DNA from: Candidatus Kapaibacterium sp.
Lineage (GTDB): Bacteria; Bacteroidota; Ignavibacteria; Kapaibacteriales; UBA4661
DNA: 48,102 nt
Assembly: GCA_025455065.1 (NCBI GenBank)
Contig: JALONG010000004.1
Location: 150,690 to 198,791 of the forward strand
Reading direction: 5' to 3'
Made by a program: the position numbers and the translations under genes. The notes under the pieces were generated by a model. That model was given only the letters and a program-made list of their open reading frames with translations, had not been told where the DNA came from and ran no database searches. Shown here in pieces: positions 1 through 48,102 of this stretch (positions within the stretch are counted from its first letter, which is position 1; each line of letters opens with the position of its first letter).

Positions 1-662
1 AACAGCATAAACGACACGGCAATGACGACGACGGTATATGCACCGACAATTTGAAAATTATTCCGCGCTTCAGCAAAGGCAACGCCGGAAAGCGCTTGGT
101 ACGTGGTTTCTACGCCGGAAAGAATAAGCGGTAAAATCGCGGGAAAGGACAACACGGGAAAGAGTGCGGCTTTCGTATTGGCTTTTGCAATAATAGCAGC
201 AATAATGGTTGTTGCGCTTGCTGTGGCGAGGCTTCCCAGAACGAAGCTTGTCCAAAAAAGGAGTGGTGAACGGATTTCTACGTCATTGACAAACACGAAA
301 AATGCTATCGTTGCAAGCCCGTAAAGAAGCAGCGTGAGCACCATATTGAACAATAATTTTCCGAAATAAATCGCCGTCGAAGGCGCATGTAGACTGAGCA
401 AAAGTGATGTTCCGCGCTCTTCTTCGCTCACAAAACTTTTTTGCAAACCCGTCATTGCGCTGAAAAACAGCACTATCCAAAGCATTGAAGCCGCAATACC
501 GTTGGAAATTTTTTCTCCCGCAGAGCTGAACGCAATAACGGCGACTGCTGTTAGTACAAACATCATCACCGCGTTCAGCGCATAGCGCGTTTTTACTTCG
601 CTGCGAACATCTTTCAGAAACACCGCCCACAGCGCACGAAGAATCATCGAAAAACTCGTCAT
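1..662 (-). CDS. ccmB: Heme exporter protein CcmB, C-terminus cut off by window edge
   Basis: Membrane subunit of the CcmAB exporter of cytochrome c maturation system I. The frame stays open from the ATG at 660-662 down to base 1, so about 220 residues are visible and the end is missing. The family pattern is clear: an N-terminal cytoplasmic stretch reading LKDVRSEVKTRYALNAV, a first membrane helix, then the conserved segment GEKISNGIAASMLWIVLFF, then a SFVSEEERGT loop and further hydrophobic helices. Its ATG overlaps the TGA of the upstream IgGFc-domain gene by 4 bases (ATGA), so the two are probably translationally coupled. CcmA and CcmC would be expected to the left, outside the window. 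The family call is firm; the link to cytochrome c in this organism is inferred. Confidence 0.88.
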   Translation of the reverse strand, partial: MTSFSMILRALWAVFLKDVRSEVKTRYALNAVMMFVLTAVAVIAFSSAGEKISNGIAASMLWIVLFFSAMTGLQKSFVSEEERGTSLLLSLHAPSTAIYFGKLLFNMVLTLLLYGLATIAFFVFVNDVEIRSPLLFWTSFVLGSLATASATTIIAAIIAKANTKAALFPVLSFPAILPLILSGVETTYQALSGVAFAEARNNFQIVGAYTVVVIAVSFML

Positions 663-3343
663 AATCGCACTCGCGCTCCGATACTGAGAGTGAACTGTGA
701 AACACGCCATTCTGCGCCGTCCAGAAGGCTTCCAAGCGGGTGCGAGTACAGCGCCTCAGCGCTCAACGCCAAACTCCGCCAAACGGGAATGCTCACGCCA
801 AAACCTCCCACCGCAAACGGCACAAATGCTTGCAATGCGGGTAGTTCGCCGGTGAAGGAGCGCACTGCATTTTCGGGGCGGTCAAGCAAACGAAAATTGT
901 CCGGTGTTACCACAACGGCGCGGGTTTCGACCGTTTTACTGAGAGCAAATGCGCCTTTTGCTCCCACAAGAGCGTACAAGCCGTTGGTGATAAACACTTC
1001 GCCCATGAGCGACAACGAAGCGTAGGAATTTTGCAAGGAAAGCGTCTGAGCAAGCCACAGTGGAGCAAGTGTACCGTCGAAATTTCGTACAAACCCCGAC
1101 GAAGCGATATCCGGCGCACGAAGCGTTGCCGGAAAGCGCTCCCACGCTATGCGCGCCGATGCTCCGAAAAGCGGAGAAATCCTATGCCCCACGACCACAC
1201 CCGCACCAAGCGGCAAAATGCTTGCGCTGGGGTCATTCGCAAATGCACCGGGCGCTGCTATGCTCTGGAAAGCAGCAATCCCCGCAGGCTGATTAAACCG
1301 TGCTTCGTGAGAACTTATCCCGCCAAAACCCAAAATACCTGCATACCAAAGTGTGCGCTTGGGGCAATAATCGGTTTCGCCTTGCGTAAGCGTTGTGAGG
1401 TTATCCGTACCAATCGGGTCTTTGCTGAAACAAAGTGTGTACACGGCTTTATTTCCTGCCAAATCGCTCACTTCCAAAAGCGCTCTGCCGCTTGCGCCTT
1501 GACGTGCTTCGTCGAATATTATCTCGGCTTGCGGCGCACCTGCGGTGAACGTGGGTTCGGCAATGGTCAATCCGCCGGAATTGATGATGCGAATTGCCTG
1601 AATCCCTTTGTCATCCTCACGGTCATCACGCACCAGCACTTTTGCTTTGCCGCCGATTGCGTCGGTAATCGGCTTCAAAAGACGTTTCCCAAAATCCTGC
1701 TCTTCCGCTTGCAAGCGTGCAAGCGCTCTGCGGCGAATAAGTATCTCGAACTGCTCTTCGGCAGAAAGTGTGTCTGCGGCGGAGCGTTTAATGCGATTTT
1801 GCGCTGTTTCTGCGCCGCTTGTTTGCCGCAAAACCTCGTCGTTCTTGGCGTTGGAAACGTTTGTATAGGAAATATCCATCGTTGGCGGGAGCAAATCCGG
1901 CACAGGACGAAGTTCCAAAAATGATTGCCCGACCATGTTCCCATAAGCATCGTAGCTGTCTTGTCCATAACCAAAACCGTAACTGTACAAACCAAACGGT
2001 TCGGTACAATCAAAGGTGTGCGTACCAAAAGCAAGGCTTATTTGCGCAATCACATACCGACTGTCGCCAAACGGCGTAAACGCTTGCTCACTGACGGGTT
2101 TGCCGTCAATACGCAGTGTGGAAGAGGCTTCGCGGGGAACAACGATATTCACGTAATGCCGCCACTCGCCCCGAATCGGCGTAGCCATACGGTAGGACTT
2201 CAAAAATTGCTGCGTCGGCGTAAGCAAAATCATCATCGGGTCGCCAATGGAATCCAGCGAATTTTCAAAACCGTGTGAATACTGCGCTACCATAATCCGC
2301 TTGTCACCCGTGATTTGCGTGTGTTCGCTGAGGTTTCCGTCTTCGTAATAATCACCCGCAGCCAAAAACGCGACAAGTTGCCCGTTGGCAAAAACCTTTG
2401 TGTCATTTTCCGCAGCAACTACCCGGACGGTAGATTTGGTGCGCCCAAAGAGCTTTCCGACGTAATAGTGCCGCCCCCATGCCGAAATAGGCGGAAGCTG
2501 CTCCACAAGCTGGTTGTAGCCTTTTTCGCGGCTGGGAATGTATGCGCCGTTGTGTCCGCTAAAGAGGGAAATAGGTTTATTCGACTGCACAAGGCTTCCC
2601 GTCAGGTCTGAAGGCTTGTTTTTGCCCGGTGATGCGCCTATCACTTGATACACATCGCCTTTGCGGAGTTTCACCGTAAACGGCACTTCGGGTTCGCGTC
2701 CGGCAAAGGTCGGAGATTTCGGCGTAATTGTTACTTCGGTGCTGTCCTCAGTTGCAATAACAGCGAATTGGGAAATAAGTTCTTCGTTCAACTTGTAATA
2801 CGAAATGACGCGGTATTCCTTGCCAAGCGCTTCCACAGGCAATCCCATGTAACTATCCGTTGTTTGAAAGCGGTGGCTGAGACCATAGACGCTGACAGGC
2901 TTTTCGGCGGTGATATGCACTGCCAAACGCTCACGGATTTCGCTGGAACGCAACTGGGCAGCCGTATCAACGCGCACACTCACAACAGTTCCACCACGAA
3001 TGCGTCCTTCTTGCTTAAAAAGCAAGCCGTCAATTTCGACTTTATATTTTGTGTCTTCGTTTGAGGTGATGAATAGTTCCAAAAAGAGTTGTTCTTTCTG
3101 GGCGCTACGGGAATTACGTTTCGCGGGGTCAGATTCTAAGCCGTTTTTCTGAAAACATACCCAAAACTCGCGCCCTTCGGACGTGGCTTTAACAGCTTCA
3201 CGCATTTTGTCAGGTTTGACGCTGCTTTGCGGGGTGTTTTGTGTAGCGGATTCATTCTGAGCGTACAGCGCAATGTGGCTGAGAAGCACCCCGACAAAAC
3301 AGAGATTCCAAGCGCTTGAGCGCAAAAAAAACGATAAGACCAT
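659..3343 (-). CDS. Secreted IgGFc-binding-domain protein with C-terminal outer-membrane barrel-like domain
   Basis: About 894 residues. A signal peptide (about residues 1-29, ending near HIALYAQ) is followed by a region like the IgGFc-binding protein N-terminal domain, with the typical motifs NKPISLFSGHNGAYIP and VEQLPPISAWGRHYYVGK. A middle stretch rich in charged residues and a short Ig-like segment follow. The last 250 or so residues look like an eight-stranded-type outer-membrane barrel with alternating hydrophobic and aromatic strands, ending SIGARVRL. I chose the ATG at 3341-3343 because it starts the signal peptide and clears the ruvA coding region; the frame itself is open further upstream into ruvA. 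It lies 52 bases after ruvA and overlaps ccmB by 4 bases. A surface adhesion or matrix role is only inferred from the domain; the substrate is unknown. Confidence 0.75.
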   Translation of the reverse strand: MVLSFFLRSSAWNLCFVGVLLSHIALYAQNESATQNTPQSSVKPDKMREAVKATSEGREFWVCFQKNGLESDPAKRNSRSAQKEQLFLELFITSNEDTKYKVEIDGLLFKQEGRIRGGTVVSVRVDTAAQLRSSEIRERLAVHITAEKPVSVYGLSHRFQTTDSYMGLPVEALGKEYRVISYYKLNEELISQFAVIATEDSTEVTITPKSPTFAGREPEVPFTVKLRKGDVYQVIGASPGKNKPSDLTGSLVQSNKPISLFSGHNGAYIPSREKGYNQLVEQLPPISAWGRHYYVGKLFGRTKSTVRVVAAENDTKVFANGQLVAFLAAGDYYEDGNLSEHTQITGDKRIMVAQYSHGFENSLDSIGDPMMILLTPTQQFLKSYRMATPIRGEWRHYVNIVVPREASSTLRIDGKPVSEQAFTPFGDSRYVIAQISLAFGTHTFDCTEPFGLYSYGFGYGQDSYDAYGNMVGQSFLELRPVPDLLPPTMDISYTNVSNAKNDEVLRQTSGAETAQNRIKRSAADTLSAEEQFEILIRRRALARLQAEEQDFGKRLLKPITDAIGGKAKVLVRDDREDDKGIQAIRIINSGGLTIAEPTFTAGAPQAEIIFDEARQGASGRALLEVSDLAGNKAVYTLCFSKDPIGTDNLTTLTQGETDYCPKRTLWYAGILGFGGISSHEARFNQPAGIAAFQSIAAPGAFANDPSASILPLGAGVVVGHRISPLFGASARIAWERFPATLRAPDIASSGFVRNFDGTLAPLWLAQTLSLQNSYASLSLMGEVFITNGLYALVGAKGAFALSKTVETRAVVVTPDNFRLLDRPENAVRSFTGELPALQAFVPFAVGGFGVSIPVWRSLALSAEALYSHPLGSLLDGAEWRVSQFTLSIGARVRL

Positions 3344-3395
3344 GAAAATACTAAAAGGAGAGATGAGCAAAAGATGGAAAAATAGCCGAAAAACT

Positions 3396-4007
3396 TCATC
3401 GGAGAACGTTTCGGAGTGCTTTGCGCAGAAGCTGTTCGACGGTAAACTGCGCTGTGGGTTCGGCTTGCAAAGCGGCTTTGATAGCTTTGTCGGCGGCGGC
3501 GCGTTGGTAGCCAAGTTTAACCATTGCAGCAAGCGTCTCATCGCGGACATCGCGCTGTGTGGCGCTTGCAATGGCTTCGTCGGCAGACTCCTCAAAGCCT
3601 TCGACTTTCCCGATTTTATCTCGAAGTTCAACGATGATTCGCTCTGCCGTTTTTTTGCCGACACCGGGCAGTTTTTGCAAGCGCGAAAGGTCGCCACGCA
3701 TGATGGTATCTTGCAAATCCGCAAGATTTCCTGCGGAAAGTATCGTAATTGCGGTTTTCGGACCGATACCGCTAATAGAAATAAGCAGCTTGAAAATATC
3801 GCGCTCTGCTTCACTCAAAAAACCAAAGAGTTGATGCGCATCCTCGCGGATAATGAGCATCGTGAGAAGCGTGATAGATGCTCCTGTTTCGGGTAGTTTT
3901 TCGGAGGTTATCGTTGAAACTGACACCGAATAGCCCACACCGCCACAGTCAATAATGACCTCAACGGGTGTTTTTTGAATCAGTGTTCCGCGTAGCTGTG
4001 CAATCAT
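3396..4007 (-). CDS. ruvA: Holliday junction branch migration protein RuvA
   Basis: RuvA (203 residues) binds four-way DNA junctions as a tetramer and loads the RuvB motor during recombinational repair. The sequence shows the N-terminal OB fold (MIAQLRGTLIQKTPVEVIID and the GVGYSV motif), then two helix-hairpin-helix motifs, SISGIGPKTAITILS and LPGVGKKTAERIIVELRDK, and a C-terminal three-helix domain (about 150-203) that contacts RuvB. The length is normal for the family. No ruvB or ruvC is adjacent. It is the first recognisable gene of a leftward run that continues into the IgGFc-domain gene and ccmB, which share no obvious function with it. Confidence 0.96.
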   Translation of the reverse strand: MIAQLRGTLIQKTPVEVIIDCGGVGYSVSVSTITSEKLPETGASITLLTMLIIREDAHQLFGFLSEAERDIFKLLISISGIGPKTAITILSAGNLADLQDTIMRGDLSRLQKLPGVGKKTAERIIVELRDKIGKVEGFEESADEAIASATQRDVRDETLAAMVKLGYQRAAADKAIKAALQAEPTAQFTVEQLLRKALRNVLR

Positions 4008-4055
4008 AATCTCAACAGGCTGAAATACGCCAATAGTAAAAAAAATATCAATGCT

Positions 4056-4382
4056 TCACGCAATCGTCATCACCTCAAAGCCTCGCCCATGAGCAGGGAA
4101 GCGGCACAGAAGCGAATAATCGTTCATTATCTCGCAATTATCAATGTCACGCAGCACCAAACGGACATCCATTGTTACCATGTCTTCGTTAGGGAAATCC
4201 GTACTTGAAGTGCGTATAAAACCACGAATAATAATCGCGTCGCACTGCGCATAACGCTCATCACAGAGTTCTTCCAAACGCTCCAATGCACTGACATTCA
4301 GGCTCATAGAAGCCCCAAGTCTCGGCATCACCGATGCGCTGCGATATGCTTTCAGCAATGTTGTTTTCATGCGTTTGTCCAT
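4056..4382 (-). CDS. Hypothetical protein, 108 residues
   Basis: Small soluble protein of no family I recognise, with no signal peptide or membrane helix. It has a basic start (MDKRMKTTLLKAYRSA), a helix rich in Glu and Leu (ALERLEELCDERYAQ) and a C-terminal half that looks beta-rich (IIIRGFIRTSS, VTMDVRLVLRDID). It lies upstream of ruvA on the same strand with a 48-base gap and could share its transcript. A second in-frame ATG (4368-4370) is an equally good start, and no Shine-Dalgarno is visible at either. The amino-acid composition is protein-like, but nothing else proves that it is expressed. Confidence 0.5.
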   Translation of the reverse strand: MDKRMKTTLLKAYRSASVMPRLGASMSLNVSALERLEELCDERYAQCDAIIIRGFIRTSSTDFPNEDMVTMDVRLVLRDIDNCEIMNDYSLLCRFPAHGRGFEVMTIA

Positions 4383-4573
4383 TTCTAAAAAACCGTGAGG
4401 CGAAAGAAGATTGACGTGTACATTTCCTCGTAAACAGCAATTCTACGAAAAACACGGCACTATGCCAAGATAAACCGACATTATTGACGAATTTTCGACG
4501 TGTACCAGCGTGTACGCCTATTCTGAAATGTTCGAGCAGAATACGGCTTCCAAGAAAATTATTTGTCGAAGAA

Positions 4574-4605
4574 TTAGTTAAAGAGTAAAAAAATCTGTAT
4601 CTTTG
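4574..4605 (+). promoter_or_regulatory. Bacteroidota-type promoter for the nucleotidyltransferase gene
   Basis: In the 324-base divergent gap 4383-4706 there is a TATCTTTG box (4598-4605) that fits the Bacteroidota -7 consensus TAnnTTTG, with TTAG 20 bases upstream as a weak -33 element (consensus TTTG). The start codon lies about 100 bases downstream. I see nothing else definite in this gap. The match is by eye and not proven. Confidence 0.5.
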
Positions 4606-4706
4606 AGGCTTTATTTGTCAAAAACTCTCTTTTCAAAAGAACAGTTTAGTAGGTCTGTATAACCGTGTTTTGCACTGTTGTATGGCACTTGCCCAGAAAG
4701 ACTTCA

Positions 4707-5693
4707 ATGCGAGCAATAATCCCCGTTGCCGGAGTTGGCAGCCGTTTACGTCCTCATACATACACTCTCCCCAAAGTGCTGCTCAATGTAGCAGGCAAGC
4801 CTATTTTAGGTCATATTCTTGACGAACTCGTGCAACAAGGCTTTCAAGAAGCAACGATTATCACGGGTTACATGAAAGAACTCGTTGAAGAATATGTTAC
4901 CAAGAACTATTCCCTCAAATGTGATTTTGTCCAGCAGTCCGAGTTAAAAGGCTTAGGACACGCTATTTGGCTTGCGCGACACACCTTTACCGATGAGCCT
5001 CTGTTTATCATTTTGGGTGATACAATTTTCGATGTTGCTTTGGGCAACGTCCTAAAGTCCGAACATAGTTCGCTCGGCGTAAAAACTGTTGAAGACCCGC
5101 GCCGCTTTGGAGTTATCGAAATGAGTACAGACGGAAAAACAGTGGCGAAACTCGTTGAAAAACCGGAAATACCACCCACAAACCTTGCTATTGTCGGACT
5201 CTACTTCATCCAAAAACCGCGTCTTTTAGCGGAATGTTTAGAAGAAATCGTAAACAACGACATCCGCACACGCGGCGAATACCAACTCACCGACGCGCTT
5301 CAACGCATGATTGACAAAGGCGAGAAGTTTACCACCTTTCCTGTGGAAGGCTGGTATGATTGTGGCAAACCCGAAACGATGCTTGCGACAAACCGCTATC
5401 TGCTTGAACGCAAGCCCCATTCCCGCGAATGTACGGACACTATTGTTATTCCACCAGTGTATATCGCCCCAAGCGCAGTGGTGGAACGCTCTGTTGTTGG
5501 TCCATTTGCAACCGTCGCCGAAGGCGCTATCGTCCTTAACTCCATCGTCCGCGATTCCATTATCAGCGATTACGCAACGGTGGATCAATCCATGCTTGAC
5601 CGCTCTATCGTTGGCAATAACGCCCAAGTACGCGGGAATTTCCGCCGCATCAATGTCGGTGATTCCAGTGAAGTAGATTTTAGTACGCCTTGA
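4707..5693 (+). CDS. Sugar-phosphate nucleotidyltransferase with C-terminal beta-helix
   Basis: NDP-sugar pyrophosphorylase of 328 residues: it would join a sugar 1-phosphate to NTP to make an activated sugar for polysaccharide or glycan synthesis. The N-terminus has the nucleotide-binding signature as GVGSRLRPHTYTLPKVLL (normally GxGxRLxPxTxxxPKpml) and the fold continues through FIILGDTIFD and EKPEIPPTNLAIVGLYF. From about residue 250 there are hexapeptide-type repeats of a left-handed beta-helix (IAPSAVVERSVVGPFATVAE). The ATG at 4707 is chosen because the nucleotide-binding motif follows directly; an ATG 42 bases upstream adds residues unlike the family. The sugar (glucose or mannose) and base cannot be fixed from the sequence. 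There is no polysaccharide cluster nearby. Confidence 0.85.
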   Translation: MRAIIPVAGVGSRLRPHTYTLPKVLLNVAGKPILGHILDELVQQGFQEATIITGYMKELVEEYVTKNYSLKCDFVQQSELKGLGHAIWLARHTFTDEPLFIILGDTIFDVALGNVLKSEHSSLGVKTVEDPRRFGVIEMSTDGKTVAKLVEKPEIPPTNLAIVGLYFIQKPRLLAECLEEIVNNDIRTRGEYQLTDALQRMIDKGEKFTTFPVEGWYDCGKPETMLATNRYLLERKPHSRECTDTIVIPPVYIAPSAVVERSVVGPFATVAEGAIVLNSIVRDSIISDYATVDQSMLDRSIVGNNAQVRGNFRRINVGDSSEVDFSTP

Positions 5694-5824
5694 GAGGTCG
5701 TTAGGCATTGGTTACTTAGTAGCTTAGTTTCTTGGTGCGTAGGCATTGTGAGAGCTAAAGATGAACAACCAAAAACGAACAATGTAATCGTAAGTATCAA
5801 CATTTTATCATTCTTTTTTTCGCT

Positions 5825-6961
5825 ATGTCTTATTTTTTCACTTCCGAATCAGTTTCCGAAGGACATCCCGACAAAGTTTGCGACCAAGTGTCTGACGCGG
5901 TGCTTGATGCCGTTCTTGCTCAAGACCCCAAAGGGCGCGTGGCGTGTGAATCCTTTGCCACAACAGGTTTAATTGTTGTCGGCGGCGAAATTACTACCAC
6001 CACCTACATTGACCTGCCCGACCTTGTGCGCGGCGTTATCCGCGACATCGGCTACACCCGCGCTGAATACCGCTTTGATTGCGATTCATGTGCTGTGGTA
6101 AACGTCATTAACCGCCAATCCCCCGACATTGCACAAGGCGTGGACACAGGCGGCGCGGGCGACCAAGGTATGATGTTCGGTTATGCGTGTGACGAAACTC
6201 CCGAACTTATGCCTGCAGCAATCACCTACGCACACCATATCGTGCAGAAACTTGCGGACATCCGCAAAAATCATCCTTCGCTCATGCCGTATTTGCGCCC
6301 CGATGCAAAATCACAGGTAACGCTCGAATACAACGACGACAATACCATCAAGCGCGTTGATGCTATCGTTGTTTCCACGCAGCACGACCCCGAAGCAGAG
6401 CAGAAGCAAATCAGCGATGATGTTATTAACCACGTCATCAAGCACGTCATTCCCGCACATTTGCTGGATGCTCAGACACAATACCACATCAATCCGACAG
6501 GCAAATTTGTTATCGGTGGACCGCACGGCGACACAGGACTCACCGGACGCAAAATCATTGTGGACACCTACGGCGGCAAAGCACCGCATGGCGGCGGCGC
6601 ATTCTCCGGCAAAGACCCGACCAAAGTAGATCGCTCGGCTGCTTACGCTGCACGCCATTTGGCGAAAAACATCGTTGCGGCGGGCTTGGCAAAAGAGTGT
6701 ACCATTCAAGTTTCCTACGCTATCGGCGTTGCACAGCCTGTTTCGGTGCTTGTCAATACGCACAACACCGGAAAAGTCGCTTCTGCGGCACTCAGCGAAT
6801 TTATTCGTAAAAATATTGACCTCACTCCGGCAGGCATCATTAACCGTCTCAATCTCCGTCGTCCGATTTACCGCGCTTCTGCGGCATATGGACATTTTGG
6901 TCGCCCTGAATTTCCTTGGGAACAATTAGACCTCGTTGAGACGTTTAAGAGGGTCGGGTAA
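5825..6961 (+). CDS. metK: S-adenosylmethionine synthase (methionine adenosyltransferase)
   Basis: Makes S-adenosylmethionine from methionine and ATP in the cytoplasm. The 378-residue protein carries the family signatures [23 protein letters not shown] near the start, [17 protein letters not shown] in the middle and [19 protein letters not shown] (phosphate-binding loop) near residue 260. The length is close to the usual 380-400. It lies 60 bases before ahcY on the same strand, so synthesis of SAM and removal of the SAH by-product are encoded side by side. No SAM riboswitch fold is apparent in the 131-base upstream gap. Confidence 0.97.
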
Positions 6962-7021
6962 ACATCACGTTTTCGATAAAATAATTAACTCACATAATCT
7001 CAATTTTTTGATTGTATAACA

Positions 7022-8512
7022 ATGGCAACCGCAACAAAAAAAGCAATGGCAAAAAAAGCGGCAAAAGCAGCTCCCAAAGCCGTCGCAAAAGCAGCAGCAA
7101 AACCTGCTGCAAAAAATGGCGTTCATAAGAACGGCACTCGCACCAATGGTGCGACCACCAACGGTGTTCACAAAAATGGCGCAAGCAAACCCGCCGCTAA
7201 AACAGCTATCCCGCCGAAAAAAGGCAAAGGCTCCTTCAGCGAAGTTCCGGGTAAATACTGCGTCCGCGACATTTCTCTTGCTGAAGAAGGTCGCAAACTC
7301 ATTCAGTGGGCAGAATCCCGTATGCCCGTGCTGATGCACCTCCGCGACAAGTATAAAAAATCCCAACCGCTTAAAGGCTTGCGCCTTGCAGGCTCGCTCC
7401 ACGTAACCAAAGAAACAGCCGTTTTGGTTGAAACATTCGCTGCTTTAGGCGCAGAAGTTTCGTGGTCGGGTTGCAACCCGCTTTCGACCAGTGACCCCGT
7501 TGCGGCGGCATTGGCAAAAGGCGGCATTTCCATCTTTGCATGGTACGGCAACCACGAAGATTTCTACTGGTGCATTGAGCGCACTATTGACCTCAAGCCG
7601 AATTTGACGCTTGACGACGGCTGCGACCTCATCAACACCGTTCACGAAAAATACGCTGATTACGCTCGGAAAGAAGTTATCGGTGGCACCGAAGAAACAA
7701 CCACAGGCGTTCAGCGTCTTCGCGCTCGCGCCGGCGCAGGAAGACTCTTCTATCCGGTTTATGCCGTGAACGATGCTATCACCAAATGGGATTTCGACAA
7801 CGTGTACGGCACAGGTCAATCCACCTTGGACGGTATTCTCCGCGCTACATCGGTCATGTTTGCCGGAAAGAACTTCGTTGTCGCAGGACACGGACATTGC
7901 GGTCAAGGTGTTGCGAAGCGTGCTAAAGGCATGGGTTCCAATATCATCATCACTGAAGTTAAAGCAACATCGGCTATCAAAGGCGTGTTGGAAGGCTATC
8001 GCGTTATGACGATGGACGAAGCAGCAAAAGAAGGTGATATTTTCTGCACCGCGACGGGCGTGAAAGACATCATCCGCAAAAAACACTTCTTGTCCATGAA
8101 AGACGGCGCTATCGTCTGCAATACCGGACACTACGACGCAGAAATTAACCTCAAAGAACTTGCTGAAGTTACCAAGAGCAAGCGTACAATCCGCGAAAAT
8201 TGCGAAGAGTACACACTCAAAAACGGCAACAAAATTTACGTTCTTGCCGAAGGTCGCCTTGTGAACTTGGCTGCTGCTGAAGGGCATCCGTCGGAAGTAA
8301 TGGATATGTCCTTCTCGAACCAGCTTATGTGCCATTTGGAGTTGGCAGCAGCATACAAAGCGGGTAAAAAACTCCCGAACCAAGTTCTGGATATTGACCC
8401 CGCACAAGATGAGTTTATCGCGGAAACAAAACTGCGCACGATGGGTATGGCGATGGATAAACTCACCAAAGACCAACTTTCTTATATCAACGATTACAAC
8501 GCCGGAACCTAA
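7022..8512 (+). CDS. ahcY: Adenosylhomocysteinase with histone-like N-terminal tail
   Basis: Hydrolyses S-adenosylhomocysteine to adenosine and homocysteine, relieving inhibition of methyltransferases. The core (from about residue 76) is typical: YCVRDISLAEEGRKLI, the substrate-site segment SWSGCNPLSTSDPVAAALA, the NAD site FVVAGHGHCGQGVAKR, and the C-terminal lysine/tyrosine tail DQLSYINDYNAGT. The oddity is the first 75 residues or so, almost only Ala, Lys, Pro, Asn and Gly (MATATKKAMAKKAAKAAP and the repeated GVHKNG motif), resembling bacterial histone H1-like tails; this makes the protein 496 residues. The ATG at 7022 is the only start before the tail, and the tail is in frame without interruption. 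A terminator follows. Confidence 0.95.
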   Translation: MATATKKAMAKKAAKAAPKAVAKAAAKPAAKNGVHKNGTRTNGATTNGVHKNGASKPAAKTAIPPKKGKGSFSEVPGKYCVRDISLAEEGRKLIQWAESRMPVLMHLRDKYKKSQPLKGLRLAGSLHVTKETAVLVETFAALGAEVSWSGCNPLSTSDPVAAALAKGGISIFAWYGNHEDFYWCIERTIDLKPNLTLDDGCDLINTVHEKYADYARKEVIGGTEETTTGVQRLRARAGAGRLFYPVYAVNDAITKWDFDNVYGTGQSTLDGILRATSVMFAGKNFVVAGHGHCGQGVAKRAKGMGSNIIITEVKATSAIKGVLEGYRVMTMDEAAKEGDIFCTATGVKDIIRKKHFLSMKDGAIVCNTGHYDAEINLKELAEVTKSKRTIRENCEEYTLKNGNKIYVLAEGRLVNLAAAEGHPSEVMDMSFSNQLMCHLELAAAYKAGKKLPNQVLDIDPAQDEFIAETKLRTMGMAMDKLTKDQLSYINDYNAGT

Positions 8513-8546
8513 GTTTTCCTCAATGGTGTTTTTCGGATGATTCTTC

Positions 8547-8591
8547 ACGGCGGCAAGAGTAATGATGCTTTTGCTGCCGTTTTTTTATTTT
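8547..8591 (+). terminator. Rho-independent terminator after ahcY
   Basis: A 13-bp stem pairs ACGGCGGCAAGAG with CTTTTGCTGCCGT (two G-U pairs) around an 8-base loop, followed directly by a run of Ts. It ends the metK-ahcY run 35 bases after the ahcY stop. The rest of the 263-base gap up to 8775 holds no recognisable gene. Confidence 0.85.
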
Positions 8592-8775
8592 TCGGTGCAA
8601 AAGTTTTCCCGCATGATATTTCTTTCACCAAGACTTGCAGAAGAGCGTCTGCCTTTGCATATTGCAGTTCCTTTCTTCGTGGGAATATCATTGGTTATTG
8701 TTGTGCGGCTTCAATCGGCAACACCCACGAACACACAACACAACTCTTCGCTACCTTCTACTTTTTTCGGCATTT

Positions 8776-9699
8776 ATGCAATCATTCAGTGTTATTGGTC
8801 TTGGAAAACTCGGTTTGTCCATTGCCGTCGGGCTTTCCACGCAAGGGCGCTTGGCGTGGACGATGAATCGCGGGCAAGAGCAGCGCAATGCAGCAAAGTT
8901 CCAACTGTCGCCGTCCTTGCCGATGTACAGTAGCATTGCGAACATTCCCAAGCCTAATTCCTGCATGATTCTTGCCATTGCCGATAATGCGATTGAAGAA
9001 GTCTCTGAAGCCGTCGCCGCGCACTTTGGTAGTGCATTGAACGATTTAGTTATCGTGCATTGCTCCGGTGCAAAAAACCGTTCCGCACTCGCCGCTTGCG
9101 AGGCGCAGGGCGCTATTACGATGAGTTTGCACCCCTACCAAACCTTTAGCATCGCCACGGCAAAAAATTTCAAGGACATAGTCTGGGGTGCAGAATACCC
9201 GCCCATAGAGCCGTTCCGCACGATTGCCGAGCAGTTTGCGCAAGATATGGTCTATACACTGGGTGGGAAACTCGTCCAACTTACCCCCAAAACCCTCGAA
9301 CACAAGCCCATCTATCACGCTTCGGCGGTTTTTGCGGCGAATTATCTGAACGCGCTTGTTGGTCTTGCCGCGCAGACCGCACAGGAAGCGGGTATTGACC
9401 CGAATGAATTTTTACCCCAGATTTTACGCCGTGCGCTGGAGAACTCTCTCGCGGGATTGAAGCAAATCGGCACAGGGAAATTCCCTTTGACCGGACCAAT
9501 TTCTCGCGGCGACACAGCAACGCTGCGTGAGCATTTGGCGCATTTCCGCTCTGCGCCTGATTCCGCCGACATCACTCGCCCCTATTGTCATTTGGGCATT
9601 GCGACTGCCGAATTTGCCTGCAAACAAGGTTTGATAACAGCCGCACAACGGCAGGAAATGATTCAACTCTTTGAAGAAGAACTCCGCTCTATTGCATAG
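8776..9699 (+). CDS. Rossmann-fold / DUF2520 oxidoreductase-like protein
   Basis: Protein of 307 residues with an N-terminal NAD(P)-binding fold (QSFSVIGLGKLGLSIA, a GxGxxG-type loop) and a C-terminal all-helical DUF2520 domain, the arrangement also seen in ProC-like reductases. Characteristic family stretches are VIVHCSGAKNRSALAA, ITMSLHPYQTF and HASAVFAANYLNALVGLA. The real substrate of the family is unknown to me. The ATG at 8776 is chosen because the dinucleotide motif starts within 10 residues; the open frame upstream codes an unlikely Cys/Trp-rich stretch. It is followed after 68 bases by the Anbu gene. Confidence 0.85.
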   Translation: MQSFSVIGLGKLGLSIAVGLSTQGRLAWTMNRGQEQRNAAKFQLSPSLPMYSSIANIPKPNSCMILAIADNAIEEVSEAVAAHFGSALNDLVIVHCSGAKNRSALAACEAQGAITMSLHPYQTFSIATAKNFKDIVWGAEYPPIEPFRTIAEQFAQDMVYTLGGKLVQLTPKTLEHKPIYHASAVFAANYLNALVGLAAQTAQEAGIDPNEFLPQILRRALENSLAGLKQIGTGKFPLTGPISRGDTATLREHLAHFRSAPDSADITRPYCHLGIATAEFACKQGLITAAQRQEMIQLFEEELRSIA

Positions 9700-9767
9700 C
9701 AGTTGCAGAGCAGTACTGTCTGCTTGACCCGATAAACACTCTTCTCTCGCCCCTTTCACCGCACACT

Positions 9768-10556
9768 ATGACCTTTTGTCTCGGCATCAAAGTAAAAGAC
9801 GGTTTAATCGGTGTAGCCGATACCCGCATCACCACAGGCGCGGAGTGCATTACCGCCAAAAAAGTGAGCCTGCACGAGTACGGACAATACCCGATGTTTC
9901 TGATGACTTCGGGCTTGCGCTCGGTGCGCGACAAGGCGCTCACCTACTTCAGCGAAGTCTTGGATGATGACGACAACCGTTTTGAAAAACTCTATCAAGC
10001 CGTCAATGAATTTGGCAAGCAAATACGCCGTGTGGCGGAGGAAGACGGGGAATCGCTCAAAAAAAGCGGGCTGGATTTCAACATTCATGCGCTTATCGGC
10101 GGACAGTTGGAGCGCGACAAAGAACACAAACTTTTTCTACTCTATCCCGAAGGAAATTGGGTGGAAATCGCCGAAGGTACGCCGTATCACATCATCGGCT
10201 CTGCGCGGTATGGCAAGCCCATTTTAGACCGCGCTTTGCGCTATGATTCCCCGATGGACTTTGCACTCAAAGTCGGTTTTCTGGCATTTGATGCCACATT
10301 CCAAAGCGCAACCGACGTTTCCTACCCGATTGATGTGGTGCTGTACCGCTTCAATACGCAATCCATGGTCGAGCATCGCTACGAAAAAGACGATTTCCGC
10401 GATGCTGCAAGCGCTTGGCAAGAGCATATCGTTCAGTCGGTTCATCATCTTCCTATGGGGCAGCTTGATTCCGTTTTTGCCAAAGCACTTGCTGTGCAGC
10501 AACGCCCTGAGCCGACACCGCCGCGCACAACCATTAGCCATAAACATTCCGCTTGA
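9768..10556 (+). CDS. Anbu-type proteasome-like Ntn hydrolase
   Basis: Belongs to the bacterial proteasome-beta relatives known as Anbu (BPH). After removal of Met1 the N-terminal nucleophile is Thr1 (MTFCLGIKVKDGLIGVADTRIT), with Asp17 in the position of the proteasomal catalytic Asp and Lys30/Lys31 close to the catalytic Lys. Later segments HALIGGQ and YHIIGSARYGKPILDRAL also fit. Length is 262 residues, slightly above a typical proteasome beta subunit. Anbu genes are often next to genes for a transglutaminase-like protein, a circularly permuted ATP-grasp protein and an alpha-E domain protein; none is here. Instead a large sensor kinase follows after 25 bases. The substrate is unknown. Confidence 0.85.
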   Translation: MTFCLGIKVKDGLIGVADTRITTGAECITAKKVSLHEYGQYPMFLMTSGLRSVRDKALTYFSEVLDDDDNRFEKLYQAVNEFGKQIRRVAEEDGESLKKSGLDFNIHALIGGQLERDKEHKLFLLYPEGNWVEIAEGTPYHIIGSARYGKPILDRALRYDSPMDFALKVGFLAFDATFQSATDVSYPIDVVLYRFNTQSMVEHRYEKDDFRDAASAWQEHIVQSVHHLPMGQLDSVFAKALAVQQRPEPTPPRTTISHKHSA

Positions 10557-10581
10557 CACACCAGCCCTCAAACCAGATTCT

Positions 10582-13500
10582 ATGCGCTTTCGCAGCATTG
10601 TCACCACACTTTTTGCGTTGTATGGTTTTGTAACCACAGCAACGATACATTCTGCTTTTTCGCAGCAGAAGCAAGGAACAGTGCTGTCCGCAAAGAAACC
10701 GAACGCTTTATCGGTACAACAACAGACGTTTCCTCTGGGCAAAATGATAACGGAAACAGCCCTCGCAACGCACTCTGAAGCGCTTCCCGCCAATATCCTA
10801 CAAGAATTTCATCTGGAACATTTCAGCAGCAAAGAAGGCTTTGCCAATGAAGAAGTAGTAGATATTCTCCAAGACAGGCACGGCTTTCTGTGGGTTTTAA
10901 CACTGGCAGCACTCTACCGCTACGACGGTCAAACCTTCAAACGGTATTCTCATAACAAGCAAGATTCTACCTCGCTTTTGCCGACATACTACACGGCACT
11001 GTGCGAGGACAGCAACGGCAGACTGTGGATAAGCGGCACACAAGGAATTCAGCGCTACAATTCACAGCGAGATTGCTTTGACCGTGTACGTTTGGGCGCA
11101 TCATCCTATTCGCTCCATACTCCGGCGGAAATCTATGCAATCGGCAACGATAGTGTAACCGGCAATCTTTGGCTTTGTATGAACGAGGAAGTATGGAACT
11201 TTAATACCGTAGAATCTCGTGTTATGCGCCGTTACAGTCTCCCTCAGCAGACCATTGAAGGCAAACACAACATCAACGCCATACACATTGAGCGCAATGG
11301 GCGTGTTTGGGTAACACGCTGGAATTCCGGCAACGTCTTTGTGCTGGACAATCCTTCACTGGAATTTCGCATCGGTGCGTCACTCCCCTTTGCAAACACC
11401 AATCCTGCGGTATTTGCCCACCAGGATTCGCTTTGGGTGGGTGTGGATAATGCCGTCATGCTTTGGAGCATCCGCGAACAACGTATTCTTGCGGCATACC
11501 CGCTCACACCGCGTTTTCAAGCAAGAAGCAGCATCCAGCAATCATCCTTTGTTTTAATTCGGCGTATTTGTCGGGATACTCAAGGGCGAATTTGGGTTGC
11601 AAGTTCAGACGGTGTTGCGATCATATACCCTCAAACCTCGCAAATACAAGCGTTTCGGCATAATTCCTTCGATGAGCGCAGTTTGACCACCAACGACATC
11701 AATGTCGTCTATCAAGACCGTTCGGGCGTGATGTGGATAGGCGAAACGGTCTATGGGCTGCACAAATACGCACCGTTGCAGTATAAATTCCGCCTCCACC
11801 GTAACAATCCTTTTAATGCGCAAACACTCAGCAGCAGCTATATTCGCGGCATCACCGAAGACCAGCAGGGAAATGTCTGGGTGGGAACGCAGTTTGGCGG
11901 ATTAAATATGCTTGACCGCAAAAGCGGCGCGTGGAAGCGCTTCCGCTATGATTCAACAAGCACGGGCAGCATTACTTCTGACCATGTTCGCGGTATCTAT
12001 TGCGACCGACGCGGCATACTTTGGGTGGCAGTCAGAGGTGGCCTACTCTGTACGCTTGACACAAAGCGCCCCGAACGTGGCTTTGTACCACAAAATTTCA
12101 TCAAAAACGGTATTCATGCGGAGTGCTTTTATGAAGACCGCTCCGGTGCGCTTTGGATAAGCACATCCACGAGCGAACCCCTCTTGTACAGGCTTTCGGC
12201 AGACCGCACAACAGTAGAAGAAGTCCACTCTTCACGCCAATTCCCCGGCATAGTAGCCGGCGCACAAAGCATCATTGAAGATAGGCGCGGCAGAATTTGG
12301 ATTGGTTCTATCAACGGGCTGATGTTCTACGCCCCTGAACACAAGGTAATACGGCAATTTCAGCCGAATATCAATGATTCTACGGCACTTCCACACTCGT
12401 TTGTAACATACATCACTGAAACACGCTCCGGCGACATTTGGATTGCCACAAAAGGCGGCGGTATCTGCAAATTTTTACCCGAAACCGAATCGTTTGCCAA
12501 AATCGGCACAGCAGACGGACTACCGCATGAAAATTGCTACGGCATCCTCGAAGATGCGCAAGGCGAATTGTGGATTAGTTCCGATAACGGCATTTGTGCC
12601 TACTCTCCCACAACCAAGACTGTGCGCCGCTTTGGGGTTGAAGACGGCTTGCAGGGAACAGAATTTAACCGTTTGGCGGTATTCCAAAGCAAACGTGGTG
12701 AAATCTTCTTTGGTGGCGTGGATGGACTGAACAGCTTTTTTCCAAGCAATATTCGGTTAAACGGCATGGCACCGAAGCCGATTGTGGCAAGAGTTCAATC
12801 CTTGTCAGGCACGATGCTTGCTGATATTATCGCACTTTCCGGTCGTTCTGACGTAGAAATTCCACCGCAAACCGATATTTCCCTCCACTTTGCAGCGCTA
12901 GAATATACTCAACCAAAGAAAAATCTGTATTCGTGGCAATTAGATGGTTTCGATACTTCATGGTCAGCCCCAACAAGCACTCCTGAAGCCATTTACAGCC
13001 ACCTCGCACCGGGCGAATACCTTCTCCGATTGCGCGTTGCCAATGCCGATGGTGTTTGGAGCCGCACAGAGTCTATGCTCAAACTCATCGTTGTTCCTGC
13101 TTGGTGGCAGCGTTGGTCTGTGCGAGTGGCTCTGGTGCTTGCTTTAGCAGGAGTGATACTGCTTATTGTGCGCTGGCGAGTGCGAAGAATCGAAGTTCGC
13201 GCCAAAGAACTGCAAACACTGGTGGACACTCGCACGATGGAGATAATTCAGGCGAATCAAGAACTACAAACAACAAACGAACAGCTTTCTACGCTGAACA
13301 GAGAAATGCAGGAAGTGATGGGCATTGTCTCGCATGACCTCAAGAACCCTATTTCTGCGGTCATGGGCTTTGTAGATGTCTTGCAGCAATCGGACAGTTT
13401 TCAGCTAAACAATGAGCAGACGCAAGAAATTCTCACCCAAATTTCCACAACCGGTGAGCGCATGATGACGATGCTCAAAAATTTGCTGGATATGAATGCC

Positions 13501-14049
13501 TTAGAATCCGGCACGATAGTCAGCAGAAATATCCCCATGAACGTTAATACGATTGCACGGGCAGTTGTGGACGAATACCGCCCGCGTGCTGCTGTGAAAG
13601 ACATCACACTACACTTTATCGAAGTCCAACATGATTTGATATTGGCGGATGAAATGATGATATATCAGGTTTTGGCGAATATCGTCTCTAACGCTGTCAA
13701 ATACTCGCCTACGGGCAAAAATATCTGGGTTCGCATGAGCAACAGAGACGAAGCAGGGCAAGTTATGGTGCGCTTTAGCGTCAAAGATGAAGGTCCCGGA
13801 ATTTCTGCAAGCGACCAAACAAAACTTTTCGCTCGCTTTTCCAAACTTTCTGCACGGCCAACCGCCGGCGAAGATTCGACAGGCTTGGGATTGTTTATCG
13901 TCAAAAAGATGGTGGCTTCGATGAACGGCAAGGTTTGGTGCGAATCTGAACTTGGTCACGGCGCAAAATTTATCGTCGAATTTCCCCTGCAACCGGACGA
14001 GTTGTTACAAACATATCGTAGCAAGGCGCTATTACACTTTGGTCTGTAA
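10582..14049 (+). CDS. Propeller-sensor histidine kinase (reg_prop, Y_Y_Y, HisKA, HATPase)
   Basis: A 1155-residue membrane sensor kinase. After a signal peptide (ending near HSAFSQ) there are many two-component-regulator propeller repeats of the type DRxGxLWVG (for example DRHGFLWVLTLAALYRYDG, DRSGVMWIGE, DRRGRIWIGS) over roughly residues 90-720, then a Y_Y_Y Ig-like domain (about 770-835), one membrane helix (about 840-865), a coiled coil, a HisKA domain with phospho-acceptor His918 in IVSHDLKNP, and an HATPase with N box NIVSNAVKYSP, G1 DEGPGIS and G2 GLGLFIVKK. The receiver and AraC-type domains found in hybrid HTCS regulators are absent, so it needs a separate partner. The ATG at 10582 starts the signal peptide. 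The 3' end overlaps the opposing fau gene by 80 bases. Confidence 0.92.
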   Translation: MRFRSIVTTLFALYGFVTTATIHSAFSQQKQGTVLSAKKPNALSVQQQTFPLGKMITETALATHSEALPANILQEFHLEHFSSKEGFANEEVVDILQDRHGFLWVLTLAALYRYDGQTFKRYSHNKQDSTSLLPTYYTALCEDSNGRLWISGTQGIQRYNSQRDCFDRVRLGASSYSLHTPAEIYAIGNDSVTGNLWLCMNEEVWNFNTVESRVMRRYSLPQQTIEGKHNINAIHIERNGRVWVTRWNSGNVFVLDNPSLEFRIGASLPFANTNPAVFAHQDSLWVGVDNAVMLWSIREQRILAAYPLTPRFQARSSIQQSSFVLIRRICRDTQGRIWVASSDGVAIIYPQTSQIQAFRHNSFDERSLTTNDINVVYQDRSGVMWIGETVYGLHKYAPLQYKFRLHRNNPFNAQTLSSSYIRGITEDQQGNVWVGTQFGGLNMLDRKSGAWKRFRYDSTSTGSITSDHVRGIYCDRRGILWVAVRGGLLCTLDTKRPERGFVPQNFIKNGIHAECFYEDRSGALWISTSTSEPLLYRLSADRTTVEEVHSSRQFPGIVAGAQSIIEDRRGRIWIGSINGLMFYAPEHKVIRQFQPNINDSTALPHSFVTYITETRSGDIWIATKGGGICKFLPETESFAKIGTADGLPHENCYGILEDAQGELWISSDNGICAYSPTTKTVRRFGVEDGLQGTEFNRLAVFQSKRGEIFFGGVDGLNSFFPSNIRLNGMAPKPIVARVQSLSGTMLADIIALSGRSDVEIPPQTDISLHFAALEYTQPKKNLYSWQLDGFDTSWSAPTSTPEAIYSHLAPGEYLLRLRVANADGVWSRTESMLKLIVVPAWWQRWSVRVALVLALAGVILLIVRWRVRRIEVRAKELQTLVDTRTMEIIQANQELQTTNEQLSTLNREMQEVMGIVSHDLKNPISAVMGFVDVLQQSDSFQLNNEQTQEILTQISTTGERMMTMLKNLLDMNALESGTIVSRNIPMNVNTIARAVVDEYRPRAAVKDITLHFIEVQHDLILADEMMIYQVLANIVSNAVKYSPTGKNIWVRMSNRDEAGQVMVRFSVKDEGPGISASDQTKLFARFSKLSARPTAGEDSTGLGLFIVKKMVASMNGKVWCESELGHGAKFIVEFPLQPDELLQTYRSKALLHFGL

Positions 14050-14623
14050 CAACGCAATCCAGCATAATATCGTGCTTTTCGGCATTTACTCCCCCCTCTA
14101 CAAACTGCACACTATATGCAAGCCCCACAAAAACAGGTCTTTGGGAGCGTTGCAGCAAAAACGTGCTTAAAAATCGGTCATAAAATCCGCCGCCATATCC
14201 AATACGATTCAGCGCGGCATCATACCCCAAAAGTGGCACAAACACACAATCTTCAGGCGTAAGCACAAGCACCGGCTCTTCACACCGACGCGACGTTTCC
14301 GGTGTTGGAATGGGAATACCGTATTTGTCCGTTGTAAAGCGGGTGTCGGGGAAAATTTCTGCGTGGTGCAGTGTTGTTCCTTGTTCGGGCGTAATCGGCA
14401 CTAGCACACGTTTCCCCTCGCGGAAAGCAGCCTCAATGAGCGCTTGTGTAGGTACTTCCGTTCCATTGGCACAGTAACAGTGAATCATCGAAGATTGTTT
14501 CCACCATTCGGCGGAGCGAATATAGTCAAGTATCCGCACAGCAGCATTTATGCGCTCTTCAGAGGAAAGCGCGGCACGGCGCTGTTTCAAGTGCTTGCGT
14601 AGTGAGTTTTTACCGGTGAACAT
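13970..14623 (-). CDS. fau: 5-formyltetrahydrofolate cyclo-ligase
   Basis: Converts 5-formyl-THF to 5,10-methenyl-THF with ATP. The 217-residue protein shows the family's basic N-terminus (KNSLRKHLKQRRAALSSEERINAA), YGIPIPTPE, and the signature VFVPLLGYDAALNRIGYGGGFYDRFL. It is the last gene of the leftward aguB-aguA-fau run, only 3 bases after the aguA stop. Its final 26 codons run antisense into the sensor-kinase gene; the family core ends at about EKHDIMLDCVVTD, so the overlap covers its last conserved stretch (HDIMLDCVVTD) and its tail. Confidence 0.93.
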   Translation of the reverse strand: MFTGKNSLRKHLKQRRAALSSEERINAAVRILDYIRSAEWWKQSSMIHCYCANGTEVPTQALIEAAFREGKRVLVPITPEQGTTLHHAEIFPDTRFTTDKYGIPIPTPETSRRCEEPVLVLTPEDCVFVPLLGYDAALNRIGYGGGFYDRFLSTFLLQRSQRPVFVGLAYSVQFVEGGVNAEKHDIMLDCVVTDQSVIAPCYDMFVTTRPVAGEIRR

Positions 14624-14626
14624 CGC

Positions 14627-15706
14627 TTATGCAGGTTCTTCATGCGTCAGGCAATGCAGCGTTCCCAAACCCCAAACCAAATCCACCGCGTGAATCCCGA
14701 TGACGGTGCGGTCGGGAAACAGTTCCGACAAGATTCCAAGCGCTTTGCGGTCGTTTGCATCGTTGAAGGTCGGCACGAGAACGGCGTGATTACAAATGTA
14801 AAAATTCGCATAACTCGCCGGAAGCCGCATCCCGTCAAAGACCACAGGCGAGGGCATCGGAAGCGGCACCATATCTATCTTGCTGCCGTTTTCGAGGTGC
14901 ATTCCTTCCAAGCGCTCACGATTTTCTTCCAAGACCCGGTAATTCGCGTCGTAAGGGTTGTCCTCCTGCACCAGCACTACCGTCGTAGGGTTCACAAAGC
15001 GACATAAATCGTCCACGTGTCCGTGCGTATCGTCGCCTGCAATGCCCTTGCCAAGCCAAAGAATGTTGCTCACGCCCAAATTATCTTTCAGTGCCTGTTC
15101 CATTTCTGCTTTGCCCATGCCTGGATTGCGCACCTGCACGTGCGGGTCGAGATAACATTCCTCTGTCGTCAAGAGCGTTCCCAAGCCGTTTACATCAATG
15201 CCGCCGCCTTCCAAGGCAACTTGCCGTTTGCCGAATGTTGCTTCCATGATGTGCCAGCCCGTCAAAGGACTGATGCGGTTTGCAAGGGCATTGTCGAATT
15301 GCCAATTATCGTATTTTGCCCAACCGTTAAAGGTAAATTTCACCGCCGCGTGTTCCGAAACAAGCCCCGAAGCGCTTGCGACGGTGCGTTTCACAAAGGC
15401 AGGGAGGCAATCCCGCATCCAACCTCGATTCATACGACATTGGAAGAACTCAACATTGTCCATGTCCGCACCAACTTTTGCCAGCACTAAACGCGCCTGC
15501 TCTTCGTGGCGCTCGTTATCAACGACAATGCGGGCTAGTTCGCCACCGCGAGTAATGGTGCGGACTATCTCGCCATAGACCCAACGAATGGGAACAAATT
15601 TGCCGGGCCAATCTTCGGAATTGAGGGGCCAGCCCAGCCATGTTGCTTTGTGGCGCTCCCATTCGGCAGGCATGGAGAAACCTTGTTGTGCGGGGGTTTG
15701 GTGCAT
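14627..15706 (-). CDS. aguA: Agmatine deiminase (peptidylarginine-deiminase family)
   Basis: Hydrolyses agmatine to N-carbamoylputrescine and ammonia in putrescine synthesis. The 359-residue protein has the start MPAEWERHKATWLGWP, the catalytic blocks MNRGWMRDCLPAFV and GDDTHGHVDDLCRFV, and the nucleophile Cys352 in GLGTLHCLTHEEPA at the extreme C-terminus. Two internal blocks, EGGGIDVNGLGTLLTTEECYL and NFYICNHAVLVPTFND, are standard. It sits between aguB (51 bases upstream) and fau (3 bases downstream), so the two agmatine steps are encoded together. The arginine decarboxylase that makes agmatine is not in the window. Confidence 0.95.
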   Translation of the reverse strand: MHQTPAQQGFSMPAEWERHKATWLGWPLNSEDWPGKFVPIRWVYGEIVRTITRGGELARIVVDNERHEEQARLVLAKVGADMDNVEFFQCRMNRGWMRDCLPAFVKRTVASASGLVSEHAAVKFTFNGWAKYDNWQFDNALANRISPLTGWHIMEATFGKRQVALEGGGIDVNGLGTLLTTEECYLDPHVQVRNPGMGKAEMEQALKDNLGVSNILWLGKGIAGDDTHGHVDDLCRFVNPTTVVLVQEDNPYDANYRVLEENRERLEGMHLENGSKIDMVPLPMPSPVVFDGMRLPASYANFYICNHAVLVPTFNDANDRKALGILSELFPDRTVIGIHAVDLVWGLGTLHCLTHEEPA

Positions 15707-15757
15707 GAACGTGGTGGTGAAAAATGTGCGAAAATTGCTTGAAATTGAGGGAAAAAC

Positions 15758-16645
<888 letters not shown>

Positions 16646-16716
16646 GGTAATTAGAGTAGAAATAGTAAGAAAGCAAGTATCAATGCGAGGAATAATGTAT
16701 AAATGTTGAATAGCTT

Positions 16717-17082
16717 TTACGCAATGTGGGGAAGTTTTCTTTGCCGAACGCCATTGGCATCAATAATCGTAAAATAGCCCTCAATATTGAGTTGCTGTTC
16801 TTGAATAAGCTCCAGCAAAATTTTTCCGGCTGATTCGGGTAATTGACCTTTGTATCGAAAATACACAACTGCCGGAGGCGGGACAAGACGGTATCGGAAA
16901 AGCAACTCGCCGTAATCACGGTCAAATGTCAAAATAACACGCTCTTCTTGAACAGCAATCCGTAAAACCTCTTCATCACTGATGCCGGGCATTTCTTCTT
17001 TGATGCTCTTAACCTGGCATGATGCTAATCGTAGAACACGAATGCTTGGGGCAGGAAAGTTCTCGTTGGCAAGTATTTTCAT
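16717..17082 (-). CDS. DUF5615 PIN-like toxin candidate
   Basis: Protein of 121 residues of the DUF5615 (PIN-like) family, usually the toxin or nuclease half of a pair with DUF433. The start MKILANENFPAPSIRVLR carries the conserved acidic position near the N-terminus, SDEEVLRIA follows, and ILTFDRDYGELLF holds the D-x-D pair expected of the PIN-like site. It starts 12 bases after the DUF433 gene on the same strand. Whether it is active is not known; all the expected acidic residues seem present. Confidence 0.8.
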   Translation of the reverse strand: MKILANENFPAPSIRVLRLASCQVKSIKEEMPGISDEEVLRIAVQEERVILTFDRDYGELLFRYRLVPPPAVVYFRYKGQLPESAGKILLELIQEQQLNIEGYFTIIDANGVRQRKLPHIA

Positions 17083-17094
17083 CGTTTCTTTTTA

Positions 17095-17334
17095 TCAGTG
17101 TTCGATTTCTAAAGGGAAATATAACTCTTCGCCAATACATTCTCGGAGGTACGCAAAAACTGCACGAATACTTGCTTCTGAAAGATGCGGATAGCTTTCT
17201 ATGATTGCTTCTTGCGACCAACCGCTTTCCAGCAATTCCAAGATAAGTTCAACAGAAATGCGCGTCCCTTTGATTGTTGGTTTACCAAGCAAAATTGCGG
17301 GGTCTGAGTGAATGTATAAGCGCCAATCAGTCAT
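17095..17334 (-). CDS. DUF433 antitoxin-like DNA-binding protein
   Basis: Small protein (79 residues) of the DUF433 family, with the hallmark HSDPAILLGKPTIKGTRISVELILELL followed by a helix-turn-helix stretch GWSQEAIIESYPHLSEASIRAVFAYL. DUF433 proteins are the likely antitoxin and autorepressor of DUF433/DUF5615 pairs; here the order is antitoxin first, toxin second, 12 bases apart. The 187-base gap to the right (17335-17521) holds no recognisable gene. Function is inferred from family and context. Confidence 0.85.
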   Translation of the reverse strand: MTDWRLYIHSDPAILLGKPTIKGTRISVELILELLESGWSQEAIIESYPHLSEASIRAVFAYLRECIGEELYFPLEIEH

Positions 17335-17521
17335 GGTAGCAGTTCTTCAAGTTGATAGAAAAAAAAATAAACTTACAAGCAAAGCACAAAATGCCGCGAT
17401 TTGAAGCCACTACTTTGGGCTTTTCACACGAGGATTGCCAATACTGCAACAAACCGCGAAAATACGCCTTCCACACAAGACGGACAAGTCAAATTTTGAT
17501 TATCGCAACGCCGCTCAAGGA

Positions 17522-19024
17522 TTATCGTTTTTTTGCAGAAGGCTTCGTGCTTGCAGAAGGCTTCGTGCTTGTAGGGCGCACCAATGCTGCACTCATCAAT
17601 GCCTCAATTTCTTCCGCTTTGCGGGGCAGCGCGGCAGAAACAATCACGGGTTCGCCGTCCGTAACAAGCACGTCATCTTCAATTCTCACGCCGATATTCC
17701 ACCATTTTTTATCACACGGACTACCTTCGGGGATGTAAATGCCCGGCTCACAGGTAAAAATCATATTCGGCTGAAAGGTAGCGTACGAGCCGGCATCGTG
17801 AACATCCAAGCCGATATAATGCACCGATCCGTGCGGGAAATACAGTTTGTAATCGTCGGGATTCGTAATAATGCCGAGTTTGAGCAATCCGGCGCGAATA
17901 ATATCTACAGCGCGGCTATGCGGATAGCGCCAATCCACGCCTTTGCGGTATTCCTTGATAGCGGCTTCCTGTGCGGCATAGACGAGATTGTAGATTTCGC
18001 GCTGTTCGGGAGAAAATTTTCCGTTCACGGGAATTGTCCGCGTAATGTCCGCCGTATAGCCCAGAAACTCGGCTCCGCAGTCCATAAGCAGCACTTCACC
18101 CGCTTTTGCCTGACGACGGCTGGCGGTGTAATGCAGAATGCAGGAATTACCACCCGCGCCAACAATAGAGCCGTAGCCGACATCTTCCGCGCCAAGCCGC
18201 TTGAACGTGCCTTCCATAGCTGCTTCCACTTCGTATTCGTAGGCATCGGGCTTTGTGGCGGCGATTGCGGCGCGGTGTCCCTCCAGCGTGATTTCGATAG
18301 CTTTGCGCAAAATTCGCAGTTCGTCGGCATCTTTGATTTGCCGCAAATCAGCAAGCAAGCGCTTTTGCGAGCGAATAAGCGCCGAAGGAAATTGCTTTTG
18401 CAAGCGCAATCGCGCTTCGCGCTCCACATTGATAACGTCGCCCGAAAGCGGCTCTGTGACGTTTGGCGTGGGGAATGTGGTGATAAAAAGCGTGTCTCGC
18501 CGCAGCGTCGAATCTTCAGGCTGCATGAGCATTTTCAGCACAGAACCGAAGTTTACGCTTTCCAGCGCTTTGATGCCAAACATCGTGGCAGACCGCTCTG
18601 CGCCTATGATTGCGCCCGTCCACATTTCGCGGTTTGCCTCGCGTTGTTTGACAAACAGCAGCGCTTCGTGCCGAACACCGCTTGAATCCATGCTTTTCGG
18701 CAACATAACGCCGCCCGGAATCAACATCAAGCGTGCTTCCGGCTCAGGGAAACCACATAAATACAGGAAGTCGCTGCTTTGCCGATATTCAAAATTGACA
18801 TCATTTTGCCGATTGCGCACATCGGCTGCAACAAAGACAGCAAGCGACTTCGGGGACATTGTAGCCAAGACTTTTTGTCTGCGTTCTTGAAAACGGGAAA
18901 TCGGAATATCTTCCGCATGGCGTGGGGCAAGATAATATGCGGCATTTGCGGGTTGTGCAACAAGCGAGGGTGCGGCAAATACCGCCAGAAGCATGAGCGC
19001 TGCAAACAAGACTGGAATTTTCAT
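17522..19024 (-). CDS. pepP: Secreted M24 aminopeptidase P (Xaa-Pro aminopeptidase)
   Basis: A metallo-aminopeptidase that removes the first residue before proline. The 500-residue protein begins with a signal peptide (MKIPVLFAALMLLAVFAAPS, then VAQPANAA), so it is exported. The aminopeptidase P N-terminal domain (SDFLYLCGFPEPEARLML) leads to the M24 pita-bread domain with the metal-ligand blocks LLMDCGAEFLGYTADITRTIP, FPHGSVHYIGLDVHDAG, FTCEPGIYIP and GVRIEDDVLV (Asp, Asp, His, Glu, Glu). It ends in a short Ser/Thr/Lys tail with a duplicated TKPSA unit coded by a 17-18 base direct repeat. The ATG at 19022-19024 is chosen for the signal peptide. It diverges from nadK. Confidence 0.92.
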   Translation of the reverse strand: MKIPVLFAALMLLAVFAAPSLVAQPANAAYYLAPRHAEDIPISRFQERRQKVLATMSPKSLAVFVAADVRNRQNDVNFEYRQSSDFLYLCGFPEPEARLMLIPGGVMLPKSMDSSGVRHEALLFVKQREANREMWTGAIIGAERSATMFGIKALESVNFGSVLKMLMQPEDSTLRRDTLFITTFPTPNVTEPLSGDVINVEREARLRLQKQFPSALIRSQKRLLADLRQIKDADELRILRKAIEITLEGHRAAIAATKPDAYEYEVEAAMEGTFKRLGAEDVGYGSIVGAGGNSCILHYTASRRQAKAGEVLLMDCGAEFLGYTADITRTIPVNGKFSPEQREIYNLVYAAQEAAIKEYRKGVDWRYPHSRAVDIIRAGLLKLGIITNPDDYKLYFPHGSVHYIGLDVHDAGSYATFQPNMIFTCEPGIYIPEGSPCDKKWWNIGVRIEDDVLVTDGEPVIVSAALPRKAEEIEALMSAALVRPTSTKPSASTKPSAKKR

Positions 19025-19149
19025 GGTTTTTGTGTATTTTGAGGCGTTTTCCGCAAACTTGGGCGGTAAGAAATTGTTGTCGCCAAAAATTACAACAAGC
19101 GCGTCATTTGAACAAAGCATTTACGCAACGAAGTTGTTGCTCCCACATT

Positions 19150-20034
19150 ATGAAACATCTCGGACTTTTTGTAAACACCACCAAACCCGATGCTATCTCC
19201 TGCACGGAAATGGCAACACGCATAGCATTTGAGAATGGTATGCGCTGCTGTGCCGCACCGGAAGTGGTCGCGCACTTTGCCCCCGAAACACAAGCACTGG
19301 TGGATGCCGTTGAGTATGATAATTTCGACAAACACGCCGATATTATCATATCATTCGGCGGCGACGGGACAATTCTCGCGGCAGCAAAGCAGTTTTTAGC
19401 GGCTGAACTGCCGATAATGGGCGTAAATCTTGGGCGTTTGGGCTTTTTGGCGGAATACTCCGTTGCCGAATTAGACGCGGGGTTTGCGGCGCTGGCAAAA
19501 GGGGAATACATCATCGAAGAGCGAGGAATGTTGGAAAGCAGCATCACGGTGGAAGGCACAGAAAATCTGAGCGAAATGGTCTATGCGATGAACGATTTTG
19601 TGATTCACAAAAAAGACTTTGCGCGGATGATGATGATTGCCGCAACGATAGACGGAGTGCCTGTTGCGGACTATCATGCCGACGGACTCATTATTTCCAC
19701 GCCGACCGGTTCAACGGCGTATTCGCTGTCGAGTGGCGGTCCGATTGTCGCGCCGACGTGTTCAGTGCTGGTGCTTACGCCTGTCTCGCCACACTCGCTG
19801 AATATGCGTCCGCTTGTTGTCCCCGACACGGTAGAAATCGTTCTCACACCCGGCGCGGGAAGCGGCACAACAAGCCTTGTTGCGGACGGACAGATAGTTG
19901 CTTCCAAAGAAGAAGGAGAAAAAATTGTGATTCGGAAATCGGAACGAGTAGTGAAATTACTCAAGCGTGTGGAAAATTCGTACTATGATTTGCTGAAAAA
20001 CAAACTCCTGTGGTCGCTTTTGACGAAGCAGTAA
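19150..20034 (+). CDS. nadK: NAD kinase
   Basis: Phosphorylates NAD to NADP. The 294-residue protein has the GGDGT motif at residues 70-74 (IISFGGDGTILAAAK), the MGVNLGRLGFLAE block, the NDFVIHK segment and the glycine-rich DGLIISTPTGSTAYSLSSGGPIV substrate loop. Length is normal. The ATG at 19150 gives the usual start (MKHLGLFVNTTKP, an FGLFxN-type opening). It diverges from the secreted aminopeptidase across a 125-base gap and is followed 49 bases later by a DUF2887 gene. Confidence 0.96.
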   Translation: MKHLGLFVNTTKPDAISCTEMATRIAFENGMRCCAAPEVVAHFAPETQALVDAVEYDNFDKHADIIISFGGDGTILAAAKQFLAAELPIMGVNLGRLGFLAEYSVAELDAGFAALAKGEYIIEERGMLESSITVEGTENLSEMVYAMNDFVIHKKDFARMMMIAATIDGVPVADYHADGLIISTPTGSTAYSLSSGGPIVAPTCSVLVLTPVSPHSLNMRPLVVPDTVEIVLTPGAGSGTTSLVADGQIVASKEEGEKIVIRKSERVVKLLKRVENSYYDLLKNKLLWSLLTKQ

Positions 20035-20083
20035 GGATGCAGGATTAAAGCGCTTGTCAGCTATTGATTTTACAATTCTCCCA

Positions 20084-20962
20084 ATGAAAACCGACACACT
20101 TTTTTACAAACTCCTCGAAGCGCACCCCGCATTACTTCTACGGTTGGCGGACTTACACGAATTAACGACAATTCCGTACCGCTTTCATTCGATTGAACTC
20201 AAGGAAAAAGCGCAGCGCACTGATGGAATCTTGCTTCCCGACGACGGTGCGCCGCCGGATGCTCCCGTCATTGTATCAGAATTTCAGTTTTGGGCAGACA
20301 AACTCATCTACACGCGCCTTGTGAGCGAAACGGCGCTTCTGCACTTGCAACTGCCCCAATACTCGCGTTTTCAAATGGTCTTGGTGCTGCGTTCCCGTGC
20401 GATTGATACCGATGCGGGAGTTTGGTCGCATCTGCGCACGGGCGGTGCAATCCACGTGGTGTACTTAGACGAGGTAACGGACGAAGCGGAAACCGTCGCC
20501 ACAGACCCCGCAGAACAAGCCGCCATGCTGCTTATGCACCTGACCGTAACGCCGCCGAATCGCGCTCAGGATGATGCCTTGCTTCTCAAACTCAGCGATA
20601 CAATTTCCCGCACCAAAAGCGACGCAATGCGCAAGATGTTCAAAGATTTATTCGTAAGTTTGTATGTCAGCAAATACAAAACCCTAACCATAGATGAGGT
20701 ACGCGCCATGATTGATACCAGAGAAATCTTCGACGACATCCACGAAAGCCTTGCTGTGCAGCAGTATGGCGAGGAGGTTGCGGCAAAAGCAAAACTTGAA
20801 GGTAAACTTGAAGGTAAACTTGAAGGTAAACTTGAAGGCAAACTTGAAGGTAAACTTGAAGGTGTTCCCAGCCTTCTGAATCTGGGTCTTTCTGTCCAGC
20901 AAATTGCCGAAGCATTGAAATTACCGATTGACCTGATTCAAGACATTCAACGCCGCCAATAA
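20084..20962 (+). CDS. DUF2887 PD-(D/E)XK-like protein with KLEG repeats
   Basis: Protein of 292 residues of the DUF2887 group, related to the Rpn/PD-(D/E)XK transposase-like nucleases. The N-terminus MKTDTLFYKLLEAHPALLL is typical. The putative nuclease residues are Asp47 (RTDGILLP) and the E-x-Q pair Glu66/Gln68 (VSEFQFW). At about 235-260 the chain has six perfect KLEG units from a 12-base repeat, then a C-terminal helix pair (LSVQQIAEALKLPIDLIQDIQ) as in related transposase-like proteins. A start TTG 30 bases upstream is possible but the ATG fits the family. A broken copy of its 3' part lies directly downstream. Confidence 0.8.
   Translation: MKTDTLFYKLLEAHPALLLRLADLHELTTIPYRFHSIELKEKAQRTDGILLPDDGAPPDAPVIVSEFQFWADKLIYTRLVSETALLHLQLPQYSRFQMVLVLRSRAIDTDAGVWSHLRTGGAIHVVYLDEVTDEAETVATDPAEQAAMLLMHLTVTPPNRAQDDALLLKLSDTISRTKSDAMRKMFKDLFVSLYVSKYKTLTIDEVRAMIDTREIFDDIHESLAVQQYGEEVAAKAKLEGKLEGKLEGKLEGKLEGKLEGVPSLLNLGLSVQQIAEALKLPIDLIQDIQRRQ
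20698..20785 (+). repeat. 88-bp direct repeat, copy 1 (inside the DUF2887 gene)
   Basis: Bases 20698-20785 recur at 20967-21054 with three mismatches, an offset of 269 bases. Both code VRAMIDTREIFDDIHESLAV and continue QQYGEEVAA. The match ends exactly where the KLEG-coding repeat begins in copy 1. Confidence 0.93.
20792..20863 (+). repeat. Six 12-bp tandem repeats coding KLEG
   Basis: Six in-frame copies of aaacttgaaggt, one with a silent T to C change, encode six KLEG units. Because the unit is a multiple of three, gain or loss of copies would change protein length without breaking the frame. Confidence 0.95.
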
Positions 20963-20966
20963 GCAC

Positions 20967-21129
20967 GGTACGCGCCATGATTGACACGAGAGAAATCTTC
21001 GACGACATCCACGAAAGCCTTGCTGTGCAGCAGTATGGTGAGGAGGTTGCGGCACTCGCCCTCACGCCAAACGCTCTCATGCGTAAGCGAGAGCCTGCCA
21101 AAGAAGGCAGACCCTCGCGGGATAGCTGA
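20967..21129 (+). pseudogene. Broken partial copy of the DUF2887 gene 3' part
   Basis: Starts 5 bases after the DUF2887 stop. It repeats 88 bases of that gene in the same orientation, then continues in frame with an unrelated tail (from residue pair LA, TPNALMRKREPAKEGRPS) to a TGA at 21127-21129. A 50-residue product starting at the ATG 20979 is possible, but with the whole catalytic part absent this is best read as a remnant of tandem duplication and deletion. Confidence 0.8.
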
Positions 21130-21180
21130 CCAGTTACTTTTTGCCATTATCACATCAGACAAATCATCTGACCACAACTC

Positions 21181-21399
21181 ATGAAAAAAAACAGCAAAGC
21201 CACATTTGAAGAGCGTTTGGAGCGATTAGAAGAAATCGTTTCTCTTCTTGACAGAGGCGAAGCGCCGTTGGAAGAATTGCTTGCGCTCTACGAAGAAGGA
21301 ACGGTGCTGGTTACAGCGTGCAGTTCGTTTCTTCAAACAGCTGAACAAAAAATCATGACGCTGCAAAATGGCGTAATTACTGATGTTCAAGCGCAGTAA
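21181..21399 (+). CDS. xseB: Exodeoxyribonuclease VII small subunit
   Basis: Small subunit of exonuclease VII, which degrades single-stranded DNA together with XseA. The 72-residue helical protein has the family pattern TFEERLERLEEIVSLLDRGEAPLEELLALYEEGTVLV (here shown in two parts of its N-terminal helix pair) and a C-terminal helix with AEQKI. The length is typical. The large-subunit gene xseA is not in the window. It lies between the broken DUF2887 copy and a TPR membrane protein. Confidence 0.93.
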   Translation: MKKNSKATFEERLERLEEIVSLLDRGEAPLEELLALYEEGTVLVTACSSFLQTAEQKIMTLQNGVITDVQAQ

Positions 21400-21444
21400 G
21401 CATCGTTGCGGCACGTGTGTTGCTGCTCATTTTTCTCTTTGACT

Positions 21445-23460
21445 ATGACAAAAACTTCCTCGAAATCTCCGCGTTCTTCTTCACGCTCTTCCGCTTCGCG
21501 CACAACTGCTTCACGTGCTGCTTCGCAGCCTCTTTCCCGCAATTATCGTCTGCAAGTGCTGATTCTTGCTCTGTTCGCGCTGGTGCTGTATGGGCAAACG
21601 CTGCGCTTTGGTTTGGTGATGGACGATAATATGGTCATTACTGACCACAAGACCGTACAGCAAGGTTTTGCAGGTATTCCCACACTTTTGACCAAAGATT
21701 CGTTTGCCGGATTCGACGAAACATATGACCGCTCCGGGCAGCGTAAAACCTATCGCCCCGCGTCGTTTATTTCGTTTGCGATTGAAAAGCAGCTATTTAA
21801 TAATAATCCAGCCGTCGCACACGGTATCAACATTGCATTGTACGCCTTGACACTAGCGATATTGCTTGCGTTGCTTAGAGAATGGTTTCCTGATGCGCCT
21901 CAGGATGGGAAAGCAAACGATGTGCAGGCGCATTATCGTTGGTTGCCTTTTGCCGCAACGCTTGTGTTTGCCGCACATCCGACGCATACGGCAGTGGTGG
22001 CGAATATCAAAAGCCGCGATGAAATTTTTGCGATGCTGTTCGCATTGAGTTCGCTTTTACTGGTTTTTCGACATCTTCGCACGGAAAATCCTCGCTTGCT
22101 CGCCTACAGCCTTGCTTGCTTTGCTTTGGCATTGCTTTCCAAAGAAAGTGCTGTGCTGATGCTGCCGATAGTCGCTTTGACGCTATATTTCTTTGCAAAC
22201 CTTGATGCAAAGCGGCTTTTGCGCCTCAGTGCAATGTATGGCGCAGTAACACTTGTGTTTCTGGGGCTGTGGTTTGGGCTTGTCGGGCGCGTGGAAGAGG
22301 GCTTGTATGCCTACAAACTGCACAATCCTTTTGTTGGCACATCCTTCGCAGAGCGCATTGCCACAGGCTTTATGACGCTTGGGCTTTACACTCTCAAAGC
22401 ACTTTTTCCATGGACACTCTCCGAAGGATACACCTACAATGCGCTTCCTGTTGTCTCTTGGGCGGATTGGCGAGCGTTGTCGGGTTTTGCGGTAACGGCT
22501 GCACTGTTGATTATTGCCGCTCTTCGCCTCAAAAAGCGCGAAACGTGGGCATTTGGCGTGATTGCTTTTTTTGCGACGCTGGTTGTTGCTTCAAACCTCG
22601 TTGTTTATGCGGGAAGTATGTTTGGCGACCGTTTTCTTTATACACCGAGCCTTTTTGCGGCTTTGGCGCTTGTTTCCTTGCTTTTTGCGGTATTTGGTGC
22701 AGAGAGTAAAAAATTTCATCTTGCTCCCGTTTTGGGAATTATCGCGCTCATTGTGATAGCCTACTCGGTGCGAGGTTTTATGCGTGTTCCCGAATGGCAA
22801 ACCGATTACAAATTGTTGCAAGCAGACCACCGCTCCACGCCGGAAAGCATTATGACTGCCCGGAACTACGCATCACAACTTGTGCGGCGGGCAGGGCGAA
22901 CACAAAATGATACCGAGCGAACAATTTTGCTGGATGAGGCAGAATCCGTGATTTCACGCGCCTTTCAGACCGATTCCACCGCAGACCCCGCCTTATTCGA
23001 CCTTCTGGGGCTTTCTGCACTCCAGCGCGGGAATTTTCCTGAAGCAATTCGCTTCGCAACACAAGCACTGGTGCTGGATTCCACAACGCGAAAGCCTATT
23101 CACCGCAAACCGATTTTCCGCCAAAACCTTGCGTCGGTCTATGTTTCACGGGCTGCTTTGGCAATCAACCAAGATCGTTTAGAAGACGGCAAAAATGACC
23201 TCCAAGCCGCATTAGCACTCAATCCTTCTAGCGATAATGCGTACATCAATCTTGGCATGATTTACGGTCGTCAGAAAGACTACAAACAGGCGCTTGCCGC
23301 TTTCCAAGCCGCGTACAAGGCGAATCCTTCCTCTACGGTTGCACAGCAGTACATTTTCCATATTCAACAAGCAATGGCGGAAGAAGAAGCCGAAAAGGAA
23401 GAAAAAGCGGAAGCGGCAAAACTCAACCGTTTGCGCGAAACGCTGCCGACAAGGAAATAA
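21445..23460 (+). CDS. TMTC-like multi-pass membrane protein with C-terminal TPRs
   Basis: Protein of 671 residues. After a Ser/Arg/Thr-rich cytoplasmic start come about ten or more hydrophobic helices (residues about 35-455), then a soluble helical region with TPR units (SVISRAFQTDSTADPALFDLLGLSALQRGNFPEAI, and DNAYINLGMIYGRQKDYKQALAAFQAAYKANP, each shown in part). Motifs such as MDDNMVITDH, YRPASFISFAIE, AAHPTHTAVVANIKSRDE and KESAVLMLP match the GT-C type glycosyltransferases of the TMTC/PMT group. The acidic pair Asp-Asp in the first loop fits a catalytic GT-C site. The ATG at 21445 is preferred. It could mannosylate or otherwise glycosylate periplasmic proteins; the substrate is unknown. 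A Lys/Glu-rich end follows. Confidence 0.75.
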   Translation: MTKTSSKSPRSSSRSSASRTTASRAASQPLSRNYRLQVLILALFALVLYGQTLRFGLVMDDNMVITDHKTVQQGFAGIPTLLTKDSFAGFDETYDRSGQRKTYRPASFISFAIEKQLFNNNPAVAHGINIALYALTLAILLALLREWFPDAPQDGKANDVQAHYRWLPFAATLVFAAHPTHTAVVANIKSRDEIFAMLFALSSLLLVFRHLRTENPRLLAYSLACFALALLSKESAVLMLPIVALTLYFFANLDAKRLLRLSAMYGAVTLVFLGLWFGLVGRVEEGLYAYKLHNPFVGTSFAERIATGFMTLGLYTLKALFPWTLSEGYTYNALPVVSWADWRALSGFAVTAALLIIAALRLKKRETWAFGVIAFFATLVVASNLVVYAGSMFGDRFLYTPSLFAALALVSLLFAVFGAESKKFHLAPVLGIIALIVIAYSVRGFMRVPEWQTDYKLLQADHRSTPESIMTARNYASQLVRRAGRTQNDTERTILLDEAESVISRAFQTDSTADPALFDLLGLSALQRGNFPEAIRFATQALVLDSTTRKPIHRKPIFRQNLASVYVSRAALAINQDRLEDGKNDLQAALALNPSSDNAYINLGMIYGRQKDYKQALAAFQAAYKANPSSTVAQQYIFHIQQAMAEEEAEKEEKAEAAKLNRLRETLPTRK

Positions 23461-23550
23461 GCGGGAACAAATGCCCCTCGTTCCTTTGTTTTACCTCTGA
23501 ACAACAACGTATCAATTTTTACCTCTTTCACTCACTATCATCCTACTCAT

Positions 23551-24084
23551 ATGAATAAACAAGTTTTAGAAGGATTGAACAAGCAACTCAATATGGAATT
23601 TGCTTCGGCGTATGTGTATTTGGCAATGTCATCGTATTACGAAAGCATAGATTTGGAGGGCTTTTCCGAGTGGTTCAAAGTCAAAGCACACGAAGAAATG
23701 TTCCATGCGATGAAAATTTACACCTACATCGGCGATAGGCGCGGGAAGCGCGATTTGACGGAAATTCCTCTTGCTGTTAAAACATGGAAATCCCCGCAAG
23801 TAGCAGCAGAAGACGCTTACAAGCACGAGTGTAAAGTGTCGGCATCCATTCATAATGTGATGGACATTGCGCGTCAGCACAAAGACCACTCCACTGAGGC
23901 GTTTTTGCATTGGTTTGTGATGGAGCAAATTGAAGAAGAAGCAGAAGCAGACCGCATTTTGCAAAAAGTCAAAATGGTAGCCGATAACCCCGGCGGGCTG
24001 TTTATGTTGGACAATTACATGATGGAACGCGCTAAGGTTGATGCAGCCAATATCGGCAAAGATGCTGAAAGCGAAGAAGAGTAA
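23551..24084 (+). CDS. ftnA: Ferritin (FtnA-like)
   Basis: Iron-storage protein of 177 residues. The ferroxidase ligands are visible: Glu16 (LNMEFASAYVYLAM), Glu49 and His52 (KAHEEMFHAMKIY), and the later helices DHSTEAFLHWFVMEQIEEE carry the remaining Glu and Gln ligands. No heme-ligand Met typical of bacterioferritin is evident, so the non-heme FtnA group fits better. It is a single-gene unit with a hairpin and T-run downstream. Confidence 0.96.
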   Translation: MNKQVLEGLNKQLNMEFASAYVYLAMSSYYESIDLEGFSEWFKVKAHEEMFHAMKIYTYIGDRRGKRDLTEIPLAVKTWKSPQVAAEDAYKHECKVSASIHNVMDIARQHKDHSTEAFLHWFVMEQIEEEAEADRILQKVKMVADNPGGLFMLDNYMMERAKVDAANIGKDAESEEE

Positions 24085-24106
24085 AATTTTTCCGTATATT
24101 TGCGTG

Positions 24107-24152
24107 AGCCTCGCTTCCGGCGTTGATTACTGCTGGTCTGTGAGGCTTTTTT
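24107..24152 (+). terminator. Hairpin and T-run after ferritin gene
   Basis: Outer stem AGCCTC/GAGGCT and inner stem CCGGC/GCTGG (one G-U) with an internal loop, followed by six Ts. It ends the ferritin unit. A TATATTTG box at 24095-24102 lies just upstream, so a short separate transcript is also conceivable. Confidence 0.6.
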
Positions 24153-24164
24153 CTATCACTGTTT

Positions 24165-24325
24165 GTAACTATTCAGGTCTTTGGGCGCAGATTGTCATGA
24201 TTTAGCAGATTGCGCAGATTTCCGGAGCTTTATGGGCTTGCTCACACTTTTTGTTTGCAAAAAAATCATGATAATCAGTTAAATCATGATAATCTGCGCC
24301 AAAATTTATGAACCTCGACAGTTAC
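24165..24325. repeat. MITE-like palindromic element, copy A
   Basis: About 161 bases bounded by GTAACT on the left and AGTTAC on the right. Inside, two long inverted arms pair: gggcgcagattgtcatgatt on the left and its near complement aatcatgataatctgcgcc on the right. It has no coding capacity. A second copy is at 25943-26092. It sits in the gap between ferritin and the MlaF-like gene, 19 bases before the latter's ATG. Confidence 0.75.
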
Positions 24326-24344
24326 TACCATTTTTGCAATTTCG

Positions 24345-25118
24345 ATGATTGAAATTCGCAGTTTACACAAATCCTTCGGCGCAAAAAACGTTCTGAACGG
24401 GGTTGATTTAACGATTCAAACCGGTGAAACAATGTGCGTCATCGGGCGCTCCGGGTGCGGAAAAAGCGTCCTTTTGAAGCATATTGTCGGCTTACTTGCG
24501 CCGGACGACGGAACGGTGTTTGTGGATGGGAAAGAAGTACAAACGCTGCGTGGGCGCGAACTTTTTGAACTACGGCGCGGCATCGGGTATGTCTTTCAAG
24601 GCGCAGCGCTGTTTGATTCGATGACCGTTTGGGAAAATGTCGTGCTGGGCTTGTACGAACATGGGGAACGCCACAATGAGGTTCTGGACGGCGAAGCGCG
24701 GCGCGTTCTTGCCGCAGTGGGATTGCTCCCGGATGAGGAAACATCAACTTCAGCGACCTTCGAGAAAGAATATGCAATTTTGCGCCACAAAAAACCCTCC
24801 GACCTTTCGGGAGGTATGCGTAAGCGCGTGGGAGTGGCGCGGGCGCTTGTTGGCAGCCCGAAATATATTTTGTACGACGAACCCACCACAGGACTTGACC
24901 CGATTACCTCTGAACAAATTGACAATCTCATCTTGGAACTCGCACAAAAGCTGAACGTTACCTCTATCGTCATCACGCACGATATGTTTTCGGTCTATAA
25001 AGTCGCAAAGACGGTTGCTATGCTGGAGCAAGGAACGGTGCGCTTTTTCGGTACAGCAGACGGGCTTCGCGCAAGTACGGATGAGGTTGTGCAAGAATTT
25101 ATTGAGCGGTACGAATAA
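24345..25118 (+). CDS. mlaF: MlaF-like ABC transporter ATPase
   Basis: ATPase (257 residues) of the phospholipid-trafficking (Mla/Mce) ABC family. It has Walker A GRSGCGKS, Q-loop region YVFQGAALFDSMTVWENV, signature LSGGMRKR, Walker B YILYDEPTTGLDP and the H-loop THDM. The Q-loop context and signature context are MlaF-like. Between helices before the signature it has an insert of roughly 18 residues (around DEETSTSATFEKEYAILRHKK) compared with E. coli MlaF as I remember it. The permease MlaE and the MCE protein MlaD are not adjacent, so its partner genes must lie elsewhere. Confidence 0.85.
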   Translation: MIEIRSLHKSFGAKNVLNGVDLTIQTGETMCVIGRSGCGKSVLLKHIVGLLAPDDGTVFVDGKEVQTLRGRELFELRRGIGYVFQGAALFDSMTVWENVVLGLYEHGERHNEVLDGEARRVLAAVGLLPDEETSTSATFEKEYAILRHKKPSDLSGGMRKRVGVARALVGSPKYILYDEPTTGLDPITSEQIDNLILELAQKLNVTSIVITHDMFSVYKVAKTVAMLEQGTVRFFGTADGLRASTDEVVQEFIERYE

Positions 25119-25301
25119 CAAGACAAATAACGTGCTGCTTCGGGGAAGCAAGGTTTTATCGGTGTTCTATGCTTTTTTGTCATTCCTTCAAAAAAATTCC
25201 CGCCTTTTTCTGAAAGGTTTTTTGAGACCGTGTGTCATTCTTACAAAGCCGGAAGAATGTTCAACGAGATGCTTTTTTTGCCAAAACTGCACATCAACCA
25301 A

Positions 25302-25910
25302 ATGCCCGAAATAATGCAACAACAACGCTTAGAAACGTGTAGTGATGCCGAACTCATACAGCTTTTTCACTGCTCACCCGGGCAGCGCGAAAGCGTATTT
25401 TCCGAAATCTATCGCCGTTATGCACAGCGCATCAAGATCTACTGTGTGCGAGTTGTGGGCAGTGAGGAGGACGGAAGCGATATTTTTCAAGAAACATTTG
25501 TACGATTTTTCCGCGCCGCATTCCGTGAGCCGCATGAAAAGACGATGGACAAACCGATTGACAATATCGGCGGCTATGTGATGCGGATTGCGCGGAATCT
25601 TTGCCTCAATCACAAACGCGATACAAAATCTACCGTGACCATTGACGAATGGGAACGCGCCATGCCGGATTTCCCGAATTATGAGCGCGAAGAATTGCTG
25701 AATCTTATCGCCGTAGCGCTGGAATACTTGGAGTTTGATTACCGAGAAGCCTTTGTACTGAGGTTTTATCAGGGGTACAGCTATGAAGAAATTGCCGAAT
25801 TGACGGGTGCAAGCATTTCCACCGTAACCAACCGCATTTGGCGAGCAAAAGACAAACTCAAAACTGTCTTAAAACCCTACTTGGCGGACCTTGAGGAATT
25901 TGCGGAATAG
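25302..25910 (+). CDS. ECF-type RNA polymerase sigma factor
   Basis: Sigma-70 family ECF factor of 202 residues. Region 2 runs from about residue 30 to 75 (VFSEIYRRYAQRIKIYCVR, EEDGSDIFQETFVRFFRAAF) and region 4 covers the C-terminal part (LLNLIAVALEYLEFDYREAFVLRFYQGYSYEEIAELTGAS, in two parts), with the helix-turn-helix ISTVTNRIWRAKDKL. I chose ATG 25302; ATG 25314 is nearly as good. Frames further upstream start only with GTG. The next gene (26142) codes a protein with an anti-sigma-like N-terminus, separated by a palindromic element. Confidence 0.92.
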   Translation: MPEIMQQQRLETCSDAELIQLFHCSPGQRESVFSEIYRRYAQRIKIYCVRVVGSEEDGSDIFQETFVRFFRAAFREPHEKTMDKPIDNIGGYVMRIARNLCLNHKRDTKSTVTIDEWERAMPDFPNYEREELLNLIAVALEYLEFDYREAFVLRFYQGYSYEEIAELTGASISTVTNRIWRAKDKLKTVLKPYLADLEEFAE

Positions 25911-25942
25911 CCTCCGCAGCCGACAAATACTCACGTATGAAG

Positions 25943-26092
25943 GTAACTATTTAGCTCTTCGACGCAGATTTTCATGATTAGACTGATTGCGCAGATTTTC
26001 AGAGCATTTCAGAATAGCCTTTCGATTCTTGTGAGCATACGAATAATCATGAAAATCTGTTGAATCATGAAAATCTGCGTCAAAAATTTAGG
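25943..26092. repeat. MITE-like palindromic element, copy B
   Basis: Begins gtaactatttag, as does copy A (gtaactattcag). Left arm gacgcagattttcatgatt pairs with the right arm aatcatgaaaatctgcgtc perfectly over 19 bases. The right end lacks the AGTTAC of copy A. It fills most of the 231-base gap between the sigma gene and its anti-sigma-like neighbour, so a folded RNA could affect readthrough between them. Confidence 0.78.
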
Positions 26093-26141
26093 ACATAAAC
26101 ACTTACGCTCGAAGAATGACACCACCTGAATCACACGCACT

Positions 26142-27368
26142 ATGAATTACGCTTACCTTATCCACACCTATCTCGAAGGCAGATTGGAAGAGCCTTTGGA
26201 GGATGTTCTGTTTGCAGAACTGAGCCGCGACGGGGCGCTGCGCAAAGAATTAGCAGCGCAAATCAACCTTGCCCACGCAGCAAGACGTGATGCGGCTTCC
26301 ATAACTCCCACCGATGCCGAAAAAAATGCCCTTTTTGCAGAATTGGGGCTTTCTTCAGGCACATTCGTAAGCAGTGCAGAAGGCATGACGGCACTATCCT
26401 CAATATCATCGGTCTTGCCAGCCATGCAGAGCGTCGTATTCATGCTACTCAGCAGTCTTTCACTCATGGTGGGACTTCGCAGCGATGCTCTTTGGAAAAA
26501 AGAGGCTGCAACTAGCTTGAAAACAGGACTTTCAGCAATTCATCTTCCCGTTTTTTCGATTGATGTACCCAAAGAGCGCATTGAATCACATATTAGCAGC
26601 AATGCTCCGAAAGCAAGTAATAGTGAGCCTTCCGGCGGTATGATGTATGCGGCACAGGTACTTTTGCCAAACAACACTACTGAAGCCATATTCGGCGAAA
26701 ACTCTGTGCCGACAAATGATGACGCGAAGGGTGATGTAGATGCAACACAAGCATTGATGATTCCTCCAAGCATTTCATCGGCTCTTGCATTACAGCCCAC
26801 AAAAGCCCTCACACAAACAACACAACCAACGGTTTTTTCTCGCACAAACCCGCGTCCACACACTGCTTTCCGGCATGAAAATACTGGGGACGCAAGCATG
26901 ATAGAGCAGTTCCCCGTGCAACTTGGGGTGCGGCATCTTTTGGGCGGCGGAACGTTGGGGCTGCACGGCATCGTGCAGTATGCGCTGAATAAACAGCAGG
27001 CTGTGGGTTTTGAAGGAGGCACAGAAGCCGCACGGTTGCTTACCCGCAATGCTCGAAGCGGCGAAGTCGGTATGCTGAACGCAAGCGAAGAATCGGTATT
27101 TTCCGGCACGGCGTATTATCGGCATACCTTTACCAATTTCGCATTGTTGCCCAATAAAGCGCTTGTGCCTTTTGTGCAAGGCGGCATCGGCGTTATGGGC
27201 AGATGCGGCGCTCTTCAAGGCATGGGCGGTTTTCGCTTCGATGTCGCACCGGAACTGTCGTTCACGTTGTCCGCAGAACTTAAAATGCCTGTATTCTACG
27301 CAGAGCAGCATTTTCAAAGCAAAACAGGAGTCTCTATCGGGATGCAGTACCACATTTCTGACCGCTAA
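26142..27368 (+). CDS. Anti-sigma-like protein with one membrane helix and barrel-like C-terminus
   Basis: A 408-residue protein that follows the ECF sigma gene. Residues 1-70 (YLIHTYLEGRLEEPLEDVLF, LRKELAAQINLAHAARRD) look like the helical cytoplasmic domain of FCB anti-sigma factors. A hydrophobic helix spans about 89-112. Residues 115-255 are a Ser/Thr/Pro-rich linker. From about 258 the chain resembles an outer-membrane barrel (QLGVRHLLGGGTLGLHGIVQY, GTAYYRHTFTNFALLPN, SIGMQYHISDR). I do not recognise the whole as a known family. A protein that joins a sigma-binding cytoplasmic part to a barrel-like periplasmic or outer-membrane part would be unusual; the topology is inferred, not proven. 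Confidence 0.65.
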   Translation: MNYAYLIHTYLEGRLEEPLEDVLFAELSRDGALRKELAAQINLAHAARRDAASITPTDAEKNALFAELGLSSGTFVSSAEGMTALSSISSVLPAMQSVVFMLLSSLSLMVGLRSDALWKKEAATSLKTGLSAIHLPVFSIDVPKERIESHISSNAPKASNSEPSGGMMYAAQVLLPNNTTEAIFGENSVPTNDDAKGDVDATQALMIPPSISSALALQPTKALTQTTQPTVFSRTNPRPHTAFRHENTGDASMIEQFPVQLGVRHLLGGGTLGLHGIVQYALNKQQAVGFEGGTEAARLLTRNARSGEVGMLNASEESVFSGTAYYRHTFTNFALLPNKALVPFVQGGIGVMGRCGALQGMGGFRFDVAPELSFTLSAELKMPVFYAEQHFQSKTGVSIGMQYHISDR

Positions 27369-27442
27369 GGTCGGAAAAACAATCCGTGTTCGTTTTTTAC
27401 TTCATCATCCCATGAGTATTCATGCGGTCAAGGAGATGTTTT

Positions 27443-28207
27443 ATGCAATACCGAATTGTGGGCAGAATCGTTCTTGTTGTCTTGGGAATCACGTTTGCAT
27501 CGCTGCGCCTTGCGGCACAGGAAGCGCAAGAAGATTCGGCAAAAACGAAGTTTTTGTGGATATGGCAAACGATGGGCAAAGTGCAGCCTACGCCTGTAAA
27601 CACGGGCTTGGGGGATTATTTTCAAAGGACACTCAATATCCCGTCTCGCGCTGCATCATTTCCTTCGGAATCCTTTGCTGTATCGCCTTTTAACCTCATG
27701 CTGACATACGAAAAACTGGTCTTATTCTGCGGATATAGCGCAAATCTTGGTCTGCTCCAGCCTTTTGGCTTTTACAGCACTGCCGGAAGAGTGGTGAACG
27801 TGAGTAATTATGGGGTAAATCGCACCTACCACGAACTCACTTTTGGTATCGGCTATGCTGTTATCAATACGCCCCGATTCCGCTTGTATCCTAACGTTGC
27901 GTTTACTTCGACATTAGACCACTTTATGCTGCGGTATGCGCCCACACGAGATTCGATGTACACCGCACCGCATCCCGCGCCTATTGCGGTAGAACTCTAC
28001 GGGCATCTGCTTGAATTTGCTCTCGGCGCTGATTATCGCTTGCCGCTTGCATACTTTGACATGTACATTATGGCGAAAGTTGGCTTTAATTTTGACCCTG
28101 CCTTAGCTCTGGTCAATTCTCCAAACTATCCCGAAAGGGGTGCGTGGGTTTCAAGGCGCGGTATTTTCTTTCAACTAGGCATCGGATTAGGCACAGAGCG
28201 GCGTTGA
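27443..28207 (+). CDS. Outer-membrane barrel-like protein, paralog 1
   Basis: Protein of 254 residues with a signal peptide (IVLVVLGITFASLRLAAQ), a short WIWQ motif, and repeated amphipathic strands over the rest, ending RRGIFFQLGIGLGTERR. It is a paralog of the next gene: both share F(L/W)W(I)WQ after the signal peptide, a SPF(N/Y)L segment, YAVINTPRFRLYP versus YSVVNSQRFRLYP, and the same C-terminus. A strong AGGAG (27431-27435) 7 bases before ATG 27443 decides the start over the ATG at 27422. Possibly a target of the upstream sigma factor. Function unknown. Confidence 0.72.
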   Translation: MQYRIVGRIVLVVLGITFASLRLAAQEAQEDSAKTKFLWIWQTMGKVQPTPVNTGLGDYFQRTLNIPSRAASFPSESFAVSPFNLMLTYEKLVLFCGYSANLGLLQPFGFYSTAGRVVNVSNYGVNRTYHELTFGIGYAVINTPRFRLYPNVAFTSTLDHFMLRYAPTRDSMYTAPHPAPIAVELYGHLLEFALGADYRLPLAYFDMYIMAKVGFNFDPALALVNSPNYPERGAWVSRRGIFFQLGIGLGTERR

Positions 28208-28294
28208 GCAAGGTTTAGTAGATTTTCACGAAACACATTCTCTTTTCTTTACACTGTTTCCCGCACAAGCATTGATGCGGGGTAGGAGGCTTTT

Positions 28295-29035
28295 ATGATT
28301 TCCCGAAAAAACGTGATGGCATTTTGCCTGTATCTTGCCCTGTCTGCAAGCGTTTATGCGCCTTCGCAAGCACAAGAGCAACACAGCGACACTGTTCCCA
28401 AGACGACTTCGCGCCCGTTTTGGATTTGGCAGATTTTAGCGAATTTCCAGCCCGGAAGCGCCGAAGATGCCTTTAATGCGCGTCTTGCGCAGGAATTGGC
28501 GGGGCAAGGCTCTATTCCTCGCTTCGGTTCAAACCGATTTATCATTTCGCCTTTTTACCTTTCGTGGAATCACAATAAATGGATTATCATGGCTGGGTAT
28601 AGTGGAACTTTGGGGACAGCTGTTTCAAGTTTTATATCAGGTACTGAGTATGACGAGATTTTCTACGGCTTTGGTTATTCGGTAGTTAATTCTCAGCGTT
28701 TTAGACTTTATCCTTTTATTGGCTTTCGTGGGGATATACAACGCATTACTCTTACAGAACCAACGACGTTGAGTAATGCGCTCAAAACGTTCACTCCAAA
28801 CTCTATCACAATCCAGCGTACTGCAAGTATTATCGAATTGTCAGTTGGAGCAGATTATAACTTTGCTCTTGAATATGGAGATTTGTATATCATGGCAAGA
28901 ATTGGCTATAATTTTGAATTCGGGCAGAACTGGACATTAGGAAGGCAATATCTTGCAGATGCCGACCCAAATTGGTTTTCCCGACGAGGTATTTTCTTTC
29001 ACCTCGGCATTGGATTAGGCACAGAGCGGCGTTGA
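28295..29035 (+). CDS. Outer-membrane barrel-like protein, paralog 2
   Basis: Protein of 246 residues with a signal peptide ending near SQAQEQ, then the same plan as the previous gene (PFWIWQILANFQP, YSVVNSQRFRLYPFIGF, MARIGYNFEF, RRGIFFHLGIGLGTERR). TAGGAGG at 28283-28289 lies 5 bases before the ATG. The leader is also duplicated: ATGCGG-AGGAG-TTTTATG occurs in both. The stretch from about 28590 to 28960 is clearly more AT-rich than the flanks, which may mean it was replaced by a divergent allele. Function unknown; an eight-stranded barrel is plausible. Confidence 0.72.
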   Translation: MISRKNVMAFCLYLALSASVYAPSQAQEQHSDTVPKTTSRPFWIWQILANFQPGSAEDAFNARLAQELAGQGSIPRFGSNRFIISPFYLSWNHNKWIIMAGYSGTLGTAVSSFISGTEYDEIFYGFGYSVVNSQRFRLYPFIGFRGDIQRITLTEPTTLSNALKTFTPNSITIQRTASIIELSVGADYNFALEYGDLYIMARIGYNFEFGQNWTLGRQYLADADPNWFSRRGIFFHLGIGLGTERR

Positions 29036-29044
29036 GACATTTCC

Positions 29045-29920
29045 TTACGACTTCCGCGCAATGCTGATAATCATTATCGGCGGAGTCAGCGCTTGCCCTG
29101 CGGCGCGTGATTGATGGATTTTTCGCACAATGTCCATCCCTTTGCTAACGCGCCCAAATGCCGCAAAGCCCTGTCTGTCGGGGTTGCGATGCCCTCCAAA
29201 GTCTAATTGCGGTTGGTCGCCGATGCAGATAAAAAATTCGTACTGCGCGGAATTTGGCTCATCTCGCGCCATAGAAAGCGTTCCGTCGAGGTGTTTGATG
29301 CCTGTTTCCTTCGTGGTTTCAATCTCTATCGGCGGCATTGCGTAGCGGTCGTAAAGGCTGCCGATAGTGGATTGGATGACTTCAATTTTGATGCTGTCCG
29401 GCTTGTCGGGCTGATTATCTTTCTTGACGGTGCGGTGAAAAAAGCCGCCCGTGTAATAGCCGCCAATCACGTAATGCAGGAAATTTTCGACTGTTCCGGG
29501 CGCAGCGCGGCGAAAAAGGTCTGCTTCAATCGCACCAGCCGTTGTGAGGATACGAATTTTGACAACGGCAGCAGTGTCCGGCAACATTGGTCGAATGGTG
29601 CTTTGCGGCTGTTCGGTAGAAGCGCTTGCGCTTGTGGAAGCAGGCTGAGCAAGCGTTGGAGATGTGCTTGAAAGCGGCTTTGCGTCAGGTATTTGAGCCG
29701 CTTTTTCCGGCTGCTTTTCTTCTTGGGACTTTCCCTTCGTTTTTTCTGATGTCGTTGAAGAGCGCTTGGGTGCTGGCTTTGCGGAAGATTGTGCAAAAAC
29801 AGGTACGGTAAAAAGTGCTGTAAGCAGCATTACGACAAGCGTTGAGGACAATGTATGTGATTGGGGCAGCACTTGATTTGTGCTGCGGGAAGATGCTCGT
29901 GAGACAAGGAATGAAGCCAT
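29045..29920 (-). CDS. Exported cyclophilin-type peptidyl-prolyl isomerase
   Basis: Protein folding helper (291 residues) that isomerises prolyl peptide bonds. It has a signal peptide or anchor (TLSSTLVVMLLTALFTVPVFAQ), a Ser/Thr/Pro-rich linker to about residue 105, and a cyclophilin domain: ILTTAGAIEADLFRRAAPGTVENFLHYV, GGFFHRTVKK, GTLSMARDEPNSAQYEFFICIGDQPQLD (each cut here), and AAFGRVSKGMDIVRKI. The ATG at 29918-29920 is chosen because the signal peptide follows; an ATG 159 bases further upstream gives a poor start. It converges with the barrel paralog and diverges from the metalloprotease. Confidence 0.9.
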   Translation of the reverse strand: MASFLVSRASSRSTNQVLPQSHTLSSTLVVMLLTALFTVPVFAQSSAKPAPKRSSTTSEKTKGKSQEEKQPEKAAQIPDAKPLSSTSPTLAQPASTSASASTEQPQSTIRPMLPDTAAVVKIRILTTAGAIEADLFRRAAPGTVENFLHYVIGGYYTGGFFHRTVKKDNQPDKPDSIKIEVIQSTIGSLYDRYAMPPIEIETTKETGIKHLDGTLSMARDEPNSAQYEFFICIGDQPQLDFGGHRNPDRQGFAAFGRVSKGMDIVRKIHQSRAAGQALTPPIMIISIARKS

Positions 29921-29994
29921 TATGAAATGATTTAGTGCATACAAAAAAAACACAAAGCGCGAGGCTCTCGCTAAAAACGTTGGAATAACCGCAG

Positions 29995-30002
29995 CAAATA
30001 TA
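29995..30002 (-). promoter_or_regulatory. Candidate -7 box for the cyclophilin gene
   Basis: TATATTTG on the minus strand, matching the Bacteroidota -7 consensus TAnnTTTG, about 75 bases before the start codon. No good -33 TTTG is seen at the right distance. Confidence 0.4.
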
Positions 30003-30130
30003 CGGCTTTTACCAAGGAAATTCCGCGTCTTTTCTCCCGTAAGATTTCTTTGCAACTTTTTACGTGCCTTTCCGTACACCGCAAATTTACCCCCATTTTT
30101 TTCCCATCTGTGTTATTAGGAGAGACCATT

Positions 30131-32608
30131 ATGAAGAATCTGCGCAACGCCTTGTTGCTGACGATATTCGCCACATTCCCCATGCTAACCTTTGCCCAAG
30201 CACCCGCAACACCACCCGCAGGCGCACCTCCGGGCGGCGCAGCAGGAGCGGCTTCGGGGATAAAAGCATATAAAGACGTGATTACGGCTCAGGCAAAGAG
30301 CGATGACGGCTTGTTTACCGTACATCGCATTGATGAAAAAGTGTTTTACGAAATTCCGAACAAACTCCTCGGCAAAGAGATGCTCTTGGTTACGCGCCAA
30401 GCAAAAACGCCGTCTGTGGGCTATGGCGGCGAGGAAACGAATGAAGAAGTTGTGCGCTGGGAACGTAAGTACAATCGCATTTTGCTTCGTGCGGTAACGT
30501 ATCTGAACGTTGCGGCGGATTCGCTTCCCATTTCCAAAGCCGTGAAAAGCGCTAATTTCGAGGAAATCATTGCTTCGTTTCCAATCCAAGCGCTTGCGAA
30601 GGATTCCAACGGTGTCGTCATTGAGGTTACTTCGATGTTCACCACCGACATCGGTATTCTCACTCCTCCCAAACCTACACGCGACCAATATCGCATCGGC
30701 GGCTTGGATGCGAGCCGCTCTTTCGTTGAATACACACGGAGTTTTCCCGAAAATATCGAAGTGGAAAATGTCCTGACCTATTCCGCCGAAGCAGCCCCGC
30801 AAAATCCGAGTTCGCGCACAATGTCGTTCACGATGCACCATTCCATGATTAAACTGCCCGAAACACCAATGTTGGCGCGGTATGCAGACCCGCGAGTCGG
30901 CTGGTTTTCCTTCACGCGCACCGATTACGGAATGCCCACACAAAAGGCTGAACGCCGCTCCATTATTCGCCGTTGGCGCTTAGAACCGAAAGACGAAGCT
31001 GCGTATTTTCGTGGTGAACTTGTTGAACCGAAAAAACCTATCACCTACTACATTGACCCCGCAACGCCCGTACAATGGCGCGGAGCGCTCAAAAAGGGCG
31101 TAGAAGCGTGGAATGTCGCCTTTGAGCAAGCAGGCTTCAAAAATGCCATTCGCTGCATTGACCCGCCGACTCCGAAAGAAGACCCCGAATGGTCGCCCGA
31201 AGATGCGCGGTATTCCGTTATTCGTTATTACCCTTCTCCGGTGGAAAATGCCTACGGTCCCAACGTTGCAGACCCGCGTTCCGGCGAAATTATCGAATCG
31301 GATATTGGCTGGTTTCACAACGTGATGAACCTTTTGCGCGAGTGGTATTTCGTGCAAGCAGTCGCAGACCCGCGTTCACACAAAATGCCGCTTCCCGACA
31401 GTTTGATGAGCGAACTTATCACGTTTGTTTCTGCGCACGAAGTTGGTCATACGCTTGGTTTCCCGCATAATATGAAGGCTTCCAACGCTTACCCCGTTGA
31501 TTCGCTGCGTTCCAAGACCTTCACCCAGCAATACGGCACTGCGCCCAGCATCATGGACTATGCGCGATTTAACTACATTGCTCAACCCGGTGACGGCGCA
31601 GCAATGATGCCGAATGTCGGTCCCTACGACAAATTTGCCACAAAGTGGGGCTACCGTTTGATTCAAGGCGCAAAAACCTCTGAAGATGAACTCCCAACGA
31701 CCCGCGCATGGGCGAAAGAAGCGCAAAAAGACAAGATGCTCCGCTTTGGTGCGCAGCAGTTCGCCATTACCGACCCGCTCTCACAAACAGAAGATTTAGG
31801 CGATGATGCAGTCAAAGCTACGACCTACGGCTTGAAAAATCTGGAGCGCGTTATGGGATACTTGCCGGAGGCTTCCGCAAAAGCAGGCGAAAGTTTCGAT
31901 GAATTGCGCGGCTTGTACGAAGAAGTCTTGGGACAATGGAACCGCGAAATGGGACACGTTGCAAATTATCCGGGCGGCGTGGATATTGTGCTGAAAGTCA
32001 ATGGCGACGAAGGCACACAGTATAACGGTCTTCCGCGTGAGCGCCAAAAAGGTGCAGTACAGTTTTTGAGCGATAATGCTTGGAAAGCGCCTAAATTCAT
32101 GCTTCGTGAGGATGTCATTCGCAAAATTTATCCGTCGGGTTCGGTAAAATTGCTGCAAGATGCCCAAGCACGACTTGTACGCACGGTTCTGAGCAATGAC
32201 AAACTTTTGCGCCTTTTGGAGCAAGAATCCCTCGAAGGCGCGAAAGCATATTCGGTGCGTGAACTTCTCAGCGACGTAGAAAATGCGCTCTTCAGCGACG
32301 TGAAGCAGGCAAAACCGCAAACCGATGATTACCGCCGCAATTTGCAACGGACATTGGTGGATGAACTCGGGAAAAAACTTGTTCCCCCGCCGCCGCCTGT
32401 TGTTCCGCCGGGATTCGAGCAGTTCCGCGCCTTATTTGCAACGCCGGACGTTTCCAACACGGATGTACGCGGTTTAGCGCGTATGCAGTTGGAGGGCTTA
32501 AAAGCAACGTGTTCAAGCGCTGCCGGAAAAGCTGCGGATGCAGTAACGAAGGCACATTTACGCGATTTGGCGGTAACGATTGACAACATTCTCGACCCGA
32601 AAAAATAA
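30131..32608 (+). CDS. Secreted zinc metalloprotease of the DUF5117/DUF4953 group
   Basis: An 825-residue protein with a signal peptide (MKNLRNALLLTIFATFPMLT, ending near FAQ), a Gly/Ala/Pro linker, then the DUF5118/DUF5117 region (VFYEIPNKLLGKEMLLVTRQ) and a DUF4953 protease domain. The zinc site is a metzincin signature HExxHxxGxxH at His436, Glu437, His440 and His446 (HEVGHTLGFPHN), with a Met-turn candidate at SIMDYARFNY. The C-terminal third is helical and ends NILDPKK. AGGAGA lies 7 bases before the ATG. It is probably periplasmic or secreted; the substrate is unknown. It is the first gene of a rightward unit that ends at the terminator at 32774. Confidence 0.92.
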   Translation: MKNLRNALLLTIFATFPMLTFAQAPATPPAGAPPGGAAGAASGIKAYKDVITAQAKSDDGLFTVHRIDEKVFYEIPNKLLGKEMLLVTRQAKTPSVGYGGEETNEEVVRWERKYNRILLRAVTYLNVAADSLPISKAVKSANFEEIIASFPIQALAKDSNGVVIEVTSMFTTDIGILTPPKPTRDQYRIGGLDASRSFVEYTRSFPENIEVENVLTYSAEAAPQNPSSRTMSFTMHHSMIKLPETPMLARYADPRVGWFSFTRTDYGMPTQKAERRSIIRRWRLEPKDEAAYFRGELVEPKKPITYYIDPATPVQWRGALKKGVEAWNVAFEQAGFKNAIRCIDPPTPKEDPEWSPEDARYSVIRYYPSPVENAYGPNVADPRSGEIIESDIGWFHNVMNLLREWYFVQAVADPRSHKMPLPDSLMSELITFVSAHEVGHTLGFPHNMKASNAYPVDSLRSKTFTQQYGTAPSIMDYARFNYIAQPGDGAAMMPNVGPYDKFATKWGYRLIQGAKTSEDELPTTRAWAKEAQKDKMLRFGAQQFAITDPLSQTEDLGDDAVKATTYGLKNLERVMGYLPEASAKAGESFDELRGLYEEVLGQWNREMGHVANYPGGVDIVLKVNGDEGTQYNGLPRERQKGAVQFLSDNAWKAPKFMLREDVIRKIYPSGSVKLLQDAQARLVRTVLSNDKLLRLLEQESLEGAKAYSVRELLSDVENALFSDVKQAKPQTDDYRRNLQRTLVDELGKKLVPPPPPVVPPGFEQFRALFATPDVSNTDVRGLARMQLEGLKATCSSAAGKAADAVTKAHLRDLAVTIDNILDPKK

Positions 32609-32687
32609 TCGTCCGTAATATCAATTTGAGTTGAGCATTGTGCAATATTTTGGGGGTTGTTTTCGTTTGGAAATAGCGAAAATACTC

Positions 32688-32709
32688 GCACAGACAAGAA
32701 TGTCTGTGC
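32688..32709. repeat. 22-bp palindrome with GCACAGACA arms
   Basis: Arms GCACAGACA and TGTCTGTGC are perfectly complementary around AGAA. The same palindrome occurs at 34708-34729 and, degenerate, at 34777-34798, in intergenic DNA. The 162 bases on either side of it (32609-32773) show no gene. Confidence 0.7.
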
Positions 32710-32773
32710 CACTGAAGCCGGATTTTTGCACAGTTATCAACTAAAACTTGGTACAAGACACCCAAAAAAACAC

Positions 32774-32817
32774 CAAAGCCGCTTCCAACCTAGTGTGGAA
32801 GCGGCTTTGTTTTTTTG
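32774..32817. terminator. Bidirectional terminator between the metalloprotease and bTHX
   Basis: A perfect 14-bp stem CAAAGCCGCTTCCA with an 8-base loop, followed by a T-run on the plus strand and preceded by an A-run (a T-run on the minus strand). It can end both the rightward metalloprotease transcript and the leftward bTHX transcript. Confidence 0.88.
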
Positions 32818-32934
32818 TTACGCCTGTGCATTTTTAATTTTACGCACTCTTTTTTTGCTCTTTTTCGGACGACGATTGCCGAAACTACCGTTCCAGACTT
32901 TGCCGCGCCGTGAGCGTCTATCGCCTCTACCCAT
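32818..32934 (-). CDS. Small ribosomal protein bTHX
   Basis: A 38-residue, strongly basic protein starting MGRGDRRSRRGKVWNGSFGN and continuing RRPKKSKKRVRKIKNAQA. This is the signature of bTHX (30S protein Thx), which binds at the head of the small ribosomal subunit in Thermus and the FCB group. I derived the frame from the minus strand: ATG at 32932-32934, stop TAA at 32818-32820. The sequence is intact. The terminator immediately follows, and a good promoter lies upstream at 32993-33022, so it can be expressed alone. The fni gene ends 120 bases upstream on the same strand. Confidence 0.93.
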   Translation of the reverse strand: MGRGDRRSRRGKVWNGSFGNRRPKKSKKRVRKIKNAQA

Positions 32935-32992
32935 GATGGTTATCGGTTTTAGTGAAACAAGGTTGATTGTTGATGTTGGAAATATCAGTCCG

Positions 32993-33022
32993 CGAAGATA
33001 CGCAGTTTTTCGGTTTTATCAA
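32993..33022 (-). promoter_or_regulatory. Promoter for bTHX
   Basis: On the minus strand, TTG (33020-33022), 19 bases, then TATCTTCG (33000-32993). This fits the Bacteroidota promoter consensus TTTG-N19-21-TAnnTTTG with one mismatch in the second box. The start codon lies about 58 bases downstream. Confidence 0.6.
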
Positions 33023-33054
33023 GATTGTAGCGAAACTTTTTCTTGTGCTTGCAG

Positions 33055-34119
33055 TTATTCCGCCATGTTCTGCATTGTTTCTACCGAAGCGTTTCCCGTC
33101 AGGAACATTGCGCCGCGTAATTGGAATTGCCAGCCGCGAATCATGTCGGCAAGCGCTTTTTGACCTTCTTCCATTTGTTTTTGCAAAAAAGGACGCGCCG
33201 CAGCAGCCATATTTGCCCCCAACGCAAGCGCTTTAGCCACATCCAGCCCCGAACTCACACCGCCGGATGCAATCACAACAGCATCGCGCCGAAAATCGTC
33301 GTGCTGCTGGCGTAGGTTTGAAGCGGCTTCCAGACATTCCACCGTTGTCAAGCCCCAATCCCAAAATACATCTTTGTATGCGTCTTCGGGTGCTGCGCCT
33401 GTGGAGCGCAGAATTTCTACGCCTGCCCAACTTGTGCCACCTGCACCCGCCACATCCAGAATCTGTACACCAACGTTGAAAAGCCGCAGCATCACGTCTG
33501 CATCCAAGCCTGCACCGACTTCTTTTGCAATCACAGGAACACCGATTGTCTTGCAAACCTCTTCAATCCCCACAAGCACACTGCGAAAGCGCGGAGAACC
33601 TTCCGGCTGCAAGAGTTCTTGGAGTGGGTTGAGGTGAATGGTGAGCGCGTCTGCCTCAATCATATCCACAATCCGGCGCAACTGCTCACGAACACTGGGC
33701 TTTGCGACTTCCGCACCGCCGATGTTTGCCGTAATCGGTATTGTCGGCGCTGCTTTGCGGACAACGCGAAATGATTCGTGAAAATCGCTTTTTTCGAGCG
33801 CCTGACGCTGCGAACCAACGCCCATCGGGATATTGCACTCCGCGCACACTTCCGCCAATTCACGATTGATACGCTCTGCATCGGCATAACCGCCCGTCAT
33901 GCACGAAATCATCAGGGGTTGAGAGATGACTTTGTTCAAAAAACGAGTTTCGGTGGAAACATCAGTCAAATCAAGTTCGGGAAGTGCGTTATGGCGCAGC
34001 GTGACCGCATCGAAGCCGCTTGTTTTAGTGCGAAAACTCACGCGATTGTGAACGCACAGTTCAACGTGTTCTTGCTTGCGCGATGATGTTTGGTGAGGTT
34101 TGGGGGGCATATACGGCAT
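33055..34119 (-). CDS. fni: Type 2 isopentenyl-diphosphate delta-isomerase
   Basis: FMN-dependent isomerase that converts IPP to DMAPP for isoprenoid synthesis, unrelated to the type 1 metal enzyme. The 354-residue protein shows the family order: KQEHVELCVHN near the start, MISCMTGGYADAERIN, GVGSQRQAL, ALTIHLNPLQELLQPEG, VIAKEVGAGLDADV, GAGGTSWAGVE and IASGGVSSGLDVAKALALGA with the phosphate-binding glycines. It lies 8 bases after a lipoprotein gene. Two starts are close (34119 and 34110); either would do. Confidence 0.96.
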   Translation of the reverse strand: MPYMPPKPHQTSSRKQEHVELCVHNRVSFRTKTSGFDAVTLRHNALPELDLTDVSTETRFLNKVISQPLMISCMTGGYADAERINRELAEVCAECNIPMGVGSQRQALEKSDFHESFRVVRKAAPTIPITANIGGAEVAKPSVREQLRRIVDMIEADALTIHLNPLQELLQPEGSPRFRSVLVGIEEVCKTIGVPVIAKEVGAGLDADVMLRLFNVGVQILDVAGAGGTSWAGVEILRSTGAAPEDAYKDVFWDWGLTTVECLEAASNLRQQHDDFRRDAVVIASGGVSSGLDVAKALALGANMAAAARPFLQKQMEEGQKALADMIRGWQFQLRGAMFLTGNASVETMQNMAE

Positions 34120-34127
34120 TGGTAAAA

Positions 34128-34598
34128 TTAGCGAATTTCCGGTTGTCGTGAATCCTTCCGAGGCACTTGTGGAGCGGCTTTCAGGCTATCTCCTTTCAGG
34201 CTATCTCTTTTCAGGCTGTCAGCTTTGGGGCTTGCTGTTTTCAGGCTGTCAGCTTTTTTGCGTTCACGCTCGGCATTTTCTTTTGCACCTTCTTCCTCGC
34301 CGATGCGCCGTGCGCGGTTTCGTGCGGTGTCCAACAACTGCCGCAGTTTTTCGGGGTTTCCCGTCAGCTCGCTAAAACGCTGACGGAAGGCAATTTCACT
34401 CATGCCGTACCGCCGAAAAATTTCTTGAACCCGCTTATTTGCTTGCATGGAATCACTTGCGAATTGTTCTCGTGCTATCAAAATTTCGGTGTAGGTTTGG
34501 ACAAACTGCTCGTCTTCGTTTGTCCATGCTTTTGAACAGGCTGATAGGCAAACACTTCCTATGAACACAAACAACAAAACTGTTTTCCACCGTAGCAT
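34128..34598 (-). CDS. Small lipoprotein with DSLK repeats
   Basis: A 156-residue protein with a lipoprotein signal peptide (KTVLLFVFIGSVCLSACSKA, Cys20 in the lipobox LSAC), a helical domain (VQTYTEILIAREQFASDSMQ and RQRFSELTGNPEKLRQLLDT) that resembles DUF4296, then a charged C-terminus with repeated K-A-D-S-L-K units. The ATG at 34596-34598 is chosen; upstream the frame runs through palindromic intergenic repeats (giving the artificial DILVCA peptides). It probably forms one unit with fni, 8 bases downstream. Function unknown. Confidence 0.7.
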   Translation of the reverse strand: MLRWKTVLLFVFIGSVCLSACSKAWTNEDEQFVQTYTEILIAREQFASDSMQANKRVQEIFRRYGMSEIAFRQRFSELTGNPEKLRQLLDTARNRARRIGEEEGAKENAERERKKADSLKTASPKADSLKRDSLKGDSLKAAPQVPRKDSRQPEIR

Positions 34599-34614
34599 AG
34601 ACTGAGCGCCGCGC

Positions 34615-34812
34615 TCAAATGTCTGTGCCATCCATACGCGCAGCGTATAGTCTTGCGTTGGTCGTACTTGCGATGTCTTCTGTTGCTTACGCCTTGCGGC
34701 GTTGGTGGCACAGACAAGAATGTCTGTGCTACGAGAAGAAGGTTGCTCTGTGGAATTACGCCTAACGGCGTTAATGGCACAGACAAGAATGTCCATGCTA
34801 CGGGAGAAGATG
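34615..34812. repeat. Cluster of three hairpin repeats with GCACAGACA palindromes
   Basis: Two tandem units of about 56 bases (34687-34742 and 34756-34812) read ttacgcc..ggcgtt..tggcacagacaag and so on, each with a small ACGCC/GGCGT hairpin followed by the GCACAGACA palindrome and tacg(a/g)gagaag. A third, degenerate copy lies inverted at about 34615-34655. They fill the gap between the lipoprotein gene and hisB. Confidence 0.75.
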
Positions 34813-34828
34813 TAATTTTGAGGCAATA

Positions 34829-36028
34829 TCACAGCACTCCTTTCGTGCTGGGAATCGCATTATTGCTTGCGTCGCGGCGCACGGCAATTTTGATTGCCCG
34901 TGCAAATGCTTTGAAGACCGATTCGATTTTGTGATGCTCATTTGTCGCTTCCGCACGGATATTCAGCGTACATTTGGCGGTGTCGGTAAAGGATTTGAAA
35001 AAATGATGAAACATTTCCGTCGGAACGTCGCCAATTTTTTCGCGGTGAAATTCCGCATCCCACACAAGCCAATTTCGTCCCGAAAAGTCCAATGCCGCAT
35101 GAATACGGCGTTTGCTGAACTCCACATCGCCAAATGACACTTCCGCTTCCGCAAGCGCTTCGTCCATTGGAAGCAAACAATAGCCGTAGCGCTCAATACC
35201 ACGCTTGTCTCCCAGCGCCTTCAAAAACGCCTCGCCCAGTGCCAATGCGGTGTCTTCGATAGTGTGATGTTCGTCAATATGCAAATCGCCCTTTGTGTGA
35301 ATGGTCAAATCGCAGCCGGAATGACGTGCAACTTGGTCAAGCATATGGTCAAAAAAGCCCAAACCCGTGTGAATATGCGCCTTCCCGCTTCCGTCCAGAT
35401 TGAGTTCAATCGCAATATCGGTTTCATTGGTCTTGCGATGCACACTTGCCTTGCGTTGCGGACGTTCCTGAGCGAGGAGAAAACCGTAAACGTCCAGCCA
35501 TGAAGCGGCTTCCAGAGCAATCGGTAATCCGGCTGTATCGGTAGGATTTGCAGCGTGGAGTTTTGATTGCGGCGATTGCAGCATTATTGCCTTTGCACCC
35601 AGATTTTGTGCGAGTTTTGCGTCCGTCAGGCGGTCGCCGATGACGAAGGAATGTTCCCAATCAATCTGCTTTGCTTCCGCACCTTCCAAATAACGAGTAA
35701 ACATACCGATTCCGGGCTTGCGTGTTGGTTTGTTCTCGTGGGCAAAACTGCGGTCAATGAGTATATCGTCAAATTCTACGCCTTCATTGCGCAAAATTTC
35801 CAACATCTTGTTTTGTGCGGGATAAAACGTCTCTTCGGGGAAAGAAGCCGTTCCCAAGCCGTCTTGATTGGTTGCCATGATAAGCGAAACATCAAATTCC
35901 TCGCAAATGCGGGCAAGTGTGGTGATGCAATGCGGCAAAAACAGGAGTTTTTCGAGGGAATCAATCTGTTCATCGGGCGGCTCGGCGATAATTGTGCCGT
36001 CGCGGTCAATAATAAGCAGGCGTTTCAT
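34829..36028 (-). CDS. hisB: Bifunctional HisB: histidinol-phosphatase / imidazoleglycerol-phosphate dehydratase
   Basis: A 399-residue protein with two enzymes of histidine synthesis. The N-terminal HAD phosphatase has DRDGT with Asp8 and Asp10, then TNQDGLG and KPGIGMF. The C-terminal dehydratase has [32 protein letters not shown] and KGVL at the end. Compared with the usual P-M-D-E-A-L-A-x-A-x-L-D-L-S-G-R order there is an in-frame insert of about 15 residues (around [15 protein letters not shown]) right after [11 protein letters not shown] 36026-36028 gives the proper HAD start. No other his genes are next to it. Confidence 0.93.
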
Positions 36029-36068
36029 CGTGCGGGGAATGGTGAGAAATACTCGTCCTTGTGAGGCG

Positions 36069-36076
36069 CAAAGATA
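36069..36076 (-). promoter_or_regulatory. Candidate -7 box for hisB
   Basis: TATCTTTG on the minus strand, an exact TAnnTTTG match about 40 bases before the hisB start codon. The -33 box is not clear. Confidence 0.5.
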
Positions 36077-36182
36077 CTGAATTTTCTGCAAAAAGTGCGC
36101 GGTGAGATTGTACTATTGCCTTGCTGCGAAGCAGTGGTGAGAGTTTTCAGCAGAGGTGAGGGGTTGTAGTGAATGGTATATC

Positions 36183-38207
36183 TCACAAACTTTGCATCGG
36201 CATACGCGGCAATTCCACCGTAAACACGGCTCCTTTCCCAAGTTCGCTTTCGACGGTGATTCTCCCGCCATGCAGTTCCACAATTTGCTTCACAATCGCC
36301 AAACCAATGCCGGACGAGTGTTCGCCGCCTGTCGGACGGGCAGAGAGTTTTTGAAAATGCCCGAAAAGTTTGCTTTTGTCGTCATCGCTCAAGCCGGGAC
36401 CAAAATCCTGCACGGAAAACCGCACCGTATCTTGTTCGGTAAGGACAAGGCGAATGAGAATCTCCGCACCCTGCGGGGAAAACTTAATGGCGTTGGAAAT
36501 AAGATTTTCCATAACCTGCCGAAGGCGTGTTTCGTCGCCAAACATCACACATTCTCCGGGTTCACTGAGTTTCAGCGTTTGCTGTTTTTTTTCGGCGGCA
36601 GTGGATTGAATAAACACCACAGCGTTGACAAGTGCCGTAATATCAAGTTCCTCACGCTTCAGCGTGATTTTGCCCATATCCAAGGCTGCCATATCCAAGA
36701 GTTCTTCCACCAAGTGCGTGGAATGGCGCGTCTCGTCAATAAGCGTTGTGAGTGTTTCCGCGCCTTCGTGGGAATCCTCACGGAGTTCGCTGCGGAGCGA
36801 TTGTGCAAGCAGGCGAATGGTCTGAAGCGGGTTTTTCAAATCATGCGAAACGACGCTCACCATGCGGGTTTTGAAGGTGTTTGCCGCGTCCAACTTTGCG
36901 TTGCTTACCTCCAAAGCGTGATTGTGATCATTCAGCGTTGCATTAAGTGTTGCAAGTTCTTGATTTTGTGTAGCGAGCAGCGCAGCGCGTTCCTGTTCTT
37001 TACGCAGGAGATTGATGCGGTATGCCAAGCCCAGCGAAAGCAAAACGACTTCCAAGACCGATGAAATCCTACTTCCAAACCATGTCCAATAATTATACGG
37101 TATCGCACCAAAGCCAATGAGCGTAAAAAGGAACACCGAAGCAATAAGCGCTGTCCAAGCAATCAGGAAGTAATACGCCGGAGTAAATCCCCGCCAGGCA
37201 CAGTATATGCCCGACCAAAGTGTGATAATAGTCGTAACGGCAACAACCGATGAAACGACGGTAATCATTGACCTGTATGGCAGTACAAACACAAGTAATG
37301 CCAAAATGCAACTCACAAGCATTGCACCAAGCATAATGCGGTCAAGCAAAGGAGAATTACGCTTCAAAGCGAGATAATATCGAGCAAATTGCGTTGCGGT
37401 CAAGGCGGAAAGCGATGCGAAAAATAAATAGGCTTTATTTGCCCACACAGGCGAAGAGTCCCACAAATACTGCGTTGCCGTACCGTCTAAACACATTTGA
37501 TAGGCGACAAATATCGCAATATAGGCGATATAAAAGAGATACGACTTGTCATTAACGGCAACAGCAAGAAAGAGATTGTAAAACAACATCACCAGCATAA
37601 TGCCGTAGAACATCCCAAAGAAGGAGGTTTCCCACGTTTCTTTCTCAATAAACCCGTCGGTATGCCAAAGCGTCATCGGCACAATAAGCGGTCCTGCCGA
37701 AGCAATCCGCACATAGACCGTCTGCACTTCACCCGGCTTCAAGCGTAAGCGAAAGAGATAGTTGCGATGTGAAATCTCCCTCGCGGTAAATGAGCGCATA
37801 TCGCCGACCAAAAGCCGCTTCTCTATGCCGTTTGCAGCGACACTAAACAAATCCAGTGTATCAATGTTCGGATACGCATACTCAAGCAACAACACCTCTT
37901 CCGTCGGTAAGGAATTTCGCACTGTAAAGCGCAGCCAATATGCGGATTTGGTGAATTTGAAATTGGGGAACTGTTCTTTAGAACGATGAAATTGGGCATG
38001 AATACTTGTTTTTGCGCTGTCTGCTCTAAAATCTTCAACCGTCAAACGGTGCTGCACATCTTCGCAATACTCCACGACCATTCCCAACCGATGCTCTTTG
38101 AGATTCGGCACAAGAACGACCTCCGATGCTTGATGTGGTGCGGCATTGAGAAAACTGCTACACATCAATTTCAGCAGAAGCAAAAGTATAGAATAGCGTA
38201 ATTTCAT
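36183..38207 (-). CDS. 7TMR-DISM sensor histidine kinase
   Basis: A 674-residue membrane sensor kinase. A signal peptide (ILLLLLKLMCSSFLNAAP) is followed by a 7TMR-DISM extracellular domain (about 30-185, with FTKSAYWLRFTVRN) and seven hydrophobic helices (about 195-400). A coiled coil with NQELATLNATLNDHNH leads to HisKA, phospho-acceptor His455 in VSHDLKNP, and an HATPase with ENLISNAIKFSP, DFGPGL and SSGIGLAIVK. There is no receiver or output domain. It shares the KLSARPTxGExSxGxGL stretch with the propeller kinase at 10582. The ATG at 38205-38207 opens the signal peptide. A small ligand for the DISM domain is unknown. Confidence 0.9.
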   Translation of the reverse strand: MKLRYSILLLLLKLMCSSFLNAAPHQASEVVLVPNLKEHRLGMVVEYCEDVQHRLTVEDFRADSAKTSIHAQFHRSKEQFPNFKFTKSAYWLRFTVRNSLPTEEVLLLEYAYPNIDTLDLFSVAANGIEKRLLVGDMRSFTAREISHRNYLFRLRLKPGEVQTVYVRIASAGPLIVPMTLWHTDGFIEKETWETSFFGMFYGIMLVMLFYNLFLAVAVNDKSYLFYIAYIAIFVAYQMCLDGTATQYLWDSSPVWANKAYLFFASLSALTATQFARYYLALKRNSPLLDRIMLGAMLVSCILALLVFVLPYRSMITVVSSVVAVTTIITLWSGIYCAWRGFTPAYYFLIAWTALIASVFLFTLIGFGAIPYNYWTWFGSRISSVLEVVLLSLGLAYRINLLRKEQERAALLATQNQELATLNATLNDHNHALEVSNAKLDAANTFKTRMVSVVSHDLKNPLQTIRLLAQSLRSELREDSHEGAETLTTLIDETRHSTHLVEELLDMAALDMGKITLKREELDITALVNAVVFIQSTAAEKKQQTLKLSEPGECVMFGDETRLRQVMENLISNAIKFSPQGAEILIRLVLTEQDTVRFSVQDFGPGLSDDDKSKLFGHFQKLSARPTGGEHSSGIGLAIVKQIVELHGGRITVESELGKGAVFTVELPRMPMQSL

Positions 38208-38234
38208 TATTTTCGAGAGGTAAATGTACACCGA

Positions 38235-38269
38235 AGGTTGAAGCCCACCTCACAGGCAGACCTCAACCT
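38235..38269 (-). terminator. Strand-specific hairpin after tyrS
   Basis: On the minus strand the bases fold into a 16-bp stem with four G-U pairs and a 3-base loop, starting AGGTTGAGG and ending GGGCTTCAACCT. The plus strand would have A-C mismatches instead, so it acts in the leftward transcript. It lies 12 bases after tyrS and before the sensor kinase. No strong T-run follows, so termination is only likely. Confidence 0.55.
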
Positions 38270-38280
38270 AACAATTTCAA

Positions 38281-39498
38281 TCAATCTTTCCGAATCTTCA
38301 AAAACTTCCGTTTTCCGACTTTGAGCAGGCGTTCTGTGCTAAAATCTGCCGTCGCAGCAACATCGCTCACGCGCTCGCCGTCCACCGACACGCCACCGCC
38401 TTGAATCAAGCGCCGTGCCTCGCTTTTCGAGGGAGCAAGATTTGCCAGCGCCAACACATCCACAATCGGCATAACGACTGCTTCCAAGGGCAGTGCGACG
38501 CTTTCAATTTCGTCGGGCAGGTCTTTTTTCACGAACATTCGTTCAAATTCCTCGAACGCCGCTTGTCCGGCTGCTTCACCGTGATACCGCGCCACGATTG
38601 CCATTGCGGTTTGCACTTTCGCATTGCGCGGGTGGAGTGTGCCGTCTTGTAAGCCGCTTTCCATCTGCTTTACGGCGGCATCAAGCGCAAATGCGCCATA
38701 GCGAAAATAGCGTGAAATCAGCGTGTCTGGAATGGACATTGTTTTGCCGAACATTTCGCGGGGGGAATCGGTCAGACCGATGTAATTCCCGAGCGATTTA
38801 CTCATTTTTTCAACGCCGTCGGTACCTTCCAAAATCGGCATCGTCAAGATACACTGCGGTTCTTTGCCGTAGGCGCGTTGCAATTCACGCCCGACAAGCA
38901 GGTTGAATTTTTGGTCAGTGCCGCCCAATTCCACGTCTGCTTCCAGCGCAACCGAGTCGTAGCCTTGTGCAAGCGGGTAGAGAAATTCGTGAATACTAAT
39001 CGGCTCACCAGCTTTGTAGCGTTTGCTAAAATCATCACGCTCCAGCATTTGTGCGACGGTGAATTTTGCCGTAAGTGCGACAACATCGGTAAAACTCATT
39101 GTGCCAAGCCATTCCGAGTTATAAACCAATTTTAAGCGGTCTTTGGAAAGAACGTGTGTGGCTTGTTCGATGTAACTTTGTCCGTTTTCGCGTGTTTCTT
39201 CGAGCGTGAGCGCGGGGCGAGTTTTGGAGCGCCCTGTGGGGTCGCCAATCATACCCGTAAAATCACCGATGAGCAAAATTGCTAAATGCCCCAAATCCTG
39301 AAACTGCCGCATTTTGCTGAGGACAACGGCGTGTCCTAAGTGCAAATCCGGTCGGCTGGGGTCGCATCCGAGCTTGATGTGGAGAGGCTTCTGCGTCTTT
39401 AGTGAACGTTCAATTTTTTGTGCAAGTTCTTCCTCCGGCAAGAGTTCGTGAACGCCGGAGCGAATCAAATCCATTTGTTCGTTGAGAGTGGGAAACAT
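38281..39498 (-). CDS. tyrS: Tyrosyl-tRNA synthetase
   Basis: Charges tRNA-Tyr. The 405-residue class I enzyme has the HIGH-type motif HLGHAV (residues 53-58), the tyrosine-binding region QGYDSVALEADVELGGTDQKFN, KMSKS at 231-235, and a C-terminal S4 RNA-binding domain (SEARRLIQGGGVSVDGERVSD). The starting ATG at 39496-39498 is preferred to an ATG 69 bases upstream that would add a hydrophobic leader. It belongs to the TyrS type with the HLGH site as in TyrZ, not the E. coli form. No T-box leader is visible. Confidence 0.96.
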   Translation of the reverse strand: MFPTLNEQMDLIRSGVHELLPEEELAQKIERSLKTQKPLHIKLGCDPSRPDLHLGHAVVLSKMRQFQDLGHLAILLIGDFTGMIGDPTGRSKTRPALTLEETRENGQSYIEQATHVLSKDRLKLVYNSEWLGTMSFTDVVALTAKFTVAQMLERDDFSKRYKAGEPISIHEFLYPLAQGYDSVALEADVELGGTDQKFNLLVGRELQRAYGKEPQCILTMPILEGTDGVEKMSKSLGNYIGLTDSPREMFGKTMSIPDTLISRYFRYGAFALDAAVKQMESGLQDGTLHPRNAKVQTAMAIVARYHGEAAGQAAFEEFERMFVKKDLPDEIESVALPLEAVVMPIVDVLALANLAPSKSEARRLIQGGGVSVDGERVSDVAATADFSTERLLKVGKRKFLKIRKD

Positions 39499-39643
39499 TG
39501 TTGGAAGGGATAAGGGAAAAAGGATAAGGGATAAGAGAATAAAAAAACGCTTTACGCAAGACCTCAAAAGCAGTCCGCATAAAGCGTCGTAGAATAACCG
39601 TAAGTACTAACCGCACAGCAGTATTTATGCGGTTTATGCAGAT

Positions 39644-40006
39644 TTACAGCGTATGTGTTTCAATAGTTTCAACGAGGTCTTCGCGGGAAATAGGCTTCGC
39701 CAGATACCCGTCAGCACCTTTGGAAATGCCAGTTAAAAAGTCTGACGTACCGTCTTTTGCCGTCAGAAAAATAAAGGGAATCGTTTTCGTATCGTTATCC
39801 GAGCGAATATGCTTCAGAACGGTGTAACCGTCCATTTCAGGCATCATAATATCGCAAAGAATAATATCCGGCTTCGACGCTTTCGCCATTTCGATACCCT
39901 TTGAACCGCTATTTGCCTCAAGAACATTGTATTTCGATTCATACAAAAAGCGCTTGAGCAATGAGCTAACGCGAATATCGTCATCAATGAGAAGGATTGT
40001 TTTCAT
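39644..40006 (-). CDS. Stand-alone receiver-domain protein (CheY-like)
   Basis: Single response-regulator receiver domain of 120 residues with no output domain. Phospho-acceptor Asp52 lies in PDIILCDIMMPEMDG; the acidic pocket is Asp8-Asp10 (LIDDDIR), Thr82 and Lys104 (YLAKPIS) complete the site. Both sensor kinases in the window lack a receiver, so either could be its donor; the one at 36183 is nearest. The gap to tyrS is 145 bases. Confidence 0.92.
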   Translation of the reverse strand: MKTILLIDDDIRVSSLLKRFLYESKYNVLEANSGSKGIEMAKASKPDIILCDIMMPEMDGYTVLKHIRSDNDTKTIPFIFLTAKDGTSDFLTGISKGADGYLAKPISREDLVETIETHTL

Positions 40007-40452
40007 AACGGCACCTACGCCTGGTTGGTAAAACAGTGAATCAAAAAGTAATTATTATTTTTTATTACCTAAGTATGTAATCCCGCTATATGCCGATGAA
40101 ACAATATATTAGCGAGCGTCAAATTGATTGTATCTGAAACGTCCTCAATTTTTTCATCACGAAAGGTTTGTACTCTAGCGCAAATATAACGAATTTTGTA
40201 TCTGCGTCGTAGTACCGACAAGTCATCTTGAACTATGACCAAAAGTAATAAAACCTGACGAGAGGTGATTACATCCAACGGATTGTTCCACAATCAATAC
40301 ACCGCCGAAGATTGCGCAGCAAAAAAGTATGACAAAACTGCCGCAAGCAAAGGTAATTCCGAAAAAGAGAGGCAACTACGTCTATCGGAATCAAGGTAAG
40401 ATACTCAATTCTTATTTCACTGTCAATGACCCTTTCAAAAAAAACGAAAAAA
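40007..40452. other. 446-base gap, AT-rich, no gene seen
   Basis: No convincing open frame. It holds a TATATTTG -7 box at 40188-40181 on the minus strand, a possible promoter of the receiver gene. The plus strand upstream of the esterase gene shows nothing definite. Confidence 0.4.
40181..40188 (-). promoter_or_regulatory. Candidate -7 box for the receiver gene
   Basis: TATATTTG on the minus strand, about 175 bases before the ATG at 40006. The distance makes this weaker than the other boxes, and a -33 element is not apparent. Confidence 0.3.
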
Positions 40453-41715
40453 ATGAGACTTCTACAATTTTTTCTTGTTTCGACATTAGTTTTTACCGCG
40501 CTCAACAGCTTCTATGCCGCACCAAAACTCATTGCACAAAATGTCATCACCTTTTCGATTGATATGCGCGGCGCAATCATACAGCGGTGGCTTGACCCTC
40601 TGCGGGAAAACGTCGGTGTTCGCGGCTCTATTGCACCTCTGCGCTGGGATTCCACGCTTATCGCTTTTGACCCCGACCGCGATAGTATCTACACCCTTAC
40701 CGTACCCCTGTCATCCGGCGGAAAATATACGCAACTTTTCGGCAAACGCAAACTTGCTTATAAATTCAAAATAGAAAACAGCCAAAGACTTGGTCCTAAC
40801 TCATGGGAAACGGTGCAAAACAGCACGCTCTTGCTGACGGGCAAACCACAGACAGTAAAGCGCACTTTTAACGTTCAATCACTTGCCCCAACACCGCCGA
40901 CACGTTTAGCGAGTGTGCGTGTGCATGAGTTCTTCCAGCCTAAAACCTTGCTTCAGCGCACTATTTCCGTTTATGTGCCGCCCGGATATGACAACAGCAC
41001 CCAGCGCTATCCCGTGCTGTATCTGCATGATGGGCAGAATATCTTCGACGATGCGACTGCCGCAAGCGGCGAGTGGTATGCAGACGAAATCGCCGAAATG
41101 CTGATTAAAAGTAAAAAACTTCCGCCCTGCATTATCGTTGGCGTGAGTGTGCGCGGCGAAGACCGCATTAACGAATACACGCCTGTACCGATGCGCCGCG
41201 CAGATGGACTTGGCAGAGCGGACGACATCGGGGGCAAAGGCTCAATGCACGCACAAATGCTTGCCGAAGAAATTAAACCCTTTATTGACAGCACCTATCG
41301 AACACTGAAAGACCGCGCCAATACGGCTGTTGGTGGCTCTTCGCTCGGCGGCTTAATCAGCATTTATACTGCCATGACCTATCCAAGCGTCTTCGGGCGT
41401 GTGATGGCGATGTCGCCTTCGGTCTGGTGGTCAAATTCATGGATACTCGCATCCATTCGCCAAACAATCGCCGATTCAATTCCAACATCTCTCAAACCCG
41501 CACAGTGCCGTATTTGGGTGGATATTGGCGATGCGGAAGGCGTTGAAGCTGTCGCGGGTGCGCGAGAACTGAAAAATCTCTTTATCGAAAAGGGCTGGAA
41601 ACTCAATGCCAATCTTGGGTACATGGAAGCAAAAAATGCCCCGCACAGCGAAACGGCATGGTCAGAGCGCTTAGAACCTGCCTTATCGTTTATGTTTGGT
41701 AGAGTACGACGGTAG
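40453..41715 (+). CDS. Secreted alpha/beta-hydrolase esterase with an N-terminal beta domain
   Basis: A 420-residue hydrolase of the esterase D / enterochelin-esterase-like group (Esterase/PE). After a signal peptide (LLQFFLVSTLVFTALNSFYA) come about 110 residues of beta-rich domain (ITFSIDMRGAIIQRW, like a CBM20- or E-set-type fold), then the hydrolase fold: ISVYVPPGYDNSTQRYPVLYLHDGQNIFDD and the nucleophile elbow GGSSLGGL. The catalytic His is likely in NAPHSETAW. The ATG at 40453 is preferred; ATG 40426 is possible and would lengthen the basic N-region. The substrate is unknown, perhaps polysaccharide esters. Confidence 0.85.
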   Translation: MRLLQFFLVSTLVFTALNSFYAAPKLIAQNVITFSIDMRGAIIQRWLDPLRENVGVRGSIAPLRWDSTLIAFDPDRDSIYTLTVPLSSGGKYTQLFGKRKLAYKFKIENSQRLGPNSWETVQNSTLLLTGKPQTVKRTFNVQSLAPTPPTRLASVRVHEFFQPKTLLQRTISVYVPPGYDNSTQRYPVLYLHDGQNIFDDATAASGEWYADEIAEMLIKSKKLPPCIIVGVSVRGEDRINEYTPVPMRRADGLGRADDIGGKGSMHAQMLAEEIKPFIDSTYRTLKDRANTAVGGSSLGGLISIYTAMTYPSVFGRVMAMSPSVWWSNSWILASIRQTIADSIPTSLKPAQCRIWVDIGDAEGVEAVAGARELKNLFIEKGWKLNANLGYMEAKNAPHSETAWSERLEPALSFMFGRVRR

Positions 41716-41732
41716 AGAATTGAGACACGGAA

Positions 41733-41762
41733 CGCGCAGATTTCACGGAATTGCACGGATTT
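41733..41762. repeat. Short direct-repeat-like stretch cgcgcagatttcacgg
   Basis: cgcgcagatttcacggaatt and gcacggattttt form a pair with a common CAGATTT/GGATTT theme, similar in flavour to the arms of the 24165 and 25943 elements. The relationship is weak. Confidence 0.3.
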
Positions 41763-41900
41763 TTTCTACTTTTTATGGAATCAGTAAACGAAGAGGCGAA
41801 GTATTAGACCGCCTTCTGGCACATCTTTTGCGAAAACTTATTCCAAATCAAACCACCACTGGAAACTATTATCTTTTCTCATTCTATCACCAATACCGTT

Positions 41901-42917
41901 ATGAACCGCACCGCCCCTCTCGTTGCGCTTAAAGTTGCCGGATTCCTCCTTTGTCTTGCAGCACTGACGCAGAACACTTCCGCACAATTTATGCTCGGAG
42001 ATGAAAAAAAATCCGATGCCGAAAAAAACAAAAGTAAAGCACTGGTTTGGAACTCCATTACCGACGGCTTAAAACTTGCTTCCGAACAGAAAAAACCACT
42101 GTTGGTGGATTTTTACACCGACTGGTGTTCGTGGTGCAAAGTCATGGACGAAAAAACCTATGCACATCACGAAGTGGTCAAAACCCTACAATCGTCCTTT
42201 GTTCTGGCAAAATTTAATCCCGAAAAAAATGCTGATTTCGAGTTTCAGGGCAAAAAAATCAAAGCGACCGAATTTGCGAAACGAATGGGCGTAAACGGTT
42301 ATCCCACCACAGCGTTCCTAAAACCCGACGGAACCTTGATTGATGCGCCTGCGGGGTACATTGAGTTCAGCCGTTTTAACACGATGCTGAGTTTTATTGT
42401 CAGTAAAAAATATGAGACCGAAAAAATGCGTATGGAAGAGTATATGCTCCACCAAGACATTGAGCGCGACCCGAATAATCCTCGCTTCCGCCTGAATTTA
42501 GCGGAGTATTACAACGATTCGGCGAATTACAAAAAATCTCTTGAAATTTTCCAATACGTTGCCAATATGGACCCGAAAGACAAACAAGACCTTTTGGCGC
42601 TCCACAGCGGTTTAGCAAATACACAAATGGTGTTTGTGAAAGATTTCAAAAGCGCGTCGCAAAATTTCAAAAAATCCCTGACCTTTGCGCAAGAGCCGCA
42701 AGTCAAAGCCCGCATTTTTCTGATGACCGCGTTTGCCGAAGCCGGCGACAAGCAAACAAAATCTGCTGTTGAGTACCTCGACAAACTCATCAAACATTGC
42801 AAAGACAACAAAGTTCCGACGGGCGGTCTGCGCCAAATGCTCGAAAAAGCGCCTGAACTTGAGCCAATCCGCACCTCGCAGGAATTACAACAGTTCTTGA
42901 AAAAAATGCCTCAGTAA
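41901..42917 (+). CDS. Exported thioredoxin-fold / TPR protein
   Basis: A 338-residue protein with a signal peptide (VAGFLLCLAALTQNTSAQ), a thioredoxin-like domain of the DUF255/DsbD-C type with the active-site pair Cys76 and Cys79 (DFYTDWCSWCKVMDEK), and a TPR-like helical C-terminus from about residue 180 (NPRFRLNLAEYYNDSANYKKSLEIFQ and following). It would act in periplasmic disulfide or thiol handling. The cis-Pro motif is GYPTTAFLKPDG. It is followed by a terminator. Confidence 0.87.
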   Translation: MNRTAPLVALKVAGFLLCLAALTQNTSAQFMLGDEKKSDAEKNKSKALVWNSITDGLKLASEQKKPLLVDFYTDWCSWCKVMDEKTYAHHEVVKTLQSSFVLAKFNPEKNADFEFQGKKIKATEFAKRMGVNGYPTTAFLKPDGTLIDAPAGYIEFSRFNTMLSFIVSKKYETEKMRMEEYMLHQDIERDPNNPRFRLNLAEYYNDSANYKKSLEIFQYVANMDPKDKQDLLALHSGLANTQMVFVKDFKSASQNFKKSLTFAQEPQVKARIFLMTAFAEAGDKQTKSAVEYLDKLIKHCKDNKVPTGGLRQMLEKAPELEPIRTSQELQQFLKKMPQ

Positions 42918-42991
42918 AAACGTCGCAGCAAATCTTGCCGCAAATGCGAAACTCTCGCTTACCGTCTTCGGGGCGAGGCTTTTGCTCAACC

Positions 42992-43036
42992 AAAAGCCGC
43001 AGAACCCGCTTCCCACAAGCGTTCTACGGCTTTTTT
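42992..43036 (+). terminator. Rho-independent terminator after the thioredoxin-fold gene
   Basis: Left arm AAAAGCCGCAGAACCCGCTT pairs with right arm AAGCGTTCTACGGCTTTT with a small internal mismatch and a short loop, and a T-run follows. About 17 pairs. Confidence 0.8.
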
Positions 43037-43137
43037 ATGCCGTATTAAACCTTCTCGCACAAAATGTTGTCAATTTGTGTAGATTTGTGTCTAATTGTGG
43101 TCATATTCTTTTCTATTTTTTCCCAAAAGGTGATGTG

Positions 43138-45180
43138 ATGAATCGCAAAGCAAATTCCCCTCTTTCGGCGCTCACGCTGTTTGGTTTGTTGCTTGCATTA
43201 GTAACACTGACAGCAAGTTGCGTAAGTTATGAATCATCACTGAACCGCCGCTTCGGTTACAACAACTATCCGCAACAGCAGCAACAGCCCTATTACACGC
43301 CGAACAATCAAGGCTCGACGGCGTATAATCAAGGCTATAACCCAAACTATACCCCAAATCAACAAGGTTTAGGTCAACAAGGATTTGGTCAGCAAGGGTT
43401 TGGACAACAGCCCGGGCAGTGGAATAATCCGCAACAATTTAACACTGCCGCGCCGATTACGTTTCAAAATTTTTACGACGAACTTGCACCCTACGGCGAG
43501 TGGATTAACACGCCTCAACTTGGCTTTGTTTGGCGACCTTACGGCATTGATGCGGGTTGGCGACCATATCTGCACGGCGGACGCTGGGCATTTACGAGTT
43601 TCGGTTGGACGTGGATTTCCGATTATGTCTGGGGTTGGGCACCTTTCCATTACGGACGTTGGCAACTTGACCCCTTTTACGGCTGGGTTTGGCAACCGGG
43701 CAATGTCTGGGGTCCGGCATGGGTAGAATGGCGCTTTTGGAACGGGCATTATTGCTGGGCACCTCTGGCACCGGGCATCAATCTTGGTTTAGGTTTTCGT
43801 GGCGCGGATTACCATTGGTCGGCATGGAACGTCGTTCCGTGTAGATTTTTCACGGCTGGCAGCCTTTGGAATCACTGTTTACCATACTCACAAGTCAATC
43901 GCTTCATTCGCAATACCACGTTCATCAACAACACCACCGTCATCAACAATACCACCTATTACACCGGACCGACCATGAGCGATGTGGAGCGGTATTCGGG
44001 CAAAGTGATACCGATGGCATTACGGGGCTTGAATAAAGTCGCTGCCACAGGCATCAACGACAACACGATAACGATGTACCGCCCCGATGTGGATGATAAT
44101 AGCGGCAAAGCACAAACAAGCGCCTTCCGCCCTGCAACTGCCACCCCTGCAAATCAAGCCCAAACGGGCAAAGCAGCGATTTTGCTCAACGAAACACCGG
44201 AAAATGCCGATAATATCGCTTCTCCGAAGGCAAACCCGCTTTCGCCGAATATGAATCGTGAGGCGAATAACCCAATGATAGCGCCGCCCACAGGCAAAAC
44301 CAGACCCGCCGGAATGGGCGAAGAATCAGGCTCGGGAGGTAAAGTTATCCCCATGCCCGCACCTGTGGACGACCGAAAAAGCAATCCTTGGAATCCTTCT
44401 TCGCCAGCGCCTTCTGATGGCGGCGGCGTGGAAAAATCCCGCACAAAACCTGTTGAACAAGCACAGCCACGCGATATTCCTCCGGCAAAAAGCAGCCCCG
44501 TAGGAAATCCATACTCCAAGCCACAACCACAAGCAGAGCCGCCGAAGCAGACAGAGCCACCAAAGAAAAATACCGAACAATCGCAACCCTACAAAAAAGG
44601 TGGCAACGACGACGCAATGCAGCACCAACGCGATGAAGAGCAGCGCGAACAACAGCGTCAAGCAGAACAACAGCGTTACCAAAAACAAGCAGAAGAACAG
44701 CAACAACGCGAACAACAGCGTCAAGCAGAGCAACAACGCTACCAAAAACAAGTTGAAGAACAACAACGCGAAGCACAGCGACGCGAAGAACAACAACGTT
44801 ACCAAAAGCAAGTTGAAGAGCAGCGCGAACAACAGCGTCAGGCAGAACAACAGCGTTACCAAAAACAAGCAGCAGAACAGCGTGAGCAGCAACGTCAGGC
44901 GGAGCAGCAACGCTATCAAAAACAAATGGAAGAACAGCGTGAGCAGCAGCGCCAAGCAGAGCAGCAACGACGCGAAGAGCAACAACGCCAAGCAGAACAG
45001 CAAAGGCGCGAAGAGCAGCAACGACGCGAAGAACAACAACGCCAAGCAGAACAGCAAAGGCGTGAAGAGCAGCAACGACGCGAAGAACAACAACGACGTG
45101 AAAGCGAAGCCAAAAAGACCGGCTCAGGTGCTGAACAAAGTGTTCCCAAAAAGGAAAAAGACGACGTGCAGCAATACTAA
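43138..45180 (+). CDS. DUF6600-type lipoprotein with long Gln/Glu/Arg-rich tail
   Basis: A 680-residue lipoprotein: signal peptide with lipobox LTASC, an Asn/Gln/Tyr-rich linker with QGFGQQ repeats, then a Trp-rich DUF6600 domain (about 125-235; GEWINTPQLGFVWRPYG, WGWAPFHYGRWQLDPFYGWVW). After a NNTT repeat and a Pro-rich region, residues about 500-660 are an almost pure Gln/Glu/Arg helix with EQQRQAEQQRYQKQ units. AAGG 7 bases before ATG 43138 supports this start. Family members are surface-exposed or outer-membrane associated; the tail suggests contact with a partner or cell-wall scaffold. The exact function is unknown. Confidence 0.75.
   Translation: MNRKANSPLSALTLFGLLLALVTLTASCVSYESSLNRRFGYNNYPQQQQQPYYTPNNQGSTAYNQGYNPNYTPNQQGLGQQGFGQQGFGQQPGQWNNPQQFNTAAPITFQNFYDELAPYGEWINTPQLGFVWRPYGIDAGWRPYLHGGRWAFTSFGWTWISDYVWGWAPFHYGRWQLDPFYGWVWQPGNVWGPAWVEWRFWNGHYCWAPLAPGINLGLGFRGADYHWSAWNVVPCRFFTAGSLWNHCLPYSQVNRFIRNTTFINNTTVINNTTYYTGPTMSDVERYSGKVIPMALRGLNKVAATGINDNTITMYRPDVDDNSGKAQTSAFRPATATPANQAQTGKAAILLNETPENADNIASPKANPLSPNMNREANNPMIAPPTGKTRPAGMGEESGSGGKVIPMPAPVDDRKSNPWNPSSPAPSDGGGVEKSRTKPVEQAQPRDIPPAKSSPVGNPYSKPQPQAEPPKQTEPPKKNTEQSQPYKKGGNDDAMQHQRDEEQREQQRQAEQQRYQKQAEEQQQREQQRQAEQQRYQKQVEEQQREAQRREEQQRYQKQVEEQREQQRQAEQQRYQKQAAEQREQQRQAEQQRYQKQMEEQREQQRQAEQQRREEQQRQAEQQRREEQQRREEQQRQAEQQRREEQQRREEQQRRESEAKKTGSGAEQSVPKKEKDDVQQY
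44634..45105 (+). repeat. Degenerate 36-42-bp tandem repeats coding EQQRQAEQQR units
   Basis: Repeats of gaacaacagcgtcaagcaga type, first in a 42-base register (EQQRQAEQQRYQKQ), then a shorter register (EQQRQAEQQRRE). Codon choices vary between copies, so the repeats are not very recent. The opposite strand carries spurious long open frames because of this composition. Confidence 0.9.
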
Positions 45181-45200
45181 GCAAGAAAACTTCTTGGCAG

Positions 45201-45246
45201 CCCGTTCTACCGCCGCACCGAAAATGTGGCTGAGCGGTAGAACGGG
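45201..45246. terminator. Inverted repeat between convergent genes
   Basis: Perfect 13-bp arms CCCGTTCTACCGC and GCGGTAGAACGGG with a 20-base spacer, between the DUF6600 lipoprotein and the NmrA-like gene, which face each other. No clear T-run on either side, so termination is likely but not certain. Confidence 0.6.
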
Positions 45247-45271
45247 AAAGCCTTGACCGAACTCAATTTCT

Positions 45272-46171
45272 CTATTCCTTGTACGCAAGTTCCTTACCCG
45301 CCAAATTCCGAAAATATTCCTCCAAACGGTATTCCGTTGAGACCGTAGGCGCGACACATTCTTTGGTTGCGACGACAGCAGCAAAAGCGATCATTTCTCC
45401 GATGCGGCGATTAAAAAGCCCTGCAAACCTGCTCCCAAAGCGCATCACACGAAAAGGAATGTGCGATAAGCGAGGTTTTTTACCGACTGCACGAAATGCC
45501 ATTTGGACAATTTCTTTGCGCGTAAACACTTCCGCACCACCACAAGGAATATCGCGCTCCGAGCCTTCTAACGCCTCCACACAAACCTTCGCTACATCTG
45601 CCTCGTGTATGGGATTAGTACGCGATTCCCCATCACCGATGACCATCCCAAAGCCTTTTTGTGCCATTGCGACAAACTCCGCATTGATGTAGAAAAATCC
45701 TGTCGGGCGCACAACGCTATACTCCAAGCCGCTTTGACGGAGTTCCTGCACAAAAGCCTCATGTGCATTGGTGTACGCCGTGTCGGTTGTTTCGCCGCCA
45801 AATGCCGACACATACACAAACTTCCTGACTCCATGCGCCTTTGCTGCAATAAGAAGGTTATGATTGCCTTCGTAATCAACCTCGTGAAATGAGCGCTTGT
45901 CGCCAAAATCATTCATATCCAGCGACGCGCCAACAGTCGAAATCACTGCCGCAACACCTTCGCAAGCCGCTTGTAGGCTGGCTTTATTGGTTATGTCTGC
46001 CTCTGCAAATTCGACATTGGGGAACTGCGTTTGCGGAAAAAGTTTCGCCAGACGATCAATAGAGCGCGTCAGCAAGCGAACACAATAGCCGCGCTCCAAC
46101 AAAAGTGGAACAATATACTTTCCGGCGTGTCCGCCAGCACCTGCAACGAGGATAGTTTGAGCGTTTGTCAT
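45272..46171 (-). CDS. NmrA-like / NAD(P)-binding SDR protein
   Basis: A 299-residue atypical short-chain dehydrogenase of the NmrA/NAD(P)H-binding group. The glycine-rich loop is TILVAGAGGHAGKYIV; CVRLLTRSIDRL, AVISTVGAS and VRKFVYVSAFGGE follow, then GLEYSVVRPTGFF. The canonical YxxxK pair is not obvious, so a redox role is uncertain. It diverges from a TetR gene; two palindromes with TTAGAACA arms lie between, so it is probably the regulated target. The substrate is unknown. Confidence 0.88.
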   Translation of the reverse strand: MTNAQTILVAGAGGHAGKYIVPLLLERGYCVRLLTRSIDRLAKLFPQTQFPNVEFAEADITNKASLQAACEGVAAVISTVGASLDMNDFGDKRSFHEVDYEGNHNLLIAAKAHGVRKFVYVSAFGGETTDTAYTNAHEAFVQELRQSGLEYSVVRPTGFFYINAEFVAMAQKGFGMVIGDGESRTNPIHEADVAKVCVEALEGSERDIPCGGAEVFTRKEIVQMAFRAVGKKPRLSHIPFRVMRFGSRFAGLFNRRIGEMIAFAAVVATKECVAPTVSTEYRLEEYFRNLAGKELAYKE

Positions 46172-46208
46172 GGTCGTAACTCCTTGATGAAAAATTTTGT
46201 ATGGATAT

Positions 46209-46226
46209 TTAGAACATTTGTACTAT
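46209..46226. promoter_or_regulatory. TetR operator-like palindrome 1 (imperfect)
   Basis: TTAGAACA-TT-TGTACTAT: the left arm is identical to palindrome 2, the right arm differs at two positions. It lies 38 bases before the NmrA-like gene start, where the leftward promoter should be. Confidence 0.65.
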
Positions 46227-46254
46227 TTTTCTCAAACATACAAACTTTCCTTAA

Positions 46255-46272
46255 TTAGAACAAATGTTCTAA
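46255..46272. promoter_or_regulatory. TetR operator-like palindrome 2 (perfect)
   Basis: TTAGAACA-AA-TGTTCTAA: perfect 8-bp arms with a 2-base centre, 34 bases before the tetR start. Centre-to-centre distance to palindrome 1 is 46 bases, about 4.4 turns of B-DNA. Confidence 0.75.
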
Positions 46273-46306
46273 ATAAAAAAATTTCTCACCACTCTCTCAA
46301 ATACTG

Positions 46307-46966
46307 ATGAAATCCGCTTCTCAGGACAATACAAAAAATAACACCAAAGAAACGATTTTGGAAACAGCACGGGTATTGTTCAATCAGCACGGCGTAGAAT
46401 CTATCACCGTGCGCCACATTGCCCAAGAAATCGGCATCAGTCATGGTAATCTTTGCTACCATTTTCCCCGCAAAGAAAACATCATTTTTACGCTTTACAG
46501 GCGCGTGGTGGAGGGCATGAGCGCACAGGTCGCACTGTGGAAGCCGGAAGATTTGTCGCTGGCGCTTATCCTCACGGCACTGCATCAAAGCTATGCGCTG
46601 CAATATCACTACAAATTTCTCATGGTCGATTTTGTCAATATCATGCGGCGCATTCCCGAAATTCGGGAAGATTTTCGGCAGATTTTTACGGTGCGCAAAG
46701 AACAGTTCGCCTTTGCGCTTGTGATGATGCAGCACCAAGGCGTTTTGCGCAAGGATATTCCCCCCAAGCAGCTTGAATACTTGCTTTTGCAGAATTATCT
46801 CTTGGGTGATTTTTGGATGTCGGAATCGGAGATTTTATACGACGGCGAAGAGCAACATAAACCGCGATTTTATGCGGACATTGCGGCAGGTTTGATGTTT
46901 CCCTATCTCACGGCAAAAGGCAGAAAAGAATATGCGCGATTTTATGAGGAGTTGGATAAGGGATAG
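46307..46966 (+). CDS. TetR-family transcriptional regulator
   Basis: A 219-residue DNA-binding protein with an N-terminal TetR helix-turn-helix (TILETARVLFNQHGVESITV, HIAQEIGISHGNLCYHFPRK) and an all-helical ligand domain. It diverges from the NmrA-like gene; the palindromes at 46209 and 46255 are probable binding sites and suggest autoregulation. The inducer is unknown. The downstream 67 bases are low-complexity GGATAAGGG-type repeats, like those near tyrS at 39499-39530. Confidence 0.92.
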   Translation: MKSASQDNTKNNTKETILETARVLFNQHGVESITVRHIAQEIGISHGNLCYHFPRKENIIFTLYRRVVEGMSAQVALWKPEDLSLALILTALHQSYALQYHYKFLMVDFVNIMRRIPEIREDFRQIFTVRKEQFAFALVMMQHQGVLRKDIPPKQLEYLLLQNYLLGDFWMSESEILYDGEEQHKPRFYADIAAGLMFPYLTAKGRKEYARFYEELDKG

Positions 46967-47033
46967 GGAAAGAGGGCGGAGGGATAAGGGCAGAATCTTG
47001 GTGTAGAGCCACATTCTATGCTTAAAGCATCTT

Positions 47034-48005
47034 CTAATTCGTTTTCAAAAATTTGAGAAATTTTCTGGCATTATCTACCTGCAAAACGAGCAGATATGCG
47101 CCATTACCAAGGTTTGATACATCTAATTCTTCTGTGTATTGCCCATCAGATAGCACTTTGCTTATTGAAAGCACTTCTTCACCAAGCATGGTGAGAACAG
47201 ATAATTTCACTCTACTCCTCGTTGTAATGCGGTATTCAACCATAGCAGTTTGTGAAAGAATAGGATTGGGGCGCAATGTGAATGTTTGGTCTGTATTAAC
47301 GGAGTTATCACTCAACACCGAAACCACTTGTTGTACTGAAAATGCAGTCCCTAAATTAAACGCATTGATGCTGGAAAAACTTTGCCCGAAATCTATTTCT
47401 AAGCGGGGTGGTTCAAAGGTATAACCCCTCAATTGTGGCGTAATGACGGTTTTTCCAAACCCACGCAGCACGACAGTTCCGAATGTGTTCACGAAAAATC
47501 CTCTTGTCCCCAAAGGTGTCATAACATTGACCAAAATACGTTGATTTGTATCAGAGGGCGAATTTTTAAACCCTACAAGGACTTCAGGTTCGCAAAGGTC
47601 TAGCCCACCACAGATAACATCACAAAGGGGATTAACGGAATTGACAAACGTAACACCAGTAATGGTTTGGTTTGTAGCCGATAATACGATTGTTTGTGTT
47701 GTAGGGGTTAAGGCTGCCCGAGGAATCACATTCGGGCTACCCGCATTAAGCCTTAATTCATACCGCCCCTCGGTCAGATTAAAAAAATGAAAATCTGTTG
47801 CTCTCCTTCCGCTTCCCCTCACCGTACCAGCCACTGTTGCTGTTATCGTACTATCCTTCCAGAGTTCGAGATTTATTGGGAAAACCGGGCAGAGTTGATG
47901 CAATGTACCTTTAATTGAATATTGAGCAATCATATCCGGGCTGAAAAACAAACTCACAACAGTAATAATCATGCTTGAGAATAGTCTTGTTAATGTACTG
48001 TCCAT
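47034..48005 (-). CDS. Secreted protein with type IX sorting domain
   Basis: A 323-residue protein with an N-terminal signal peptide (SSMIITVVSLFFSPDMIAQ), a beta-rich middle with six Cys positions (LCPVFPINLELW, NPLCDVICGGLDLCEPEVLVG) and a C-terminal type A T9SS sorting domain from about residue 240 (FTLRPNPILSQTAMVEYRIT, ending GAYLLVLQVDNARKFLKFLKTN in part). This indicates export through the type IX secretion system. It is more AT-rich than the neighbours. The family of the middle part is unknown. The last 97 bases of the window hold nothing I can identify. Confidence 0.88.
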   Translation of the reverse strand: MDSTLTRLFSSMIITVVSLFFSPDMIAQYSIKGTLHQLCPVFPINLELWKDSTITATVAGTVRGSGRRATDFHFFNLTEGRYELRLNAGSPNVIPRAALTPTTQTIVLSATNQTITGVTFVNSVNPLCDVICGGLDLCEPEVLVGFKNSPSDTNQRILVNVMTPLGTRGFFVNTFGTVVLRGFGKTVITPQLRGYTFEPPRLEIDFGQSFSSINAFNLGTAFSVQQVVSVLSDNSVNTDQTFTLRPNPILSQTAMVEYRITTRSRVKLSVLTMLGEEVLSISKVLSDGQYTEELDVSNLGNGAYLLVLQVDNARKFLKFLKTN

Positions 48006-48102
48006 TTAGTACCTAACGATTTTTCTTTCTCAAACGTCATATTCCAGAATCCCAGTTTTTAAGAGACTTGCAGAGAGCTATGACATCACGAGAAGGATTG
48101 TA

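Follow-up and report, generated by a model that had tools for sequence, protein, structure and literature searches.

The window analysed here is a stretch of 48,102 nucleotides from Candidatus Kapaibacterium sp., in which four consecutive genes encode an ECF sigma factor, a barrel-bearing protein resembling an anti-sigma factor and two small secreted proteins of outer-membrane type. All four open reading frames were confirmed at the coordinates given in the earlier note, and the locus is laid out as follows:

25211..25239, + strand: ECF-type promoter-like site, TGAAAGG-N13-TGTGTCATT, ahead of the sigma gene
25302..25910, + strand: ECF sigma factor, 202 aa (Pfam Sigma70_r2 E 2.2e-10, Sigma70_r4_2 E 2.4e-15; TIGR02937 E 1.3e-21)
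25911..26141: intergenic gap, of which about 165 bp (25943-26107) are a genomic repeat
26142..27368, + strand: barrel-bearing anti-sigma-like protein, 408 aa
26142..26378, + strand: N-terminal anti-sigma-like domain, residues 1-79, zf-HC2/RsiW-like without zinc ligands, by marginal matches
26421..26477, + strand: predicted single membrane helix, residues 94-112 (best window, hydropathy 1.83)
26478..26894, + strand: tether, residues 113-251 (139 aa), predicted to be disordered (pLDDT about 21-30)
26895..27365, + strand: predicted C-terminal 8-strand OmpA-like barrel, residues 252-408 (model, fold matches, alternating faces)
27422..28207, + strand: secreted small outer-membrane-type protein 1, 261 aa, paralogue of the protein encoded at 28295..29035
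28295..29035, + strand: secreted small outer-membrane-type protein 2, 246 aa, with an 8-strand OmpA-like model

The sigma gene proposed at 25302-25910 was verified, with Sigma-70 regions 2 and 4 both above the Pfam cut-off, and the presence of both regions within a short protein of 202 residues places it in the ECF sigma-factor class. An alternative start at 25314 matches that of the relative L138. At 231 bp, the gap between the sigma and anti-sigma genes lies at the long end of the family range (-119 to 247 bp), and comparison by blastn with 26 loci of the same genome and the rest of the window showed that the repeat in 25943-26107 recurs elsewhere in the genome. For the 408-, 261- and 246-residue proteins, searches of Pfam and NCBIfam with E up to 1 gave no match.

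The 408-residue protein is one of a large family that extends across its order and class, and its named relatives are Ignavibacteria MAGs (NCBI phylum Ignavibacteriota). A homology search for the gene order found the pair of sigma and anti-sigma genes again across order and class, indicating that the arrangement is not due to chance. In the loci examined, a same-strand sigma gene lies upstream of 80/80 genes for the anti-sigma-like domain, 6 of which sit in loci fetched for their sigma genes; without the sigma-fetched loci, 74 of 74 family genes (window counted) directly follow a sigma gene, as do 18 of 20 in held-out loci; the refuting case named in the earlier note, orthologues without the sigma gene, did not arise. 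Both the anti-sigma-like and the barrel domain are present in 75/80 family genes. Across 75 pairs, the correlation with the sigma factor is higher for the N-terminal domain than for the barrel (Spearman 0.575 and 0.376, partial correlations 0.51 and 0.23, respectively).

The structure model of the whole 408-residue protein is weak (mean pLDDT 49, pTM 0.38, 7 sequences), and all parts that had been read from the sequence appear in it: a helical N-terminus with four helices in residues 3-67, one long helix at 92-121 of low confidence in place of the membrane span, a linker, and a barrel-like C-terminus with eight main strands between residues 259 and 405. The supposed anti-sigma nature of the N-terminus gained marginal support from the family, in which two NCBIfam anti-sigma models matched 8 and 6 of 23 members (best E 4e-5 and 1e-4) and zf-HC2 matched 9/40 members (best E 0.0048) and the family consensus with 22.1 bits at a cut-off of 22.2. 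RsiW was the best PDB sequence match of the N-terminus, at an E-value of 1.1 that is not significant alone, and the window protein by itself matched no anti-sigma family in Pfam or NCBIfam. Residues 1-100 of the window protein contain no cysteine, and the N-terminal family alignments show no conserved Cys; the His/Cys cluster of zinc ligands is absent. Taken together, the N-terminus marginally resembles an anti-sigma domain of the zf-HC2/RsiW type without zinc ligands. A FecR-type identity was rejected, as Pfam finds no FecR domain in the 408-residue protein at E up to 1. The family carries a net charge of +98 before the helix and -36 after it; in the window protein the flanks contain 0 K/R before and 4 after the helix, which runs against the positive-inside rule, and 19/75 family members likewise have more K/R after the helix than before.

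By prediction, the C-terminal domain consists of eight antiparallel strands in an OmpA-type fold, in agreement with the barrel-like end suspected earlier. The structural alignments (VIA-align rows covering model residues 251-407) matched the crystal structures of OmpA, OprF, NspA and OmpW with Z 14.2-16.1 and rmsd 2.3-2.8 over 121-133 residues (OmpA 1qjp Z 15.5, OprF 4rlc Z 16.1). It is quite improbable, in our estimate, that this domain is instead a soluble beta barrel in the periplasm, which would make the whole protein an ordinary anti-sigma factor with one membrane span and a periplasmic sensor domain. Model confidence is modest, soluble 8-strand barrels align as well (avidin-type at Z about 9.4-10.4, designed soluble barrels at Z 11.3-12.5), and the window copy ends in ...QYHISDR, with no terminal aromatic residue. 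However, the best 15 structural rows, at Z 13.3-17.0, are all outer-membrane proteins or a designed transmembrane barrel, and F, Y or W is the last residue in 46/75 family members. In 8/8 strands tested, moreover, one face is polar or small and the other hydrophobic (mean difference 2.04 vs at most 0.91 in 2000 draws from the tether), and Gly, Glu and Arg are conserved within the barrel strands across the family, a pattern that fits a lipid-facing outside and a polar lumen. A soluble sensor would also leave unexplained why the tether has 114 residues or more in 74/75 members (estimated 114-201 aa), a length that is kept although the tether sequence is not conserved across the family. The C-terminal barrel is thus more probably inserted into the outer membrane.

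The two downstream proteins are paralogues, as had been claimed (38% and 35% identity), and both carry a Sec-type leader when read by eye, consistent with the duplicated leaders described before. Sequence homology between them and the barrel of the anti-sigma protein was not detected (10%). In the family at large, the usual third gene encodes a lipoprotein, which an automated rule recognized in 55/66 downstream genes; this rule had been loosened after inspection of misses (stricter version 26/66, background 43/774; intermediate version 50/66, background 59/642) and it errs, since L040 and L075 look false and L048 looks missed. The third-gene lipoproteins share a motif after the cysteine, about CxxPxDxDTPR. 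Its strict form, written after seeing the first set, was present in 21/55 vs 0/71 and did not carry over to held-out loci (2/9), while a five-position score of at least 3 was reached by 30/55 vs 1/71 (held-out 7/9 vs 0/5) and a score of at least 4 by 23/55 vs 0/71 (held-out 6/9). In the window's genus, OmpA-like proteins take the place of the lipoprotein. That the two OmpA-like genes are unrelated neighbours outside the system appears unlikely to us: matches to them were found in few genomes (6/61, one of them weak) and not in the family at large, but their position behind the anti-sigma gene is kept in 5/5 genomes of the same genus that match strongly (G000, G002, G004, G005, G007), they lie on the same strand, in the window after gaps of 53 and 87 bp, and related proteins are encoded downstream of the family loci L044 and L045 and, in L114, ahead of the sigma gene.

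Among 219 loci, TGAAAGG-N13-TGTGTCATT was found upstream of the sigma gene at six distinct places, window included. The site at 25211..25239 is the only exact match in the genome of 5.6 Mb, and 100 shuffles of the window gave 0 matches. A looser form showed no excess (2 vs 2 in the control), and with up to three mismatches 65 sites were found vs 38 in the control, among which further sigma targets could be hidden. At L221, for example, an S41-protease-like gene lies behind a site with two mismatches and is a possible target. Scans of the locus for sigma-70 promoters and terminators remained at chance level. We infer that the exact site acts as promoter of the operon.

Considering the gene order, domain order, family-wide linkage and conserved promoter-like site read from the sequence, and the predicted folds and topology of the proteins, we estimate a probability of roughly two in three that the locus is a self-controlled envelope-signalling operon with the 408-residue protein as trans-envelope anti-sigma factor. 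The N-terminal domain would hold the ECF sigma factor in the cytoplasm, the single helix would cross the inner membrane, a disordered stretch of about 140 residues would bridge the periplasm and the 8-strand barrel would sit in the outer membrane. A change there, in the folding, occupancy or surroundings of the barrel, might be passed down the tether and free the sigma factor, probably through regulated proteolysis or a pull. The freed sigma factor would then transcribe its own operon from the promoter-like site, yielding more sigma factor, more anti-sigma factor and the two secreted OmpA-like proteins, which could be the output and maybe also act on the barrel as its feedback partner, where most relatives have the lipoprotein. 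Alternatively, the tethered barrel could be a bait that is folded and hidden as long as outer-membrane protein assembly works, and that under overload fails to fold, remains in the periplasm and is cleaved, thereby freeing the sigma factor; the OmpA-like proteins would in that case be only regulated output. In its fold the barrel resembles an ordinary assembly substrate, and a long tether that is unstructured in the model would be open to proteases. We nevertheless regard such an assembly sensor as doubtful, because up to 12 family matches in one genome, with barrels diverged among the paralogues and different third genes, suit separate specific inputs better.

Among known systems, the trans-envelope anti-sigma factor proposed here shares with the membrane anti-sigma factors of the RsiW/zf-HC2 type a helical anti-sigma-like N-terminal domain followed by one membrane helix, and the position of the gene directly after its sigma gene; unlike these, the window family is without zinc ligands and has a tether and an outer-membrane-type barrel beyond the membrane. 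In the FecI-FecR-TonB transducer, an ECF sigma factor, an inner-membrane anti-sigma protein and an outer-membrane barrel form one line across the envelope. By analogy, sigma factor, anti-sigma factor and barrel may span the envelope in the window system too, but here one protein comprises both the anti-sigma part and the barrel, a FecR domain is absent, and no TonB receptor was seen by eye near the window locus. In RcsF-OmpA stress sensing, a lipoprotein and an OmpA-type barrel together act as the envelope sensor. This may serve as a mere analogy for the third-gene lipoprotein of the family, with the differences that a phosphorelay is lacking and that the third-gene position in the window is occupied by two OmpA-like proteins instead of a lipoprotein.

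Dma-type anti-sigma factors were reportedly first described in 2024 in PNAS. The earlier remark that the arrangement could not be matched to a described system is not supported, since, according to passages of PMC13088901, Dma of Bacteroides thetaiotaomicron has the same layout of anti-sigma domain, TM helix, disordered tether and a barrel at the C-terminus, next to an ECF sigma gene. The same passages say that Dma occurs solely among Bacteroidota, and they name no signal for the Dma barrels (PMC13088901). By prediction and across the family, the window protein has the Dma layout as defined there (PMC13088901), including one helix, a long disordered tether and an ECF sigma gene directly upstream. 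In contrast to the short Dma type, its N-terminal domain comprises about 80 aa that marginally resemble the zf-HC2/RsiW type, and the named relatives are Ignavibacteria.

Comparison of matching domains and whole profiles of the family with Dma-like proteins by hhalign gave probabilities of only 0.1-8%. The N-terminal crop reached 0.3-0.4% against the N-terminus of 15 Flavobacteriia-like proteins and 0.1% against two Dma2-like proteins, the whole profile 2.5% (E 0.018) and 2.8% (E 0.016), respectively, and the barrel 8% against the Flavobacteriia-like barrel (E 0.004 for a single comparison). As positive control, the Flavobacteriia-like and Dma2-like N-termini matched with 77% (E 2e-5); the whole Flavobacteriia-like and Dma2-like profiles reach only 30%. 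The whole profile of the family scored 20.4 bits on one Dma2-like protein and 3.9 on the other. The 20.4-bit alignment takes in the helix, the tether and the first part of the barrel; with the C-terminus of this protein shuffled, 100 copies reached at most 13.7 bits, indicating that part of the score stems from the C-terminal part; as a sign of homology to Dma it is too weak to claim. A sigma tree of 81 rows, in which 39 of the family's 75 sigmas were included, groups the das2-like with the other Bacteroidota-like sigmas on a single branch (100/99) that contains 0/39 family sigmas, so that those of the family fall outside the das2-like branch.

We see about an even chance that the Dma design was built twice, with a separate origin in the window family. 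A more elaborate version, which we consider rather unlikely, would have the family arise within the Ignavibacteria lineage by the joining of an RsiW-like domain to another OmpA-like barrel, as a triad of sigma factor, barrel anti-sigma factor and dedicated lipoprotein. The N-terminal peptide of the lipoprotein, about CxxPxDxDTPR, would engage the barrel and interchangeable ectodomains (TIG, DUF4397, Ig, propeller, serpin) would sense; in the window's genus, two self-induced OmpA-like proteins would replace the lipoprotein, engage the barrel in its stead and complete a feedback loop. A large family that has the Dma layout but distinct sequences would mean that this design either arose repeatedly or has diverged too far to be recognized, and the window family would provide independent material on what is essential, be it tether length, barrel or third gene. 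As far as passages of PMC13088901 indicate, the barrel-tipped anti-sigma design is already known from Bacteroides relatives, and in the window family it is possibly assembled from other parts. The features newly noted from sequence are the third-gene lipoprotein with its post-cysteine motif, which suggests a candidate signal partner, the OmpA-like proteins that stand in for it in the window's genus, and the promoter-like site. At the Dma2-like loci L195/L196, a lipoprotein-like third gene likewise adjoins, as seen by eye.

Re-reading of the window yielded the same positions for all four genes that an earlier note had placed there. These genes and the elements around them are:

24165–24311 and 25943–26107, two copies of a repeat of about 165 bp, rich in ATGAAAATCTG and with inverted parts
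24345–25118, ABC transporter ATPase encoded immediately before the sigma gene (best Pfam match ABC_tran)
25211–25239, promoter-like site TGAAAGG-N13-TGTGTCATT, ending 62 bp before the sigma start
25302–25910, + strand, sigma factor
26142–27368, + strand, anti-sigma-like protein of 408 residues
27422–28207, + strand, OmpA-like protein of 261 residues
28295–29035, + strand, OmpA-like protein of 246 residues

The sigma factor contains Sigma-70 regions 2 and 4, both above the Pfam cut-offs, and the other three proteins matched no family in Pfam or NCBIfam. The genome carrying the window (G000:C88) comprises 5.6 Mb, with 28 Sigma70_r2 matches, 27 of them above cut-off. The ATPase, which looks MlaF-like, does not adjoin the sigma gene in loci L137, L138 and L141. 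The repeat copy at 25943–26107 lies in the space from the sigma to the anti-sigma gene, and copies with 74–82% identity were seen elsewhere in the window and in the own-genome loci L107, L119, L123 and L124.

A search of 61 genomes (the window's own and 60 relatives) with the 408-residue protein gave matches in 47, at most 12 per genome, many of them limited to the N-terminal 90 or C-terminal 125 residues. ORFs were called in the window and 98 fetched loci, 26 of which were chosen because they contain own-genome sigma genes and one because of an outer-membrane protein match, and profiles were built from them. All 80 ORFs with the N-terminal domain are preceded by a sigma gene on the same strand, at a distance of –119 to 247 bp, and so are 74/74, window counted, when the six from sigma-fetched loci (L105, L107, L113, L114, L116, L121) are left out. 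The barrel is also present in 75 of the 80; two of the other five run off the contig and three are barrel-less anti-sigma-like proteins (L105, L116, L121). Three ORFs have the barrel only, namely a separate outer-membrane-protein-like gene, a contig-edge fragment and the L119 protein, which follows a sigma gene and has another N-terminus. The proteins L119:4477–5946 and L141:17124–18554, each encoded between a sigma gene and a lipoprotein-like gene in that order, carry the family barrel with a different N-terminal domain, indicating that the anti-sigma domain may be exchangeable. Applied to 20 held-out loci that represent other families in the class, the same simple caller found a sigma gene upstream in 18; it missed one in L205 and in L216, which lies at the end of a contig. 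A 40-row profile matched at least 98 of 197 class genomes and at least 74 of 296 phylum genomes; beyond the class, the N-terminal domain alone accounts for most of the matches listed.

In the AlphaFold2 model of the 408-residue protein (seven sequences, mean pLDDT 49), the N-terminal helices are fairly confident (about 62–80, residues 1–50), and a disordered stretch separates them from a C-terminal barrel mostly at pLDDT 60–87. Foldseek retrieved OmpA, OprF and NspA (E about 1e-5 to 1e-4), and VIA-align gave Z 16.1 for OprF (rmsd 2.4, 122 aligned), 15.5 for OmpA 1qjp (2.3, 121) and 15.2 for NspA (2.8, 130), compared to 11.3–12.5 for designed and about 9.4–10.4 for avidin-type soluble barrels. 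Across 40 members, all eight strands are hydrophobic on one face and polar or small on the other, with a mean difference of 2.04, compared to at most 0.91 in 2000 control draws from the tether. A C-terminal F, Y or W residue is present in 46/75 members, the window protein not being among them. From hydropathy and the position at which the barrel match begins, tether length is put at 114–201 residues in 74 of 75 members and 69 in the remaining one, with no sequence conservation across the family; at about 0.34 nm per residue, we estimate that 114 residues would extend about 39 nm, long enough to cross the periplasm. The family net charge of +98 before and –36 after the membrane helix (75 members) points to a cytoplasmic N-terminus. 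More K/R precede the helix in 37 members, more follow it in 19 and 19 have equal numbers; the window protein, with none before and four after, runs opposite to this trend.

The evidence for an anti-sigma identity of the N-terminal domain is consistent but marginal. Among 40 members, zf-HC2 matched nine and RseA_N three, the family consensus reached 22.1 bits against zf-HC2 (cut-off 22.2), and NCBIfam anti-sigma models matched 8/23 and 6/23 members. A PDB sequence search returned two matches only, the better being RsiW (profile positions 4–68, E 1.1), and zinc ligands are absent from the family domain. Divergence of the domain correlates with sigma divergence (Spearman 0.575, versus 0.376 for the barrel, 75 pairs; partial correlations 0.51 and 0.23), and none of 500 label permutations reached the observed value for either part.

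PMC13088901 describes exactly this arrangement of parts for Dma proteins, encoded next to ECF21 sigma genes, and presents them as confined to Bacteroidota. The NCBI taxonomy places Ignavibacteria under Ignavibacteriota; in GTDB, one phylum takes in the window and the genomes with Bacteroides-like and Flavobacteriia-like loci. Among open-licence papers we found no account of such proteins in Ignavibacteria, and those on Dma, ECF21 and anti-sigma/outer-membrane systems concerned Bacteroides, with nothing recognised on the Ignavibacteria lineage. For comparison, 15 proteins (L172–L186), here labelled 'Flavobacteriia-like', were found from a seed peptide. Two Dma2-like proteins (L195, L196) were found via DUF4943, which PMC13088901 names as a Dma neighbour. 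In their loci the sigma gene is followed by Dma, DUF4943, one more gene and an enoyl-reductase-like gene, an order that agrees with the dma2 operon described there. The N-termini of these two sets are alike (77%, E 2e-5; whole profiles 30%), whereas the window-family N-terminus resembles neither (0.1–0.4%). For the barrel, a weaker test than the N-terminus, the window family and the Flavobacteriia-like set gave 8% (E 0.004), and the family profile reached the start of one uncropped Dma2-like barrel at a low score that was partly lost on shuffling. In a sigma tree of 81 rows (39 from the family's 75, 20 further ECF sigmas of the own genome, 15 Flavobacteriia-like, five from L187–L191 and two das2-like), 38 of 39 family sigmas form one group with moderate support (86/88), the exception being L131. 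The 22 Bacteroidota-like sigmas make up a branch of their own (100/99). The window family thus has, by prediction, the defining layout of Dma and probably works in a Dma-like manner, without detected homology. Whether it originated separately from Dma is about an even bet, the alternative being extreme divergence from Dma. In L189–L191, from other Bacteroidota-like genomes, the parts are split into a sigma factor, a short anti-sigma-like protein (249–283 residues, no barrel by eye) and one or two separate secreted outer-membrane-protein-like genes.

In 66 of the 80 family loci, a same-strand gene follows within 300 bp. A lipobox rule, applied automatically and relaxed in two steps once misses had been inspected, flagged 55 of these 66, compared to 71 of the 642 remaining genes in these loci (Fisher p 1e-35). 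Of the 55, L040 and L075 look like false positives, and at least one gene, L048, seems to have escaped the rule. A motif at fixed spacing after the cysteine, about C-x-x-P-x-D-x-D-T-P-R, is frequent among the flagged lipoproteins, and 30/55 score at least three of five positions compared to 1/71 background lipoproteins, motif and score being derived from these same data. A same-strand downstream gene was present in 14 of the 20 held-out loci, and nine were flagged as lipoproteins; 7/9 reached a score of three compared to 0/5 background lipoproteins, and the strict regular expression did not generalise (2/9). A Pfam scan of 20 lipoproteins or candidates (17 of the 55, L048, the gene that follows the pair in L119 and an upstream gene from one Flavobacteriia-like locus) returned informative folds for seven (TIG, two DUF4397, serpin, PD40 propeller, Ig and, slightly below its cut-off, ASH), one weak stray match and no match for 12. 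The serpin (PF00079, E 1.4e-99) is a lipoprotein-like protein at L119:5991–7250, after an own-genome pair of sigma and barrel protein; serpin-like proteins were also seen by eye near the Bacteroidota-type loci L176 and L191. Judged by eye, a lipoprotein-like gene lies upstream of sigma in all 15 Flavobacteriia-like loci; in the two Dma2-like loci, such a gene lies downstream of the pair. The Flavobacteriia-like lipoproteins mostly have acidic residues after the cysteine, resembling the surface-export signal described in PMC5080379. On the upstream side of sigma, ten loci (L055, L056, L061, L062, L065, L066, L067, L088, L126, L127) have a second lipoprotein-like gene that is larger and has C-x-x-C at the cysteine of its lipobox.

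In the genus of the window, a secreted OmpA-like protein, or a pair of them, occupies the third-gene place, with strong matches in the same-genus genomes G002, G004 and G005 (one each) and in G007 and the own genome (two each). A sixth genome, G049, was matched weakly and elsewhere, and the other three same-genus genomes gave no OmpA-like match in that search. The model of the 246-residue protein is an eight-strand barrel (mean pLDDT 69; OprF Z 15.4, OmpW Z 14.9). The promoter-like site occurs in 13 of 219 loci. These reduce to six separate places, in every one of which the site lies a short way upstream of a sigma gene of the family, and its only exact match in the own genome is the one before the window's sigma gene. 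A looser pattern gave two matches and its reversed control also two; with up to three mismatches, 65 sites were counted in the own genome compared to 38 for the control. The simplest reading of the sequence is that the sigma factor would act through this site on its own operon, including the two OmpA-like genes. A two-mismatch copy at L221:1501–1529 lies 88 bp before a gene that by eye resembles a secreted S41-type protease and is a possible second target.
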